DNA of 64,000 nt from Anaeromyxobacter dehalogenans 2CP-C (GTDB lineage Bacteria > Myxococcota > Myxococcia > Myxococcales > Anaeromyxobacteraceae), in the NCBI RefSeq assembly GCF_000013385.1, contig NC_007760.1, forward strand, positions 1,116,001 through 1,180,000. The letters run 5' to 3'. The position numbers and the translations under genes were made by a program. The notes beneath the pieces were generated by a model. That model worked only from the letters and a program-made list of their open reading frames with translations. It was not told the origin of the DNA and did not search any database. Position 1 is the first letter of the stretch; the number at the start of each line of letters is the position of its first letter. Positions 1-64,000 of this stretch are shown here, piece by piece.

Positions 1-1469
1 GCCGCGTACGCCCGCCACGGCCGCCAGCGCTCGGCGCGCCGCAGCAGCTCCCCGGGCGCCGCCCGCCCCCGGCCGCGCAGGCCGCCGAGCGCGGCGAGCA
101 GGCCGAGGTCGCCCTCCGGGAACGCGTCCGGCTGGTGCAGCGCGCGCATGGCCACGTACTGCGCGGTCCAGCGGCCGATGCCGGGCAGCGCGTCGAGACG
201 CGCCACCGCGTCCTCCAGCTCGCCGCCCGGCGCGAGCAGCGACGGGTCGTCGCGCACCGCGCCGCCGATCGCGGCGAGCGTGGCGGCGCGGGCGCGCGTC
301 AGGCCGAGCCCCTCCAGGTCGGCGCCGGCGAGCGCCTCCGGGCCGGGGAACAGCCGCGACAGCGCCGGGTCCCCCGAGTCCACCGGGGCCCCGAGGCGCG
401 CCGCGAGCCGGCCCGCCAGCGTCCGCGCCGCGGCGACGCTCACCTGCTGCCCGAGCACCGCGCGCACCACCAGCTCGAACGGCTCCCACGCGCCGGGCAC
501 GCGCAGCCCGGGGCGCGCGGCGAGGAGCGGGGCGAGCAGCGGATCGCCGGACAGGTGCGCGCCGATCGCCGCGGCGTCCGCGTCGAGGTCGAGCAGCCGC
601 CGCAGGCGCTCCACCGCCGGCGCGATCGCGGCCACCCGCGGCAGGCGCAACGTCGCCAGCAGGCCCCGGCCCCGGGGATCGGGCCGGACCTCGACGGTGC
701 CCGCGGCGCCGTCGAGCGCCACCGTGCGGCGGTACGCGCCGTCCGCCACCTGCTCGACGCCCGGGATCGCGCGCGCGGCCAGGAACTCGAGCAGCGCCGG
801 CCAGTCGTACGGGGCGGTGTGCGGCAGCGCGATCGCGATCGCGCCGTCCGGCGGCGGGACGGCCGCGCCGCGCCGCAGCGCGCCCGGCGGCCGCCGGAAC
901 GTCCGCCGCACCGCCTCGTTGAAGCGGCGCACGCTGCCGAAGCCCGCCGCCGCGGCGACGTCGCCGAGCGGGAGCGCGGTGTCCGCGAGCAGCCGCCACG
1001 CCAGCAGCACGCGCTGCGCCTGCGCGATCCGGATCGGCGGCGCGCCCACGTGCCGGGCGAACAGGCGGCGGAGCTGGCGGCCGCCCACGCCGACGCGCTC
1101 GGCGAGCGCCTCGACGTCGTCGCCCTCGCCCCACGCGCCGGCGGAGATCAGCGCGAGCGCGCGCGCCACCGTGTTCGCGGTGCCCCGCCACCCGGCCACG
1201 CCGGGCGCGAGCTCCGGCCGGCAGCGCAGGCAGGGGCGGAACCCGGCGGCCTGCGCCGCCGCCGCGCTCGGGTAGAACGCGCAGTGCTCCCGGCGCGGCG
1301 TGCGCGCCGGGCAGATCGGGCGGCAGAAGATGCCGGTGGACAGCACCGCCGTGAAGAAGCGCCCGTCGAAGCGCGCGTCGCGGGCGAGGTGGGCGCGCCA
1401 GCAGGCGGCGGCGTCCAGGCCGGGGACGGGAGGCGGCGGCGGGGCGGGGCGGGGCATGCGCGGCATCAT
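1..1469 (-). CDS. alkA: Ada-AlkA fusion: methylphosphotriester sensor / 3-methyladenine DNA glycosylase (3' end outside window)
   Basis: Repairs alkylated DNA by base excision and probably senses methylation damage to activate its own regulon. The 489 visible residues hold an Ada zinc domain (residues about 20-90, with Cys in GIFCRPICPA and FRPCLRC; the first is the expected methyl-acceptor Cys). An AraC-type helix-turn-helix follows (about 100-200), then an AlkA N-domain, then a helix-hairpin-helix glycosylase domain with LPGIGRWTAQYV and the catalytic Asp in FPEGDLGL. The window edge cuts it just after RWRPWRAYA, so only a short C-terminus is missing. Starts at 1469, 1466 and 1457 are all in frame and none has a clear Shine-Dalgarno. 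No O6-methylguanine transferase domain is present, so this is the Ada(N)-AlkA type rather than E. coli Ada. Confidence 0.92.
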   Translation of the reverse strand, partial: MMPRMPRPAPPPPPVPGLDAAACWRAHLARDARFDGRFFTAVLSTGIFCRPICPARTPRREHCAFYPSAAAAQAAGFRPCLRCRPELAPGVAGWRGTANTVARALALISAGAWGEGDDVEALAERVGVGGRQLRRLFARHVGAPPIRIAQAQRVLLAWRLLADTALPLGDVAAAAGFGSVRRFNEAVRRTFRRPPGALRRGAAVPPPDGAIAIALPHTAPYDWPALLEFLAARAIPGVEQVADGAYRRTVALDGAAGTVEVRPDPRGRGLLATLRLPRVAAIAPAVERLRRLLDLDADAAAIGAHLSGDPLLAPLLAARPGLRVPGAWEPFELVVRAVLGQQVSVAAARTLAGRLAARLGAPVDSGDPALSRLFPGPEALAGADLEGLGLTRARAATLAAIGGAVRDDPSLLAPGGELEDAVARLDALPGIGRWTAQYVAMRALHQPDAFPEGDLGLLAALGGLRGRGRAAPGELLRRAERWRPWRAYA

Positions 1470-1533
1470 GGCGGCGGCCGGACCGCCGCGCTCGCCGTTT
1501 TCGGACCTCGATGCCGCGGCCGCCCCGGGGGCG

Positions 1534-2049
1534 TCAGTCCACGCGCTCGCGGTCGTGCCAGGCGCCGCCCTCGGGCCGCGCGGTGAAGCCGGCCAGGTAG
1601 CGGCGCTCCTTCGGCCCGCCCGGCGCCGCGCCCGCGAACAGGCCCACCTTGCCGGAGTCCGGGTACACGGTGATGTCGGTGGGGAGCATCGTGGACAGCG
1701 CGAGGTACTGCAGCGGCGCGGCGCCGTCGTTGCGGAGCTGGTGCGCGGCGCCCGGGCCGGCGGGCAGCGCCACGTAGTCGCCCGGGCCGACCCGCACCTC
1801 CGCGTCGCCGAGGCGCAGCAGCCCGCTCCCGGCGAGCACGAAGATCGCCTCCTCGTTCGCGCAGTGGAAGTGGTGCGCCCAGGCGGTCTTGCCCGGCGGC
1901 AGCTCCATGTGGCTGCAGCCGAGCTGCTCGCCGCCGCTGCCGGCGGACAGCTGGCGGCGGCGGAACGCGAAGCGCGTACCCTGCTCGGTGACGGTCTGGG
2001 GGATCTCGGCGACGTTGACGACGTGCGGGTGCCGGCGCGGGGGGCTCAT
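1534..2049 (-). CDS. single-domain cupin protein
   Basis: 171 aa, cytosolic, with one cupin_2 beta-barrel at about residues 45-120. Motif 1 is recognisable in HHFHCANEEAIFVLAG and motif 2 in LPAGPGAAHQLRN, giving the usual His/His/Glu/His metal site. Proteins of this type are small metal-dependent isomerases, dioxygenases or sugar binders; the substrate cannot be read from the sequence. It lies between the alkA-like gene and the cytochrome operon, on the same strand but separated by about 190 nt and a large hairpin from the cytochrome gene, so it is probably transcribed on its own. Confidence 0.85.
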   Translation of the reverse strand: MSPPRRHPHVVNVAEIPQTVTEQGTRFAFRRRQLSAGSGGEQLGCSHMELPPGKTAWAHHFHCANEEAIFVLAGSGLLRLGDAEVRVGPGDYVALPAGPGAAHQLRNDGAAPLQYLALSTMLPTDITVYPDSGKVGLFAGAAPGGPKERRYLAGFTARPEGGAWHDRERVD

Positions 2050-2193
2050 GGCGTCTCCTGCCCGAAGGGCGTTGGGACGCCGAGCTTACCGTCCGGCCCT
2101 CGCCGGCCGGCGCGTCGCATCGCGGCGCGCCCCGAGAAGGCGTCCGCTCGTCCCGGAGCAAGGGGGGAGCTCCGGGACGAGGGGACGGTCAGC

Positions 2194-2231
2194 CCCTGCG
2201 GCGCCGGACCCGCGCGGCCGGCGCCGCAGGG
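2194..2231 (-). terminator. strong GC hairpin after the cytochrome gene
   Basis: Perfect 14-bp inverted repeat (arms 2194-2207 and 2218-2231, 10-nt loop) starting 4 nt after the octaheme cytochrome stop codon on the minus strand. No T-run follows, so it could act as a terminator or as a 3' mRNA-stabilising structure. Confidence 0.6.
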
Positions 2232-2235
2232 CCGA

Positions 2236-3615
2236 TCACCACTCTTCCTTCTGCTTCTCGATGAGCTGCTTGAAGTAGAGCTCCGGGTTCGTGAGCTTCT
2301 TCACCTCCGCGGCGGAGTAGCCGAGGTCGCGGAAGTCCAGCACGCCGTTCACGCCGTGGCAGTTCACGCAGTTCAGCGCCTTCGACCGCGTGACCAGGTG
2401 GTTGCTGCCGAAGTAGATGGTCTGCCAGCCGGGCACCGCGGCCTTCGCCACCGCGGCCGGGTCCTTCATCCCGAGCGTCCGCGCGGCCGACTCGACGCCG
2501 GCGCGCGTGTCGCCGGTCGCCATGGGCGGCGCGAAGTCCATGGAGAGCAGCTTCCCCGTCTTCGCGTCGTAGAACGCCTTCCCCATGTAGATCTTGAACG
2601 GGTAGATCTTGCTCTTCGCGTCCTTGCGGCTGCCCTTCGGGCCGATGAAGTGCGGCTCGTTGCGCACGGTGTGGTCGTACCAGGCGTACACCGGGACGGT
2701 CTCGTTCGCGTCCTTCTTCAGCGTGGTCGGCTCGTAGAAGCCGTCGCCGCCCTTCTCCCAGACCGTGAAGTCCTTCGCCACGGCGCCGCCGGTGCGCGGG
2801 ATGTGGCAGGTCTGGCAGGCGATCCTCGCGGTGTGGCGGTTGTAGTCCGCGCTCTTGTGCGGCTTGTCGCCGTGGCAGCCGTCGCAGGAGAGGCGCAGGC
2901 CGTCGTTCGCCCAGTTGTTCGGGTCGAAGCCGGTCGGGATGCGGTGGTCCTTCGCCTGGTGGCAGTCCACGCACACCATGCCCTTCGCCGCGTGCGCGTC
3001 GGTGTCCTTCGTGAAGGAGAAGCCGCGCTTCACCAGCACGCCGCCGCCCGCCGTCTCGTGGCAGGTCATGCAGTTCTTCACGGTGGGCTTGCCGATCGCG
3101 AGCGCCGCCTTGGTGCTGCGGTCCTGGCCCATGACCACGCGGCCCTGCTCGTCCCGGTACGGCTTGCGCTGCCGGAAGTCGTACTCGGTGGAGTGGCAGA
3201 CCAGGCAGTCCACCGCCGCCTCCGCCTCGGGCCCGGTGCTGCCGACGTCGTTCAGGTGGTTGCCGGGGTGGCAGGTGTTGCAGCCCGTGAACTTGGACTT
3301 GCCGTCCGCGTTCTTCGGGATCTCCTTCAGGTTGTTCACGATGTCGTTGCCGTTGCACATCGTGTAGATGCGGTTCTTCATCCCGTATTCCTGCTTCGGG
3401 TCCAGGTTGTCCACGTTGTCCACCTTGGAAGCGTGCTTCCAGTGGACCGTGCCCAGGAACTCCTTCGCCTTGCCGGGATGGCACTCCTCGCAGGTGGACG
3501 GGCCCTTGTAGCCGTCCTTCTCGATCTGGCTCCGGCCCGGGTGCTCTGCCGCGAAGGCCCCGGGGGCCTGGAGCAGCGCGACCAGCGCGGAGGCGACTGC
3601 CGCCGAACGTCTCAT
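2236..3615 (-). CDS. octaheme c-type cytochrome, tetrathionate reductase (OTR) family
   Basis: 459 aa exported multiheme cytochrome. A Sec signal peptide (MRRSAAVASALVALLQAPG) precedes eight CXXCH heme sites, the first at Cys42 and the last at Cys416. The order of motifs (CEECH with a following THW-like segment, GCNTCH, DCLVCH, NCMTCHETAGGG, VCVDCHQ, SCDGCH, ACQTCHIP, NCVNCH) follows Shewanella octaheme tetrathionate reductase, which reduces tetrathionate, nitrite and hydroxylamine in vitro. Last gene of a three-gene operon behind a DUF3373 porin and a small exported protein, so it probably works in the periplasm or docked in the porin. Family membership is firm; substrate and direction of electron flow are inferred. 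Confidence 0.88.
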   Translation of the reverse strand: MRRSAAVASALVALLQAPGAFAAEHPGRSQIEKDGYKGPSTCEECHPGKAKEFLGTVHWKHASKVDNVDNLDPKQEYGMKNRIYTMCNGNDIVNNLKEIPKNADGKSKFTGCNTCHPGNHLNDVGSTGPEAEAAVDCLVCHSTEYDFRQRKPYRDEQGRVVMGQDRSTKAALAIGKPTVKNCMTCHETAGGGVLVKRGFSFTKDTDAHAAKGMVCVDCHQAKDHRIPTGFDPNNWANDGLRLSCDGCHGDKPHKSADYNRHTARIACQTCHIPRTGGAVAKDFTVWEKGGDGFYEPTTLKKDANETVPVYAWYDHTVRNEPHFIGPKGSRKDAKSKIYPFKIYMGKAFYDAKTGKLLSMDFAPPMATGDTRAGVESAARTLGMKDPAAVAKAAVPGWQTIYFGSNHLVTRSKALNCVNCHGVNGVLDFRDLGYSAAEVKKLTNPELYFKQLIEKQKEEW

Positions 3616-3668
3616 GGTTGTGGTTCCTCGGTCGGGGGGCGAGGTGGGAGGGGCAGGGCGCGCCGCGA

Positions 3669-3995
3669 TCAGCAGCCGGCCGTCTTGCGGAAGTAGGTGG
3701 ACAGCTTCTTGCCGTCCTTGACCTCGTACTTGCACCGGATCTCGTCGCCCTCGACGATGCGGTGGTCCTTGAGCTTGTCGAGCGTGAGGTCGTCCTCGAT
3801 CACGATCTCGACCAGCTCCTCGGTCTTGACGTCCTTCAGCGTCGCGGTCGCGGTCTTCGCGTCCTTGCCCGCGAGGTCGATCTTGGTGATGACGCCCACC
3901 ATCTTCGTCTCGTCGGCCCGGGCGACGCCGCTCAGCGCCACCACGCACATCGCCAGCTGGACGACCGCGAGCACGACTGCGAGAGCCTTCTTCAT
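3669..3995 (-). CDS. small exported protein of the cytochrome-porin operon
   Basis: 108 aa with a clear signal peptide (residues 1-27, ending near GVARA) and a mature part of about 80 residues rich in alternating charged and beta-branched residues, which suggests a small beta-barrel. A repeated pattern of the type GVITKIDLAGKDAKTATATL and EIRCKYEVKDGKK is seen, with single Cys at RCKYE and a terminal Cys. No domain name is recognised. It lies 53 nt upstream of the octaheme cytochrome and 147 nt downstream of the porin on the same strand. A role as periplasmic accessory to the conduit is inferred only from position. Confidence 0.8.
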   Translation of the reverse strand: MKKALAVVLAVVQLAMCVVALSGVARADETKMVGVITKIDLAGKDAKTATATLKDVKTEELVEIVIEDDLTLDKLKDHRIVEGDEIRCKYEVKDGKKLSTYFRKTAGC

Positions 3996-4100
3996 TTCGA
4001 TCTCCTTGGAACGGGTGCTGCTGCTGCGGGGAGGGTTGGTGCCTGCTGCGGCGTGAGCCAGGTGCGGTGCGGGCGGTTCGACGTGCGACGAGAGGCCGCA

Positions 4101-4132
4101 CGCGGCGAGGGACGGCGTCGTCCCCCGCCGCG
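4101..4132 (-). terminator. intra-operon hairpin after the porin gene
   Basis: Inverted repeat with arms CGCGGCG/CGCCGCG and GGGACG/CGTCCC, one mismatch between them and a 4-nt loop, starting about 10 nt after the porin stop codon. No T-run. It could stabilise the upstream porin message or reduce read-through into the two downstream genes. Confidence 0.5.
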
Positions 4133-4142
4133 CGGGCGTGCG

Positions 4143-5609
4143 CTAGAAGCGGACCTCGAACGTGCCGTAGAAGTCCTGGGCGGACTTCAGCGGCGCGAGC
4201 ATCTGCGCGTTCATCGGGCTCGCCATCAGCTCCGAGATCTTCACCGGGGCGCCGATCCAGTTGTTGCTGCTGGTGTAGTCGAAGTCGTAGTACTGCCAGC
4301 CCACCTTGAAGAAGGCCTTGCTGACGAACGAGGAGATCGCCGGCAGCGGCAGCTCCTGGATCAGGTACGCCTCGTAGACGTTGCCGCGGGTGCCGAGCTT
4401 GCTCGTCCACATGTCGTCGGCGGCGGGGTCGAACGGGATCCAGTACTTCGAGCCGTGGTTGTACTCGCCGCCGATCTTGGTGCCGCTGGCCAGGTCGTAG
4501 CGGAGGCCGGCGTACGCGCCCCAGCCGGTGCGATCCGAGGCGTCGGGGCCGCTGGTGAGCAGGCCGGCGCCGGAGTCCATCCCGCCCAGCAGCATGTGCT
4601 TGCCGTTCGGGTGGGTGATGCTGACGCCGCCGCTCGCGAACGTGGTCAGGCTGCCGGGGCCGATGCCCTTCAGCGTGCTGAGCACGCCCGCGCCGTACCA
4701 GTCGATGGAGCCGAGCTCGACGCCGACGTTGTTCGGGTCGTCGAAGATGTTGAACCCGCGGTTCCACTGCAGGTCGATGCGGAGCGGGTCGGTGTCCACC
4801 GGGACGACCCCCACGCCGAGCATGTCGGTGTCCTTCAGGTCGTTCGTGTTGCTGTAGCCGGCCTCGAAGCCGCGGCCGTAGCAGAGCTTCGCGAACGCGC
4901 CGGGGAGCGCGTCGATCTCCGGCGCCCAGCCCAGCGTCATGCCGTCGAACGCGTAGTCCACCAGCAGGCCGGGCACGCCGGCGTTGCCGGGGCGCTCGCC
5001 GTTCTCCCGCACGTGGGTGGGCGATCCGCCCGTGGACGGCCGGCGGCCCACCGAGAACCAGACCGGCTGGTCGAAGATGTTGCTCCAGGTGGCGAACACC
5101 TGGTCCACGCGGAGGACGTTGTCCGTCGGGATGTGGCCGATGCTGCCGTCCAGCACCGACATGCGGTCGGCGAAGAAGCCGGCGTTCGTCGCGTCGGCGG
5201 TCTGCATGCCGCTCGTCTTGTTCATGAGCAGGCGCGTCGTGACCGTGACGTTCCGCGTCGCCTTGGCCTTCAGGTTCAGGCCGAAGCGGTTCGTCATCAG
5301 CGTCCCGTTCTCCGGGTCGAAGCCGGGCATCGGCACCGGCATGGCGGCCGGCCCCATGTACTGGTAGTACGCGGGGACCTCGCCCTTCAGCGAGTCGAGC
5401 CGGAAGCGGTAGTCGCCGCTCACCGTCAGCCACTTGCTGAGCGACTTCTCCTCGTCCTTCTTGACCTGCTGCTTCAGCGCCTCGAGCTCCTTCGCCAGCT
5501 CGTCGATCTTCTTCTGCTGCGGATCGGGGTCGGCGGCGCGGCCGGCCAGCGGCAGCGCCAGGGCGGCCAGGGCCGCCCCCGTCACGACGATTCGGATCAG
5601 CTTGCGCAC
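4143..5609 (-). CDS. DUF3373-type outer-membrane porin
   Basis: 488 aa. The signal peptide (residues 1-25) is followed by a short coiled coil (about 28-52, QQKKIDELAKELEALKQQ) and then an amphipathic beta-barrel to the end, closing in FYGTFEVRF with the C-terminal Phe usual for outer-membrane proteins. The run KSLSKWLTVSGDYRFRLDSL and a VGRRPSTGGSPTHVREN-like segment match the DUF3373 family, which is often found beside multiheme cytochromes in metal-reducing bacteria. GTG start at 5609 with AGGAG about 7 nt upstream. First gene of the operon; a -24/-12 type promoter lies about 50 nt upstream. Likely an outer-membrane channel or cytochrome-holding barrel. Confidence 0.85.
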   Translation of the reverse strand: MRKLIRIVVTGAALAALALPLAGRAADPDPQQKKIDELAKELEALKQQVKKDEEKSLSKWLTVSGDYRFRLDSLKGEVPAYYQYMGPAAMPVPMPGFDPENGTLMTNRFGLNLKAKATRNVTVTTRLLMNKTSGMQTADATNAGFFADRMSVLDGSIGHIPTDNVLRVDQVFATWSNIFDQPVWFSVGRRPSTGGSPTHVRENGERPGNAGVPGLLVDYAFDGMTLGWAPEIDALPGAFAKLCYGRGFEAGYSNTNDLKDTDMLGVGVVPVDTDPLRIDLQWNRGFNIFDDPNNVGVELGSIDWYGAGVLSTLKGIGPGSLTTFASGGVSITHPNGKHMLLGGMDSGAGLLTSGPDASDRTGWGAYAGLRYDLASGTKIGGEYNHGSKYWIPFDPAADDMWTSKLGTRGNVYEAYLIQELPLPAISSFVSKAFFKVGWQYYDFDYTSSNNWIGAPVKISELMASPMNAQMLAPLKSAQDFYGTFEVRF

Positions 5610-5659
5610 GCGGGATCTCCTGTTCAGTGGACGGCCGCACGGGCCTCGCTCATGCCCTT

Positions 5660-5675
5660 TGCGGGACGCGTGCCC
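5660..5675 (-). promoter_or_regulatory. candidate sigma-54 (-24/-12) promoter of the porin-cytochrome operon
   Basis: On the minus strand the site reads GGGCACGCGTCCCGCA: the GG doublet (5674-5673) and GC doublet (5662-5661) are exactly 10 nt apart and the -24 half GGCACG is perfect. The -12 half has CC in place of TT. Start of transcription would fall near 5649, about 40 nt before the GTG start codon. A sigma-54 activator gene is divergent from it, which supports the call. Confidence 0.6.
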
Positions 5676-5736
5676 GGTGGCGCGCCTCGTGATTCCAGGC
5701 GGTTACGCGACTCGAGGCGTCGCGACGACACGGAAC

Positions 5737-5764
5737 GTTTCAGCGCGACGAAACACCGCGTTTC
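5737..5764. promoter_or_regulatory. GTTTC/GAAAC inverted repeats, candidate activator-binding site
   Basis: Three alternating half-sites: GTTTC at 5737-5741, GAAAC at 5750-5754, GTTTC at 5760-5764. They form overlapping dyads 63-90 nt upstream of the -24 element, the usual distance for an enhancer site bound by a sigma-54 activator. They also sit directly before the activator gene, so autoregulation is possible. Confidence 0.4.
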
Positions 5765-5779
5765 TCGGTGCGACGCCGC

Positions 5780-7153
5780 ATGGCAACCTCCGACCCCATG
5801 AGCGCACCGGAGCAGGGCAGCGACATCGCGTTCGCCGCTGTGAACGCGGCCTTCGGATCCCTGGGGCGCGTGTGCATGGCGCTCGACGACCAGTTCCGCG
5901 TGCGGCACGTGTCCTCGCGCCTGGACGTGCTGCTCGGGGAGGGCGCGGCGGCGCGGACCGTGGGCACGCCGGTGGAGGCGCTGCTCGGCGCCGAGCTGTT
6001 CGGCGCCGACGGCCCCATCCGACACGCGCTGCTGGCGGGCGAGAAGCGCGAGGGCTGGCGCGCCCTGCTGCACGCCGGCGACGGCGTCTCGCACCTGCTC
6101 TCGGTGACGGCCGCGCCGCTCCAGCTCGACCCGCACGGCGTCTGCGCGCGCGACGCGCGGTACCTCGTCGTGCTCCGGCCCGCCGAGGAGGAGGCGAGCG
6201 ACGCCGCCGCCGCGCTCGCCACCACCGGCATCATCAGCCGCTCGCGCGCCATGGGGCGGGTGATGCGCCTCGTGGAGAGCCTGCAGTACAGCGAGGCCTC
6301 GGTGCTCGTCACCGGCGAGAGCGGCTCGGGCAAGGAGGTCCTGGCGCGGCTCGTCCACGCGCACTCGCCGCGACGGAGCGGGCCGTTCGTGGCGGTGAAC
6401 GCCGCGGCGCTGCCGGGTGACCTGCTCGAGAGCGAGCTGTTCGGCCACGTCCGCGGCGCGTTCACCGGCGCCACCCGCGACCGGCCGGGCCGCTTCGCCG
6501 CGGCGGCGCAGGGGACGCTGTTCCTGGACGAGGTCGGCGACCTGCCGCTGCACCTCCAGGTGAAGCTGCTCCGCGTCCTCCAGGAGCACACCTACGAGCG
6601 GGTGGGCGAGAACCAGCCGCGCCGCGCCGAGGCCCGCATCATCGCGGCCACGAACCGCGATCTGCGGCGCGCCGTGGCCGAGGGGACGTTCCGCGAGGAC
6701 CTGTACTACCGCCTGCGCGTGTTCCCGGTGGAGATCCCGCCGCTCCGCGAGCGGCGCGAGGACATCGAGCCGATGGCGCAGCTCCTGCTCTCGCGCGTCT
6801 GCGCGCGGGCGGGCCGGGCGGTGCGCTTCTCGCCCGACGCGCTGCGCGCGCTCATGTCCCACTCCTGGCCGGGCAACGTGCGCGAGCTCGAGAACGCGCT
6901 CGAGTTCGCGGTGACGGTGTGCCGGGGCCAGACCGTGCAGCCGGAGGACCTGCCGCCGGAGGTGCTCGCCGGGAGGGCGCCCGCGTCGGAGCCCGCGCCG
7001 GCGCGCGCCGCCGACGCGGTGGACCCGTACGAGCGCGCCGCCATCGAGGCCGCCCTGCAGGCGCACCGCTGGAGCCGCGCCGAGGCCGCGCGCGCGCTCG
7101 GCCTGTCGCGCAGCACGCTCTGGCGGCGCATGCGCTCGCTCAACATCGGGTGA
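5780..7153 (+). CDS. sigma-54 dependent transcriptional activator with PAS-like sensor
   Basis: 457 aa (from ATG 5780; GTG 5768 and ATG 5798 are alternatives and none has a good ribosome site). Residues about 30-145 form a PAS-like sensor region without receiver aspartates. The AAA+ domain follows, with Walker A GESGSGKE near 179-186, the sigma-54 contact loop GAFTGA, Walker [10 protein letters not shown], and the arginine-finger segment [10 protein letters not shown] Fis-type helix-turn-helix closes the protein ([17 protein letters not shown]). It is divergent from the porin-cytochrome operon, with a -24/-12 element between them, so it most likely switches that operon on. The signal sensed is unknown. 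Confidence 0.93.
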
Positions 7154-7227
7154 GGGCCGAGCGCGGGGCGCCGCCGGGAAGCGGCTTGAGCGCCGCGGCC
7201 GGAGGGGCTACACCTCGGCCCCGCTCC

Positions 7228-8466
7228 ATGCCACGCCTCGTGCCCGCCACCGCCCGCACCCACGGGCGGCTCGCCGTCCTGCTCGCCGCGCTGTCGGCGC
7301 TCGGCCCGTTCTCGACCGACGCGTACCTCCCCTCGTTCCCGGAGATCGGCCGCGTGTTCGGCGCGCCGGCGGTGCTGGTGCAGCAGACGCTCACGGCCTA
7401 CATGGTGCCGTTCTCGGTGATGACGCTCTGGCAGGGCGCCATCTCCGACGCGCTGGGCCGGCGCCGGGTGACGCTGGTGATGCTGGCGCTGTTCGCGCTC
7501 GCCTCCGTCGGCTGCATGCTCTCCTGGCGCGTCGAGGCGCTGGTCGCGTTCCGGGCGCTGCAGGGCGCGACCGCCGGGGCGGGCATGGTCATCGGCCGCG
7601 CGGTGGTGCGCGACCTGCTCGACGGCGCCGAGGCGCGCCGCCTGATGAGCCGCATCGCGCTGGTGTTCGCGATCGCCCCGGCGCTCGGGCCGGTGGTGGG
7701 CGGCTGGCTGCACGTGTGGCTGGGCTGGCGCGCGGTGTTCGGGTTCCTGGCGCTGTTCTCGGCGGCCCTGTGCGCCTGGTGCTGGCGCGCGCTGCCCGAG
7801 ACGCTGCCCCCGGCGCAGCGGCGGCCGCTCCAGGTCCGCTCCATGCTGCGCGGCTACCGCGAGGTGCTCTCGAACCGCGCGTTCCTCGCGCTGGTGGCGG
7901 GCGTCACCTGCAGCTTCTCGGCGGTGTTCCTGTACATCGTGGCCGCGCCGGTGTTCCTGCTCCGCCACCTCGGCGTCGGCGAGACCGGCTTCCTCTGGCT
8001 GTTCGGCCCGATCAGCGGCGGCATGATGATCGGCAACTGGGCGTCCGGCGCGCTCGCGGGGCGCATGACCAACCAGCGCACCGTGGCCTGGGGGTTCGGC
8101 GCGATGGCGGTCGCCGCCCTCGCGAACGTCCTGTTCCACGCGCTGCACGCGCCCGCCCTGCCGTGGAGCGTGCTGCCGCTCGTCGGCTACGTGCTCGGCA
8201 CCTCGCTGGCGATGCCCTCGCTCACGCTCATGGCGCTCGACCTGTTCCCGGAGCGGCGCGGGATGGCGTCCTCCTGCCAGGCGTTCATGCAGACCGCGGG
8301 CAACGCCCTGGTGGCGGCGGCGCTCGCGCCGCTGCTGTGGGGCTCGGCGCGGACGCTCTCGCTGGGGATGGCCGGCGGCCTCGCGGTGGGCGCGCTCGCG
8401 TTCGCCGCCTACGCCGCGATCCGCCCGCGTGAACCCGCGCGGGAGCCCGGGCGGCGGGCGGCCTGA
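7228..8466 (+). CDS. Bcr/CflA-family MFS drug/metabolite exporter
   Basis: 412 aa, 12 predicted membrane helices. The N-terminal segment ALSALGPFSTDAYLPSFPEI is typical of the Bcr/CflA subfamily (helix 1 with the conserved Asp), followed by the loop 2-3 motif GAISDALGRRRV. Proton-driven export of antibiotics, sulfonamides or small metabolites is known for the family; the substrate here is unknown. ATG 7228 was chosen because upstream in-frame codons overlap the preceding gene; there is no strong ribosome site. A LysR regulator follows 95 nt downstream on the same strand and may control it. Confidence 0.92.
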   Translation: MPRLVPATARTHGRLAVLLAALSALGPFSTDAYLPSFPEIGRVFGAPAVLVQQTLTAYMVPFSVMTLWQGAISDALGRRRVTLVMLALFALASVGCMLSWRVEALVAFRALQGATAGAGMVIGRAVVRDLLDGAEARRLMSRIALVFAIAPALGPVVGGWLHVWLGWRAVFGFLALFSAALCAWCWRALPETLPPAQRRPLQVRSMLRGYREVLSNRAFLALVAGVTCSFSAVFLYIVAAPVFLLRHLGVGETGFLWLFGPISGGMMIGNWASGALAGRMTNQRTVAWGFGAMAVAALANVLFHALHAPALPWSVLPLVGYVLGTSLAMPSLTLMALDLFPERRGMASSCQAFMQTAGNALVAAALAPLLWGSARTLSLGMAGGLAVGALAFAAYAAIRPREPAREPGRRAA

Positions 8467-8561
8467 CCGAGCCGTCCGGGCCCGCGCCGTGCTATGCCTC
8501 CGCCGCGCGGCCGCTCCGGCGTCCGCGCCGCCCGGCCGGGACGAGGGGCGGGGAGGGTGCG

Positions 8562-9497
8562 ATGGCGAGGAACCCGCGCGCGGTGGACCCGGTGCGCGCC
8601 GCGATGGCGCGGTCGGGCCCGCTCGACTGGGGAAACCTGCTGTTCTTCCTCGAGCTGTCCCGCAGCGGCAGCCTCGCGCGCGCGGCGAAGCGGCTCGGGG
8701 TGGACCGCAACACCGTCGGCCGCCGCGTGGCCGCGCTGGAGGACGAGCTCGGCCTGCCGCTCTTCGAGCGCGGGCCGCAGGGCTGGGCCTGCACCGCTGC
8801 GGGCGAGGAGCTGGCGGCGCTCGCCTCGCGCGTGGAGGAGGACGTCCTCGCCATCGCGCGGCACGCCGACGCGCGCGACCGGACGCCGGCCGGCACCGTG
8901 CGGCTCACCACCTCGGTGCCGGTCGCCAGCCACCTGCTCGCCCCGGCGGTGCCGTCGCTCCGCGCGCGCCATCCCCGGCTGCTCCTGGACGTGTCGGCGG
9001 ACTTCCGGAACTACGACCTCACCCGGCGCGAGGCGGACCTGGCGCTCCGGCTCGGCCGCCCCAGCGACGCCGGCCTGGTCGCGCGGAAGGTCGCGTCGGT
9101 CGCGTACGGCTTCTACGGCTCCCCCGCGTTCGCCGAGGAGCGGCGCGGCCGGATGGACCTGGCGCGCGACCCTGTGCTCGCGTACGAGGGCGCGACCTCG
9201 CCGCAGGAGCGGTGGATGGACGACCTCGCGCCGGCCCGCCTCGTCCCGTTCCGCTGCAACACCAGCCTGGCGCTCGCCGCGGCCGCGCGCACCGGGCTCG
9301 GCGCGGCGGTGCTGCCGTGCTTCGTCGCCGACGGCGACCCGGCGCTCGTCCGGCTCGACGGCCCGGAGCCGCCCTCGTACGACCTGTGGCTCCTCGTGCA
9401 CGGCGACCTGCGCCGCGTCCCGCGGGTGCGGGCCGTGATCGAGTGGGTGGACGGCGTGGTGGACGAGGCGCGCGACCTGCTCGCCGGCGCGCGCTGA
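8562..9497 (+). CDS. LysR-family transcriptional regulator
   Basis: 311 aa. A winged helix-turn-helix at about residues 22-80 (LFFLELSRSGSLARAAKRLG, then VDRNTVGRRVAALEDELG) is followed by a periplasmic-binding-like effector domain at about 105-305. The N-terminal extension of about 20 residues before the helix-turn-helix is longer than usual. GGGAGG lies 5 nt before the ATG. It is co-directional with the MFS exporter upstream rather than divergent, unlike most LysR regulators, so its target is uncertain. Confidence 0.92.
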   Translation: MARNPRAVDPVRAAMARSGPLDWGNLLFFLELSRSGSLARAAKRLGVDRNTVGRRVAALEDELGLPLFERGPQGWACTAAGEELAALASRVEEDVLAIARHADARDRTPAGTVRLTTSVPVASHLLAPAVPSLRARHPRLLLDVSADFRNYDLTRREADLALRLGRPSDAGLVARKVASVAYGFYGSPAFAEERRGRMDLARDPVLAYEGATSPQERWMDDLAPARLVPFRCNTSLALAAAARTGLGAAVLPCFVADGDPALVRLDGPEPPSYDLWLLVHGDLRRVPRVRAVIEWVDGVVDEARDLLAGAR

Positions 9498-9663
9498 CCC
9501 GTCCGCGCGCGCCCGCCCGCACGCCTGGCTGGCGCGCAGCGGCGCGGCGCCGAGGGGGGAGGGGCTGGCCGCGGACCCCGGCGGCAGCGTACAACTGCCT
9601 GGCAGCAACATCGCGCCGACCTCCGTTCGCGTCGAACGGTCGCCCTCGCGAAGAGGAGCGACC

Positions 9664-10626
9664 ATGGACGATCTGTCGGCGGGGACGCTGGTGCGGCATG
9701 CGACGCTGGGCCTCGGGCGCGTGGTGGCGCTCGAGCCGACGGCGGTGCACGTGTTCTTCCCCGGGGGGGAGTCCCGCTTCGCCGCGAAGCTCCGGCTGCC
9801 CGACGCGCGGCGCCTGCTCAGCCTCGAGGCGGCGGGGCACGATCCCTGGCTCGAGGGGCTCACGACGTTCGCGCTCGACGCCGACACGCGGCGGTACGCG
9901 CTCGCGGCCACCTGGATCACGCACGAGCAGGCGGTCGCGCAGTTCACGGCCGCGTGGCCCGGGGGCTTCTCCGGCGAGGCGTACCTCGCGCCGGGCGGCC
10001 GCGCCGGCGCCTGGCGCGCCGCCGGCGCGGAGATGGAGGCCGCGTTCGGAGGCGGCGCGGCCGCGGCGCTGCTGGCGGACGCCGACCACCGCGCCCTGGT
10101 CGAGCGCGCCCTGCGCGTGCTCCGGAAGGCCGCCGCCGCCCCCGGCACCGTGGACCTCGAGGAGGCCGAGGCGGCGCTCGCCGACGAGGCGACCGCGCTC
10201 CCGTTCTTCGAGGCGCTGCTCGCGGTGCTCGCGGTGCCCTCACCGGCGCGCGCGCGGTTCGAGCGCCTGTTCGCCGCGGCCGGCGCGCTGGGCGACGGCG
10301 CCGTGGCGTGGCAGCTCGCGACCGCGTTCCCGTTCGCCGCTTCCCCGGCGAAGCAGGTGTTCCTGTCGCCGCGGATCGCCTCGGCCGCCGCGGACCGGCT
10401 CGGCTTCGACCTGCGCCTCGACGCGGCGCCGGCGTGGAGCGCCTACGCGGCGCTGCGGACGTTCTCCGAGGGGCTGCTCGAGCGCCTCCGGCCGCTCGGG
10501 GCGCGCGACCTCGTGGACGTGGAGTCGTTCCTGCACGCGGTCGCGACGACGCGGCGCCCCGGCGCGGCGGCCGGCCGGTCGAGGGCGGCGCGCCCGTCCG
10601 CCGCGCGGCCCAAGAAGGCGCGCTGA
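9664..10626 (+). CDS. orphan protein with SH3-like (DUF3553-like) N-terminus
   Basis: 320 aa, no signal peptide. Residues 1-45 (GTLVRHATLGLGRVVALEPT, then a VHVFFPGG strand) look like the small SH3-like barrel of DUF3553 proteins, which reads as a nucleic-acid or chromatin-type module. The remainder is helical and Ala/Leu-rich without a recognisable catalytic motif. The last 25 residues are a basic Pro/Ala/Arg/Lys tail ending in PKKAR, suggesting nucleic-acid contact. GAGGAG lies 6 nt before the ATG. Similar full-length proteins are known to me only as uncharacterised. No functional link with its neighbours is evident. Confidence 0.8.
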   Translation: MDDLSAGTLVRHATLGLGRVVALEPTAVHVFFPGGESRFAAKLRLPDARRLLSLEAAGHDPWLEGLTTFALDADTRRYALAATWITHEQAVAQFTAAWPGGFSGEAYLAPGGRAGAWRAAGAEMEAAFGGGAAAALLADADHRALVERALRVLRKAAAAPGTVDLEEAEAALADEATALPFFEALLAVLAVPSPARARFERLFAAAGALGDGAVAWQLATAFPFAASPAKQVFLSPRIASAAADRLGFDLRLDAAPAWSAYAALRTFSEGLLERLRPLGARDLVDVESFLHAVATTRRPGAAAGRSRAARPSAARPKKAR

Positions 10627-10680
10627 GGCGCCCGGCGGCGCGGCGCGCTCGGGCGCGGGCGCCGTGCGCAACGTCGAGAG

Positions 10681-12648
10681 GTGCGCCGGCTCCGGCACGC
10701 CGTCCTCGGCACCGATCGCGACCTGTCGGATCCTCGGGTGCTCGACCGCGTCACGGTCGGCGTCCTCGCCGCCTGGATCGCGATGGGGGGCGACCTCCTC
10801 GGCTCCTGCGTGTACGGGCCCGACGTGCTCGGCCGCGCCAGCGGCGGGCACCGGGGCGTGCTGGTGGTCGCGGGCCTGGCCACGCTGGCGACCCTGGGGA
10901 TCCTCGCGCTCGCCTACACGCGGATGGTCGTGCACTTCCCGCACGGCGGGGGCGGCTACACGGCCGCGCGGCACGCCGCGGGCGAGCGGGCGGCCCTCGT
11001 GTCGGGCGTGGCGCTGGTGCTCGACGCCGGGCTCAACGTCGCGGTGTCCGTCGTCGCCTGCGTCGAGGCCGCCGCGGCGGTGCTCCCGGCGGGCTGGGCG
11101 GCGGCGCGGCTGCCGGCCTCGCTCGCGCTCGTGGCGCTGCTCGCGGTCGCGAACCTTCGCGGGGTGAAGGAGTCGGTGGCGCTCCTCGCCCCCATCCTGC
11201 TCGCGTTCGTCGGCTCGCACGTGCTGGTGCTCGGGGCGGCGCTCGTCCAGCGGGCGGGCGCGATCCCGGAGGCCGTCGCGGCGGTGCCGGGCGAGCTCTC
11301 GCGGCTCGCCGGCGAGCGCGGCGCGGCCGGCGCGCTCGGGACCGTGGTGCGGGCCTACGCGCTCGGCGGGGCCATCTACACCGGGCTCGAGTCGATCTCG
11401 AACGGCGTCCCCATCCTGCGCGAGCCCAAGGTCCGCACCGCGCGGCGGACCATGCTGCTCCTCGCCGGCGTGCCGGCGCTGCTCATCGCCGTGATCCTGG
11501 CCGGCTACCTGGCCTTCGACGTCCGGCCGGCGCCCGGCACGCCCATGAACGCGGCGCTGTTCGAGCGGGTCGCGGCGGGCCTGGGCGGCGGGGCCGCCGG
11601 CCGGCTGGCGGTCGCGATCCCGCTGCTCGCCGAGGCCGCGCTCCTGCTCCTGGCGGCGCAGACCGGGTTCGTGGACGGGCCGCGGATCCTGGGCGCGCTC
11701 GCCACCGACCGCTACCTCCCGCGGCGCCTCTCGCGGCTGAACGGCCGGCTGGTGCCCGCGCCGGGGGTGCTGCTGGTGGCGATCGTCGCGACGTCCGCGA
11801 CGGCGCTCACGCGCGCCGAGCTCGAGCCGCTCCTGGCGGTGTTCGTGACGAGCGTGTTCGTCACGTTCGGCATCAGCCAGTGGGCCATGCTCCGCCACGC
11901 GCTCCGCCGCCGGCTGCTGCGCGCCCCGTGGCGGGCGGACGGCGCGCTGCACGGGGTGGCGCTCGCGCTCTGCGCGGTGATCCTGGCCGGCACCGCCGCG
12001 AGCTGGCGCGCCGGCGCCGCGGTGACGCTGCTGCTCGTCGCGGCGGGCGCCGCGCTCGCGCTCGCCATCCGGCGCCGCTACGACGCGGTGGCGCGAGCGG
12101 CGGAGACGGCCGCCGCCCGGGCGGCGCCGGCGCTGCCCCCGGCGCCGCGGCCGTCGGCCGCGCTGAGCCCGGGCGCGCTCATCGCCCGGGAGGCGCCCAT
12201 CGCCGTGCTGGTGCTGGGCGAGCGCACCGCGCTCGCGCGGGTGGCGCTGGCGTGGCTGGGACGGCTCTCGGCCGGCCTGGGCGGGGTGATCCTGGCCGGC
12301 GCGTCGCTGGTGGACGCGGACGCGGTGCAGGGCGAGGAGCGGCTCCGCGAGCGCGAGCGCGAGCGGCGGCGCGAGCTCGAGGCCGTCGCCGAGGAGGTGC
12401 GGCGCGCCGGGGTGCCGGTCGCGGTCGCCCTGCGCCGCGGCGCCGATCTGCTCGAGACCACCGCCGCGCTGGTGGCCGAGCTCATGCGGGAGCGGCCTGC
12501 GCCGAGCGTGGTGGTCGGGTTCCGCTCGGAGCCCGACGGCGCGGCGGTGGATCCGCTGCTGCGCGAGGACTTCGCCGTGCGGCTGCAGGCGCGGCTGCAG
12601 CGCGAGGGGATCCCGATGGTCGTCGTGTCGGTGCCGCTCGAGGCGTGA
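10681..12648 (+). CDS. APC-superfamily permease with USP-like C-terminal domain
   Basis: 655 aa. About 12 membrane helices occupy residues 25-460, starting with a VGVLAAWIAMGGDLLGSCVY-type first helix typical of amino acid/polyamine/organocation permeases. The final 150 residues are soluble: a charged helix (EERLRERERERRRELEAVAE) followed by alternating beta/alpha segments resembling a universal stress protein fold, as in other transporter-USP fusions where the tail is thought to regulate transport. GTG start at 10681. Substrate unknown (amino acids or a cation are the usual choices). It converges on the 12688-13380 gene with a shared hairpin between them. Confidence 0.85.
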   Translation: MRRLRHAVLGTDRDLSDPRVLDRVTVGVLAAWIAMGGDLLGSCVYGPDVLGRASGGHRGVLVVAGLATLATLGILALAYTRMVVHFPHGGGGYTAARHAAGERAALVSGVALVLDAGLNVAVSVVACVEAAAAVLPAGWAAARLPASLALVALLAVANLRGVKESVALLAPILLAFVGSHVLVLGAALVQRAGAIPEAVAAVPGELSRLAGERGAAGALGTVVRAYALGGAIYTGLESISNGVPILREPKVRTARRTMLLLAGVPALLIAVILAGYLAFDVRPAPGTPMNAALFERVAAGLGGGAAGRLAVAIPLLAEAALLLLAAQTGFVDGPRILGALATDRYLPRRLSRLNGRLVPAPGVLLVAIVATSATALTRAELEPLLAVFVTSVFVTFGISQWAMLRHALRRRLLRAPWRADGALHGVALALCAVILAGTAASWRAGAAVTLLLVAAGAALALAIRRRYDAVARAAETAAARAAPALPPAPRPSAALSPGALIAREAPIAVLVLGERTALARVALAWLGRLSAGLGGVILAGASLVDADAVQGEERLRERERERRRELEAVAEEVRRAGVPVAVALRRGADLLETTAALVAELMRERPAPSVVVGFRSEPDGAAVDPLLREDFAVRLQARLQREGIPMVVVSVPLEA

Positions 12649-12682
12649 CGCGCCGGCCGTCCACGGCCGGGCGGCCGGCGCG
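12649..12682. terminator. bidirectional hairpin between convergent genes
   Basis: Perfect 11-bp inverted repeat (arms 12649-12659 and 12672-12682, 12-nt loop) beginning right after the permease stop and ending 5 nt before the stop of the opposite gene. GC-only stem without T-runs; probably serves both directions. Confidence 0.55.
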
Positions 12683-12687
12683 CCGCG

Positions 12688-13380
12688 TCAGTCGAGCACG
12701 TCGGTGTACTCCTTCGCTGCCCACCCGGTGACCGCCGTCCACGGCGGGGGCGAGGGGGCGCGGACGCGCTCGGCGACCGACGTCCTCACGATCGCCCCGC
12801 CCGCGCTGCGGCTCTCCACCCGCCGCGGATACTCCCCCACGACGTCCCACAGGACGTGGGTCGTCCCCCCGCCGGTGCGCCGCTCGTACCAGCGCGCGCC
12901 CCTGGGGGCGGGCCGCGCGGACGGGGTCATGGCCGCGAGCGCCCGCGCCGTGATGAAGCGCGTGGACGTCTCCCAGTCGCCCTCGAAGCCCACCGCGGCG
13001 CGGTCGGGCTCCGGGACCTCCAGCACCAGCTTCCGGTAGGGCACCACCAGGCGCAGCCGGATGCCCTGGCCCACGGGCGTGATCCAGCGCGCCGCGGTGG
13101 CGAGATCCTCGTGGGCGTGCCCCTCGTGGCCTGCGGCGCCGTGGGGCGCGGCGGCGTGCGCGTCGTGCGGCAGCACCCGCTCGATCCAGACGAGGTCGGC
13201 CCGCCGGTGCACCCGCTCGCGGAACGCGGTGGTGCGGGTGACGCCGTCGGCGCCGTGCGAGACCACGGTGTGGCGGACCTCGAGGTCGAGCGGGGGCGGG
13301 GTGGCGGCGACGCCGGCCGCGGGCAGGGCCGCGGCCGACGCCACCAGGATCGCGAGGGTGCGGGCGGCGATCCGGCGCAT
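12688..13380 (-). CDS. exported hypothetical protein with His-rich loop
   Basis: 230 aa with a signal peptide (residues 1-26). The mature protein is predominantly beta and carries a His-rich insert at about residues 72-92 (DAHAAAPHGAAGHEGHAHED) that could bind a metal such as zinc. No family is recognised. It starts 3 nt after the stop of the upstream alkaline phosphatase, so it is the last gene of a phosphatase operon, and a periplasmic accessory role (for example metal supply to the zinc phosphatases) is possible but only inferred. Confidence 0.8.
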   Translation of the reverse strand: MRRIAARTLAILVASAAALPAAGVAATPPPLDLEVRHTVVSHGADGVTRTTAFRERVHRRADLVWIERVLPHDAHAAAPHGAAGHEGHAHEDLATAARWITPVGQGIRLRLVVPYRKLVLEVPEPDRAAVGFEGDWETSTRFITARALAAMTPSARPAPRGARWYERRTGGGTTHVLWDVVGEYPRRVESRSAGGAIVRTSVAERVRAPSPPPWTAVTGWAAKEYTDVLD

Positions 13381-13383
13381 CGC

Positions 13384-14799
13384 CTACAGCCCCATCGCCG
13401 CGCGCACCAGCCCGAACACGCGCGTGTTGTCGATCGTCCCCTTGAACCCGGCGCTGCCGGCGCCCTTCGCGAACAGCATCACGTCGCCGCCGCCGTGCGT
13501 CTCGGAGCCGGGGGTGCCGAGCTGGACGCCCACGTCCTGCAGGTAGTCGGGGGCGGTGGTGTCGGCCAGGCTGGGGTCGGCGCGGTCGGCGGTCCGGGGC
13601 GTGCCGCCGTTGCCGAACACCAGCGTGGTGTACGGCCGGCCGTCGGCGGCGAGCGCCGGGACGGGCGCGCCGGTCACCGTGGTCTGCTTGAGGTCGGTGG
13701 AGAGGCCGAGCACCGGGTTGCCGCGGTGCGCGTACCCGTTGAACGCGAGCGTGTGGTCGTGGTCGGCGGTGACCACGACGAGCGTGTCCGCCGGGTCCAC
13801 CAGCGTGAGCGCCCGCGCGATGGCGTCGTCGAACGCCACGGTGTCCTCGAGCGCGCGCCGCGCGTTCGTCCCGTGGAGCGCGTGGTCGATGCGGCCGCCC
13901 TCGACCATCAGGAAGAAGCCGTCGCCGTCCTTCCGGAGGACGCGGATCGCCTTCTCGGTCATGTCGGCGAGGCTGGGCTCGTCGGCCGCCGCCGCGACGC
14001 GGTCCAGCTCGTAGGACAGGTGATCGCGGTTGAACAGCCCGAGCAGGCGGGTGGTGGCGGCGGGATCCACGGCGGCGAGCGCGCTGCCGGTGGTCACGTA
14101 CGTGTAGCCGGCCCCGGTGAACAGCGCGGTGAGGTCGGTCGCGTCGGTCCGCTTGCTGCCGGTGGTGGTGCTCGGGACGAAGTGCCGCCAGCCGCCGCCG
14201 AGCAGCACGTCCACGCCGGCGCCGAGCGCGGGGTTGAAGCGCGGGTGCCCCGGGGTGACCTGCTCCGCGATGGTGTTCTCGCCGTCGCGGTGGCAGAGGT
14301 GCGCGAACGTCGCGGCCGGGGTCGCGTGGGTGACGCGCGTGGTGGTCACCGCGCCGACCGCCTTGCCGGCGGCCTTGGCGAGCTCGAGCAGCGTGGTCAC
14401 GGGCGTGCCGTTCCCCGTCTCGGGGCAGGTGGAGCTCGCGCCGGAGACGTACGCGGCCGGCGGGGTGACCGACAGGTCGGCCGCGGAGGTCTCCGCCGAC
14501 ATCGAGACCACCTCGTTGTTCATCTTCACGCCCGTCATGTACGCCGACATGGACGGCGCGCTGTCGGTGGTCTGGGCGTTCGCGGAGAAGGTCTTCACCC
14601 GGGCCGTGCGGCCGAGGCCGTCGATGGCCAGGGCGCCGGCCTCGCCGTGCGCGAAGATGCGGGCCGCGGTGACGGTGGTGGGGCCCATCCCGTCGCCGAG
14701 GAAGAAGATGACGTTCTTGGCCGGGCCGGCGGCGAGGGCGTCGCCGGCGGCGAGCGCGAGCGCGAGCGCGAGCGCCGCGATGAGGTTGCGTGCGTGCAT
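13384..14799 (-). CDS. alkaline phosphatase (secreted)
   Basis: 471 aa with a cleavable signal peptide (residues 1-24, ending DALAAG). Active-site blocks of the zinc/magnesium alkaline phosphatase family are all present: FFLGDGMG (metal Asp), TTDSAPSMSAYMTG (nucleophile Ser), MVEGGRIDHALHG, VVTADHDHT and ETHGGGDV. The last block is of the ETHGGxDV kind found in animal and many environmental enzymes rather than the E. coli PhoA form. AGGAG lies 9 nt before the ATG. Second of two tandem paralogs (26 nt after the first). Releases phosphate from organic phosphomonoesters in the periplasm or outside the cell. Confidence 0.93.
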   Translation of the reverse strand: MHARNLIAALALALALAAGDALAAGPAKNVIFFLGDGMGPTTVTAARIFAHGEAGALAIDGLGRTARVKTFSANAQTTDSAPSMSAYMTGVKMNNEVVSMSAETSAADLSVTPPAAYVSGASSTCPETGNGTPVTTLLELAKAAGKAVGAVTTTRVTHATPAATFAHLCHRDGENTIAEQVTPGHPRFNPALGAGVDVLLGGGWRHFVPSTTTGSKRTDATDLTALFTGAGYTYVTTGSALAAVDPAATTRLLGLFNRDHLSYELDRVAAAADEPSLADMTEKAIRVLRKDGDGFFLMVEGGRIDHALHGTNARRALEDTVAFDDAIARALTLVDPADTLVVVTADHDHTLAFNGYAHRGNPVLGLSTDLKQTTVTGAPVPALAADGRPYTTLVFGNGGTPRTADRADPSLADTTAPDYLQDVGVQLGTPGSETHGGGDVMLFAKGAGSAGFKGTIDNTRVFGLVRAAMGL

Positions 14800-14825
14800 T
14801 GGGGATGTCTCCTGGAGGACGGCGG

Positions 14826-16268
14826 CTAGAGGCCCGCGGCCTGGCGGACCAGCGTGAAGACGGCGGTGTTGTCCATGACCCCGGTGAAGCGCTCCGCGCC
14901 GAGGCCGGCCGCGCCGATGAACACGTCGGTGCCGCCGTGGGTCTCGCCGCCGGCGGGCATGGGGACGGCGGCCTCCTGGTGGTAGGTGCTCGCGGAGACG
15001 GTCGCGTCGTCGAGCGCGGTGCGCGTGGCCGGGCGGCTCTCGCCGTTCCCGAAGCCGATCACCGTGTACGGGAGCCCGCCCACGTCCGGGTCGGGCGCGC
15101 CGGTGAGCACGTTGCGGACGAGGCCCAGGACGCCCGGGGCCGCGGCGGTGGTGGGGCCCGTCCGCCGCGCGTAGCCGTTCAGGACGAGCGTGTGGTCGTG
15201 GTCGGCGGTGACCACCACCAGCGTGTTCCTCAGCCCGGGATCGACCTGCTGCATGCGCGCGAGCGCGGCGGCGATGGCCTGGTCGAACGCCACCGTGTCC
15301 TGCAGCGCCTTCCTCGCGGTGGTCTCGTGGAGCGCGTGGTCGATGCGCCCGCCCTCGACCATCAGGAAGAAGCCCCTCGGGTTGCGCGTGAGCACGTCGA
15401 GCGCCTTCCCGGTCATCTCGGCGAGGCTGGGCTGCGCGGCCGGATCGCGGTCGAGGTCGTAGGCCATGTGGCTCCCCGTGAAGAGGCCCAGGAGCCGGCC
15501 GCCGGCCGGCGTCGCGGCGTCCAGCTCGGCCCTGGTCGAGGCGTAGGCCCAGCCCGCCGCCCTGAGCTCGGCGACGAGGTCGCGGCCGTCGGTGCGCGCG
15601 CCGCCCTGGGCGGCGGGGAGGAAGTGCCGGCGGCCGCCGCCCAGCACCACGTCCACCCCCGACCCGAGCGCCGCGTTGAAGCCGGCGCCGCCCGGGACGA
15701 GCTGCGCGGCGATGGTGTTCTCGGCGTCGCGGTGGCAGACGTGCGCGTAGGTCGCGGCCGGGGTGGCGTGGGTCACGCGGGTGGTGGTCACGACCCCGGT
15801 GGCGCGGCCGGCCGCCTTCGCGAGCTCGAGCAGCGTGGTCACCGGCGCGCCGTTGCCGGTGGGCGGGCACGCGCTGTCCGCGCCGGAGAGGTAGTCGCCC
15901 CCGGCGGCGTCGAACGCGCGCGTGTCGGGGGACATCGAGATGACCTCGTTGTTCGTCTTCACGCCCGTCATGTACGCGGCCATGGACGGCGCGCTGTCGG
16001 TGACCTGCGCGTCGTTCGAGTAGGTCTTGACGAAGCCGGTCTCCGGCAGCCCGTCGATGGTGAGCGCACCGTCCTCGCCGACCGAGTAGATGCGCGCGGC
16101 GGTGAGCGTCGTCATGCCCATGCCGTCGCCGAGGAAGAAGAGGACGTTGCGCGGCGGCGCGGGGCGCGGGCTCGACGACGCGTCCGACGAGCAGCCGCCG
16201 AGCGCGAGCGCGCCCGCGGCGAGCGCGGCGAGCGCGCGGTGGGAGGGGGAGCCGGGTGAGGATTGCAT
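14826..16268 (-). CDS. alkaline phosphatase (lipoprotein paralog)
   Basis: 480 aa. The signal peptide ends in a lipobox (ALALGGC, Cys at about 26), so this paralog is membrane-anchored, unlike the freely exported copy downstream. Catalytic blocks match: FFLGDGMGMTT, VTDSAPSMAAYMTG, MVEGGRIDHALHE, VVTADHDHT, ETHGGTDV. It is first in a three-gene operon (second phosphatase, His-rich exported protein). The two phosphatases align along their whole length, so they probably arose by tandem duplication, with anchoring differing. Phosphate limitation is the expected inducer, but I did not identify a convincing Pho box. Confidence 0.93.
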   Translation of the reverse strand: MQSSPGSPSHRALAALAAGALALGGCSSDASSSPRPAPPRNVLFFLGDGMGMTTLTAARIYSVGEDGALTIDGLPETGFVKTYSNDAQVTDSAPSMAAYMTGVKTNNEVISMSPDTRAFDAAGGDYLSGADSACPPTGNGAPVTTLLELAKAAGRATGVVTTTRVTHATPAATYAHVCHRDAENTIAAQLVPGGAGFNAALGSGVDVVLGGGRRHFLPAAQGGARTDGRDLVAELRAAGWAYASTRAELDAATPAGGRLLGLFTGSHMAYDLDRDPAAQPSLAEMTGKALDVLTRNPRGFFLMVEGGRIDHALHETTARKALQDTVAFDQAIAAALARMQQVDPGLRNTLVVVTADHDHTLVLNGYARRTGPTTAAAPGVLGLVRNVLTGAPDPDVGGLPYTVIGFGNGESRPATRTALDDATVSASTYHQEAAVPMPAGGETHGGTDVFIGAAGLGAERFTGVMDNTAVFTLVRQAAGL

Positions 16269-16401
16269 GCGAAGGACCGTCCTTTGCGTGGAGTGGGAGG
16301 AGCCGGGTATAGGCCTCGCCGCGTGGCGATCCGGTGCCGCGCGCGTGAGCTTCTCGCGCTGCGCCCAGCCGGGACGATCAGGGCGAAGGCGTGCCCGGAA
16401 T

Positions 16402-16417
16402 CGTCACCCGGGTGACG
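16402..16417. promoter_or_regulatory. 16-bp perfect palindrome before the histidine kinase gene
   Basis: CGTCACCCGGGTGACG is self-complementary. It lies about 70 nt upstream of the chosen kinase start and 134 nt upstream of the divergent phosphatase operon, so it could be an operator for either. A GTG at 16391 would place it inside the kinase reading frame, but that start has no ribosome site. Confidence 0.35.
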
Positions 16418-16486
16418 CGCGCCGGTCACCGCCCCTGCGCAGCATGCTACCGAGCTCGCGGCATCCCGCCGCGCCGAGGAGCCGAC

Positions 16487-17725
16487 GTGCACGGCAACGC
16501 CCATCCGCCCCCGACGTCCGTCGCCGCCGCGGCCGCGCGCCCCGGCGGCGCTCGCGAGGCGCGCCTCGCCGACGTCCTCACCGGCGACGCCCGGGTCTCG
16601 CCGGAGGAGCGGGTGGAGCGCGTGGCGGAGCGGTTCTTCGCCGAGCCCACGCTGGAGGCGGTGGCGCTGGTGGAGCCGGAGGGCGGTCGCCCCGCGGGGC
16701 TGCTCACCCGCGGGCGCCTCCTCGTGAAGCTCGCCCGCAACTTCGGTCACGAGCTGTACGCGAAGAAGCCGGTGACGCGGATCGCCGACCTCGCCCCGCT
16801 GGTGCTGCCGCACGACACCCCGCTGCCGGCCGCGGTCGAGCGGGCGCTGGCGCGCGACGCGGGCTCGGTCTACGACGAGGTCCTCGCGGTGGACGCGGTG
16901 GGCAGGTACGTGGGCCACGCCGCGGTCCGCGAGCTGGCGCGCGAGCAGGGCGCCGCGCTGGAGCGGAGCGCCGCCGAGCGCGAGGCCGCGCTGGCGCGGG
17001 CGCGCGATCTCGAGGAGGTGGACCGCCTCCGGGCGCGCTTCCTCGCCCACGCCACGCACGAGCTGCGCTCGCCGGTGAACGCGATCGTGGCCCTGGCGGA
17101 GCTCCTGCGGATGTCCTGCGCGCGCGGGAGCCTCGGCGACGTCGAGGCCCGCCTGCCGCTCCTGGTCCGCTCCGCCGACGCGCTGCGCGCGACCGTCAAC
17201 GAGCTGCTCGACCTCTCCAGGCTGCAGGCCGGCCGGATGGAGGTCACGATCGCGCCGGCCGACCTCGGCGCGCTCGTCGCCGAGGTGGCCGCGACCGTCC
17301 GGCTCCTCGCGGGCGCGAGGCCGATCGAGATCCGCGCCGACGCGACGCCGGGCCTGGTGCTCGAGACCGACGGCCCCAAGGTCCGGCGCATCCTGCTCAA
17401 CCTGGGCGCGAACGCGGCCAAGTTCACCTCGGCCGGCAGCATCCGGCTCGGCGCCGCCCCGGACGGCCGGGGCGGCGCGGTGCTGACGGTGGCCGACACC
17501 GGCTGCGGCATCGACGACGCCGACCTGCCGCGGCTGTTCGTGCCGTTCACCCAGCTCGAGGACGCCACCACGCGCACGCACGAGGGCACCGGCCTGGGCC
17601 TCGCCATCACCCGCTCGCTCGCGACGCTGCTCGGCGGGAGCGTCTCGGTCGCGAGCCGGCGGGGCGAGGGCACCACCTTCACCGTCCGGCTCCCCGCCGG
17701 ATCACCGAGGAGCGACACCGCATGA
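16487..17725 (+). CDS. sensor histidine kinase with CBS-like N-terminal region
   Basis: 412 aa, soluble. Residues about 30-150 resemble the CBS-type sensor found ahead of GGDEF and kinase domains (LLTRGRLLVKLARNFGHELY followed by a second half ending GRYVGHAAVRELA). A short coiled coil leads to HisKA with phospho-acceptor His191 in HATHELRSPVNA. The ATPase domain has an N-box (LNLGANAAKFT), DTGCGI and GTGLGLAI. GTG 16487 was chosen because GAGGAG lies 5 nt upstream. Overlaps the response-regulator start by 4 nt (ATGA), so the two are a translationally coupled pair. Ligand unknown; CBS-like modules commonly bind adenosyl compounds. Confidence 0.9.
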   Translation: MHGNAHPPPTSVAAAAARPGGAREARLADVLTGDARVSPEERVERVAERFFAEPTLEAVALVEPEGGRPAGLLTRGRLLVKLARNFGHELYAKKPVTRIADLAPLVLPHDTPLPAAVERALARDAGSVYDEVLAVDAVGRYVGHAAVRELAREQGAALERSAAEREAALARARDLEEVDRLRARFLAHATHELRSPVNAIVALAELLRMSCARGSLGDVEARLPLLVRSADALRATVNELLDLSRLQAGRMEVTIAPADLGALVAEVAATVRLLAGARPIEIRADATPGLVLETDGPKVRRILLNLGANAAKFTSAGSIRLGAAPDGRGGAVLTVADTGCGIDDADLPRLFVPFTQLEDATTRTHEGTGLGLAITRSLATLLGGSVSVASRRGEGTTFTVRLPAGSPRSDTA

Positions 17726-18141
17726 GCGCGGCACCGAAGATCCTGGTCGTCGATGACGACGCCACCCACCTGCTCCTGACCCGCGAGCTCCTCGAGGCCG
17801 AGGGCTACGAGGTGCAGGTCCACCAGTCCGCGTTCGGCGCGACCGAGCGCATCATCCAGCACGCGCCGGACCTCGTGCTCATGGACGTGAACATGCCGGC
17901 GCTCTCGGGGGAGGGGCTGGTCGGCGTGCTCCGCCGCCGCGAGTGGACGCGCGACGTGCGCGTGCTCCTCCACTCCTCGAACGACGAGCACGCGCTGCGC
18001 GCCTCGGCGGAGCGGCTCGGGATCGACGGCTACGTGCCGAAGGGCGACCCGGCGCTGCTCCGGCGGCGCGTCGCCGAGGCGCTGCGCGGCCGCCCGCCCG
18101 GCGGCCCGGCGGCTCGTCGGGACGCCGGCAGGGGTCGGTGA
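17722..18141 (+). CDS. single-domain response regulator
   Basis: 139 aa: only a receiver domain, with the acidic pair in LVVDDDATH, phospho-acceptor Asp55 in LVLMDVNMP, the switch Ser in LLHSSND and the conserved Lys in GYVPKGD. The last 20 residues are a basic tail. There is no DNA-binding or enzyme output domain, so it must act through a protein partner or as a phosphate relay, like CheY-type stand-alone receivers common in delta-proteobacteria. Coupled to the upstream kinase by an ATGA overlap; that kinase is the obvious phosphodonor. Confidence 0.92.
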   Translation: MSAAPKILVVDDDATHLLLTRELLEAEGYEVQVHQSAFGATERIIQHAPDLVLMDVNMPALSGEGLVGVLRRREWTRDVRVLLHSSNDEHALRASAERLGIDGYVPKGDPALLRRRVAEALRGRPPGGPAARRDAGRGR

Positions 18142-18194
18142 CTACCGTGTAGTCCGCGGGGCGCGAACGGCGGCCTCGCGGAGGGGGAACCGCC

Positions 18195-19664
18195 ATGCGG
18201 CGTGCCATCGCCCTGGCGCGACGCCCCGGCGCGAGGGCCGCGTGGGCGGCGCTGGTCCTCGCCGCGGCGTGCGCCCGCAACCCGGCCACCGGCGAGCGGC
18301 AGCTCTCGCTGGTGTCCAGGGACCAGGAGATCGCGCTCGGGAAGCAGGCCGCCGAGCAGGTCCGGCAGACCATGGGGCGCTACGACGACCCGGAGCTCCA
18401 GGCCTACGTCGAGCGGGTCGGGATGCGCATCGCGAAGGGATCCGAGCGGCCCGACCTGCCCTGGAGCTTCACCGTCGTGGACGATCCGGCCGTGAACGCG
18501 TTCGCGCTGCCGGGCGGGCCGGTGTTCGTGACCCGCGGCCTGCTCACCTACCTCACCTCGGAGGCGGAGCTGGCCGCGGTCCTCGGCCACGAGATCGGCC
18601 ACATCACGGCGCGCCACTCGGTCGAGCAGCTCTCCAAGGCGCAGCTGGCGCAGGTGGGGCTCGGCGTCGGCATGGTGGTGAGCGAGGACCTCCGCCGCTT
18701 CGGCCAGGTGGCGGGCGCGGGGATGCAGCTCCTGTTCCTCAAGTTCGGGCGCGACGACGAGCGCCAGGCCGACGCGCTCGGCTTCCGCTACATGGTCGAG
18801 CAGCGGTACGACCCGCGCCAGATGGCGGCGGTGTTCCGCACGCTGGAGGCGGTGTCCGCGCGCGGGGGCGGCGGCCGGGTGCCGGGCTGGCTCTCCACCC
18901 ACCCGGACCCGGGCGACCGCGCCGAGACCGCGGCGAGGCGCGCGGCGAAGGTCGAGGCTCCGGACCGGATGGAGGTGGACCGCGAGCAGTACCTGGCGAA
19001 GGTGGACGACGTGGTGTTCGGCGAGGATCCGCGGCAGGGCTACCTGAAGGGCAGCACCTTCGTGCACCCGCAGCTCGGCTTCCAGCTCACGCTGCCGCAG
19101 GGGTGGAAGGCGCAGAACACGGCCGCGGCGCTCGTCGCGGTCAGCCCTCGGCAGGACGCCGCGCTGCAGCTCTCCGCCGCCGGGAAGTCGTCGCCGGAGG
19201 AGGCGGTCCAGAAGTTCTTCTCGCAAGAGGGCATCCGCGCGGTGCAGGCGCCGCCGCCCGCCGTGCCGCCCGGCGGCGCGGCGCGCTGGTTCGAGGCCGC
19301 CACCGAGCAGGGGAACGTGGGCGGGGTGGTCGCGTTCGTGCCGGCGGGCGGCACCACGCTGCAGATCGTGGAGTACGCGCCCGCGGAGCGGCTCCAGGGC
19401 GAGGCGGACACGTTCCAGCGCGTGCTCGCGAGCTTCGGGCCGGTGACCGATCCTGCCGCGCGCGCGGTGCAGCCGGCCCGGCTCGACGTGGTGAAGGTGC
19501 CGCGCGACATGTCGCTCGCCGACTTCGCGCGGGAGTTCTCCTCGACCGCGCCGCCCGAGGTGCTGGCGGCCCTGAACGGCGTCGCGCCCGGGGGGACGCT
19601 GCGCGCGGGCCAGACGGCGAAGCGGGTGGTCGGGGGCAGCCCGGAGCTGGTGTCCGGGCGCTGA
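18195..19664 (+). CDS. M48-family metalloprotease lipoprotein
   Basis: 489 aa. The signal peptide ends in a lipobox (LVLAAAC, Cys near 28). The M48 peptidase domain covers about 40-260 with zinc ligands in HEIGH (His132, His136) and Glu189 in DDERQADALG. After it come a beta-rich region (about 285-410, 'WKAQNTAAALVAVSPR') and a C-terminal LysM-like stretch (about 425-480). This resembles BepA/LoiP-type periplasmic proteases that handle misassembled outer-membrane proteins, with extra C-terminal modules. Good ribosome site (GAGG) before ATG 18195. Stand-alone gene after the kinase pair. Confidence 0.92.
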   Translation: MRRAIALARRPGARAAWAALVLAAACARNPATGERQLSLVSRDQEIALGKQAAEQVRQTMGRYDDPELQAYVERVGMRIAKGSERPDLPWSFTVVDDPAVNAFALPGGPVFVTRGLLTYLTSEAELAAVLGHEIGHITARHSVEQLSKAQLAQVGLGVGMVVSEDLRRFGQVAGAGMQLLFLKFGRDDERQADALGFRYMVEQRYDPRQMAAVFRTLEAVSARGGGGRVPGWLSTHPDPGDRAETAARRAAKVEAPDRMEVDREQYLAKVDDVVFGEDPRQGYLKGSTFVHPQLGFQLTLPQGWKAQNTAAALVAVSPRQDAALQLSAAGKSSPEEAVQKFFSQEGIRAVQAPPPAVPPGGAARWFEAATEQGNVGGVVAFVPAGGTTLQIVEYAPAERLQGEADTFQRVLASFGPVTDPAARAVQPARLDVVKVPRDMSLADFAREFSSTAPPEVLAALNGVAPGGTLRAGQTAKRVVGGSPELVSGR

Positions 19665-19769
19665 GCGGCGGGCCCGGGCGGACGCGTCCTGCGAGGGCCT
19701 TGATCCGGCGCGGCCGTCGCGGCAACGGAGCGGCGGCGCCCGGAGCGCGCGGCGCGAGAGGAGCGAGCC

Positions 19770-20075
19770 ATGTGCGAGCACCTGGAGGCGGCGGAAGGGC
19801 GGCGGGCGGCCGTGCGGCCGCGCACGCAGGGCTGCGAGGAGTGCCTCGCGTCCGGCGACCGCTGGGTCCAGCTCCGGCTCTGCCTCACCTGTGGCCACGT
19901 CGGCTGCTGCGACAGCTCGCCGAACCGGCACGCCACGCGGCACTTCCACGAGACCGAACACCCGGTGGTGCGCTCGTTCGAGCCGGGGGCGGACTGGGCC
20001 TGGTGCTACGTTGACGAGGAGATGGCCCACGGCGTGCGCGCGTTCCCGGCGGAGTCGCCGGGCGGGCACCCCTGA
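19770..20075 (+). CDS. UBP-type zinc-finger protein
   Basis: 101 aa. Residues 1-80 form a Zn-UBP finger: the metal ligands are visible as MCEHL, GCEECL, LCLTCGHVGCCDS and NRHATRHFHETEHPVV. In eukaryotes this finger binds the free C-terminus of ubiquitin. In bacteria lacking ubiquitin it is found as small stand-alone proteins of unknown role, possibly binding another C-terminal peptide. GAGGAG precedes the ATG at a normal distance. Neighbours (M48 lipoprotein, DUF6496 protein) give no direct clue. Confidence 0.9.
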   Translation: MCEHLEAAEGRRAAVRPRTQGCEECLASGDRWVQLRLCLTCGHVGCCDSSPNRHATRHFHETEHPVVRSFEPGADWAWCYVDEEMAHGVRAFPAESPGGHP

Positions 20076-20281
20076 CGCGAGGGGTGCGCGGTCCCCCTCG
20101 CGTCGCCTCGTCGCCACCCGCGGGTGCGATCGAGCTCCCGGTCGGCGCGCCGCCCGTCCGCCCGGCCCCTTCCGTTGCCGCCGCGACCGGCCGTCCGCAG
20201 GCTCAAGGGTGCTCCGGGCAGCCGCCGGGGGGAGCGCCATCCGCGTCCCCGCCGTCGCGTCGGGACGGAAGGAGACGGGGT

Positions 20282-20689
20282 ATGCCGGAGAAGGGGACGG
20301 AGCGGCGGGCGAAGGCGGCCCTGCGCCACGGGAAGAAGCCCAGCACGGCCGCGGGCGAGTACGTGCGCGAGGAGATCGAGCACGTGCGCCGCGGCAAGCA
20401 CGGCGCGCGCTCCACCAAGCAGGCCATCGCGATCGGGCTCTCGAAGGCGCGGCGGGCGGGCATCCCGCTGAAGCCGCCGAAGCAGGGCCAGGCCTCGAGG
20501 CGGACCCGCCGCTCGGCCGAGGCGGCCTACGAGGTCGGGCAGCGGAAGCGGAAGGCGCGGGCACCCTCGCGCCGGCGGAGCGCCGCGTCGCGGGGCGCGC
20601 TGAAGCGGGAGGGCAAGTCCGCCGCGTCCCGGCGCGCGCTCTCGTCCCAGGCGCGGCGCTCGGCGGCCCGGCGCAAGTCGCGGCGCTGA
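20282..20689 (+). CDS. DUF6496-type small basic protein
   Basis: 135 aa, strongly basic (Arg, Lys, Ser, Ala). The core (residues about 20-65; GKHGARSTKQAIAIGLSKAR) matches the DUF6496 pattern, in which the family keeps the KQAIAIALSxARxAG segment. The last 60 residues are a low-complexity Arg/Ser/Ala tail similar to histone H1-like DNA-binding proteins. AAGGAG lies about 7 nt before ATG 20282; a longer in-frame reading back to 20084 has no ribosome site. Nucleic-acid compaction or binding is plausible from composition but not shown. Confidence 0.85.
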   Translation: MPEKGTERRAKAALRHGKKPSTAAGEYVREEIEHVRRGKHGARSTKQAIAIGLSKARRAGIPLKPPKQGQASRRTRRSAEAAYEVGQRKRKARAPSRRRSAASRGALKREGKSAASRRALSSQARRSAARRKSRR

Positions 20690-20770
20690 AGGCACGTGAA
20701 CGCATCCCCGTCGCCGAGGCGGCAGATCCGGGGATCGGTTCACGCGCCCTGATCGCGTCCCCGGAAACGA

Positions 20771-20798
20771 AGAAGCCCGGCCGAAGGGCCGGGCTTCT
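20771..20798 (-). terminator. terminator of the cold-shock gene
   Basis: Perfect 12-bp stem (arms 20771-20782 and 20787-20798) with a 4-nt GAAG/CTTC loop, 28 nt after the cold-shock stop on the minus strand, followed by the short T-containing run TCGTTTCC. It also lies after the plus-strand DUF6496 gene and may stop both transcripts. Confidence 0.7.
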
Positions 20799-20825
20799 CG
20801 CGTCGACGGAGCGACGGATGCGCGG

Positions 20826-21029
20826 TTAGATCGCGCGGACGTTCGCCGCCTGCAGGCCCTTCGGGCCACGCGTCACGTCGAACTCGACCTTCTGCCCCTC
20901 GGCGAGCGTGCGGAAGCCGTCGGCCTGGATGGCAGTGTGGTGGCAGAACACGTCGTCCCCGCCGCCGTCCTGCGTGATGAAGCCGAAGCCCTTCGCATCG
21001 TTGAACCACTTCACGGTACCGGTAGCCAT
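20826..21029 (-). CDS. cold-shock domain protein
   Basis: 67 aa, a single OB-fold cold-shock domain with RNP1 GFGFITQD and RNP2 DVFCHHTAI (the common form is VFVHxSAI; Cys replaces Val here). Opens WFNDAKGFG and ends [13 protein letters not shown]. Binds single-stranded RNA/DNA and melts secondary structure in mRNA. Typical CspA length. The start at 21029 is fixed by family length; the leader is about 80 nt if the weak promoter marked at 21115-21143 is real, which fits the long leaders of csp transcripts. Confidence 0.95.
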
Positions 21030-21114
21030 TACTGTGTAGACTCGTTTCTTCTCATTGTTCGCGAGCGGTGGAGAACCGCCCGGTCCCGGCCCGGAGTTGG
21101 GTTGGGGAGTGGCG

Positions 21115-21143
21115 TGTGTACTCTTTATCCTGGGTAAAGTCGA
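21115..21143 (-). promoter_or_regulatory. weak candidate promoter of the cold-shock gene
   Basis: Minus-strand hexamers TCGACT (21138-21143) and TACACA (21115-21120) separated by 17 nt in a locally A/T-rich island, in an otherwise GC-rich intergenic stretch (21030-21294) that holds no gene. Matches to consensus are only 4/6 and 3/6. Confidence 0.3.
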
Positions 21144-21294
21144 GCCCCTTTTCGCGCGCGAGGCCCGAGCCCCCGTGCTGGGGGGGGTGCGCCGCGGCGC
21201 GCCCAGCACGTCCCGTCGCATCCCCGGCCGAGATCCGGCGTGTCCCTCCACCCCCGGCTGGAAGCGGGCGGCGCGCTGCGGGAGGCTGGTGGCG

Positions 21295-22218
21295 GTGCTC
21301 CGGATCGCCCACCTCTCCGACCTGCACGTGCTCTCGCCCCGCGGGACCGAGTGGCGGCGCATCCTCTTCAACAAGCGCATCACCGGCTACGTGAACCTGG
21401 TCCGGCAGCGCGGACGCGTGTACCGGCGCGAGTACCTCGCCGCGGTGCTCGCGGCGGCCGCGGCGCACGCCGACCACGTGGTGGTGACCGGCGACATCAC
21501 CAACCTCGCCCTGGAGCGCGAGCTGGAGGAGGCGCGCGCGCTGCTGGACGGCGTGGCGCGCGCGGTCGAGGTGACGGTGGTCCCGGGGAACCACGACGTC
21601 TACCTCCCGTCGATCCAGGACGGGCGCCGCTTCCCGCACCACTTCGGCCCGTTCCTGCGCGGCGACCTCCCCGACCTGGCCCGCGACCTCGCGGCCGGCC
21701 CCTTCCCCTGCGTGAAGCTGCGCGGCCCTGCGGCCATCATCGGCCTCTCCAGCGCGGTGCCGCGCCCGCCGTTCGTGGCGAGCGGCCGCCTCGGCGAGGC
21801 GCAGCTCGAGGCGCTCGAGGCCGTGCTCGCCCACCCCGAGGTGGCGCGGCGCACGCCGGTGGTGCTCGTGCACCACCCGCCGGTTGACGGCCGGATCCGG
21901 GCGCTGCAGCTCCGCGACGGGCTGGTGGACGCGGACCGGCTGCGCGCGGTGCTCTCGCGGCTCGGCCGCGGGCTGGTGCTGTTCGGGCACCTGCACGCGC
22001 GGGTGCGCTGGCGGCTGCCCACCGCCACCGGCGCGCTCCAGGTCGTCGGCGCGAGCGGCGCGGCGCTCGACCACCCGCACCCGCGGGTCCGCGCCGGCTT
22101 CAACGCGTACGAGCTCCGGGACGACGGGAGCCTGGCCGCGGTCGAGGCGCACGTGCTCGCGCCCGACGGGCGCTCGGTGGAGCGCGTGCCGCTGCCGGAG
22201 GCGGAGGCGGGCGCATGA
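21295..22218 (+). CDS. metallophosphoesterase
   Basis: 307 aa calcineurin-like phosphoesterase. Metal-binding blocks appear in order: [32 protein letters not shown] and [11 protein letters not shown] 21295 was chosen over GTG 21289 because GGAGG at 21281-21285 is then 9 nt away. Family members cleave phosphodiesters, nucleotides, cAMP or UDP-diacylglucosamine; this one cannot be assigned. The stop overlaps the start of the next gene (ATGA), so it is translationally coupled to a USP/phospholipase D protein, which suggests a shared phosphodiester or lipid substrate. Confidence 0.92.
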
Positions 22219-24917
22219 GGTACCGCCGCGTGCTCGCGCTGGTGGAGCAGGGCGCCGACGCCGGCCCGGCGCTCGGGGCCGTCCGCGCGCTCGCGCCGGA
22301 GGCGGAGTCGCTGGGCGTGGTGGCGTGCCCGCCGCTGCGGCCGCGCCCGTGGCTGCCGGGGGCGGCCGCGCCGGCGCCGGCCGGCGTCGCGGAGGCCGGG
22401 TGGCTCGAGCGCTTGCGGCAGGACGCGGCGCCGCTCGCGCCGCGGCTGGCGATCGGCGCGGTGCCCGATCTCGATCCCGCCGCGCTCGCGGCGCTCGCGG
22501 ACGACCGCGAGGTGGACCTGGTCGTCGCGGGGCCGCTCCCGGCGGCGGGCGGCGCCGCCCTGTCCGCGCTGCGCCGCCTCCGGCCGGTCGCGGTCGCCTG
22601 GATCCCGCCGGCGGCCGCTGCGGCCGCCGCGCGGGCCGGCGGGCCGGCGCGGGAGCTGCTCTGCGTCGCGCCCGGCGAGCGCGCCCGCGCGGCGCTGGCG
22701 GGCTTCCTGCGCGACCACGGGGATCCGGGCCAGCGCGTCACCCTCCTGTCGCTCGCGGCGCCGTCGCGGGGCGAGGTCGCCGTCGCGCTGGAGGTCGCCG
22801 GCATCCGCGCACCGGTCGAGCTGGCCGGCGGCTTCGGCGCGGGGACGTGGCGCACGCTCGAGGCCGTCGCGCGGGAGCGCCGGCTGGACCTGGTGGTCCT
22901 CTCGCGCTGCCCCGGGGCGCTGCTGCGCGGCGCGCCCTGGCCGGCGCCGCTGCTGGTGCTGCCGCCGGCCGTGCCGACCCGGTCGGTGCTCCGCCGGCCG
23001 CTGGACGTGCCGGACCTCCTGGACGGCGGCGGCCCCGTCCGGCTGCGCGTCGGCTACGCCTACGGCATCGGGCGCAACCCGCCCGTCGAGGACCAGGAGC
23101 TGGCGCTCGTGGCGGACGGCCGCGTGGTCGCGCGCGTGCGCACGCGCGGCGGCGAGGCGGAGCTGCCCGCGGGGCTGGCCGCCGGCTCGCTCGGCGTGTT
23201 CCGCGCGCGCGACGCCGGGGGCCTCGACCCCGTCGCCGCGGTGGAGCGCCAGGTCGCGGTGATCCGCCCGGGCGCGCTGCCGCTGCTGCCCTTCGACGCC
23301 GAGCTCGGCCCGGAGGACCTCGCGGTCCTCGCCGGCCTGGACGGCGCCGAGCCGCTCGCGGTGCGGCTGCGCCCGACCCGGAGCTGCCACCTCGTGCGCG
23401 AGCGGCTGTGCGCCGCCGGCCTCGCGCCGCGCGTGGTGGACGCGAGCGCCGTCCTCGACGAGGGCGAGGCGGCCGACGTGGGCGAGGCGCACGACGCGGT
23501 GCGCCTGGCGCGGGTGGGCGGCCGCCTGCGGGCGGCCGGCTTCCCGGTCGCGGCGATCGTGCACCGCGGCCCGCACCCCCCCGCCGCGATCGGGTTCGAC
23601 GCGCTGGAGGCGCACCAGCTCGCCGGGCGCGCCTGGCGCGCGCCGCCGCCCGCGCCGCGGCCCGCCTCGCTCGACGCGCGGCTCGACGCGGCGACGGCCG
23701 CGCCCGCGATCGAGGGGAACCGCGTCGAGCTCGAGCTCGAGAACGCCACCGCCCGCCGCTGGCTGCTCGAGGCGATCCGCGGCGCGCGCCGGACGCTCCA
23801 CCTCCAGGTGTACCTCGCCACCGACGACGGCGTCGGCCGGCGGGTCGAGGCCGCGCTCGCCGGCGCCGGGCGCCGCGGCGTGACGGTGCGGGTGCTGGTG
23901 GACTCGCTGCACGGCCTGCACGGCTCCTTCGGCCTGCAGAACCCGCTGCTCTCGCGCCTCGCGGCCCGCCCCGGCGTCGAGGTGCGGGTCTCGCGCCCGG
24001 TGGCGGCGGTGCCGAGCGTCGAGGACCTGAAGCAGCGCGACCACCGCAAGCTGGTGGTGGCCGACGGCGAGGTCGCGCTGGTGGGCGGGCGGAACCTCGC
24101 GCACGAGTACTACACCGGGTTCGACGAGGTCCGGGTCGGGCCGCGGACGCCGTGGCGCGAGGTGCCGTGGCTGGACGGCGGGGCGCGGGTGCGCGGGCCG
24201 GCGGTCGCCGCGGTGGAGCGCGCCTTCCTGGAGGCGTGGACCGGCGCGGGCGGCGCGCCCTTCGACGTGACGGAGCCCGGCGCGGCCGGCGCGCAGCGGG
24301 TGCGGGTGGTGGTGCACCGGGGGCTGCGGGACGCGAGCACGCTGGAGGCGTACCTGGCGCTGGTCGAGAGCGCGCGGCACCGCCTGCTCGCGGTGAACGG
24401 GTTCCCGCTGCTCCTCGAGCTGGAGCACGCGCTCGCGCGCGCGCTGCGCCGCGGCGTCCGGGTGCAGGTGCTGTTCGGAGAGGTCACGCCCACGCACGGC
24501 GGCGAGCCGTTCGAGGGGCCCTGGGCGACGGCGCGCACCGCGGCCACCTGGCTGGTCCACTCGCGCATCGACGCGCTGGTGGCGGCGGGGGCCGAGGCGT
24601 GGCTGCTCGCCGTCCGCGACGTGCCGGGCTGGTCGCCGGAGCTCGGGCTGGTGCGCCCCCACGTGCACGCGAAGGCGATGATCGCCGACGGGCGCGCCTG
24701 CGCGGTGGGGAGCGCCAACCTGGACGTCACCGCGAGCTACTGGGAGGACGAGCTGCTGCTCGTCGTCGAGGACGAGGCCGCCGCCGGCGCGTTCGAGGCG
24801 CGCGTCCAGGCGCTCCTCGCCGGCTCGACGCGCGTGGACCGCGCCGACCCCGCCTGGCAGCGGCGCGTGCGCGCGCGCGACTGGGCGCGGCACTGGCCGG
24901 GGATCCTGTCGATCTGA
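22215..24917 (+). CDS. large fusion: USP-like domains plus phospholipase D-like domain
   Basis: 900 aa without signal peptide. Residues 1-140 and about 145-260 look like two universal-stress-protein-like domains. About 270-500 is an uncharacterised region. About 510-900 is a phospholipase D-type catalytic region with both HKD motifs: His610/Lys612/Asp617 (HRKLVVAD, followed by GGRN) and His818/Lys820/Asp825 (HVHAKAMIAD, followed by GSANLD). The layout of the HKD half resembles cardiolipin synthases and PLD-type phosphodiesterases, but the membrane anchor of cardiolipin synthase is absent. ATGA overlap with the metallophosphoesterase gene. Substrate unknown. Confidence 0.85.
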   Translation: MRYRRVLALVEQGADAGPALGAVRALAPEAESLGVVACPPLRPRPWLPGAAAPAPAGVAEAGWLERLRQDAAPLAPRLAIGAVPDLDPAALAALADDREVDLVVAGPLPAAGGAALSALRRLRPVAVAWIPPAAAAAAARAGGPARELLCVAPGERARAALAGFLRDHGDPGQRVTLLSLAAPSRGEVAVALEVAGIRAPVELAGGFGAGTWRTLEAVARERRLDLVVLSRCPGALLRGAPWPAPLLVLPPAVPTRSVLRRPLDVPDLLDGGGPVRLRVGYAYGIGRNPPVEDQELALVADGRVVARVRTRGGEAELPAGLAAGSLGVFRARDAGGLDPVAAVERQVAVIRPGALPLLPFDAELGPEDLAVLAGLDGAEPLAVRLRPTRSCHLVRERLCAAGLAPRVVDASAVLDEGEAADVGEAHDAVRLARVGGRLRAAGFPVAAIVHRGPHPPAAIGFDALEAHQLAGRAWRAPPPAPRPASLDARLDAATAAPAIEGNRVELELENATARRWLLEAIRGARRTLHLQVYLATDDGVGRRVEAALAGAGRRGVTVRVLVDSLHGLHGSFGLQNPLLSRLAARPGVEVRVSRPVAAVPSVEDLKQRDHRKLVVADGEVALVGGRNLAHEYYTGFDEVRVGPRTPWREVPWLDGGARVRGPAVAAVERAFLEAWTGAGGAPFDVTEPGAAGAQRVRVVVHRGLRDASTLEAYLALVESARHRLLAVNGFPLLLELEHALARALRRGVRVQVLFGEVTPTHGGEPFEGPWATARTAATWLVHSRIDALVAAGAEAWLLAVRDVPGWSPELGLVRPHVHAKAMIADGRACAVGSANLDVTASYWEDELLLVVEDEAAAGAFEARVQALLAGSTRVDRADPAWQRRVRARDWARHWPGILSI

Positions 24918-24944
24918 TGACGGCGGCGCGCCGGTGCGGGCGCG

Positions 24945-27227
24945 CTACGGCGCGTAGTGGTAGCCCACGTCCACCGCGCCGGCGTCCGGGACGCCGTCGG
25001 TCCGGGTGGTGCGGCCGGCCAGGTCGCTCGCGGCGCCCGTGCCGGCGTCCACCGCAGGGCTGGTGGCGGCCTGGCCCGCGGCCAGCTGCGAGAGGTAGTA
25101 GCTGCCGCGCGGCCCGGCGGTGAACAGCGGATCGGCGATCATCGTGAAGCCCGCGGGCGGGGTCCAGGCCGGGTCGGCGTTCGAGAACAGGTTGCCCTCG
25201 AAGGCGAGCTCCGTCGGGATGGAGGGCTCGAGGCGCAGCTGGACCGGCGGCAGGCCGGGCAGGGACTGATCGACGAAGACGCTGTCCTGTACGACGACCG
25301 ACTGCGCGCGCTCCACCATGACGCCGCCGACGACGTCGAGCGGGCCCTGGCTGCCGATGAACGTCGAGCTGCGGATCGTCGCCGAGGAGCCGCCCAGCAC
25401 GGCGACCTGCCCACCCGAGCCGGTGTTGCCCACGAACAGCCCGTTCACGATCGTCGCCCGCGTGCCGTACGAGTAGACGTCGATGGCGCCGCCGTTCCCG
25501 AGCAGGCCGGTGTGGTTGTGGTGGAACTCGCAGTCGCGGATCAGCGGGCCGACCGCCGGGAAGTCGGGGCCGGACGGGGTCGCGAACACCGAGATGGCCC
25601 CCGCGCAGCGGTTCGCGACGTTGTCGTGGAACACCACGCGCTCGATCACCGGCGCGGCCAGGAAGAGCATCGCGCCGGCCCCGTCGTTGTAGAAGTCGCT
25701 GTACGGCAGCGCCGTCTGCGAGATCTCGGGGCGCAGCTCCGGCGTGAAGCCGCCCGGGAACAGCTCGTCCGGAAGCGCGCGGCCGCCGGTGATGGTCAGG
25801 TTCTCGAGCCGCGTGCTCGCGTCGATGCCCTGGTCGAAGAAGACGACGTGCAGGACCCGCCCCTGGCCGTCGAGCACCACCTGCTCCGGCGACGCGCCGG
25901 TTCCGCGTACCACCACGCCGTTCTTCTCCGCCCGGAACACCAGGAACGCCTCCGCGGTCGCGGCCGGCGAGTAGGTGCCGGGATTCACGTACACCGTGGT
26001 GCCCGGGGTCGCCGCGCCGATGGCGTCCGGGATCGAGCCTCCCGGAGCGACGTCGATGCCCAAGGTGATCGTCTTCGTCGTGCTCGCGCTGACGCCGAGC
26101 GCGTTGGTCACCGTCAGCGTGAAGGTCGTCGGCGCGGTGATGGGGCGGGTCGTCGCCGCGATCCCGCTCTGCACCGCGCCCACCGCCTGATCGATCGTGG
26201 CGGTGCCCCCGGCGCCTGCTGCGAAATCGGCGACGAGCGTCGCAGACACGCCCGGGGGTACGTGATCGGGGACCGTGAACGAGCGGATCACGGGCACCGG
26301 GTAGACCGTGACGGTCGCCGAGCGCGCCACGGTCTGGCCCCCCTCGCCTGTCACCGTGAGCGTGTACGTGCGCGTCGCGTCGGGGGTCTCGGTCAGCGTG
26401 CCGGACGAGCCGGGGAGGGCGGTTCCGTCGATCGAGCCCGTGCCGTTCGCGAAGGCGTACTCGAGGCGGGTGGCCCCGCCGGCCGTGATCTGCGCCGGAA
26501 CGGCCGCGAACGCGCTGATCGTCGGGCCGGGCGGCGGAGGCGGCGTCGTGGTCACGGTGAGCGTCGCCTCCGCGCTGGCGATCGTTCCGGCCGCGCTCGT
26601 CGCGACCGCGCGAACGCGGAGGCCGTCGTCCAGCGCGGTGACCCCGCGCCGCGTGAGCACGCCCGTGGTGGCCCCCGCGACGTCGGCCCACGCGCCGCCC
26701 GGCGCGGCGGACTGCCACTGCAGCGCCGGCGCAGGGTCGCCGTCGAACGCGGCCTCGAACGTGGCGTCCCCGCCGGCGAGGACCGCGACGCCGGTCGGGG
26801 AGGCGAGCAGGTGCAGCCAGCTCACGCGAAGCGAGGCCTCGCGGCTGGTGCGAACGCCAGCGTCGTTCCGCGCCCGGACCCGGTAACGCGCGCCGCCGTC
26901 GGCCGCGGCGAGCGGGGCGGTGGTGTACGCCGGTCCGGTCGCGCCCGGGAGCTCGGCCCAGTCGGTCGAGCCCGGCGCGCTGCGCTCCCACTGCAGCTCG
27001 GGCGCGGGGTTGCCCTCGACCCCGGCTGCGAAGGTGGCCCGCTCGCCCTCGCGCGCCTCTTGATCGGACGGCTGGGTGAGGAACGCGGGCGCGGTGAGGA
27101 CGGGCGGGACGTCCCCGGATCGCGGCGAGCCGCCGCCAGCGCTGCACGCCACCGTCACGATCAGCGCGGCGATCGCGGCGGCTCTTGCGTGCGCCGAGGC
27201 GGCGCGGATCGGGATCCGGCTGGACAC
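24945..27227 (-). CDS. Ig-like / right-handed beta-helix lipoprotein (shorter paralog)
   Basis: 760 aa. Signal peptide with lipobox (IVTVAC, Cys about 28). Residues 40-230 hold one two-domain Ig-like unit with the landmark VSWLHLLASP at the domain junction. About 232-400 has two different beta-sandwich modules (STTKTITL end). About 400-760 is a right-handed parallel beta-helix (AIGAATPGTTVYVNPGTY, ENLTITGG, STFIGSQG) ending GYHYAP. The beta-helix aligns closely with that of the next gene, so the two are paralogs with different stalks. Surface-exposed; adhesion or polysaccharide binding is inferred. No catalytic residues are recognised. Confidence 0.87.
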   Translation of the reverse strand: MSSRIPIRAASAHARAAAIAALIVTVACSAGGGSPRSGDVPPVLTAPAFLTQPSDQEAREGERATFAAGVEGNPAPELQWERSAPGSTDWAELPGATGPAYTTAPLAAADGGARYRVRARNDAGVRTSREASLRVSWLHLLASPTGVAVLAGGDATFEAAFDGDPAPALQWQSAAPGGAWADVAGATTGVLTRRGVTALDDGLRVRAVATSAAGTIASAEATLTVTTTPPPPPGPTISAFAAVPAQITAGGATRLEYAFANGTGSIDGTALPGSSGTLTETPDATRTYTLTVTGEGGQTVARSATVTVYPVPVIRSFTVPDHVPPGVSATLVADFAAGAGGTATIDQAVGAVQSGIAATTRPITAPTTFTLTVTNALGVSASTTKTITLGIDVAPGGSIPDAIGAATPGTTVYVNPGTYSPAATAEAFLVFRAEKNGVVVRGTGASPEQVVLDGQGRVLHVVFFDQGIDASTRLENLTITGGRALPDELFPGGFTPELRPEISQTALPYSDFYNDGAGAMLFLAAPVIERVVFHDNVANRCAGAISVFATPSGPDFPAVGPLIRDCEFHHNHTGLLGNGGAIDVYSYGTRATIVNGLFVGNTGSGGQVAVLGGSSATIRSSTFIGSQGPLDVVGGVMVERAQSVVVQDSVFVDQSLPGLPPVQLRLEPSIPTELAFEGNLFSNADPAWTPPAGFTMIADPLFTAGPRGSYYLSQLAAGQAATSPAVDAGTGAASDLAGRTTRTDGVPDAGAVDVGYHYAP

Positions 27228-27264
27228 GGTCCCCCCAGGGAGAAGCGGCGATTCTAGGCGCCGA

Positions 27265-27297
27265 CGCGCCGCGCGGACAGGGGGTCCGCGCGGCGCG
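27265..27297 (-). terminator. strong hairpin between the two paralogous lipoprotein genes
   Basis: Perfect 14-bp stem (27265-27278 and 27284-27297, 5-nt loop) located 20 nt after the stop of the upstream 979-aa gene on the minus strand and 38 nt before the start of the next. No T-run. Suggests separate transcription of the paralogs or 3' stabilisation. Confidence 0.55.
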
Positions 27298-27317
27298 CTC
27301 GGGGTGCGACGTCGTGG

Positions 27318-30257
27318 CTAGGGCGCGTAGTGATAGCCGGCGTCGAGCTGCCCGGTATCGGCCGCACCCGTCGTGCTGGTGGTCCAGTCGCCCGGGAGCA
27401 GCTCCGCCGCGAGCCCGGAGCCCGCGTTCACGGCGGGGCTGTCCGCGGGCTGACCCGCGGCCGTCTGGGACAGGTAGTGGTCGCCACGCGGGCCGGCGAC
27501 GAGGAGCGGGTCCTGCTCGATCCCGGAGCCCTCCGGCGCGATCCACCCTTCCGTGAAGTCCCAGTAGACGTTCCCGGCGGCCTGCAGCGCCGTCGCGCCT
27601 CCCTCGTTCCAGATCGGCGGCATGACCTCACCCGTCTGGTGCACGAAGATGCTGTCGCGCACCTCGGCCTGCACGGCGCCGTCCAGCCGGACGCCACCCA
27701 CCGGCCCCGAGGGATCGAACAGGTTGCCGACGAACGTCGAGCTCCGGACGGACAGCGTCGATCCGGTCATCGCGGTCACCTGGCCGCCCCAGCCGTTGTT
27801 CCCGACGAACAGGCAGTTCACGACGCTCGCGCGCGTTCCGTTGAGGTGAACGTCGATGGCCGCGCCGAGGCTGCCGGAGTTCGCGGGGCCTCCACCCTCG
27901 GTGTGGTTGCGCAGGAACTCGCTGTTCCGGATGTCCGGGCCGTCCGGGAGGAACCAGGGCGCGTCGGGAAGCGCGAACACCGAGAGGCCGCCGCCGCAGT
28001 GGCCGGAGGTGTTCTCGACGACGACCACCCTGTCGAGCGTCGGCGCGGCCCGGAACAGCATGGCGCCCGCGCCGTCGGTGTAGAAGTCGCTCAGCGGGCG
28101 GTTCTCCGCACCCTGCGGGATCTCGGGGTGGAGCGGCTCCGGGACGATGCCGTCCTGGAACAGCTCGGTGGGCACGGCGCGGCCGCCGGTGATCGTGAGG
28201 TTCTCGACCCGCGTGCTGCGATCGATGCCCTGATCGAAGAGCAGGACGTGCAGGACGCGCTGGCTGCCGTCGAGGACCACCTCGCCCGGGGTCGCGCCCT
28301 CGCCGCGCAGCACGACGCCGTTCTTCTCCGGACGGAACACCAGGAACGCCTCGGCGTTCGCGTCGGGGGCGTACGTCCCCGGGTACACGTGGATGGTCGT
28401 CCCCGGGGCCGCCGCGTCGATGGCGGCCTGGATGGACTCGCCCGGGTGCACGTCGATGCGCGCCGGATCCGTCTGCACGGTGAGCGTCGCCTCGGCGCTC
28501 GTGATCGGCGACGCGGCGGCGGCGCTGGTGGCGACCGCGCGCAGGCGGAGCCCGTCGTCGCCCGCCACGGTGGCCGCGATGGCGTACGTGCTCGAGGTCG
28601 CGCCGGGGAGATCGCTCCACGCGACCCCGTCCACCGACGACTGCCACTGGAGGACGGGCGCCGGGCTGCCCTGGAAGTCCACCGTGAACGTGGCGGCCTC
28701 GCCGGCGACCACGGTGACGCTGGCGGGCGGCGTGACCAGGTGCAGCCAGCGGACCGTCAGCAGCGCCGGCTGGCTCTCCGCGCGCCCTTCGGCGCTGGTC
28801 GCCACGAGCCGGTAGCTGGCGCCGTCGTCGGCCGCCAGGAGCGCGGGCGTGGTGTACGTCCCGGAGGTCGCGCCGGCGACGGGCGTCCAGTCCGCGCTGC
28901 CCGGCGCGCGCCGCTCCCACTGCAGCGACGGGGTGGGCGTGCCCGACGCCGTCGCGCCGAACGTGGCCGTCAGGCCCTCGTCGCCGGCCTGGTCCACCGG
29001 CTGCGCCACGATCGCGGGCGCGACCCGGCGCTCCTGGACCGTCAGCACCGCCTCGAGGCTCTGCACGGCCGTGGCCGCGTTCACGGCGACGGCACGGACG
29101 CGCATGCCGTCGTCGGTCAGCGCGGCCGCCGGGAACGTCCAGCTCGCGCCGCCGGCGCCGGGCACCGCGGCCCAGGCGCCGCCCGGCGGCTGGATCTCCC
29201 AGTGGAGCGCCGGGGCCGGGCTGCCGTCGAACGAGGCCGTGAACGTGGCGGCGTCGCCGACCGTCACCGCGACGTCGGCGGGCGAGGACACGAGGTGCAG
29301 CCACCGCACCGTGAGCGCGGCGGCCCGGGTGGTGGCGGTCCCCGCCGCGCTGGTCGCGACGAGGCGGTAGCTGGCGCCGAGGTCGCCGGGCGTCAGCGCG
29401 GGCGTGGTGTACGAGCCCGAGGTGGCGCCCGGGATCGCGGTCCACGTGGCCGCCCCCGGCGCCTGCCGCTCCCACTGCACCGCCGGCGCGGGCACGCCGG
29501 AGACGGTCGCGGCGAAGGTGACCCGCCCGCCCTCGTCGCCGGTCTGGTCGGCCGGCTGCGTGTCGATGGCGGGCGCGATCTGCGTGGCGGCGACGTCGAG
29601 CACCGCGTCGGCGCTCGTCACCTCGCCGTACGCGTTCACGGCCACCGCGTGGAAGCGGGCGCCGTCGCCCGACACGGGGCAGGCCGCCAGCACGTAGAGG
29701 CCGGACGTGGCGTCGGCGATGTCCGTCCACGCGCCGCCCGCCGGCGCCTGCTCCCAGTGGATCGAGGGCGCCGGGTTCCCCTCGAACACGGCCTCGAACG
29801 ACACGTCCGAGCCGGCGGTCGTGGTCGCGTCGTGAGGCGACGCGACCAGGTGCAGCCAGGTCACCGAGAGCGAGGCCGCGCGGCTGGTGCGCGAGCCCGC
29901 GTCGTTCGTCACGACCACGCGCACCCGGGTGCCGTGATCGGCCGGCGCCAGGGCCGCGGTGGTGTACGTGGCGCTCGTCGCGCCCGGGATCGCCGTCCAG
30001 GTGGTGGAGCCCGGGGCCGCGCGCTCCCAGCGAAGCGCGGCGGGCGTGTCGGCGGAGATCGCCGCGGCGAACGTCGCGGCCGCGCCCTCGCGCGCGACCT
30101 GATCCGCGGGCTCGGTGACCAGCTCCGGCAGCCGGAGGTCCACCGTGTTCCCGTCGTCGCTCCCGCCGCAAGCGAGCGTGCCCACCAGCACCACCAGGAT
30201 CGGCGCCCATGCGCGTGCGCTGGCGGCACGAGCGGTGCGCGAAGTGCGACTCGGCAT
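27318..30257 (-). CDS. Ig-like / right-handed beta-helix lipoprotein (longer paralog)
   Basis: 979 aa. Signal peptide with lipobox (VGTLAC, Cys about 30). Residues about 45-600 are six Ig-like domains arranged as three copies of a 185-residue two-domain unit. Each unit carries WER-APGS, IPGATS-YTT and ends its first domain in WLHLV. About 600-979 is a right-handed parallel beta-helix (IQAAIDAAAPGTTIHVYPGT, RVENLTITGG, VRSSTFVGN) ending GYHYAP. Outer-surface stalk plus beta-helix head. Opposite to the TrmO gene side there are 212 nt of non-coding sequence (30258-30469) with no convincing promoter. Function unknown. Confidence 0.88.
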   Translation of the reverse strand: MPSRTSRTARAASARAWAPILVVLVGTLACGGSDDGNTVDLRLPELVTEPADQVAREGAAATFAAAISADTPAALRWERAAPGSTTWTAIPGATSATYTTAALAPADHGTRVRVVVTNDAGSRTSRAASLSVTWLHLVASPHDATTTAGSDVSFEAVFEGNPAPSIHWEQAPAGGAWTDIADATSGLYVLAACPVSGDGARFHAVAVNAYGEVTSADAVLDVAATQIAPAIDTQPADQTGDEGGRVTFAATVSGVPAPAVQWERQAPGAATWTAIPGATSGSYTTPALTPGDLGASYRLVATSAAGTATTRAAALTVRWLHLVSSPADVAVTVGDAATFTASFDGSPAPALHWEIQPPGGAWAAVPGAGGASWTFPAAALTDDGMRVRAVAVNAATAVQSLEAVLTVQERRVAPAIVAQPVDQAGDEGLTATFGATASGTPTPSLQWERRAPGSADWTPVAGATSGTYTTPALLAADDGASYRLVATSAEGRAESQPALLTVRWLHLVTPPASVTVVAGEAATFTVDFQGSPAPVLQWQSSVDGVAWSDLPGATSSTYAIAATVAGDDGLRLRAVATSAAAASPITSAEATLTVQTDPARIDVHPGESIQAAIDAAAPGTTIHVYPGTYAPDANAEAFLVFRPEKNGVVLRGEGATPGEVVLDGSQRVLHVLLFDQGIDRSTRVENLTITGGRAVPTELFQDGIVPEPLHPEIPQGAENRPLSDFYTDGAGAMLFRAAPTLDRVVVVENTSGHCGGGLSVFALPDAPWFLPDGPDIRNSEFLRNHTEGGGPANSGSLGAAIDVHLNGTRASVVNCLFVGNNGWGGQVTAMTGSTLSVRSSTFVGNLFDPSGPVGGVRLDGAVQAEVRDSIFVHQTGEVMPPIWNEGGATALQAAGNVYWDFTEGWIAPEGSGIEQDPLLVAGPRGDHYLSQTAAGQPADSPAVNAGSGLAAELLPGDWTTSTTGAADTGQLDAGYHYAP
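28458..30125 (-). repeat. three in-frame 555-nt repeats encoding paired Ig-like domains
   Basis: The landmark encoding WLHLV recurs at 28735, 29290 and 29845 (plus-strand positions of the reverse complement), exactly 555 nt apart both times, i.e. 185 codons per unit with no length drift. The single unit in the neighbouring paralog (about 26538-27110) is of the same type. Confidence 0.85.
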
Positions 30258-30469
30258 GTGAGGTCCCCCCTCGAACGACTCGCGCCACTGTAGGCAGCGC
30301 GCGATCGCCGCGAACAGAGGCGGATCGTCGCGGAGTGCGAGTGCGACAATCCGTGCACCCGCGGGCGCGGCGCGTCACGCGGTGGCGGGCCGGGGGCGAA
30401 ACGTTGATGCTGCAATCGAAGCGGAGGCGCGGCGGGCGCTTGCGGGCGCGGTCCCGAGGACGCGGGACG

Positions 30470-30886
30470 TCACGCCAGCACGGGCTTGAGGTCCACCACC
30501 GGAGTGCCGTCGATCGCCTCGATGGGGCCGATGCGCAGGCGCCGGCCGTCGATCGCGCGGACGGTGACCGGGTGCAGGCCGAGCGGGTTGGGCCGGTCCG
30601 GCGAGCGGGTGGCGAACACGCCCGTCACCGGGTTGCGCCGATCGCCCCGCGGGTGGACGCGGAGCACGGAGCGGTCGCCGCGGTGCAGCCAGGTGACGAC
30701 CAGGAGCGCGTCGCCGGCGGCGATGCCGTCCAGGCCGTCGGCGGCCCACGGGTACACCTCCAGCCACGCGTCCGGCGCGCCCTCCGAGCCCTGCTTCGGC
30801 GCGTCGCCGCGGGCGGTGATCGCCGAGCGGATCACGCCGATGGGACGCAGCAGGGGCGCGTCGGCTCCGGGCGGGGTGACGGTCAT
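30470..30886 (-). CDS. trmO: tRNA (N6-threonylcarbamoyladenosine37-N6)-methyltransferase TrmO
   Basis: 138 aa. Uses S-adenosylmethionine to methylate t6A37 of tRNA-Thr, improving decoding. The TsaA/TrmO beta-barrel fold is recognised by LRPIGVIRSAI at the start, RGDRRNPVTGVFATRSPDR followed by PNPLG, and GTPVVDLKP at the end. Only the catalytic domain is present, shorter than E. coli TrmO (about 235 aa), as in many bacteria and archaea. GGAGG lies 6 nt before the ATG. Single gene, divergent from the DUF5916 gene at 31031. Confidence 0.9.
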   Translation of the reverse strand: MTVTPPGADAPLLRPIGVIRSAITARGDAPKQGSEGAPDAWLEVYPWAADGLDGIAAGDALLVVTWLHRGDRSVLRVHPRGDRRNPVTGVFATRSPDRPNPLGLHPVTVRAIDGRRLRIGPIEAIDGTPVVDLKPVLA

Positions 30887-31030
30887 GCGCGACCTCCGGC
30901 AGCACGCGGCCGTCGCGGCTCGCGTGTTCCCCCTGGATAACGAGCCGGGTCGCCCCGGGCAGCGGCGCGCGCTCTTGTCACGGACGCGGGGGCGAGCCCT
31001 CCCAAGGGAGGGGAGCACGGAGGACCCGCC

Positions 31031-33649
31031 TTGAAGCCGATCGCCGCCGCCATCAGCTGCCTGCTCGCCGCCTCGGCCGCCGCCGCGGAGCCGGGAGCGC
31101 CGAGCGCAGACGCCGTGCAGGCCGCGCGGACGCCACGGCCCATCGCGCTCGACGGGCGGCTCGACGACGAGGCGTGGCAGGCCGCGCCGGCGTACTCCCG
31201 CTTCGTCGAGAGCTTCCCGACGCCCGGGCTGCCGGCGAGCTTCCGCACCGAGGTCCGCGTCCTGTACGACGACGCCATGCTGTACGTGGGCGTGGTCTGC
31301 TTCGACCCGCAGCCCGGCGCCATCGTCCGGCAGCTCGCGCGGCGCGACACCGACACCACCGCGGACCGCGTCGAGGTCGCCATCGACTCGGGCGGGGGCG
31401 GGCGCACCGCCTACGTGTTCACGGTGAACGCCGCGGGAGTGCTCCGCGACCAGCTCGTCTACGCCGACGTGAACACCACCGACAGCTGGGACGCGGTGTG
31501 GGACGCGGCCGTGGCCCACGACGCGCGCGGCTGGTCGGCCGAGCTCGCCATCCCGCTGCGGCAGCTCCGGTTCTCCTCGGCGCCCGAGCAGGAGTGGGGC
31601 TTCGTGGTGCGCCGGTACGTGCCGCGGACGCACCAGGTGTTCGGCACGGTGCTGGTGCCGCGCGAGGCGAACCCGCTCAACCCGGGCAACCTGGTCGTCT
31701 CCCGGTTCGGCCGCCTGGAGGGGCTCTCGGAGCTGGACCCGCCGCGCGGCCTCGAGCTCCTCCCGTACCTCGCGGCGCGCGCCACGGTGCGGCCGCAGTA
31801 CTCCGATCCGGCCCGGCCCGACCCGCGGCTGGTGGACCCGCTCCTCGACGTCGGGCTCGACCTGAGGTCGCCGCTCGGCTCGGGCCTCACGCTCACCGGC
31901 GCGATCAACCCCGACTTCGGCCAGGTCGAGAGCGACCAGGTCATCCAGAACCTCCAGAACTCGGAGCCGTTCTTCCCGGAGAAGCGCCCGTTCTTCATGG
32001 AGGGGCTCGACGTGTTCGAGCCGGTGGGCAGCGAGTACGGCGTGCAGCAGCAGCTGTTCTACTCGCGCCGGATCGGGCTCGACGCCCCCATCCTCGGCGC
32101 GGTCAAGGTCACCGGCAGCGCGCGCCGCGGGCTCGAGCTCGGCGTGCTCAGCTCGGTGGTCATGGGCGCCGGGAACGCGGCGCTCGTGCCGCTCGGCTAC
32201 GGGAACCCGGATCCGGCCGCGCTCGCGCCGGTGGAGCAGGACCCCGACCGTCGCTTCCGCTTCCGCCTGCGCCAGCCGTTCCGGTTCGGCCCCGAGGACG
32301 CGCTCCCGTCGGCGCACCCGGTCAGCACCAACTACTTCGCCGCGGTGGCGCGGCAGCGGCTCGGCGGCGGCGCCACCGCCGGGGCCATGTTCACGGCGGC
32401 GACGCCGCTCGAGCCGCGCTGCCGGCGGCGCGAGTTCGCGACCGACGAGGACTACCGGGCGGCCGGGTGCGCGTCGCGCGGCTCCAACGCGCTCGGCCTC
32501 GACCTCACCGTGCCGGGCGAGTGGGGTGGCTTCGCGCAGGTGGAGGCCTCGCAGGCGGTGGGCGGCCCGGAGGGCGGGCGCCGCCTCCGCGACGGGACGG
32601 TGCTGCGCGCGGGCGACCTCGGCTTCGGCGGCCACATGCGATGGGGCAAGCTCGGCGGCGAGCCCTGGCGCTTCGAGGTGCAGTACCTCTACGAGGACGC
32701 GAAGCTCGACCTGAACGACGTCGGGTACCAGCCGCTCTCGGACTTCCAGTGGGTGGACCTCGTCGGGCGTTACGTCCGGCCCAACGGCTTCGGGCCGTTC
32801 CACTCGTTCAGCGCGGACACGACCCTGGACGTCAACTGGGACGCCGACGGGAGGATGGCCCGGAGCCTGAACTGGTGGACCTCGACGAAGCTGCAGCTCC
32901 CCGGCTACGAGGAGCTCCGGGTGCGCCTCAACGTCGAGCACCCGCAGTGGGACACGCGCGAGATCGCCGGCTCGGGCATCGCGTTCGAGCGCACCGGCCA
33001 CTGGTACGTCACCGCGAGCCTGGCGTCCGACCCGCACCGCGAGCTGCAGGGCAAGGTCGAGGTCGTGTACTTCCGGACCATGGACGAGGGCCCGTTCGGC
33101 CCGTCGAGCGGCTGGTCCGGCTCGCTCACCGGGACCTGGCGGCCGCACCCGCGGCTCGAGACGAAGCTCGAGGCGAGCTACGAGCACAAGCCGCAGGGGC
33201 CGCGCTGGCTGGAGACGCTCGCCGATGGCACCGCGGTGTTCGGGGTCCAGGATCCGCGGTTCGTGTCGGTGACGCTGCGGCAGCAGCTCGTGTTCACCCC
33301 GCGGCTGAGCGCCCAGCTCTACGCGCAGGCGTTCAGCTCGGCCATCCAGTGGGGCGACACGTTCTACGGCGCGTCGGTGACCGGCCGCAGGCGCGTGTCC
33401 TGGGCCGACCTCGCGCCGGTCCCGTACGCGGGCGATCCGGCCGCGCACGACGCGACCGTGAACCTGAACGCCGTGATCCGGTGGGAGTATCGCCTCGGCT
33501 CGACGCTGTACGCGGTCTACACGCGCTCGCAGAGCGAGCTGCCCGCGCGCGACGGGGACGTGCCGAGCGGCCTCGGCTCGCCCGACCTGTTCCGCGGCCG
33601 GGCGGTGGACACGTTCCTCGTGAAGTGGAGCTGGTGGCGGGGCGGGTGA
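31031..33649 (+). CDS. outer-membrane protein: CBM9-like domain plus DUF5916 barrel
   Basis: 872 aa with signal peptide (residues 1-20). Residues about 30-215 are a family-9 carbohydrate-binding-like domain (PIALDGRLDDEAWQAAPAYS). The rest is the DUF5916 region with NPDFGQVESDQ and FFPEKRPFFMEG, followed by a long beta-strand-rich barrel. Such proteins are common in Bacteroidetes, myxobacteria and gamma-proteobacteria and are thought to bind or pass polymers or peptides at the outer membrane. TTG start at 31031 with GGAGG about 8 nt upstream. No transport partner lies nearby, so the substrate is open. Confidence 0.88.
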   Translation: MKPIAAAISCLLAASAAAAEPGAPSADAVQAARTPRPIALDGRLDDEAWQAAPAYSRFVESFPTPGLPASFRTEVRVLYDDAMLYVGVVCFDPQPGAIVRQLARRDTDTTADRVEVAIDSGGGGRTAYVFTVNAAGVLRDQLVYADVNTTDSWDAVWDAAVAHDARGWSAELAIPLRQLRFSSAPEQEWGFVVRRYVPRTHQVFGTVLVPREANPLNPGNLVVSRFGRLEGLSELDPPRGLELLPYLAARATVRPQYSDPARPDPRLVDPLLDVGLDLRSPLGSGLTLTGAINPDFGQVESDQVIQNLQNSEPFFPEKRPFFMEGLDVFEPVGSEYGVQQQLFYSRRIGLDAPILGAVKVTGSARRGLELGVLSSVVMGAGNAALVPLGYGNPDPAALAPVEQDPDRRFRFRLRQPFRFGPEDALPSAHPVSTNYFAAVARQRLGGGATAGAMFTAATPLEPRCRRREFATDEDYRAAGCASRGSNALGLDLTVPGEWGGFAQVEASQAVGGPEGGRRLRDGTVLRAGDLGFGGHMRWGKLGGEPWRFEVQYLYEDAKLDLNDVGYQPLSDFQWVDLVGRYVRPNGFGPFHSFSADTTLDVNWDADGRMARSLNWWTSTKLQLPGYEELRVRLNVEHPQWDTREIAGSGIAFERTGHWYVTASLASDPHRELQGKVEVVYFRTMDEGPFGPSSGWSGSLTGTWRPHPRLETKLEASYEHKPQGPRWLETLADGTAVFGVQDPRFVSVTLRQQLVFTPRLSAQLYAQAFSSAIQWGDTFYGASVTGRRRVSWADLAPVPYAGDPAAHDATVNLNAVIRWEYRLGSTLYAVYTRSQSELPARDGDVPSGLGSPDLFRGRAVDTFLVKWSWWRGG

Positions 33650-33869
33650 GCGCCGGCGCGAAGGGGCGGCGGCATCCGGCCGCAACCCTTCGCAGGCGTG
33701 GACGCGGGCGGGACACGGACGCACCGTCCAGGCGTGTCGCCCGCGACGGGCAGACCCGAAGCGAGCGGCCTGGCCGGCGTCCCTCCCCCCCGGGTCCGCC
33801 GGCCTTTTCGCGTCCGCGGCGGGCGCCGCGCTGGCGGCTCGCCGGGGCCGCCGACGTCGGCCCCTGCGA

Positions 33870-34349
33870 TCAGGCCGGCGACGGCGCGTGCTCGTGCCCG
33901 AGGTGGCGCCGGAAGAACCCGTGGAACCGGTGCGGGAACGAGGCGCCGGTCAGGACCATGAACGGGCAGAGGTCGTGGACGGGCTCGACGCCGCTGGCGC
34001 GGCACAGGGCCAGCGCGCCCGGGGTGGCCGAGCCGGCGCCGGCGCCGCGGTGCAGCCAGATCCGCCGGATGCCGGCGCGGAGCGCGTCGGCGACCACGGC
34101 CTCGGTCGCGGAGCGCGGGGTGACGACGATGGCGGCCTCGACGGGCGGCTCGACGTCGGCGAGCGACGCGAAGGCGAGGCGGCCGTCCACCTCGGCGAGC
34201 GCCGGGTTCACCGGGACGACGTCGTAGCCGCGGGCCACGAGCTCGCGGAACAGGTAGCGGCTGAAGTCCTTCTCGTCGCGCGACACGCCGGCGACGGCGA
34301 TGCGGCGCGCGGCGAGGAGCTCGCGGGCACGATCGATGGGGAGCGTCAT
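33870..34349 (-). CDS. CoA-binding domain protein (YccU type)
   Basis: 159 aa, one Rossmann-fold CoA_binding_2 domain. The nucleotide-binding region is RRIAVAGVSRDEKDFSRYLF, followed by GYDVVPVNPALAEVDG and a VVTPRSATEAVV strand-helix. It resembles E. coli YccU and the N-terminal domain of acyl-CoA synthetase (ADP-forming), but stands alone without catalytic partners. GGAGG precedes the ATG. Binds CoA or a related nucleotide; the cellular role is not established. The 220 nt upstream of its stop (33650-33869) hold no gene. Confidence 0.9.
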   Translation of the reverse strand: MTLPIDRARELLAARRIAVAGVSRDEKDFSRYLFRELVARGYDVVPVNPALAEVDGRLAFASLADVEPPVEAAIVVTPRSATEAVVADALRAGIRRIWLHRGAGAGSATPGALALCRASGVEPVHDLCPFMVLTGASFPHRFHGFFRRHLGHEHAPSPA

Positions 34350-34563
34350 GGCGGTCCTCCTGGCGCCTGTCTACACCCGGGGCGCGTGCGACGGACCCCC
34401 GGATTCTCGGGGACGCCCGATGGATCGGCGCCGCCGCACGCCGAGGGAGGATGCGCCGGCCTGGCCGCCCGGGACCGCATGGGAGGTTTCGCGGAAGGTG
34501 ACGGACCGCCCGGCTAGAGTTGCGGGCGTGCGAGGGCGCGGGTCGCGCCCGGCGGGAGGAGCG

Positions 34564-35505
34564 ATGGGGCGTGGGCGCTGCGACCAGTGCGGAGAGGAGC
34601 ACGAGGAGCTCGAGCCCGCCTTCCGCCGGCCGGACGCGGTGTTCGCGGTGCCCGAGGAGGAGCGGGCCGACCGGGTGCGCGAGTCGGACGACCTCGCCTC
34701 CATCGACGGCGAGGCGTTCTTCATCCGCTGCGTGGCGCCGATCCCGGTGCGCGGGCGCGAGGAGCCGTATCGCTGGGGCTTCTGGGTGAAGGTCGCGCGG
34801 GACGACTTCGAGGCGTACCGGCGGACCTTCGACGGCGGCGCGCCCCCCGACCACCCCGGGTTCCGGGGCACGCTCGCGAACCAGTCGCACGTCCTCCCGC
34901 CCACGCTCGGGCTCGAGGTGCACGTCCACCTCGGCCGAGGCCGGCAGCGGCCCAGCCTCATGCTGCTGGACGGCTCGCACGTCCTCACGCGGGCGCAGGA
35001 GATCGGCGTCGTGCCCGCCGTGATCCGCGCCTGGTCGGAGCAGTGCGCCCACGGCACGCTCGCGGCGCCGCCGGACGCGTCGGAGCCCGAGCGCGCGGCC
35101 ACGCTGGAGGAGGAGGGCTGGAGGTTGCTCCGTCCCGGCGAGGTGGGGCGCGAGGCCGAGGCGCTCGCGGCGCCGCCCGCGCCGGGCGACCTCGTGAAGG
35201 CGTCGTTCGCGTTCGTCGCCGCGGGGCCGCACGGCGAGCTCACCGAGCGGACCGAGCACATGTGGGTGCAGCTCGACGCGGTGCGCGAGGACGGCTGGTG
35301 GGGCGGAGCGCTCGACGACCAGCCGTTCGTCCCGGGGCCGCTCGCGGCCGGCACGCGCGTCTGGCTGCGCGCCGAGCACGTGCTCGCGTTCCGCTCCGGC
35401 GCGCCGGGCGCCCCGGGCGCGCGCGCCGGCGGCGGGGATCCGGCGCCGGCGAGGCGGGTCAGCAGCCTCCGCCGCTGGCTCCGCCGGGTGCGCGGCGACG
35501 CCTGA
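34564..35505 (+). CDS. DUF2199 and DUF2314-like fusion protein
   Basis: 313 aa, cytosolic. Residues 1-150 match the DUF2199 pattern: CDQCGEEHEEL zinc-ribbon-like start, FFIRCVAPIPVRG and WGFWVKVARDDFEAY. Residues about 200-285 resemble DUF2314 (DLVKASFAFV, then TEHMWVQLDAVREDGWWGG and GTRVWLRAEHVL). Both families are often encoded near immunity or toxin-related genes in other bacteria but are uncharacterised, and finding them in one chain is unusual. GGGAGGA lies 4 nt before the ATG. It converges on the YcaQ-like gene. Confidence 0.8.
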   Translation: MGRGRCDQCGEEHEELEPAFRRPDAVFAVPEEERADRVRESDDLASIDGEAFFIRCVAPIPVRGREEPYRWGFWVKVARDDFEAYRRTFDGGAPPDHPGFRGTLANQSHVLPPTLGLEVHVHLGRGRQRPSLMLLDGSHVLTRAQEIGVVPAVIRAWSEQCAHGTLAAPPDASEPERAATLEEEGWRLLRPGEVGREAEALAAPPAPGDLVKASFAFVAAGPHGELTERTEHMWVQLDAVREDGWWGGALDDQPFVPGPLAAGTRVWLRAEHVLAFRSGAPGAPGARAGGGDPAPARRVSSLRRWLRRVRGDA

Positions 35506-35535
35506 GCGCGGCGGCGCGTTCCCCGCGGTCGCCAT

Positions 35536-36729
35536 TCACGGACGGTTCACCCGGAACCCTCGCGGCAGGACCACGCGCCTCGCGCCGCAGGCGGCCGCGT
35601 GGCGCTCCAGGCAGGCGAGGAGATCGGCGCGATCGAGCGCGGCGCCCCGCTCCACCCACACCGCCCGGACGCGGAGCGCGCCGTCCCGCACCGCGCCGTC
35701 GAGCCGGCCCACCAGCGCGTCGCCCTGGAGCAGCGGGCACACGTACCAGCCGAAGCGCCGCAGGTGCGCGGGCCGGTAGACCTCCCAGGTGTAGTCGAAG
35801 CCGAACGCGGCGCGGACGAGGCCGCGGTCCCAGAGCAGCGGGTCGAGCGGGCCGAGCAGGCGGACGCGGCCGTCGGGCGGCGGGTGGCGGCGGCCAGCGA
35901 AGCCGCGCGGCGCGAGGAACGTCCGCCGCGACCCGGCGACCTGGACGGCCTCCACCGCGCCCTCGGACACGAGCGCCTCCGGGAGGCGCGCGCGGCGCGC
36001 CGGCTCCAGCATCGACCAGGTGGCGCCGCCGGCGGTGGAGAGGAGGCCGGCGGCCTCCACCCGCTCGACCACCGCCCAGCGGTGGAACGCCTCGGCGCGG
36101 CGCGCCCGCGACCGGCCGCGCGGGTGGACGCGCGCCCCGGCCGCGCCGGGCAGGGCGCGCTCCGGGACGTCGTAGACCTTGCCGCGCGCGGAGCGCCCGC
36201 ACACCACCACCTCGCAGCGCGTCTGCAGGACCTCGAGCGCCATCTTCGCGGCGCGCGGCGTGCCCTTCCAGCCGCTCCAGTCGAGCCGCTCCACCGGCCC
36301 GTGGTCGGTGAGGTCGTCCGCGGCGACGGGGCCGCGGGCCCGGACCTCGTCGAGGACCTTCTCCACCACGCCCGGCGGCAGGCGCCGCAGCCGCTCGGCG
36401 TGCGACCACCACGGCGCCTCGATCGCGAGCTCGGCGCGATACCAAGGGAACGCGCCCGCGGGCAGCAGGCACCGCTCCTTGGCGAAGTGCTCGAACGCGT
36501 GGCCGGGGAGGAGGTGCCGGTACACGTCGCCCTTGGCGATGCCGTCCACGCGCGCCAGCGCCACCAGGTCCGCGTTCGTCCCGAGCGGATCGAGCGGGTC
36601 GAGCTGGATGCAGCGGAGGCGCTCGAGCAGCGCGCGGACGCCGTCCGGGCCGGGCGGGAGCTCCGGTGCGCGGAGCAGGTGGTGGCCGACGAGGAAGGCG
36701 CGGGCTTCCGAGGGCGTGAGGGTCGTCAT
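35536..36729 (-). CDS. YcaQ/AlkX-type DNA glycosylase (winged-helix, HTH_42 family)
   Basis: 397 aa. Full-length match to the YcaQ family of winged-helix glycosylases that unhook DNA interstrand crosslinks and remove bulky N7-alkylguanine. The catalytic loop is CIQLDPLDPLG, i.e. the Q-x-D form of the YcaQ/AlkX branch rather than the Q-x-Q of AlkZ. Further family segments are FAKERCLLP, LLGPLDPLLWDRG (substrate pocket) and YTWEVYRPAHLRRFGWYVCP. Soluble, single gene, convergent with the DUF2199 fusion. With the Ada-AlkA protein at the left edge this window carries two alkylation-repair glycosylases. Confidence 0.9.
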   Translation of the reverse strand: MTTLTPSEARAFLVGHHLLRAPELPPGPDGVRALLERLRCIQLDPLDPLGTNADLVALARVDGIAKGDVYRHLLPGHAFEHFAKERCLLPAGAFPWYRAELAIEAPWWSHAERLRRLPPGVVEKVLDEVRARGPVAADDLTDHGPVERLDWSGWKGTPRAAKMALEVLQTRCEVVVCGRSARGKVYDVPERALPGAAGARVHPRGRSRARRAEAFHRWAVVERVEAAGLLSTAGGATWSMLEPARRARLPEALVSEGAVEAVQVAGSRRTFLAPRGFAGRRHPPPDGRVRLLGPLDPLLWDRGLVRAAFGFDYTWEVYRPAHLRRFGWYVCPLLQGDALVGRLDGAVRDGALRVRAVWVERGAALDRADLLACLERHAAACGARRVVLPRGFRVNRP

Positions 36730-36792
36730 CCGGGTCGCCGCATCCTGGACCTCGGGTATGACGCGCGCCGGGCGGAGGCGCGAGGCGATCGC

Positions 36793-37887
36793 TCAGGCCC
36801 GCCGGGGGACGAGCCGGACGCTGGGCGCCTTCACCATCGCGGTGACCTCGCGGCCGGCGACGAGGCCGAGCCGCTCGGCGCTGGCGCGGGTGACGAGCGC
36901 GACCAGCCGGACGCCGACGTCCACCGTGATCCGGACGAGCGGGCCCTCGTCGCGGCGCGCCGCCACCACGCCCGCGAGCCGGTTTCGCGCGGAGGTGGCG
37001 TGCTCGCCGTCGTGCGGCTCGAGCACCACGTCCTCGGCCCGGACGCAGGCATACGCCTCGTCCTCCAGGCCGCCGGGGTCGAGGGCGACGAGCTCGGCGG
37101 CGCCGGCGCGCACCACGACGAGGCCATCGTGGCGGCGGAGGAGGCGCGACGGGAACACGTTCTCCGTCCCGACCACCCGCGCCACCTCCGCGTCCACCGG
37201 GGCCGAGAACACCTCGTGGACCGGGCCGACCTGGCGGACGGTGCCGTCGAGGAGCACCGCGAGCCGGTCGCCGAGCGCGAGCGCCTCGGTGCGGTCGTGG
37301 GTCACGACCACGGCGGGCACGCCGGACGACTCGAGCAGGTGGCGGAGCTCGCCGCGCAGCGCCTCGCGGGCCGGCGCGTCGAGCGCCGAGAGCGGCTCGT
37401 CGAGGAGCAGCAGGCGCGGCCGCGGCGCGAGCGCGCGGGCGAGCGCCACCCGCTGGCGCTGGCCGCCGGAGAGCTGCCCGGGGCGGCGCGGCAGCAGCTC
37501 CCGGATCCCGAACCGTTCCGCGACCTCGGCCACGCGCGCCTCCCGCGCCGCGCGCGGCAGGCGGTGGAGGCCGTACCCGACGTTCGCCGCGACCGAGAGG
37601 TGCGGGAACAGCGCGTGGTCCTGGAACAGCAGCCCGATCCCGCGCGCCTGGGGCGGGACGAACACCCGCCGGCCCGCGTCGAACCAGGTCTCGCGCTCGA
37701 ACGAGATGGCGCCGGCGTCGGGCCGGTCGAGCCCGGCGAGCGCGCGCAAGACCGTCGTCTTGCCCGATCCCGAGGGTCCGAACAGCACCGTGACGGCCTC
37801 GCGCCCGAGCGGCCAGCTCGCCCGCGCCCGGATGGTGGGGCCGCGCGGGAACCGCCGGACGACGTCGAAGGTCAGCGCTCGTTCCAT
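36793..37887 (-). CDS. modC: molybdate ABC transporter ATP-binding protein ModC
   Basis: 364 aa. Powers molybdate (and probably tungstate) import. ATPase domain at residues 1-230 with Walker A GPSGSGKTT, signature LSGGQRQRVALARALA, Walker B LLLLDEPLSALD and the switch His in VVVTHDRTEA. The C-terminal 110 residues hold a TOBE/Mop-like molybdate-sensing region. It overlaps modB by 16 nt, making modABC one translational unit. Rho-independent terminator not seen after the stop; the next gene on the same strand is 63 nt away. Confidence 0.95.
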   Translation of the reverse strand: MERALTFDVVRRFPRGPTIRARASWPLGREAVTVLFGPSGSGKTTVLRALAGLDRPDAGAISFERETWFDAGRRVFVPPQARGIGLLFQDHALFPHLSVAANVGYGLHRLPRAAREARVAEVAERFGIRELLPRRPGQLSGGQRQRVALARALAPRPRLLLLDEPLSALDAPAREALRGELRHLLESSGVPAVVVTHDRTEALALGDRLAVLLDGTVRQVGPVHEVFSAPVDAEVARVVGTENVFPSRLLRRHDGLVVVRAGAAELVALDPGGLEDEAYACVRAEDVVLEPHDGEHATSARNRLAGVVAARRDEGPLVRITVDVGVRLVALVTRASAERLGLVAGREVTAMVKAPSVRLVPRRA

Positions 37888-38546
37888 CGGAAGGCCGGGC
37901 GGCGCTGGAGCGCGTAGACGAGCGTGAGCACGCCGAAGGAGATCGCGAGCAGGAGGCCCGCGGTGCGGTGGGCGGCGGCGTACTCGAGCGCCTCGACGTG
38001 GTCGAAGATGGCGACCGCCAGCGTGCGCGTCCTGCCCGGGATGTTGCCGCCCACCATGAGGACGACGCCGAACTCGCCCAGCGTGTGCGCGAAGCTCAGC
38101 ACCGCGCCCGCGATCACGCCCGGCCAGGCGAGCGGCAGGGTCACGCGCAGGAACGTCCCGAGGCGCGAGACGCCGAGCGTGTGCGAGGCCTCGACGAGCC
38201 GGCGGTCCACGCCCGCCAGCGCCGCGGCGAACGGCTGGACCGCGAACGGGAGGCTGTAGAGCACGGACGCGACGAGCAGCCCGGCGAAGGAGAACGGGAA
38301 CGGGTGGCCGGCGACGGCCTCGAAGACCCGGCCGGCCGGGCTCCGCGGGCCGAGCCCGGTGAGCAGGTAGAACCCGAGCACGGTGGGCGGGAGCACGAGC
38401 GGGAGCGCCACCACCGCCTCCACCAGCACCTTCCCGCGGAAGCGGCTCACCGTGAGCCACCAGGCGAGCGGCAGCCCCACCGCGAGCAGGACGACCGTGG
38501 TGAGCCCGGCGAGCTTCAGCGAGAGCGCGAGCGCGGCGGCGTCCAT
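37872..38546 (-). CDS. modB: molybdate ABC transporter permease ModB
   Basis: 224 aa, five to six membrane helices, homodimeric channel of the molybdate importer. The ATPase-docking loop EASHTLGVSRLGTFLRVTLP and the HTLGEFGVVLMVGGNIPG segment are characteristic of ModB. Starts 2 nt upstream of the modA stop region (modA ends at 38549) and runs into modC with a 16-nt overlap. Residues LPPTVLGFYLL match the conserved first cytoplasmic part of the permease family. Confidence 0.95.
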   Translation of the reverse strand: MDAAALALSLKLAGLTTVVLLAVGLPLAWWLTVSRFRGKVLVEAVVALPLVLPPTVLGFYLLTGLGPRSPAGRVFEAVAGHPFPFSFAGLLVASVLYSLPFAVQPFAAALAGVDRRLVEASHTLGVSRLGTFLRVTLPLAWPGVIAGAVLSFAHTLGEFGVVLMVGGNIPGRTRTLAVAIFDHVEALEYAAAHRTAGLLLAISFGVLTLVYALQRRPAFRWNER

Positions 38547-38548
38547 GG

Positions 38549-39331
38549 CTAGGGGAGCCCGTACCCGTACCGCGCGAGGATGGCGCGGCCCCTCGGGCCG
38601 GTCAGGAACGCGAGGAAGGCGCGCGCGAGCGCGGGGTCGCGGGCCGTCCGGAGGACGATGCCGGACTGCTCGATCCTGGGGTAGAGCGCCTCGGGCACGG
38701 GCACCGCCTTGCCGCCCGCGAGCGCCTTCCCGAGCGTGAGCGAGTACGGCAGGAACGCCACGTCGGCGGCGCCGGTGGTGGCGAACTGCGCCGCCTGCCC
38801 GGCGCTGGTGCCGAGGACCAGCCGCGATCGCACCGCGTCCCAGACGCCCGCCGCCCGCAGCGCGCGCTCGGTGGCGCGGCCGAACGGGGCGAGCGCGGGG
38901 TTGGCGATCGCGATCCGCCGGACCCCGGGGTCGGTCAGCGCCGCGAGCCCGCGCCGCTCGAGCGGCACCGCCGAGCCGGGCGGGAGCCACGCCACCAGCC
39001 TCCCGAACGCGTAGACCTGCTCGTCCGCGGCGGCGCCCAGCCCCGCGGCGATCACCTTGGCCGGGTAGTCGCGGTCCGCCGAGAGGAACACGTCGAACGG
39101 CGCGCCGTTCCGGATCTGCGCGAAGAACGCGCCGGACGCGCCGAACGTGAGCGCCACCCGCACCCCGGGGCGCTCCGCCTCGAACGCCAGCTTCAGCTCC
39201 TCGGCGGCGTCCTTCAGGTTCGCCGCGGCGGCGACCGAGAGCGTGGCCACGGGCTGCTGCGCGCGGGCGCACGCGGGCGCGGCCGCGAGGAGCGCCGGGA
39301 GCGCGACGGCGAGCAGGCTGCGGTGGATCAC
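38549..39331 (-). CDS. modA: molybdate-binding periplasmic protein ModA
   Basis: 260 aa with signal peptide (residues 1-25, ending ACARAQ). Periplasmic-binding fold: SVAAAANLKDAAEELKLAF at the start, TFGASGAFFAQIRNGAPFDV and FLSADRDYPAKV carry the oxyanion-binding Ser and backbone contacts of ModA. GTG 39331 was preferred over the TTG at 39364 because GGAG lies 7 nt upstream and the signal peptide is then of normal length. First gene of modABC; a sigma-70-like promoter is placed 36 nt upstream. Confidence 0.94.
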   Translation of the reverse strand: MIHRSLLAVALPALLAAAPACARAQQPVATLSVAAAANLKDAAEELKLAFEAERPGVRVALTFGASGAFFAQIRNGAPFDVFLSADRDYPAKVIAAGLGAAADEQVYAFGRLVAWLPPGSAVPLERRGLAALTDPGVRRIAIANPALAPFGRATERALRAAGVWDAVRSRLVLGTSAGQAAQFATTGAADVAFLPYSLTLGKALAGGKAVPVPEALYPRIEQSGIVLRTARDPALARAFLAFLTGPRGRAILARYGYGLP

Positions 39332-39373
39332 GGCAGGGCTCCAGGTGGGACGTACGGGTAACAACGAGGAACC

Positions 39374-39403
39374 CTATACTCCGCACAAGCTGCATACGGC
39401 AAC
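39374..39403 (-). promoter_or_regulatory. sigma-70-like promoter of modABC
   Basis: Minus-strand hexamers TTGCCG (39398-39403) and TATAGG (39374-39379) with an 18-nt spacer, in an A/T-rich island between modA and the divergent regulator. On the plus strand TATACT (39376-39381) overlaps the same spot and could serve the regulator gene. Confidence 0.5.
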
Positions 39404-39460
39404 CAGCGTCCGCCAGCGCGGCTCGCCAGGCGCCGCCGCGGCCGCTATAGTCGGACACCC

Positions 39461-40333
39461 ATGCCCGACCAGCTGCTCACGACCGCGGAGGTCGCCGAGA
39501 TCCTCCGGGTCCACCCGAAGCACGTGTACCGGCTGCTGAAGCGCGGGCTCCCCGCCCGCCGGGTCGGCGCCGAGTGGCGCTTCTCGCGCGAGGACGTGCT
39601 GGCCTGGTCGGGCGGCGGGACCGCCGAGGCGCGGACCGGGGCGCCCGCGCCCGCCGCCCAGGGCGCGGTGGACGCGGCCCCGGCGCTGGTCGCCGCGAAC
39701 GGCGACGTGGCCGTGCTCTCGCTGCTGGCCCTCGCCGCGGCCGAGGGGCCGCCGCTCCTCGGCTTCGTGCAGGCCGACATGGCCGAGGCCGCCGACCTGC
39801 TGCGGCGCCGCGCGGTGCTCGCCGCGGGCGCGCACGCCGGCGGGTTCCCGAGCCACGTCGGCGACGACCGCGTGGCGCGCATCCACCTCGTCACGCGCGA
39901 GATCGGGCTCGTCCACCCGCCGGGCCGGCCGGTGACGCTGGAGGAGCTGCCCCGCCGGCGCCTCGCGTCCCGCCCCGGGAGCGCCGGCGTCCGCAGGCAC
40001 CTCGACGAGGCGCTCCGCGCCCGGAAGCTCGACCCGGCGCGCGCGCACCGCAAGGCGCTCCTGCTCCGCTCGCACCTCGAGGTGGCGCTGGCCGTGGCGG
40101 CGGGGCGCGCCGACGTGGGGCTCTGCTCGCGCGCGTGGGGCGAGCGCGCCGGGCTCGCGTTCCTGCCGATCGCCACCGAGCCGTACGGGCTCATCGTGAA
40201 GGCGCGCGACCTCGGCGACGCGCGCGTGGTCCGCCTGTGCGAGGTGGCGCAGGGCAGGGCGTTCCGCGCCGACGCCGGCGCCGTCCCGGGCTACGACGTC
40301 GAGGGCGCGGGCGACATCCGCTACGACGCGTGA
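39461..40333 (+). CDS. HTH (excisionase/MerR-like) regulator with periplasmic-binding-like domain
   Basis: 290 aa. Residues 1-50 are an excisionase-type winged helix (LTTAEVAEILRVHPKHVYRL). After an Ala/Pro linker, residues about 75-290 form a periplasmic-binding-like (PBP) domain with LASRPGSAGVRRHLDEAL and VAAGRADVGLCSRA, the type that senses small oxyanions or other ligands. Divergent from modABC across a 129-nt gap, which suggests it is the molybdate/tungstate-responsive repressor or activator of that operon, replacing ModE. The ligand is inferred from context. Confidence 0.87.
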   Translation: MPDQLLTTAEVAEILRVHPKHVYRLLKRGLPARRVGAEWRFSREDVLAWSGGGTAEARTGAPAPAAQGAVDAAPALVAANGDVAVLSLLALAAAEGPPLLGFVQADMAEAADLLRRRAVLAAGAHAGGFPSHVGDDRVARIHLVTREIGLVHPPGRPVTLEELPRRRLASRPGSAGVRRHLDEALRARKLDPARAHRKALLLRSHLEVALAVAAGRADVGLCSRAWGERAGLAFLPIATEPYGLIVKARDLGDARVVRLCEVAQGRAFRADAGAVPGYDVEGAGDIRYDA

Positions 40334-40370
40334 GCGTCGCGCCGGCGGACGTGCGCGCGCCGGAAAGGGA

Positions 40371-40403
40371 ACGGCCGCGACCGGCGGAGCCGATCGCGGC
40401 CGT
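40371..40403. terminator. hairpin between convergent regulator and BMP genes
   Basis: Perfect 10-bp stem (40371-40380 and 40394-40403, 13-nt loop) between the HTH-PBP regulator stop at 40333 and the minus-strand BMP gene stop at 40424. Placed to end both transcripts; no strong T-run. Confidence 0.55.
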
Positions 40404-40423
40404 GGCGCGCCTCGCGGCGGAGG

Positions 40424-41557
<1,134 letters not shown>

Positions 41558-41616
41558 GGTGTCGATCTCCCCCTGTGTCAGGGTCTGGATGACTGCGGGT
41601 GCTTCGGGGTGCGGCT

Positions 41617-42537
41617 TCAGGCGCCGGGGAAGAACGGCTTCCCCAGCGAGGCGGGCATGTTGAGCCGGATCCACAGCGGGTTCCGGGAGATGATCGCGAG
41701 GACCACGATGGTCGAGACGTAGGGCAGCATCGCCATGAACTGGCTCGGGACGTGGACGCCCCGCGCCTGGAGGTGGAGCTGGAGCATGGTGACGCCGCCG
41801 AAGAGGTACGCGCCGAGCAGGATGCGCCCCGGCCGCCAGGTGGCGAACACCGTGAGCGCCAGCGCGATCCACCCGCGCCCGGCCACCATGCCCTCCACCC
41901 ACAGCGGCGTGTAGACGACCGACAGGTACGCGCCGGCGATCCCGCAGAGCGCGCCGCCGGTCACCACCGCGGCGAACCGGATGCGCCGGACGCCGTAGCC
42001 CAGCGCGTGCGCCGACTGCGGCGACTCGCCGATGGCGCGCAGGAGGAGGCCGGCGCGCGTGCGGTAGAGGAACCAGGCCGCGGCCGCGACGAGCGCGATC
42101 GCGAGGTAGACCACCGGGTGGTGCCGGAACAGCGCCGGCCCCAGGAACGGCACGTCGGCGAGGAAGGGCACGCGGTGCGGCGGCTGCTCGCCGAGCTGCT
42201 TGCCCACGTACCCGATGCCCACGAACGCCGAGAAGCCCGAGCCGAACAGGCTCACCGCGAGGCCGGTCGCGTACTGGTTGGTGTTGAGCCACACCACCAG
42301 CCAGCCGAACACCGCGGCCACCGCCGCGCCGCCGGCCGCGCCCGCCACGAAGCCGAACCACTCGCTCCCGCCGTCGTGGGCGGCGGCGAACCCGGCCACC
42401 GCGGAGACGAGCAGCATGCCCTCGGCGCCGAGGTTGACCACGCCGGCGCGCTCGTTGAGCAGCAGCCCGAGGCCGGCGATGGCGAGCGGCGTCCCGGCCG
42501 CGAGCGTCGCGGCGATGAGCAGGGCGAGCTCGTTCAC
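41617..42537 (-). CDS. BMP/nucleoside ABC importer permease 2
   Basis: 306 aa, about 8-10 membrane helices, branched-chain/ribose-type permease family. LNERAGVVNLGAEGMLLVSA near the start is the conserved segment of the second nucleoside permease (YufQ/NupQ type), and AIGESPQSAHALGYGVRRIR is the cytoplasmic loop that meets the ATPase. GTG start overlaps the previous permease stop (GTGA). Encoded 59 nt upstream of the binding-protein gene. Confidence 0.93.
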   Translation of the reverse strand: MNELALLIAATLAAGTPLAIAGLGLLLNERAGVVNLGAEGMLLVSAVAGFAAAHDGGSEWFGFVAGAAGGAAVAAVFGWLVVWLNTNQYATGLAVSLFGSGFSAFVGIGYVGKQLGEQPPHRVPFLADVPFLGPALFRHHPVVYLAIALVAAAAWFLYRTRAGLLLRAIGESPQSAHALGYGVRRIRFAAVVTGGALCGIAGAYLSVVYTPLWVEGMVAGRGWIALALTVFATWRPGRILLGAYLFGGVTMLQLHLQARGVHVPSQFMAMLPYVSTIVVLAIISRNPLWIRLNMPASLGKPFFPGA

Positions 42538-43622
42538 GGCGCGGTCCTCCGGCTCCAGCCGACCAGCCGGAGCCGGTGGTGGATGAGCGTGTCGCAGGCG
42601 AGCAGCGAGAGCAGCAGGATGCCCTGGAAGACGCCGCTCACGGACGCCGGCAGCCCGACGCGCGACTGCGCGAGCTGCCCGCCGATGACGAGCGCCGAGA
42701 GCACCACGCTCCCGAGCAGCGCGCCGATGGGGTGGAGCCGGCCCACGAACGCGACGATGACCGCGGTGAACCCGTACCCGCTCGCCACGTGCGGCGTGAG
42801 CTGGCCCATGGGCCCGACCGCCTCGAACGCGCCGGCGATCCCGGCGAGCGCGCCGGAGAGGAGGAGCGTCGTCCAGATCGCGGAGCTCGCCGAGAAGCCG
42901 GCGTAGCGCGCCGCGGCCGGCGCGGGGCCGCCGATCTGGAGCCGCACGCCGCGGTAGGTCCGGAACATGAACAGCCACATGAGGACCGCCGCGACCAGCG
43001 CGAAGACGAAGCCCCAGTGCAGCCGCAGGCCGGGCACGATGCGGGGGAGCTCGGTGGACGCCGAGAAGTTGACCGTCTGCGGGAAGTTGAAGCCGCGCGG
43101 GTCCTTCCACGGCCCGAACACGAGCCAGGAGAGCAGCAGGTCGGCGACGTACACCAGCATCAGGCTGACCAGGATCTCGTTCGCGTGGAACCGGTCCCGG
43201 AGCAGCGCCACGATCCCGGCCCAGGCGGCGCCGCCGGCCGCGCCGGCCAGCACCACCAGCGGGAAGAACGCCCAGGGCGAGAGCGCGAGCTGCGCGTTCG
43301 TCACCCACAGCGCCAGCCCGCCCCCGGTGATGGCGCCCATCAGGAACTGCCCCTCGGCGCCGATGTTCCACACGTTGGCGCGGAAGCAGAGGCCGAGGCC
43401 GAGCGCGCACAGGATGAGCGGCGTGCACTTCAGCCCGAGCTCGGTGAGCGCGCGCGCGCCGTTGAACGGCTCGAACAGGAACATCGAGAGGACGCGCCCC
43501 GGCTCCTTGCCGAGCGCGAGGAACAGCAGGCCGCCCAGCGTGACCGTCACGGTCAGCGCGATGACCGGCGACAGCACGCTCATCGCGAGCGACGGGGTGG
43601 GGCGGACGTCGAGGCGGATCAC
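42534..43622 (-). CDS. BMP/nucleoside ABC importer permease 1
   Basis: 362 aa, about 8-10 membrane helices. Conserved RANVWNIGAEGQFLMGAITG marks the YufP/NupP-type first permease, and FHANEILVSLMLVYVADLLL follows. The cytosolic coupling loop GGPAPAAARYAGFSASSAIW is present. GTG start at 43622 overlaps the ATPase stop by 4 nt (GTGA). Both permeases form the heterodimeric membrane channel of the importer. Confidence 0.93.
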   Translation of the reverse strand: MIRLDVRPTPSLAMSVLSPVIALTVTVTLGGLLFLALGKEPGRVLSMFLFEPFNGARALTELGLKCTPLILCALGLGLCFRANVWNIGAEGQFLMGAITGGGLALWVTNAQLALSPWAFFPLVVLAGAAGGAAWAGIVALLRDRFHANEILVSLMLVYVADLLLSWLVFGPWKDPRGFNFPQTVNFSASTELPRIVPGLRLHWGFVFALVAAVLMWLFMFRTYRGVRLQIGGPAPAAARYAGFSASSAIWTTLLLSGALAGIAGAFEAVGPMGQLTPHVASGYGFTAVIVAFVGRLHPIGALLGSVVLSALVIGGQLAQSRVGLPASVSGVFQGILLLSLLACDTLIHHRLRLVGWSRRTAP

Positions 43623-45157
43623 GCGGGGCCTCCGGCGACGGCCTCGGGGCGGCCCGGACCGCCCGCCCAGAGCCCGCTCATCCACTCCCCGATGCGCTCG
43701 ACGGTGGCGTCGGCGGCGGGGAGGGGCGGCGAGAGGCGGCCCTTCGCGATGACGTGGAGCCGGTCGGCGAGCGCGAACAGCTCCTCGAGCTCCTCGGAGA
43801 CCACCAGCACCGCCGCGCCCGCGTCGCGCAGGCGGAGCAGCTCGGCGTGGATCTGCGCGGCCGCGCCGACGTCCACGCCCCAGGTCGGCTGCGCGACCAC
43901 GAGCACCTTCGGCACCGCGTCGAGCTCTCGCCCCACGATGTACTTCTGGAGGTTGCCGCCGGACAGGCTCCGCGCCACCGCGCCCGGGCCGGCGGCCTTG
44001 ACCCAGTAGCGCCGCAGCACGCCCGAGGCCTGGTCGCGGAGCGCGGCGCGGTCGATCCAGCCGAACGCGCGCAGCGCCTCCTGGCGGGTGAGGAGCATGT
44101 TGGTGGCGAGCGACAGCGAGGGCACCGCCCCGCGGCCGAGCCGCTCCTCCGGGACGAAGTGCAGCCCGCGGCGCCGGCGCCCGGCCGCGCCGGTCCGGCC
44201 GATGGGTTCGCCGAACAGCCGGATGGCGGCCGCGTCCGCGCGCGGATCCTCGCCGGAGAGCGCGGCGAGCAGCTCCTGCTGGCCGTTGCCGGACACGCCG
44301 GCGATCCCGACGATCTCGCCGGCGTGGATCTCGAGCGACACGTCGTCGAGCGGCACGCCGAACCGGTCGTGGCAGGGGAGGGCGAGCCGCTCGACGGAGA
44401 GCGCCACCGGGCCGAGCTTCGCGGCGCGGCGCTCGAGCCGCGGCGGCTCGGCGCCGATCATCATGCGCGAGAGGCTGGCGGTGGTCTCCCGCGCGGGATC
44501 GCAGGTGGCGACCACGCGGCCGCCGCGCAGCACCGTGCACGCGTGGCACAGCTCCAGGATCTCGTCGAGCTTGTGGCTGATGTAGAGGATCGAGCAGCCG
44601 CTCGCGGCGACCTGGCGCAGCGTCTCGAACAGCTTGTCCACCGCCTGCGGCGTGAGCACCGCGGTCGGCTCGTCGAGGATGAGGAGCCGCGGGTCGGCGA
44701 GGAGCGCGCGGACGATCTCGACGCGCTGCCGCTCGCCCACCGACAGCACGTGCACCGGGCGGAGCGGGTCCACGTCGAGGCCGTACTCCGCGGCCTTGGC
44801 GCGGATCCGCTCGGTGACGTCGCGCAGCGCCACCTTGCGCGAGAGCCCGAGCCACACGTTCTCGGCGACCGTGAGCGAGTCGAACAGCGAGAAGTGCTGG
44901 AACACCATCGCGATGCCCAGCGCGCGCGCGTCGTGCGGCGTGCGCACCTCGGCCGGGTTCCCGTCCCAGAGGATCTCGCCGGCGTCGGGGGCCACCGCGC
45001 CGTAGACCACCTTCATCAGCGTGGACTTGCCGGCGCCGTTCTCGCCCAGGACGGCGTGGATCTCCCCCGGCGCGACGGTGAGCGCCACGTCGTCGTTCGC
45101 GACGACGTCCCCGTAGCGCTTCGTGACGTGCCTCAGCTCGAGGCGCGGAACGCTCAC
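43619..45157 (-). CDS. BMP/nucleoside ABC importer double ATPase
   Basis: 512 aa with two fused ATPase domains, as in sugar (RbsA-type) and nucleoside importers. First half: GENGAGKST Walker A, SVGERQRVEIVRALL signature, LLILDEPTAVLTPQ Walker B and ISHKLDEIL. Second half: degenerate Walker A GVSGNGQQEL, signature SGGNLQKYIVGREL and VAQPTWGVDVGA in place of the usual Walker B. GTG start at 45157, 10 nt after the stop of the gpt-like gene. Hydrolysis is expected mainly from the first domain. Confidence 0.94.
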   Translation of the reverse strand: MSVPRLELRHVTKRYGDVVANDDVALTVAPGEIHAVLGENGAGKSTLMKVVYGAVAPDAGEILWDGNPAEVRTPHDARALGIAMVFQHFSLFDSLTVAENVWLGLSRKVALRDVTERIRAKAAEYGLDVDPLRPVHVLSVGERQRVEIVRALLADPRLLILDEPTAVLTPQAVDKLFETLRQVAASGCSILYISHKLDEILELCHACTVLRGGRVVATCDPARETTASLSRMMIGAEPPRLERRAAKLGPVALSVERLALPCHDRFGVPLDDVSLEIHAGEIVGIAGVSGNGQQELLAALSGEDPRADAAAIRLFGEPIGRTGAAGRRRRGLHFVPEERLGRGAVPSLSLATNMLLTRQEALRAFGWIDRAALRDQASGVLRRYWVKAAGPGAVARSLSGGNLQKYIVGRELDAVPKVLVVAQPTWGVDVGAAAQIHAELLRLRDAGAAVLVVSEELEELFALADRLHVIAKGRLSPPLPAADATVERIGEWMSGLWAGGPGRPEAVAGGPA

Positions 45158-45167
45158 GTGGGGTCCC

Positions 45168-45734
45168 CTAGTCCTTCGCGCCGCGCTGGCGGATCGGCGA
45201 GACGAACCGGTAGTCGATGTCCCACGGGAAGTAGATCCACTTCTCCTGGCGGAACTCCTTCACGAACGTGTCCACCACCGGGCGGCCGAGCGGCTTCGCG
45301 TACAGCGTGGCGAAGTGCGCCTTCGGCAGCTTCTCGCGCACGGCGGCCGCGGTCCGGCCCGTGTCCACCAGGTCGTCGATGAGCAGCCAGCCCTCGCCGT
45401 CGCCCGGGACCGTCTTCAGCCACTGCAGCTCGCCCTGCTTCGCCTCCGCGCCGCCCGTCTCGGCGGCGCCGTAGCTGACCACGCAGACCGTGTCGATGAG
45501 GCGGATGTCGAGCTCGCGCGCCACCAGCGCCGCCGGCACGAGGCCGCCGCGGGTGATGGCGATGATGCCCTTCCAGTCGCCGAGCTCGTGCAGCACGCGC
45601 GACAGGTAGCGCGCGTCGCGGTGCAGCTCGGGCCAGGAGATGACGATCTCGTCCTGGTACGGGCCGGGCCCGGATCCAGCGTGGACCTCACCCTCCCCGC
45701 CGCCGGGAGGGCCCTTCGTCGCGTCTGCCGCCAT
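45168..45734 (-). CDS. gpt: xanthine phosphoribosyltransferase (Gpt type)
   Basis: 188 aa. Converts xanthine or guanine plus PRPP to XMP or GMP in purine salvage. The PRPP-binding motif WLLIDDLVDTGRTA is perfect; IIAITRGGLVPAALVARELD and WIYFPWDIDYRF match E. coli Gpt. The N-terminal 25 residues (GGGEGEVHAGSG region) are an extra Gly-rich tail. First gene of an operon with the nucleoside importer (10 nt to the ATPase gene), so imported nucleosides or bases are salvaged directly. No purine riboswitch was recognised in the 79-nt leader. Confidence 0.93.
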   Translation of the reverse strand: MAADATKGPPGGGEGEVHAGSGPGPYQDEIVISWPELHRDARYLSRVLHELGDWKGIIAITRGGLVPAALVARELDIRLIDTVCVVSYGAAETGGAEAKQGELQWLKTVPGDGEGWLLIDDLVDTGRTAAAVREKLPKAHFATLYAKPLGRPVVDTFVKEFRQEKWIYFPWDIDYRFVSPIRQRGAKD

Positions 45735-45763
45735 GGCACCTTGTACTGGAAGGGGCTGACGCA

Positions 45764-45786
45764 GGGGAGGGGGAATTCACCTCCCC
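45764..45786 (-). terminator. hairpin between the YCII gene and gpt
   Basis: 7-bp GGGGAGG/CCTCCCC stem (arms 45764-45770 and 45780-45786, 9-nt loop), 28 nt after the YCII-type gene stop and 30 nt before the gpt start on the minus strand. Could end the YCII transcript or sit in the gpt leader. Confidence 0.4.
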
Positions 45787-45813
45787 GGATCTCCTAGGGA
45801 TTTCGGGTCGGCG

Positions 45814-46185
45814 CTACGGCGCGGGCTCGTACTCCTCGATCGGCCGCACCTCGCACTCCCCCTCGAACCCGGGCCAGTGCTTCCGGTGCAGCTCCATGAA
45901 CTCCGTCGCCACGCGAAGCGCCTCGGCGCGCGTCGCGGTCTTGATGACCGCCCAGCCGCCGATGACCTCCTTCGCCTCGGAGAACGGGCCGTCGGTCACG
46001 GCGAGCTTGCCATTCGCCAGGCGCACCCGGAAGCCGTCCTTGCTGGGCAGCAGGCCGCCCGTGTCCGCGAGCACGCCGTCCTTGAACGAGCGCTCGATGA
46101 ACTGGCCCATGGCCTCCATGAGCGCCTGCGGCGGCGGTGCGGCGCGGTACGACTCGGAGCTTCGCATGAACGTCAGGTACTTCAT
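45814..46185 (-). CDS. YCII/DGPF-domain protein
   Basis: 123 aa, one ferredoxin-like alpha+beta domain of the YCII/DGPF family. The signature DGPFSEAKEVIGGWAVIK is present, with MKYLTFMRSSE at the start. These small proteins are frequently encoded beside ECF sigma factors and AraC regulators and are sometimes described as PhnB-like or sporulation-linked; no enzyme activity is proven. GGAGG lies 10 nt before the ATG. An AraC-type remnant is divergent from it. Confidence 0.9.
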   Translation of the reverse strand: MKYLTFMRSSESYRAAPPPQALMEAMGQFIERSFKDGVLADTGGLLPSKDGFRVRLANGKLAVTDGPFSEAKEVIGGWAVIKTATRAEALRVATEFMELHRKHWPGFEGECEVRPIEEYEPAP

Positions 46186-46289
46186 GGCAGGGCACCTCCG
46201 GTGTTGGTCTGGCCTGGCGACGAACGAGCCCGGGCCGGATCGACATGACGCTCCACGAGGGCGCGATCCAGGTGCCGAGGCGTTTGCGG

Positions 46290-46508
46290 CCCGTGCGGGG
46301 CAGCGCTCGCGGCGGGGCAGGGCCGAGCACGCCGGCGCGCTCGAGCTGCGGCCCAGCGACGCCTACGCCATCCCGCCCCGCCGCCTGCGCGCCACCGACG
46401 GGCCGGTGGAGGCGATCGCGGCGCAGGTGGGCTACGCCGACGCGACGCACTTCATCCGCCAGCTCCGGCGCGTGCACGGCCGGACCCCGGCGCAGTGGCG
46501 GCGGGCGA
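46290..46508 (+). pseudogene. AraC-family regulator, C-terminal fragment
   Basis: Only the second helix-turn-helix of an AraC regulator is recognisable (PVEAIAAQVGYADATHFIRQ followed by LRRVHGRTPAQWRR, about 46400-46505). Upstream sequence in the same frame has lost similarity. The frame runs on without a stop into the convergent gene at 46509, so no intact product is expected. Upstream part (46186-46290) holds no gene. Reads as a decayed regulator, perhaps once controlling the YCII gene. Confidence 0.6.
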
Positions 46509-47009
46509 TCAGCCCGGGTCGCCGCCTGGGGCGGCGGCCAGGTACGCCGCGTAGGCGTCGCGGTACCACGGACGGAGCGCCTCCGGCGGGATCCCGCGGC
46601 GGGAGAGGCTCGGGTGGAACCGCGCCAGCTCGGCGAGATCCTCCGGCGAGCCCGGCGCCGGCGCGCGGTCCGCGAGGCCCCGCTTCGTGGACAGCCGGGT
46701 GCTCACGGCGACGTTGATCTCGTCGCGGGTGGGCGGCGTGCCGTCGTCGTGATCCGGGAGCCACCAGCACGGCCGCGCCTGCACGAGCGAGAGGTAGAGC
46801 CCCTGGGCCGCCTGCGCGAGGTCGGCCGGGCCGCCGCCGTCCCCGCCGTCTGCCTCCCACCAGGCGCGGCTCGCCGGGCTCTGCTGGCGCGCCGCGAGCA
46901 GCGCGTCGTAGTCGGCCTGCGAGAACCACGGGTACAGCTGGAGCAGCTCGGGGTGATCCGAGAGCGCGAAGCTCGGCGTGGTGGTCTCCGTCGCGACCTC
47001 GTCGGTCAT
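46509..47009 (-). CDS. hypothetical protein
   Basis: 166 aa, soluble, no signal peptide. Acidic N-terminus (MTDEVATETTT) and aromatic-rich clusters (LYPWFSQADYDALLAA, PCWWLPDHDD, YRDAYAAYLAA). The second half has a GIPPEALRPWYRDAY segment. No family recognised. ATG at 47009; the reading frame could extend upstream, but that overlaps the divergent gene start. Convergent with the AraC remnant, whose frame runs into it. Confidence 0.75.
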   Translation of the reverse strand: MTDEVATETTTPSFALSDHPELLQLYPWFSQADYDALLAARQQSPASRAWWEADGGDGGGPADLAQAAQGLYLSLVQARPCWWLPDHDDGTPPTRDEINVAVSTRLSTKRGLADRAPAPGSPEDLAELARFHPSLSRRGIPPEALRPWYRDAYAAYLAAAPGGDPG

Positions 47010-47219
47010 TCGCGGCGCCCCGGGCCGGAGCTTAGGTCGCCCGAGGGAGCGAGGCCACCTCCCGGCGCGCGGTGCGTCGCTGCGGCGCAGGCGGCGCCGC
47101 GGGCGCGGGCGCACCTCGGCGGCGGAGCGCGCGGGCGCAGGGCGCGTCCGGCGGTCGCACCCCGGCATCCGCGGCGCCGCGCGCGCACGGCCCGGTACGA
47201 TCGCACGGGAGGGTGTGCC

Positions 47220-48575
47220 ATGGCCCGCTCGCTCGTGGTCCGTCGGACCCGGCGCTGCCTGCTCGCCGCCGGGATGGCGCTCGCCGCGCTCGCCGGAGGC
47301 CCGGCCGCGGCGCAGCCAGGGATGCGGGTCGTCTACGACAAGGTCGAGACGGTCACGAACACGGCCTCCGGCTCGCCCGAGGGGAAGGTCACGCGGAGCA
47401 CGCTCACGGTGCGGCTCGCGCCCGCCGCGCTCGCGGTCCGCGACGGGGACGCCGAGCAGGTCTTCGACTTCCGCTCCGCCCGGGCGCTGCTCCTCGACCA
47501 CGCCGGCCGGACGGCGAGCGAGCTCTCGCTGTACGCGCTGCCCGCATTCCGGGAGCGCGAGCTCGAGAACCGCAGGGCGCTGGCCCGGATGCTGGCGGTG
47601 ATGGATCGCGCGCCGGACCTGGCCGACGCCGAGGCGGAGCTGGGGATGCGGATGGACCCGCCGGCCAGGGCGAAGGTGAAGGAGCGGCGCCGCGACGGCG
47701 CGCGCGTCTTCTCCGTCAACGATCGCCAGGTGACGTCGTTCGTGGCGGCGGAGCGGACGGTGCCGCCCGAGCTGGTGGCCGCGGTTTCGCGGCTCTACCT
47801 GTACGGCGCGGCGCTGCACCCGCTGGTCCGGGCGGAGCTGCTGAAGGAGCCCCGGCTGCCGTCCCGCCTCGAGTTCTCGTGGCAGCTCGTGCAGGAGCGG
47901 ACCACGGTGGCCTGGACGCTGCGCGAGATCGCGGACGAGCCGTTCGATGCGCGCGCGGCGCGGGCGCCGTATCCGTCCAAGCCCCTCCGGGACGAGGGCG
48001 TCGTCGCGCTCGCGTGTCGCGTCCGCGCGGGGGAAGCAGGCACCCCGCCCGCGGCCGCGAGCTACCTCGAGCGCGCCGAGCGGCTCCTCGGCGAGGGGCG
48101 CGGCTTCGAGGCGTTCCTGGTCGCGTTCGAGTCCCGGCTCGCCGGCGCGGAGGCGCCGGACGCCTTGCTGCGGAGGTGCGGCGACGCGGCGCGCGGCGAC
48201 GCCCGCATGCAGGCGCTGGCGCGGTCGATGGAGCTCGAGGCGAAGGATCCGAAGGGCGCGCTCGCCCTGCTCCTGCCGCTGGAGGCGGACGGCCTCGAGG
48301 GTGGGGAGGTGCTGCACGTGCTCCGCGCGAACCAGCACCTCAGGGTCGGGGACGGCGACGCCGCGCTGAAGGCGTTCACGCGCGCGCTCGCCGCCAGCCC
48401 GTTCCTGCTCGGCGCCTGGATGGACGCCGGCCAGCTCTTCGCGGACGGCTACGACACGCCCTCGGCCTGGACGTGCTGGGACGCCGCGCGCGCCATCGCC
48501 CCCGGGCACCCGATGCTGAAGCGCGTGGACGAGCTCGAGGCCTCGCTGCGCCGGCGGCGGCCCGAGTACTTCTAG
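47220..48575 (+). CDS. exported hypothetical protein with TPR-like C-terminus
   Basis: 451 aa. Signal peptide residues 1-32 (ending GGPAAAQ). The first 250 residues are beta-rich (MRVVYDKVETVTNT, then a lipoprotein-carrier-like pattern of alternating strands). Residues about 280-450 are helical with tetratricopeptide-like pairs (LRVGDGDAALKAFTRALAAS, DAARAIAPGHPMLKRVDELE). GGGAGG lies 7 nt before ATG 47220. No family recognised with confidence. Probably periplasmic. Convergent with the dihydrofolate-reductase-like gene. Confidence 0.8.
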   Translation: MARSLVVRRTRRCLLAAGMALAALAGGPAAAQPGMRVVYDKVETVTNTASGSPEGKVTRSTLTVRLAPAALAVRDGDAEQVFDFRSARALLLDHAGRTASELSLYALPAFRERELENRRALARMLAVMDRAPDLADAEAELGMRMDPPARAKVKERRRDGARVFSVNDRQVTSFVAAERTVPPELVAAVSRLYLYGAALHPLVRAELLKEPRLPSRLEFSWQLVQERTTVAWTLREIADEPFDARAARAPYPSKPLRDEGVVALACRVRAGEAGTPPAAASYLERAERLLGEGRGFEAFLVAFESRLAGAEAPDALLRRCGDAARGDARMQALARSMELEAKDPKGALALLLPLEADGLEGGEVLHVLRANQHLRVGDGDAALKAFTRALAASPFLLGAWMDAGQLFADGYDTPSAWTCWDAARAIAPGHPMLKRVDELEASLRRRRPEYF

Positions 48576-48587
48576 CGCCGGCCGCGC

Positions 48588-49253
48588 TCAGCGCCGCGCG
48601 CCCGGGGGCTGCGGCTCGTCGAAGTGGCGCGTCTCCTGGCCCACCTCCACCTCGCCGTAGCGCAGCCGCCCCTCGCGCTCGTAGACGTGCAGCACCGCGC
48701 CCGGCGCGGTCTGCTGGCTCTCCACCAGGCGGAACGCGAGCGGGAGGGCGCCGTCGCCGAACAGGCGCTTGCCGGTGCCGAGCACGACCGGGAACTGCCA
48801 GATGCGCAGCGCGTCCACGAGGTCGTGGCGGAGCAGGGTCTGCAGCAGGTCGAAGCTGCCGTGCACCTGGAGCTCCCCGCCGTCCTGTGCCTTCAGCCTC
48901 GCGACGTCCCCCGCGACGTCGCCGCCCAGCAGGTGCGAGCCGTTCCAGCGCAGCTCCGTCAGCGTGCGCGACGCGACGTACTTCGGGCGGCCGTTGAGCG
49001 CCGCCGCGGCCTCGTCTGCCGGGTCGGTCGCGTTCGGCCAGGAGGCGGCGAACATCTCGTACGTCTTGCGCCCCAGCACGAAGGCGCCGGCGCGCTTCGT
49101 CCACTCGGCCATGAGCCGGCCGAACGTCTCGTCGAAGTACGGCACCAGCCAGCCGCCGTGCCGGAACCCGCCGTCGCGATCCTCGTCCGGACCCCCCGGT
49201 GCCTGGACCACGCCGTCCAGTGTCGTGAACGCGCCCGCGATCAGCTTTCGCAT
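48588..49253 (-). CDS. dihydrofolate reductase / RibD C-terminal domain family protein
   Basis: 221 aa. RibD_C/DHFR-like fold: RKLIAGAFTTLDGVVQAPGG at the start, AGAFVLGRKTYEMFAASWP in the cofactor pocket and DALRIWQFPVVLGTGKRLF. These 'dihydrofolate reductase family' proteins are NADPH-dependent reductases of unknown substrate, widespread as single genes in soil bacteria. AAGGAG about 7 nt before the ATG. The C-terminus is slightly longer than usual (RHFDEPQPPGARR). Confidence 0.9.
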   Translation of the reverse strand: MRKLIAGAFTTLDGVVQAPGGPDEDRDGGFRHGGWLVPYFDETFGRLMAEWTKRAGAFVLGRKTYEMFAASWPNATDPADEAAAALNGRPKYVASRTLTELRWNGSHLLGGDVAGDVARLKAQDGGELQVHGSFDLLQTLLRHDLVDALRIWQFPVVLGTGKRLFGDGALPLAFRLVESQQTAPGAVLHVYEREGRLRYGEVEVGQETRHFDEPQPPGARR

Positions 49254-49438
49254 GGTCCCGCTCCTTTCGAGGTCGAGGCTCCATAGCCGGGCCGCGGACG
49301 CGGTGCACCGAGCGTCCACCCTGATACCCGGAGCGGTAGGTCCGCCGGCGGGTGGACGAGCCTGTACCGCGCGTGATGTGCAAGCCTCGACCCATTGCGG
49401 CTGGACGCCGGTCCGCGACGCGGCCGGAAGGCCCCCAC

Positions 49439-51100
49439 TCAGCCCCCCGCCATCCCGCTGAACGGCGCGCCACCGAGCAGCCAGGTGAGCCCGTCCGGCG
49501 CGCGCCCGAAGACGGTCAGGTAGCCGCCGTGGACGCAGCGGAGGTGGTGGAACGCGCAGAGCGCCACCTGGTTCTCCGCCTCGTCGCCGCCGCCCTGTGA
49601 GCGGAACAGCACGTGGTGCGCGTGCGCCGCGCGGTGGCTGCAGCCCGGGACCTGGCACCAGCCCAGGTCTCGCTCGCGCACCTGCTCCGAGCGGCTCCGC
49701 GAGCCCTTCAGCGCGTGGTCCCACTGCCCCAGGAAGTGCGCGCCCAGGATGGCGAGGCACGATCCGGCCGGCACGAGGCGCCCCACCCGCTTCCGGACCG
49801 TCTCGAAGGCCGCTGAGAGGAGCACCGCCACCCGGCGGGGCAGCGGGACCGAGACCTTCCGCTGCGCACGCAGCTGCCGCTCCCGCTCGCCCTCGACCGC
49901 GCGCCGGAGCGCCACGCAGGTCAGCGCCTTCGCCCGCGGGATCCACGGCGCGATCTCGTCGTCGGGAAGCTGCGCCAGGATCCGGCGCCGCTCATAGGAG
50001 ACCCCCTGCCGGCGCGCCTCGCGGAGCCCGGCCGACCGCGCCAGCCGCTCCTCGTGCTCGGCCCGCTGCTCCACCGTGCGGGGCGGCAGTCGCAGGCGCT
50101 CCTCCACGTAATGGCGAAAGCTCGAGAACCCGAGGCGCAGGTGCATGCCGCTGCGGCGGATCGCGTACGCGCAAGCGCCGATGACCTCCTCCAAGGTGGC
50201 GCGCGCCGCCGCGAGCTCGCGCAGGGTCCGGTCGATCTCCTGCGCCGACGCGCCGTCGTCGAAGCGCACCTCCGGCGCCGGCCAGTCCTCGACCGGCTCG
50301 AGGAGCGGCCAGCGCTCCGGCTCGGACTCGAGCGCCGCGCGACGCGATCGCTCGCCCGCCGGCGCCGGTCGCAGTTCCGGTCCCAGCGGCCGGATCCCGT
50401 CGTGATCGCCGTCCGTCGAGAACTCCGCCAGGTACTCCTGCGCCAGCGCCTCCAGCCGCTCGGACCGGGTGGAGCCCGGCATGATCCGCCCCGCCGCCTC
50501 CAGCGCGGCGTCCACCACGATCCGCTCGGCCTCGGGCAGCTGCGTGCGCAACGTCACCCACGCCTCGTCCGCGTCCTCGGGTCCGCCGCTCCCCGCCCTA
50601 CGCACCGCATCCTCCAGCTCGCGGACCGTCTGCCGGGCCGCGCGCTCCACCCAGAACGCCTCCGCGTCGCCGGTCGCCACCGCGAGCACCGTCTCCGCCG
50701 CGCGGAGCCCCACCCGCCCCGACCGCAGCGCCTCGCGCAGCCGCGGGCGGGCGGGCAGCTCCGTCCCCAGCCGCGCCAGGCCCTCCGCCGCGCGCTTGCC
50801 GATCCCGAGGACCTCGCGCGCGTAGTCGTCGAGGTGGAACCCGAGGGACGCGAGCCGCTCGCCGTGGCGGAGCGCCGCCAGCCCCTCGGCGATGGCGACG
50901 TCGATCGCGCCGCGCCCCCGCGACGCCCACGCCAGCATCCGCTCGAGCTCGTCCGCCTCCGGCTCGCCACCCCGGAACCAGCGGTCCAGCTCGGCCGGGC
51001 TGTACGGAAGCAGCTCGCGGAGCGGCACGAGCGCGTGCTCCGCCGCCGCGGTGCCCGGCAGGTCCGCGGCCCCGAGGCCAGCGAAAGGAGCGCCGTCCAT
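49439..51100 (-). CDS. HNH endonuclease with long helical N-terminal region
   Basis: 553 aa (ATG 51100; in-frame ATG 51133 and TTG 51154 are possible and none has a good ribosome site). The HNH finger is in the last 85 residues: DLGWCQVPGCSHRAAHAHHV and ALCAFHHLRCVHGGYL, with two Cys and the His residues of the bba-metal fold. Residues 1-450 are mostly helical and resemble DUF222-type HNH proteins, a large family of unknown biological role found in many actinobacteria and myxobacteria in multiple copies. Divergent from a solitary HsdR-N-like gene, with a dyad between them. Confidence 0.88.
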   Translation of the reverse strand: MDGAPFAGLGAADLPGTAAAEHALVPLRELLPYSPAELDRWFRGGEPEADELERMLAWASRGRGAIDVAIAEGLAALRHGERLASLGFHLDDYAREVLGIGKRAAEGLARLGTELPARPRLREALRSGRVGLRAAETVLAVATGDAEAFWVERAARQTVRELEDAVRRAGSGGPEDADEAWVTLRTQLPEAERIVVDAALEAAGRIMPGSTRSERLEALAQEYLAEFSTDGDHDGIRPLGPELRPAPAGERSRRAALESEPERWPLLEPVEDWPAPEVRFDDGASAQEIDRTLRELAAARATLEEVIGACAYAIRRSGMHLRLGFSSFRHYVEERLRLPPRTVEQRAEHEERLARSAGLREARRQGVSYERRRILAQLPDDEIAPWIPRAKALTCVALRRAVEGERERQLRAQRKVSVPLPRRVAVLLSAAFETVRKRVGRLVPAGSCLAILGAHFLGQWDHALKGSRSRSEQVRERDLGWCQVPGCSHRAAHAHHVLFRSQGGGDEAENQVALCAFHHLRCVHGGYLTVFGRAPDGLTWLLGGAPFSGMAGG

Positions 51101-51145
51101 GCGCGAACTGTCGCACGCGCGTCTGACACTCATCGTCAAGGCAGT

Positions 51146-51165
51146 CGAGTGCAATTCGACACTCG
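51146..51165. promoter_or_regulatory. operator-like dyad between divergent nuclease genes
   Basis: CGAGTG (51146-51151) and CACTCG (51160-51165) form a perfect 6-bp inverted repeat with an 8-nt spacer in the 191-nt region between the HNH gene start (51100) and the HsdR-N-like gene start (51292). On the minus strand TTGACG lies next to it, a possible -35 for the HNH gene. Confidence 0.35.
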
Positions 51166-51291
51166 CTGGCCCGGATGGAGCAACGCAGAGGTCGCACCAC
51201 CCGTGTCACACGCATCGCCCTCGACGTTCCACGCCATGAGGTCTCCCAGTCACGCCGTGCACAGGATCTCGTGAAGGTGGAGGAAGCGCGA

Positions 51292-52164
51292 ATGGACAAG
51301 CAGACCGCGAATCAGCTCGCCCGCTTCGCCACGGCGTTCCGTGAGGCGCGGGAGCGGGGTGCGAACGAGAGCGACACCGTCATGTACCTGGTGAAGTTCT
51401 TCGAGGAGGTCCTCGGCTTCGACAGCCTCAAGGGCGAGATCTCGAAGGAGCTCGCCATCAAGGACCGCTACTGCGACGTCGCCCTGAAGCTGGACGGGAC
51501 GGTGCGGTTGCTCGTCGAGGCCAAGGCCGCAGGCCTCAAGGCGCTCGCGGACAAGCACATCGAGCAGGCGGAGAACTACGCGTCCCGCGCCGGGATCCCC
51601 TGGGTCGTGCTCACGAACGGCATCGAGTGGCGCCTCTACCACCTGACGTTCGCGGCAGGCGAGGGCATCGTCCACGACCTCGCCTTCGAGGCGGACCTCG
51701 TCGAGGGACTGGAGAAGGATGCCGACGGGCTCTGGTCGAAGCTCTCGCTCCTGTCGCGTGACTCGATGCGGAGAGACGAGCTGGAGGCGTTCTGGGCGCA
51801 GAAGAAGGTGCTCTCCGCGGCGTCGGTCGTGCGCGTCCTGTTCCATGAGGACGTCCTCCGGGACGTGCGCCGCCTGCTGCGCAAGGACGCCGAGGCGATG
51901 CTGGACCTGGAGGACGTGTTCCGGGCGGTCCGCGACATCATCTCGAAGGAGGCGCTCGCCGAGGCCGGCGATCTGGGCATCACCAAGCGGCGCAAGAAGC
52001 GACGCAAGGTCCAGAAGACCGACGCTGCAACGGGGCAGACCGTGACCGAGGAGGTGGACGACGATGAGCCGGAGTCGGCGGCCCCGTCCACGACGCCTGG
52101 CGACGAGCCAGCAACTGCCGAGCTTCGCGCCGCGGATGCGCCATCGGGGGGCACGCCCACCTGA
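51292..52164 (+). CDS. solitary type I restriction HsdR N-terminal-like nuclease-domain protein
   Basis: 290 aa. Residues about 20-150 look like the PD-(D/E)xK nuclease domain that opens HsdR restriction subunits: ISKELAIKDRYCDVALKLDG followed by LLVEAKAAG provides the Asp...Glu-Ala-Lys catalytic set, and WVVLTNGIEWRLYHL is the usual strand. There is no helicase domain, so it is a free-standing nuclease domain followed by helices and an acidic, Ser/Thr/Pro-rich tail. GGAGGAA lies about 7 nt before ATG 51292. Base and codon use are a little less GC-rich and more Lys-rich than its neighbours, hinting at transfer. Confidence 0.85.
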   Translation: MDKQTANQLARFATAFREARERGANESDTVMYLVKFFEEVLGFDSLKGEISKELAIKDRYCDVALKLDGTVRLLVEAKAAGLKALADKHIEQAENYASRAGIPWVVLTNGIEWRLYHLTFAAGEGIVHDLAFEADLVEGLEKDADGLWSKLSLLSRDSMRRDELEAFWAQKKVLSAASVVRVLFHEDVLRDVRRLLRKDAEAMLDLEDVFRAVRDIISKEALAEAGDLGITKRRKKRRKVQKTDAATGQTVTEEVDDDEPESAAPSTTPGDEPATAELRAADAPSGGTPT

Positions 52165-52191
52165 GCCGATGTCACCGGGTGCTCATGCCGC

Positions 52192-52929
52192 TCACCGCCG
52201 CGCCCGGAGCGGCTCCCAGGGCACGTCCGGCGGGAGCAGCGCCTCGACCACGCGCGAGTCGGGGCGGAACGTGAGCGCCGGGCGCAGCGCGGGCCCGGAG
52301 ATCCGGTCCATCCGGAAGATCCGGGGCAGGCCGGTGTCCACGTCGCGGCCGAGCAGGTACCAGACCGGCGCCATGATGGAGAGCCCGTGCGGCTCGACCT
52401 GGCGCGCCGTCGCGCGCCCGTTCCGATCCCGGTAGCGGAAGCCGAGCGCGACGCCGCGGCGGACCGCCTCCTCGAACAGGCGCAACAGCTCGGGCGCGAC
52501 CGGTGCGAGCCCCTCCCGCACCCGCTCGCTCGCCCTCGGCCCGACGAAGACGCGGCCGCAGAGGTCCCGGAGCTCGCGGGCGCGCGGCGACGGGAGCGAC
52601 GCGAGCAGGCGGGTGAGGGCGTCCTCCGCGCGCCGGCCCCAGGGCACCTCCGCGACCGCGCGCGCCAGGCGGGCGCCGAGCCACAGCGCGACGATCTCCG
52701 GCACGCCGAGGTGGACGGCGACGACGCCGCGCGCGCCCTCCAGGCGAATGCCACCGCCAGGCCCGGCCTGGCCGGTGATCGGCATCCCGCGGTCCCGCAG
52801 CAGCGCCAGGTCGCGCCGCACCGTGCGCGCGCTCACCCCGAGCCCCACGGCCAGCTCGTCCACGGTGGTCTCGGCGGACGCGCGGAGCCGATCGGCGAGG
52901 TCCAGGAGGCGGGCGGCGCGGACGGGCAT
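52192..52929 (-). CDS. WYL-domain transcriptional regulator (YafY type)
   Basis: 245 aa. N-terminal HTH_11 helix-turn-helix (residues about 5-60, TVDELAVGLGVSARTVRRDL) followed by a WYL-type ligand-binding domain (ALGFRYRDRNGRATARQVEP and VWYLLGRDVDTGLPRIFRMD). The sequence reads WYLLGRD, the classical signature. Divergent from the NmrA-like gene, 54 nt apart, so that gene is the likely target. WYL domains bind oligonucleotides or small ligands. Confidence 0.92.
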   Translation of the reverse strand: MPVRAARLLDLADRLRASAETTVDELAVGLGVSARTVRRDLALLRDRGMPITGQAGPGGGIRLEGARGVVAVHLGVPEIVALWLGARLARAVAEVPWGRRAEDALTRLLASLPSPRARELRDLCGRVFVGPRASERVREGLAPVAPELLRLFEEAVRRGVALGFRYRDRNGRATARQVEPHGLSIMAPVWYLLGRDVDTGLPRIFRMDRISGPALRPALTFRPDSRVVEALLPPDVPWEPLRARR

Positions 52930-52983
52930 GGCGGGGCTCGACGAGGGGTGTCACGGATAGAATGAGGACGGATTCCGACAGGG

Positions 52984-53886
52984 ATGAGCGGTACCCGAGG
53001 GACCATTTCCACGTCCACCCCGATGTTCATCGCCCTCGGCGCCACCGGGCGCGTCGGCTCGGCGGTCGCGATCGCGCTCCTCGACGGCGGCGAGCAGGTC
53101 ACGGTCGTCACCCGGGATCCGCGCCGGGCCGAGCCCTTCGCCCGCCGCAGCGCCGCGGTGGCCGTCGCGGACGTCCGCGACGCGGACGCGCTCCGGGCCG
53201 TGCTCCGGCGCGGGCGGCGCGCGTTCCTCCTCATGCCGCCCGCCGATCCGGCCGGCGACACCGTGGTCGAGGAGCGGCGCGCGATGCAGGCCATTGCGCG
53301 GGCCGTGGACGGCGCGGGGCTGGAGAAGGTGGTGGTGCTGTCCACGTACGGCGCGCAGCCCGGCGAGGCGCTGGGCGATCTCGGCGTGCTCCACGCGCTC
53401 GAGCAGGCGGTCGCGGGGACGGGCGTGCCCACCTGCGTGGTCCGCGGCGCCTACTTCATGAGCAACTGGGACTTCGCGCTCGAGCTGGCGCGGGGAGAGG
53501 GCGTCGTCCCGTCGTTGTTCCCGCCCGACCTCGCGCTGCCCATGGTCGCGCCCGCCGACCTCGGGCGCGCCGCCGCGCGCTGGCTCGTCGCGGAGGGGGA
53601 ACACGCCGGCGTGCATCACGTCGAAGGTCCGGCCGCGTACTCCGCCGCGGACGTCGCCCGCGCTGCCTCCGCCGCGCTCGGTCGCGACGTCCGGGTGGTC
53701 GAGACCCCGCGCGCGCGGTGGGTCGAGACGTTTCGGGCGCTGGGCTTCTCGCCCTCCTCCGCGGACTCCTACGCGCGGATGACCGCGACGGTGGTGGACG
53801 GCGCGTACGAGCGGCCGGAGGCGCCGGAGCGGGGGCCCACCACGCTCGCCGAGTACGTCGCGCGACGCGTGCGGCGGGGGGCCTGA
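52984..53886 (+). CDS. NmrA-like NAD(P)-binding protein
   Basis: 300 aa, Rossmann fold with GATGRVGSAVAIALLDGGE as the nucleotide-binding loop, followed by the NmrA/atypical SDR sequence through VVLSTYGAQPGE and FLLMPPADPA. Lacks a Tyr-xxx-Lys catalytic pair, so it is a sensor-like or quinone-oxidoreductase-like (QorB type) member. ATG 52984 has an AGGG only 4 nt upstream; ATG 53023 is an alternative that removes a 13-residue low-complexity start. Divergent from the WYL regulator, its probable controller. Convergent with the ThDP enzyme gene with 20 nt between stops. Confidence 0.88.
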   Translation: MSGTRGTISTSTPMFIALGATGRVGSAVAIALLDGGEQVTVVTRDPRRAEPFARRSAAVAVADVRDADALRAVLRRGRRAFLLMPPADPAGDTVVEERRAMQAIARAVDGAGLEKVVVLSTYGAQPGEALGDLGVLHALEQAVAGTGVPTCVVRGAYFMSNWDFALELARGEGVVPSLFPPDLALPMVAPADLGRAAARWLVAEGEHAGVHHVEGPAAYSAADVARAASAALGRDVRVVETPRARWVETFRALGFSPSSADSYARMTATVVDGAYERPEAPERGPTTLAEYVARRVRRGA

Positions 53887-53906
53887 GGACGCCAACCTCC
53901 GCCCGG

Positions 53907-55667
53907 CTACATCGAGATCGATCCCTTCCGGAATTCGCTCCGGCGCAGGTGGACGTTGATGCAGACCGGCCGGCCGGCGCGCGCCGTCTCGCGCGCGCGA
54001 TCGAGGGTCTCGTCGATCCGGTCGTCCCGGGTGAGCAGCAGGCCCACGCCGCCGTAGCCCTCGGCCACGCGGTGGTAGTCGCAGCGCGCGAGCACGGTGC
54101 CGACGTCGTCGCCCAGCATGTCCACCTGCTCCCGGGCGATCTGCTGCCAGGAGCCGTCGTTCCCGACGACCGCGATGGGCGCGAGGCCGTGGCGCGCGAA
54201 CGTGTCGAACTCGGCGAGGCTGTAGGCGCACGAGCCGTCGCCGTAGAGCAGCCACACCTCGCGCCCGGGCCGGGCGAGCGCGGCCGCGGTCGCGAAGCCG
54301 CCGCCGACGCCGAGCGTCCCGAACACGCCGGGGTCGAGCCAGGCGAGCGGTGCGCGGGGGCGGAGCGTGTACGCGGCGGTCGCGACGAAGTCGCCGCCGT
54401 CCACCACCAGCGCCGCGTCCTCGGCCATCTTCTCCTCGAGCCGGAGCAGGAAGCGCAGCGGGTTCACCAGCTCGCCGGCCGCCTCCGCGCCGGCGGCGAT
54501 CTCGCGGTCGCGCGCCGCCTCCCGCTCGCGGAGCGCGCCGAACCAGGCCTCGCGCGCCTGCGGCTTGCCGGCCTTCGCGGCGAGCGCCACCAGGAACTCC
54601 CCGGGGTGCATCTCCACGGAGACGTCGGGGCTGCGGTTCTTGCGGAGCTCCGCCGCGGAGAGGTTCGCCGCCCCGATGAACGCGCCGCGCCCGAAGCCGC
54701 GGCCGTAGCCGAGGCGGAAGTCGAACGGGAACCCGGCCACGACGACGACGTCCGCCTCCTTCAGCGCCCGGCCGCGCGCGTGGCGGAACTGGAGGGCGTC
54801 CCGCCGGCCCAGCAGGCCGCGGGCCATGCCGCCGAGGTAGACCGGGACGCCCAGGGCGCGCACCGAGGCCGCGAGGCGCCCGGGGTCCTGGCAGCCGGCG
54901 AGCGCCTGGCTGCCGAGGATCAGCACGGGGCGCTCGGCGCGCGAGAGCCGCGCCGCGATCCGCTCGACGCCTCCCGAGGTGCCGCGCCGCAGGTCGATCC
55001 GCTCCGCGATCCGCGCCGGCAGGCCCTCGAGCGACGGCAGCGCGGGCGCCCGGAACTGCCGCGCGAGGTGCGCCTCCAGGTAGAGCCGCATCGCGGTGCC
55101 GGCGACCCCGCCCACCCGGTCCGCGCCCGACTCGCGCCGGTAGAGGTCGCGGACGAGCGCCTCGTCGTAGAGCAGGTCCACCGGCACCTCGACGAACACC
55201 GGCCCGGGCACGCCGCCCTGCGCCAGCGCGAGGGCGCGCTCGAGGGTGGGGCGAAGGGCGCCGACGGTGGTGACGCGCGTGGCCCACTTGGCGATGGGGC
55301 GCATGAGCGCGAGCTGGTCGATGTCCTGCAGCGCGCCGCGGCCACGAAGGAGCGTCGCGGTCGCGCCGCCGAGGAGCACCACCGGCGACTGCGCCAGCCG
55401 CGCGTTCTCGAGCGCGGTGACGGCGTTCGTGACCCCCGGGCCGGCCGTGACCGCGGCGACGCCGGGCCGGCCGGTGAGGCGCGCCATGGCGTCGGCCGCG
55501 AACACCGCGTTCGCCTCGTCGCGCACGTCCACCACGCGCAGCCCGAGCCGCTTGCACTCCACGAGGATGGGCGAGATGTGGCCGCCGCACAGCGTGAAGA
55601 GGTGGCCCACGCCGGCGCGCTGCAGCGCCGCCGCGATCACCGCGCCTCCGTTCCTGGCGTCCGCCAT
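53907..55667 (-). CDS. ThDP-dependent acetolactate-synthase-like enzyme (ILVBL/HACL2 type)
   Basis: 586 aa. Three-domain thiamine diphosphate enzyme. [36 protein letters not shown] (catalytic Glu) and [19 protein letters not shown] (ThDP motif, followed by [15 protein letters not shown]) all match, nearly word for word, the animal acetolactate-synthase-like protein ILVBL, also called 2-hydroxyacyl-CoA lyase 2. The end [12 protein letters not shown] matches its C-terminus. Likely cleaves 2-hydroxy fatty acyl-CoA to a fatty aldehyde and formyl-CoA. ATG 55667 has GGAGG 5 nt upstream. Oxalyl-CoA decarboxylase and acetolactate synthase are less similar. Stand-alone gene. Confidence 0.9.
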
Positions 55668-55847
55668 GGATCCTCCGGGCCGCGGGCTCCGCGGCGCCAC
55701 ACGTCTCGCGGCCGACGCTACCATCCGCGCGGGAGGAGAGGGGGCCCGCGACGGGGCGCCGGGGCGGGAGGGGCACCTGCGTCCTGGCTTCCGCGCGCGG
55801 CGGCGCCGTCCACGGCACGCCGCGCCGGCCGCTCACGCCCAGCCGTC

Positions 55848-57917
55848 TCAGTAGACGGGCGCGCCGGCCGCCGCCGGCTCGGCGACGGCCGCGCCGCGGT
55901 GCGCGACCGGCAGCACGGCCCGCCAGGCCGGCCGGTCGCGGGCGCCCCACGCGTACTTGTACGGCTCCGGGCCGCGGAGGAAGTCGAGCTCGCGGGCGCC
56001 CTCGGCGATGGCCGAGGCCGCGGCGTGCGCGATGATGACCGCGCCCGGGCTCGCGGCGCGCCGAGCGGGATCGAAGCCGCCGAGGTAGTACCAGGCGCGG
56101 CCGCGATCGACGAAGCCGTGGAACGCCGCGGCCGGGCGGCCGTCCACCCACAGCACGTGCAGCCGGAGCAGGCCGCGCGCGAGCATCCCGCGGGCGACCT
56201 CCACGTGGAAGCGCCGGACCGCTTCGGCGGCGAGCACGCCCCGCTGCCCGCGCGCGCCCCAGCGCGCCGCGTGCAGCGAGAACAGCGCCTCGAGGTGGCG
56301 TTCGAGATCGCCGGCGACCGCCGTGGTGACGCTCGCCCCCGCGCGCGCGAGCCGGCGCCGCCCGTACCGCACGTTCTCCGCGAGCCGCGGCGCGAGGCAC
56401 CCGTCGAGCGCGTCCGGCCGTGCCGGGAGCGCCAGCACCGGGCAGACGCCGTCCTGCACCGGCCGCGGGGCGTCGCGCCGGCGGGCCAGCGCCGACCCGA
56501 GGAGCGAGCCGTCCGGGAGGTGTTCGAGGAGCAGGGCGTCCGCGCCGCGGGAGGCCTCCAGCAGCGCGTCGAGCAGCGTCGGGCCGTCCGGGCCGTCGGC
56601 GGGATCCGCGACGGCGTCCTGGTAGTCCGAGACGCCGGCGCCGAGCAGCGTGGCCACCCGCCGGCCGGCGTCCTCGTAGTGCACGAACGGCGCGATCGCG
56701 ACGAGCCGGCCGCCGCGGCGGGCCACCAGCGCCCGCGGGCTCGGGACGCCGAACGCGCGGCACCAGGGGAGGAGCCACTCGGGCCGCTGGAACGGGGTGG
56801 CGGCGGCGCGGTCGCACAGCCCGGACCACTCGCCGCGCAGCGCCTCCAGCGCGGCGACGCCGGTCACCGCCTCGAGCCGTGGGGCGCGGGGCCGCCGCCG
56901 GGCGAGGCCCTCCACGAGCCCCACCCACCGCCTGCCGGACTCCGCCGCCGAGAACCGCCGCTCGGCCGCGGCCCGGCAGTCCGCGCCCGACAGCCGCGCG
57001 GCCTCCCGCATGGCCGGCCCGAGCTCGTCGTCGCGGTCCACCAGGAACCCGGTGCGCCCGTCCTCGACGATCTCCGGCAGCGCGCCGACCCTGCGCGCGA
57101 CCACGGGCGTGCCCGAGGCGAGCGCCTCCATGGCCACGAGCGACGAGGTCTCCGGCGCGAGGCTCGGGACGACCACGCACCGCGCGGCGCGGAGCAGGCG
57201 CGCCTTCTCGGCGCGGCCGACGGGGCCCAGCAGGCGCCGGTCGCGGTCGAGGAGCGGCCTCACCTCCTCCTCCAGGTAGCGGAGGTGCTCGGGGTAGGGG
57301 AACGCGATCCCGCCGACGAGCAGCGGCAGCCCGGCCGCGCGCGCCGCCGCGAGCGCCGGCGCGACGCCCTTCTCCGGGCAGATCCGCGCCAGCACCAGCG
57401 CGAACGCGGCCCGGTCGCCGCCCGGCCGGTAGGTGTCGAGCGGGACGCCGTTCGGGATCACCTCGTGCGCGCGCACGCCCGCGGGCAGCGCGCGCGCCTG
57501 CGACTCCGAGACGCACACGAGCGGCGCGCCGGCCCGGAGCGCCGCCTCGGGGTAGCAGGCGGGGTGGAGGTGCAGCGCGACCACCGGCGGCGGGCCCACC
57601 GGGAGCACCGCCGCGAGGCCGAGGCCGTGCAGGTGGACGAGATCGACCCGCTCCGCGGCGAGCGCGCGGTGGATCGCGTCGCGGTGCGCCTGCTCGGCCC
57701 GGGCGCGCGCGCCGGCGTCGAACGGGCCGGGCGGCGCGTCGGTCGCGACGAGCTGGCCGTCGATCTCGGAGCCTCGCGGCGCGACCACGATCGAGCGGTG
57801 GCCGCGCCGCGCGAGCGCGCCGGCGACGAGCGCGAGCACCTGCTCGGCGCCGCCGACCGCGTCCGGGCCCACCGGCGGGGCGAGCGCGTAGGAGACCCCG
57901 AGGACCGTCAGCGCCAC
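55848..57917 (-). CDS. glycosyltransferase family 4 fused to a CelD/GNAT-type acyltransferase
   Basis: 689 aa. Residues 1-350 are a GT-B glycosyltransferase ([39 protein letters not shown] and the E-x7-E type region). Residues about 365-680 are a GNAT-fold protein of the BcsL/CelD family ([63 protein letters not shown]), which acylates polysaccharide or lipid precursors. Both halves are normally separate genes in capsule or exopolysaccharide clusters. GTG start at 57917 with GGAGG 5 nt upstream; overlaps the PIG-L gene stop by 10 nt, so they are co-translated. Confidence 0.9.
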
Positions 57918-58684
57918 GCGGCCTCCTCGAGGCCGAGCGCGGCCGCCGCCCGCCGGGCGCGCGCGGCGAGCGCGTCGAACGTCGCCCAGCCCATCGCCTC
58001 GTAGTGAAGCGCGCCCGGGTGCGGACGCCGGCGGGGGTCGAGCGGCGGCGCCGTCCGGAACCGCTCGACCTCCGTCCGGAAGGGCGCCAGCGTCTCGCGC
58101 TGGCTCGCGTACGCCGCGAGCATCCTGCGCTTCGCCTCCCGCGCGCCGGGCCCGAGCCGCCGGACGCGCTCGGCGGCGGGCGACGGCAGGAACGCGCCGG
58201 TGACGACCTCGCCGTCCGGGCCCCGGTGATAGCTCGTCATCTCCGCGAGCGCGGGGGCGCCGCCGGGCGTCCGGGCGAGCAGCGCAATCGCCGCGCGCCC
58301 CGCGAGCGCCGTCGCGTCGTGATCCGGGTGGCCGCCCTCGAACGCGTGCGTGACGACGAGCCGCGGCCGGAGCGACCGGAGCAGCGCCGCCAGCTCCCTC
58401 GCCACGGTGTCGATGGCCTCGCTCGCCTCCTGGTCCACGACGCCGAGCCCGATCACGTCCGACGCGCGGAGCCCCGCCTCGCCCAGCGCGGCGAGCGCCT
58501 CGTCGCGGCGCAGCCGGGCGTGGTCGTCGCGGGTACGCGCAGGGCCGCTCGCCCGGAGCGCCGGATCCCGCGGCGCGCCGTCCGTCACGTGGACGACCGC
58601 CGCCCGGTGGCGCAGGAGCAGGCTCGCCGCGCCGATCGTCTCGTCGTCCGGGTGGGCGGCGATCACGACGAGCAGCGGGTGCAT
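57908..58684 (-). CDS. PIG-L family LmbE-like deacetylase
   Basis: 258 aa. Zinc-dependent N-acetylglucosaminyl deacetylase fold. Metal ligands are in VVIAAHPDDETIGA (His-x-Asp-Asp) and VVTHAFEGGHPDHDATA (His-x2-His type). Removes acetyl groups from GlcNAc-linked lipids or small glycosides. ATG 58684 was chosen because a weak longer reading would need a GTG without a ribosome site. The stop overlaps the glycosyltransferase-acyltransferase start, indicating a pathway in which a sugar is deacetylated, transferred and re-acylated. Confidence 0.92.
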   Translation of the reverse strand: MHPLLVVIAAHPDDETIGAASLLLRHRAAVVHVTDGAPRDPALRASGPARTRDDHARLRRDEALAALGEAGLRASDVIGLGVVDQEASEAIDTVARELAALLRSLRPRLVVTHAFEGGHPDHDATALAGRAAIALLARTPGGAPALAEMTSYHRGPDGEVVTGAFLPSPAAERVRRLGPGAREAKRRMLAAYASQRETLAPFRTEVERFRTAPPLDPRRRPHPGALHYEAMGWATFDALAARARRAAAALGLEEAAWR

Positions 58685-58825
58685 GGGTGCAGGAACTCTC
58701 GTCACGCCCGCGGGCCACCGCCAAGGTCCGGGGGCGGGGGCAGGCGGCTGCCGGCCGCGCCGTGGCGACGCCTGCCGTCCGTCGGCGTTTGCGGGCGGAA
58801 GCTCGCGCGGGTAGGATGCCTCGCC

Positions 58826-59149
58826 GTGAGGTGGCTGCTCGTCGCGATCCTGGTGCACGGGTTCGTCCCCGGCCTCGCCGAGGTCGGCGAGGCCGTCGTG
58901 CACCTCGCGCGGACGGGGCACGTCGCCCACACGCCCGCCGATCACGGCGACCTCGGCGACCAGGGGGCCGAGCACGGCTGCGGCGCCACCCAGCACCACT
59001 GCGCGTGCTGCGCGACGCAGCTCGTCCTCCCCACGCGCGAGCTGGTCGTCGTGGCCGTCGAGAGCGGCCGCTCGCCGTCGGCAGCGCCCGTCGAGCAGGC
59101 GCCTGCCACGCGCGCGCCAGCGCGTCCGTTCCGCCCGCCCATCGCCTGA
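58826..59149 (+). CDS. His/Cys-rich exported metal-binding protein
   Basis: 107 aa with an N-terminal hydrophobic signal or anchor (residues 1-16, RWLLVAILVHGFVPG). Carries two His clusters and a Cys/His cluster (HVAHTPADHG, EHGCGATQHHCACCATQ), a strong candidate for binding zinc, copper or cobalt. The tail is Pro/Ala-rich. GTG start with AGGAT upstream. First of four genes for a heavy-metal RND efflux system; a metal-sensing or periplasmic scavenging role is inferred from composition and position. Confidence 0.75.
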   Translation: MRWLLVAILVHGFVPGLAEVGEAVVHLARTGHVAHTPADHGDLGDQGAEHGCGATQHHCACCATQLVLPTRELVVVAVESGRSPSAAPVEQAPATRAPARPFRPPIA

Positions 59150-59260
59150 CGTCCCGACGCGTCCTCGCGCGAGCGGACCGGCGTGCGCCGGCGCGCCTCG
59201 TGCGTCCGCGGCCGCCGCGCGAGCGCGGGCCGGCCGAACGTCCCACGTCAGGAGAACCGC

Positions 59261-60484
59261 TTGTCTGCACATCGTCGATGGGCGTGCGCGCTCGTGCTCG
59301 CGTACGGGGCGCCCGCGCTCGCGCAGGAGGCCACGCCGGCCCTGGCCGCACTCCGCTGGGCGGACGTCACCGCCGCGCTCGAGCGCGATCCGCGCCTCGC
59401 GGCGTCGCGGTCGCGCATCCGCTCGGCGGAGGGCGCGCTCACGGCGGCACGCACGCCGCCGAACCCCGAGGTCGAGGCGACCGCCGGCCGCGCCGAGGCG
59501 CGGGACGGGGCGCTGCGCCGGAACGAGTGGGGCCTCGCGCTCACCATCCCGCTCGACTGGCTCGCGAGGCGTGGACCCGAGGTGGACGCCGCCCGCGCGA
59601 CGGTGGACGAGGCCGCGGAGGAGGCCCGTGAGCTCCGCGCCGAGGTCACGGCGGAGCTGTGGCGGCTGTACGTCGGGGCCGCGTACGCGCAGGCCGAGGC
59701 GGAGACGCTCGAGGCCACGGAGCGGCAGGCCGACGCGCTCGCGCGCCTCGTCCGCCGGCGCGTCGAGGCGGGGGAGGGGCGGCCGGTCGAGATCCCGCGG
59801 GTGGAGCTCGAGCTCGAGCGCGTCAGGAACCAGGTCGACGCGGCGCGCGCGGCGCGAGACGGCGCGCTCGCGCAGCTCGGGGCGTGGCTGGCCGTCCCGG
59901 TGCAGCGGGTGGAGCCTCCGCCGCCCCCCCCGCCGCTCGACCCGGGCAGCCCGATGCTCGACGCGTCCAGGCACCCGCGGGTGCGCGCCGCGCTGGCGCG
60001 CGCCGAGGCGGCCCGGGCGGAGGCCTCCCTGGCGCGGCGGTCCCGCGTCCCCGCGCTCTCGGTGGGAGGCTTCTACACGAGCGAGCTCGATCGCGAGGCG
60101 GTGGGCGGGCGCGTCGGGGTCGAGCTGCCGCTGTGGGACTGGAAGTCCGGACGCGTCCGTCGCGCCGAGGCCGCCGCCGCCGCGGAGGCGAGCCGCGCCG
60201 ACGCCGAGGGGCGTGCCCTCGCCGCGGCGCACGCGGACGCCGTCGCCACGTGCGGAAAGGCCCGGGCGATCGCGGACCGCCAGACGACCCGGATCCTGCC
60301 TCGCGCCGAGGAGTCGGCGCGCACGCTCGAGCGGACGTTCGAGCTCGGCGAGACGGGGATCCTCGACGTCATCGACGCGCGGCGCGTGCTCCTCGAGGCG
60401 CGCCGCGAATACCTCTCCAGCGCCCGCGAGCGAGACGTGGACTGCGGCGCGCTCATCCTGCTGTCCGGTCGGGAGCTGCCGTGA
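59261..60484 (+). CDS. TolC-family outer-membrane efflux protein
   Basis: 407 aa. Signal peptide residues 1-22 followed by the alpha-helical hairpin repeats of an outer-membrane efflux channel (ALTAARTPPNPEVEATAGRA, LWRLYVGAAYAQAEAETLEA, VVELDAARRVLLEAR-type segments) and a Pro-rich linker near residue 230. TTG 59261 was chosen over an upstream ATG because AGGAG lies 6 nt away and it starts the signal peptide. The stop overlaps the adaptor start (GTGA). Forms the exit duct for the RND pump. CzcC/CusC-like. Confidence 0.92.
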   Translation: MSAHRRWACALVLAYGAPALAQEATPALAALRWADVTAALERDPRLAASRSRIRSAEGALTAARTPPNPEVEATAGRAEARDGALRRNEWGLALTIPLDWLARRGPEVDAARATVDEAAEEARELRAEVTAELWRLYVGAAYAQAEAETLEATERQADALARLVRRRVEAGEGRPVEIPRVELELERVRNQVDAARAARDGALAQLGAWLAVPVQRVEPPPPPPPLDPGSPMLDASRHPRVRAALARAEAARAEASLARRSRVPALSVGGFYTSELDREAVGGRVGVELPLWDWKSGRVRRAEAAAAAEASRADAEGRALAAAHADAVATCGKARAIADRQTTRILPRAEESARTLERTFELGETGILDVIDARRVLLEARREYLSSARERDVDCGALILLSGRELP

Positions 60485-61851
60485 ACCGTCACCTTTCGAA
60501 GCGCGTCGTCGTCGCCGTGGCGCTCCTCGCCGTCGCGTGCCGTGGGGGTGGAGACGCCGGAGGCGGACCGCCGGCGGATCAGCCCGCGGCCTCCGGCCAC
60601 GAGCCGCGCGCCGCGGCGAACGCGCCCCCGCACGCCGACCCCGCGGACGGCGAGGGGCACGACCACGACGGCGGCGAGCCGTCGGACCTCGACCGGCCCG
60701 TGGACGAGCTCCTCGCGCTGAGCTGCGAGCACGGCAAGAAGACGTTCGAGTGCGACGCGTGCCGGTACGAGGTCGGCGTCGTCCGCGTGCCCGCGAAGCT
60801 CGTGGACGGCGGCCTGGTCCGGAAGGCGTCCGCGACGAGGCGCCGGATCGAGGCCCCGGTCGCGCTCACCGGCGAGGTCCGGTTCGACGAGCGGCGCGTC
60901 GCGCACGTGTCGCCGCGGATGGACGGCACCATCCGCACCGTCCACGCGTCGCTGGGCGAGCACGTCCGGCGCGGGCAGGCGCTGGTGGAGCTCGAGAGCG
61001 TCCAGGTCGGCGAGGCGGAGAGCGACTACCTCGCGACGCAGGCGGCGCTCCGCCTGGCGCGCGCCAGCGCCGGGCGGCAGGAGCAGCTCCGGAAGGAGCA
61101 GATCTCGTCCGAGAAGGAGTACCTCGCGGCGCGCCAGGAGCTCGAGACGGCGCAGATCCGCGCGCGCTCGGCGGAGCAGAAGCTCGCGCGCCTGGGCGTC
61201 GCCACCCGCGACCTGGAGCGCCTCGGCGACGCGGCACGGCGCTCCGGCGGCCTCGTCATCCGCGCGCCGGCGGACGGCATCGTGATCGAGATGCACGCCG
61301 TGCCGGGCGAGCTCGTCGAGCCGGACGAGAGCATCGTGACGGTCGGGGACGTCTCCTCGGTGTGGGTGTGGGCGGACCTCCACGAGGACCAGCTCGGCCG
61401 CGTGCTCGACGCGCAGCGCGGCGGGAGGCTCCGCGCCGAGATCGGCGTGAAGGCGTTCCCCGGCGCGGTGTTCCCTGGCACGGTGGAGCTCGTCGGCCCG
61501 TCCATGGACGAGCGGACGCGCACGGTGAAGGTGCGCGTCACGGCGGCGAACCCGGGCGCGCGGCTCCGCGCGGGCATGTTCGCGACGGTCCGCATCTTCC
61601 TCCCGGGCGAGGAGGAGGCGCTCGCGGTGCCGGCCGCGGCGCTGCTGTCGGACGAGGGACGCTCGTTCGTGTTCGTGCACCACCACGGCGACTACTGGAT
61701 CCGCCGGCCGGTGGAGCCGGGCCGCAGGTGGATGGACTGGGTCGAGGTGAAGGACGGCCTCCACGGCGGCGAGACGCTGGCCGCCGACGGCGCGTTCCTC
61801 CTGAAGTCGGACGTCCTGCGCTCGAAGATGGGCGCGGGCTGCGCGGACTAG
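60481..61851 (+). CDS. RND efflux periplasmic adaptor with metal-binding N-terminus
   Basis: 456 aa. Lipobox LLAVAC (Cys20). Residues 35-75 are His/Asp-rich (HADPADGEGHDHDGG) and a compact metal-binding domain follows with Cys82, His84, Cys91 and Cys94 (CEHGKKTFECDACRYE). Residues about 125-456 are the lipoyl/barrel-sandwich, alpha-hairpin and beta-barrel of a CusB/CzcB-type membrane fusion protein (GTIRTVHASLGEHVRRGQAL, IRAPADGIVIEMHAVPGELV). GTG start overlaps the TolC gene by 4 nt. Captures metal and links pump to outer-membrane channel. Confidence 0.93.
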   Translation: MNRHLSKRVVVAVALLAVACRGGGDAGGGPPADQPAASGHEPRAAANAPPHADPADGEGHDHDGGEPSDLDRPVDELLALSCEHGKKTFECDACRYEVGVVRVPAKLVDGGLVRKASATRRRIEAPVALTGEVRFDERRVAHVSPRMDGTIRTVHASLGEHVRRGQALVELESVQVGEAESDYLATQAALRLARASAGRQEQLRKEQISSEKEYLAARQELETAQIRARSAEQKLARLGVATRDLERLGDAARRSGGLVIRAPADGIVIEMHAVPGELVEPDESIVTVGDVSSVWVWADLHEDQLGRVLDAQRGGRLRAEIGVKAFPGAVFPGTVELVGPSMDERTRTVKVRVTAANPGARLRAGMFATVRIFLPGEEEALAVPAAALLSDEGRSFVFVHHHGDYWIRRPVEPGRRWMDWVEVKDGLHGGETLAADGAFLLKSDVLRSKMGAGCAD

Positions 61852-61862
61852 GGGCCCGGACG

Positions 61863-64000
61863 ATGCGCATCCTCGAGTGGCTCCTCAAGAACCGCCTCCT
61901 CGTCCTGGGCGTCACCGCGGCGCTCTCGGCGGCGGGGTGGATCGCCTGGAAGCGCCTGCCCATCGACGCCTTCCCCGACGTCACGAACACGCAGGTCATG
62001 ATCCTGACGAAGGCGCCCGGGCTCGCCGCCGTGGACGTCGAGCAGCGGGTCAGCTTCCCGATCGAGCAGGCGATGCGCGGGCTCCCCCGCGTCACGCAGG
62101 TGCGATCGCTCTCCAAGGCCGAGCTGTCGCAGGTGGTGGTGGTCTTCGAGGACGGGGCGGAGACCTACTGGACGCGGCAGCTCGTCTTCGAGCGCCTGGC
62201 CGGCGCGCGCGACGCGCTGCCGCCCGGGGTGGAGCCGGAGCTCGGGCCCATCTCCACCGGGCTGGGCGAGATCTTCCAGTACACGCTCGAGGGCGAGGGG
62301 CTCTCCCCGATGGAGCTGCGGACCATCCAGGACTGGGTCCTGGCGCCGCAGCTCCGACCCATCCCCGGCGTCAACGAGGTGAACAGCTTCGGGGGCGAGG
62401 TGAAGCAGTACCAGGTCCTCGTCCACCCCGACCGCCTGGTGAAGTACCGGCTCGGCGTCCGCGACGTGTCGGAGGCCATCGAGCGCTCCAACGGGAACGC
62501 CGGCGGGGGCGTGGTCGTCGCCGGCTGGGAGCAGACCTACCTGCGCGGCGTCGGCCTCGTGCGCGACCTCCCGGACATCGAGCGCATCGTGCTCGGCGCG
62601 TTCGACGGGTCGCCCGTCTACCTGCGCGACGTGGCGGACGTGGTCATCGGCGCCGAGCCGCGGCAGGGGGCCGTGACCCGCGACGGCGAGGGCGAGGCGG
62701 TCGCGGGCATGGTGATCATGCTCAAGGGCGCGAACGCCAAGGACGTCGTGGCGGGGGTCAAGGACGCCATCGAGGCGGCCCGCGGCACGCTGCCGGACGG
62801 CGCCCGCATCCGCGTGTTCTACGACCGGACCTCGCTCATCGAGGCGTGCATCGAGACGGTCGTGGACGCGCTCCTGCAGGGCGGGGTGTTCGTGATCCTG
62901 GTCCTGCTCCTCTTCGTGGCGGAGCTGCGGACGGCGGTGGTGGTCCTGTTCTCGCTGCCGTTCACGTTCCTCGTCGCCTTCATCGTGATGGGCTGGGCCG
63001 GGCTGACCTCCAACCTCATGTCCATGGGCGGCCTGGCGTTCTCGGTCGGCATGGTGGTGGACGCGTCGATCGTGGTGGTCGAGAACGTGAGGCGCCACCT
63101 CGCCGAGGACCGGGAGCGGGGCCGGCAGGAGGTGGTCGCGATGGCGGTGCGGGAGGTGGCCCGGCCGGTCGCGTTCTCCGTGCTGGTCATCGCGGTCATC
63201 CTCGTGCCGCTGTACGCGCTCCAGGGCGTGGAGGGGAAGATGTTCGCCCCGCTCGCGACCACGCTGCTGATCGCCCTGCTCGTGTCGCTCGCCGTCGCGC
63301 TGACGGTGATCCCGGTGCTCTCCGCGACGCTCCTGAAGCAGGAGCCGGAGCGCGAGCTCCGGCTGGTCCGCCGCTTCCACGAGGCCTACCTGCGCCTGCT
63401 CCGCCGCGCCGTGCGCCGGCCGAGGCGCACGCTCGCGGTGAGCGGCGCGGCGCTCGTCCTCTCGACCGCGCTCGTGCCGCTGGTCGGGACGGAGTTCATG
63501 CCGCCGCTCGACGAGGGGGCCATCGCGATCAACGTGGTCCGCCTGCCGAACGCGTCGCTCGCCGGGTCGGTGAGCGTCGCGAGCTACCTGGAGCAGCGGC
63601 TCGCGGAGTTCCCGGAGGTCGAGACGGTCGTCTCGAAGACCGGCCGGGCCGAGATCTCCGAGGACCCGATGGGACCCGAGCAGACGGACGTGTTCGTCAT
63701 GCTGAAGCCGCGGAAGGCGTGGGGCACCGGCCGCGACAAGGCGGAGCTCGTGGAGGCGATCCGGAAGGAGCTGTCCGACGTCCCCGGGTTGCGCTTCTCG
63801 TTCTCGCAGCCGATCGCGCTGCGGGTGAACGAGCTCATCGCCGGCGTGAAGAGCGATCTCGCGGTCAAGGTGTTCGGCCCGGACCTGGAGGTACTGAAGG
63901 GCTTCGCCGACCGCATCGGCGCCGCGGTGGGCGGCGTCCCCGGCGCAGGCGACGTGAAGGTCGAGCAGGTCTCGGGCATGCCGCAGTACGACCTCGACAT
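61863..64000 (+). CDS. CzcA-type heavy-metal RND efflux pump (3' end outside window)
   Basis: 712 codons visible of about 1030. Starts MRILEWLLKNRLLVLGVTAA, then DAFPDVTNTQVMI of the porter domain. Transmembrane helix 4 carries Ser394, Asp400 and Glu407 (SVGMVVDASIVVVEN). CzcA and CnrA have Asp where Ser394 stands and the form DFGx3DGAx3VEN; CusA has AIGx3DAAx3IEN. So this is an HME-RND pump with one of the two proton-relay Asp replaced, which makes its metal (Zn, Co, Ni, Cd, Cu or Ag) uncertain. Last visible gene of the four-gene operon; weak ribosome site, 11 nt after the adaptor stop. Confidence 0.93.
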   Translation, partial: MRILEWLLKNRLLVLGVTAALSAAGWIAWKRLPIDAFPDVTNTQVMILTKAPGLAAVDVEQRVSFPIEQAMRGLPRVTQVRSLSKAELSQVVVVFEDGAETYWTRQLVFERLAGARDALPPGVEPELGPISTGLGEIFQYTLEGEGLSPMELRTIQDWVLAPQLRPIPGVNEVNSFGGEVKQYQVLVHPDRLVKYRLGVRDVSEAIERSNGNAGGGVVVAGWEQTYLRGVGLVRDLPDIERIVLGAFDGSPVYLRDVADVVIGAEPRQGAVTRDGEGEAVAGMVIMLKGANAKDVVAGVKDAIEAARGTLPDGARIRVFYDRTSLIEACIETVVDALLQGGVFVILVLLLFVAELRTAVVVLFSLPFTFLVAFIVMGWAGLTSNLMSMGGLAFSVGMVVDASIVVVENVRRHLAEDRERGRQEVVAMAVREVARPVAFSVLVIAVILVPLYALQGVEGKMFAPLATTLLIALLVSLAVALTVIPVLSATLLKQEPERELRLVRRFHEAYLRLLRRAVRRPRRTLAVSGAALVLSTALVPLVGTEFMPPLDEGAIAINVVRLPNASLAGSVSVASYLEQRLAEFPEVETVVSKTGRAEISEDPMGPEQTDVFVMLKPRKAWGTGRDKAELVEAIRKELSDVPGLRFSFSQPIALRVNELIAGVKSDLAVKVFGPDLEVLKGFADRIGAAVGGVPGAGDVKVEQVSGMPQYDLD

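Follow-up and report, generated by a model that had tools for sequence, protein, structure and literature searches.

A repeated pair of immunoglobulin-like domains in a predicted lipoprotein of Anaeromyxobacter dehalogenans 2CP-C

Growth of repeat proteins by several domains duplicating together is described for domain repeats in general in PMC1553488, and the super-repeats of titin, as presented in PMC10665226, are multi-domain repeats with position-specific subtypes. In bacteria, fibrillar adhesin-like proteins are characterized in PMC8286594 by at least one stalk domain and at least one known adhesive domain; I-set is treated in that survey as one of the stalk families, and is placed among those for which no combination with a known adhesive domain was seen (27 adhesive families). 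Periscope proteins are defined by highly identical tandem repeats, in numbers that differ from strain to strain, according to the account in PMC9704523, and the VARTIG modules of Thermococcales, as reported in PMC8416519, are Ig-domain proteins in lineage-variable loci.

We focus here on two adjacent genes, A and B, of this soil bacterium, in a window of 64,000 nucleotides (bases 1116001–1180000 of a genome consisting of one contig of 5,013,479 bases), and on how they compare with these systems. First of all, gene A shares joint domain duplication and position-specific subtypes with the repeats of PMC1553488 and the titin super-repeats of PMC10665226, and titin Ig tandems match the model of its repeat unit; it differs in having a two-domain unit, in three copies, in a bacterial predicted lipoprotein. 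Second, genes A and B resemble the fibrillar adhesin-like proteins of PMC8286594 in combining a tandem Ig-fold stalk, here of the I-set family, with a terminal domain. On the other hand, Pfam recognizes no adhesive domain in either gene, and the arrangement is one of a predicted N-terminal lipid anchor and a C-terminal head. Third, gene A resembles periscope proteins, as these are outlined in PMC9704523, in that its rod is a tandem array of folded domains and may change in domain number, but it lies outside their definition because its repeats have diverged. Finally, genes A and B are similar to the VARTIG modules described in PMC8416519 in being Ig-domain proteins of a lineage-variable locus, whereas those modules are archaeal and carry a hypervariable C-terminal Ig domain.

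Our literature searches, on Ig-like proteins of Anaeromyxobacter or myxobacteria and on tandem I-set domains in bacteria, were conducted mostly outside subscription journals and listed no paper with a title or displayed abstract on the gene A protein. The pair is a compact bacterial case: the duplicated unit of two Ig domains is at the same time a predicted structural unit, and a paralog with a single unit adjoins it for comparison; the mode of stalk growth is one already described for domain repeats generally (PMC1553488), and the mechanism is ordinary. The reading that we prefer, and consider likely, is that both proteins are lipid-anchored, that the rod of gene A grew by duplication of an Ig A + Ig B module and that this pair forms a stiff predicted module.

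Anatomy of genes A and B

Gene A consists, in order, of a hydrophobic leader, three Ig pairs and a C-terminal head domain, while gene B has one Ig pair, two further modules and the same kind of head domain (Table 1); the preliminary description, which reported a neighbouring paralog with one unit plus different modules, was right in this respect. Read in the sequence, the leaders end in GTLAC, with the cysteine at residue 30, in gene A and in VTVAC, with the cysteine at residue 28, in gene B; following the usual lipobox rule, we take these to be putative lipobox cysteines. A scan for sigma-70-type promoters and terminators found none, and none was expected.

Table 1. Coordinates, in the window, of the gene pair and its parts
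Feature	Position	Strand	Description
Stretch between aligned flanks	24918..30476	(.)	5,559 bp; holds genes A and B
Gene A	27318..30257	(-)	979 aa, ATG open frame, predicted lipoprotein
Unit U1	29574..30128	(-)	Ig domains A1 + B1, 185 aa
Unit U2	29019..29573	(-)	Ig domains A2 + B2, 185 aa; structure modelled
Unit U3	28464..29018	(-)	Ig domains A3 + B3; two-residue insertion in B3
Gene A head domain	27321..28463	(-)	381 aa; 57% identical to gene B head
Gene B	24945..27227	(-)	760-aa paralog, GTG start
Unit P1	26535..27089	(-)	sole Ig pair of gene B
Gene B two further modules	26067..26537	(-)	157 aa; PF22352 (PKD) E 0.0042, below cut-off
Gene B head domain	24948..26069	(-)	PF13229 Beta_helix score

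The Pfam family PF07679 (I-set, cut-off 23.7) is found in five stretches of gene A (2.1e-30, 105 bits) and in gene B (9.9e-11, 42 bits); the families that score above the Pfam cut-off in the two genes are I-set, Ig_3 and, for the gene B head scored alone, Beta_helix. For gene A, NCBIfam gives ZirU_fam at 28.3 bits, far below the cut-off of 100. An I-set search of the own genome, for which a control set was matched in 0 of 14 genomes, finds five places, four of them in genes A and B. The fifth, at 1400215, may be a shadow frame, lying by eye antisense to a lipoprotein-like open frame, and we set it aside as such.

The head may be beta-helix-like, judging by weak family scores. Against PF13229 (cut-off 25.9) the gene B head reaches 28 bits when scored alone and 25.6 within the whole protein, and the gene A head 13.1 bits (E 0.076), which is below the cut-off, as is its match to PF07602 (E 0.028). 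The structural model of the head is poor (pLDDT 45.8). Matches to the head occur in 7 of 147 genomes of the class and 11 of 195 of the phylum, the own genome counted in both, in searches whose first pass scored only part of each genome's candidates; outside the own genome all are partial, the best being in G186 (1.2e-12, profile positions 269–384), G150 and G156. A scan of genome contigs, which depends on short patterns, gave one partial match, in Cylindrospermum (residues 7–64, 41%). The head had no match in plasmids or among PDB sequences, nor in viral contigs, where the scan likewise depends on short patterns.

Put together, these features suggest an arrangement in which both proteins would be held in the envelope by an N-terminal lipid anchor, from which an I-set-like Ig rod would carry a C-terminal beta-helix-like head outwards to the cell surface. 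The three modules of gene A would give its head the longer reach, and the head may have a binding role and is perhaps adhesive.

The 555-nt period and the two-domain unit

An exact 555-nt periodicity of paired Ig-like domains had been reported for positions 28458–30125. The period is real, the coordinates are accurate to a few bases, and the self-comparison proposed as a check gives a strong signal: a lag of 555 has a nucleotide identity of 0.652 and a lag of 1110 one of 0.597, against a mean of 0.374 (sd 0.020) at other lags in multiples of 3 (30 to 1199) and a highest value of 0.44 among 300 codon shuffles (lags 30–897, steps of 3). At the protein level, identity is 0.517 at lag 185 and 0.405 at lag 370, with a mean of 0.101 over lags 10–419. 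A repeat search returns the same copies at spacings of 555 and 555, and 1929 to the paralog. The units of gene A start at residues 44, 229 and 414, and both spacings are thus exactly 185 residues; as these are the only two spacings measured and the third copy carries an insertion, the claim of three units of identical length goes further than the spacings strictly show. The clear divergence that was also claimed is evident, the three units being 0.42–0.55 identical in protein and 0.60–0.67 in DNA.

Each unit is made up of two homologous Ig domains, of which Ig A has 91 aa and Ig B, its linker included, 94 aa, and 555 nt is therefore a higher-order period. Within gene A, identity is 0.54 between domains two apart, 0.39 between neighbours and 0.41 between domains three apart. 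A tree built from 54 Ig domains has one clade of A-type domains (support 99/96) and one of B-type domains (100/97). The 54 rows of this tree come from the present genome and from others of the class, and it has only 87 columns; domains below 15 bits were left out, including 11 of the 14 of array L110, and its weak spots are a long branch for B1 (geneA_d2) and an odd letter make-up in two window rows. A single clade of all eight window Ig domains is not rejected (p-AU 0.36), and the A and B types may share one origin. The 185-aa period is a higher-order repeat: identity at a lag of two domains exceeds that at a lag of one, and the subtypes are clades.

A period of 185 aa could also arise if a plain array of single Ig domains, of about 92 aa each, were read two at a time. 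Each half of the unit is indeed an Ig domain, and lags of 90–95 aa are weakly visible, the weaker protein peaks standing at 90–91, 95 and 275–276 aa. However, lag-2 identity exceeds lag-1 and lag-3 identity by 0.13–0.15 and the A and B types are separate clades, and we regard such an array as hardly credible. Duplication of the Ig A + Ig B pair as one unit, not as single Ig domains, is on the other hand well supported, since the A and B clades are separate and the paralogs differ by whole units, three versus one. The preliminary description is partly supported: its reading of a stalk that changes by whole units agrees with these results, and of its proposal of unequal crossing-over or duplication, the duplication of the pair as a unit stands, while crossing-over is not directly visible. 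Homologous recombination may have been the mechanism by which this two-domain module was duplicated in tandem as the rod of gene A grew.

The pair is probably also a structural module, according to a model of U2 built from four alignment rows, these being the four units of the two genes (pLDDT 96.6, pTM 0.80). Its fold is predicted to be Ig, and a continuous strand, residues 85–96, is predicted to span the A–B junction, the pTM leaving the relative orientation of the two domains loose; the motif WLHL stands at this junction, at residue 90, in all four units. With the last strand of Ig A continuing, in the model, into the first of Ig B, the two domains would act as a single stiff element, and the unit that was duplicated would then coincide with the structural one. 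Stalk length would have changed by whole modules. The best structural match of the model is MuSK Ig1-2 (Z 14.9, rmsd 2.6 over 168 residues); the best matches are Ig tandems of animal proteins, such as MuSK, Robo1, Dscam, titin and NCAM2, with Z of 12.1–14.9 among the 50 matches listed, and the sequence profile of the unit, in agreement, matches Robo1 at 1.3e-24.

Unit number and other Ig arrays

In the domain tree, the first A domains of the two genes group together (99/88), the A domains from U2 and U3 form a second group (100/91), and the quartet of A halves resolves as P1 with U1, the alternatives having p-AU of 0.006–0.018 in protein and DNA. For the quartet of B halves the likelihood test favours no one topology, and a clade of the three A domains of gene A is not rejected (p-AU 0.073). 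The history that we favour, as yet short of proof, starts from two or more units already present when the two genes diverged; gene B has since lost one or more of these, and gene A has acquired an additional one in the inner part of its stalk. The A half of P1 is nearest to U1 (0.58) and its B half to U3 (0.58); quartet sites for P1+U1, P1+U3 and P1+U2 number 25, 11 and 6 for the A half and 11, 19 and 11 for the B half. Fisher's test on the U1 and U3 counts gives p 0.013 for a table picked after the identities were known. A breakpoint inside the unit was considered and is not established, the scan giving p 0.112 and the B half being indecisive by likelihood.

Judging by their 42–55% protein identity and shared runs of at most 19 nt, the unit copies are old. 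The longest identical runs between units, 13–19 nt, argue against recent exchange among them, and this bears on the alternative that gene A encodes a periscope-like protein, in which present-day recombination between units would make the stalk longer or shorter. Such ongoing variation would fit with paralogs that differ by whole units and with a neighbouring repeat gene that differs by one unit between the related genomes G001 and G004. Nevertheless, units that are 60–67% identical in DNA are far from the highly identical repeats by which PMC9704523 delimits the periscope class, for which an array in G017 with a 0.97 pair is a better fit, and we consider ongoing variation in gene A very improbable. 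Duplication of the Ig A + Ig B module in the past remains our preferred explanation.

The Ig unit has matches in 57 of 145 genomes of the class, the own included, and three phage records match 38% of it. Within the genus there is one weak partial Ig match, in G006 (2.4e-4), and single Ig domains are thus not absent from it. For a comparison of arrays we used 20 regions from hits in the class, four of them chosen for head matches, which contain, besides gene A, eight frames with at least three Ig domains. Lag-2 identity is greater than lag-1 identity in five of these eight, by 0.02–0.08 versus 0.15 in gene A: 0.81 and 0.73 in L109, 0.52–0.53 and 0.45–0.49 in L104–L106 (two comparisons each), and 0.46 and 0.44 in L108. 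A two-domain signal is thus not peculiar to gene A. In L102, L107 and L110, lag 2 is not above lag 1. Neighbouring Ig copies in L104–L107 are 38–53% identical and yet spaced by exactly 88 and 88 aa, and L109 has an equally exact 89 aa; exact spacing is thus ordinary for Ig arrays, and the length constraint that had been proposed for gene A needs no special cause.

Two of these arrays have features of their own. L109 (G021 C5) is a frame of 1607 aa with ten Ig domains, each exactly 89 aa from the next and neighbours being 60–87% identical, and shows a two-domain pattern among its last Ig domains. L102 (G017 C22), a frame of 937 aa, has five Ig domains, one neighbour pair of which is 97% identical; on sequence grounds it would be a better candidate for recent unit exchange than gene A. 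Its domains d2–d5 are sister to the B-type domains of the window (support 96/77).

The locus in related genomes

The gene pair looks lineage-specific. Its flanks, a PLD-family gene on one side and a TrmO-family gene on the other, are 39 bp apart in G001 and 48 bp apart in G004, versus 5,559 bp in the window, the PLD gene being 94.8% and 90.9% identical to that of the window, respectively. Searches of the genus, in a set with one genome per species, gave no match to gene A, to its head domain or to the PKD-like modules of gene B in any of the eight other genomes (G008 being only 66% complete). In the other six genomes of the genus, the PLD protein has at best partial counterparts of 35–46% identity, and the site is thus not comparable there.

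These observations raise the possibility, which we entertain as somewhat less than even, that both genes arrived together as a finished cassette, their stalks already as long as today, and that the stalks did not grow within this lineage. This scenario is compatible with an origin of the units by module duplication. Apart from the short intervals in G001 and G004 and the missing counterparts in the genus, it would agree with the third-position GC of the pair, 0.964 and 0.951, which is lower than the 0.992 and 0.983 of the two flanking genes measured. Furthermore, the flanks of G001 are closer to those of the window than the flanks of G004 are, which makes a single gain more economical than two separate losses, although loss in both genomes is also conceivable. 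Against arrival as a cassette stand the failure of our searches to find a donor, with plasmids and viral contigs giving no match to the head, the absence of a tRNA from the window and of an integrase from the six neighbouring proteins scanned, and the lack of a clear target-site duplication at the ends of the stretch, where the best short matches are either exact over 10 nt or have one mismatch in 14 nt (E 0.088).

More speculatively, the head could be a new lineage-restricted surface-recognition domain on an interchangeable stalk, and the locus a site at which stalk-and-head surface proteins are swapped in Anaeromyxobacter. We think this unlikely on balance, and note as its setting that close relatives carry other, putative stalked lipoproteins in the same neighbourhood. 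If stalked lipoproteins are indeed exchanged between species in this neighbourhood, it could serve as a tractable model for the exchange of surface proteins. The head domain deserves further attention, as does the variable neighbourhood.

The genes concerned are lipoprotein-like and lie between TrmO and DUF5916, in G004 (L064 about 3400–4960) and in G001 (L065 2873–4240); the window has nothing at their place beyond TrmO. They contain CHB_HEX_C_1 repeats, of which G004 has three and G001 two; these are spaced by 84–86 aa, not exactly, and match best first to first and last to last. With C-terminal parts that are 69% identical and outer repeats that match by position, the number of units has changed between these apparent orthologs, a one-unit difference that is also in keeping with the growth of gene A by whole modules. 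Next to the G001 gene, a further lipoprotein-like frame (L065 4255–5076), for which Pfam gives no match, resembles by eye the C-terminal part of its neighbour without the repeats.
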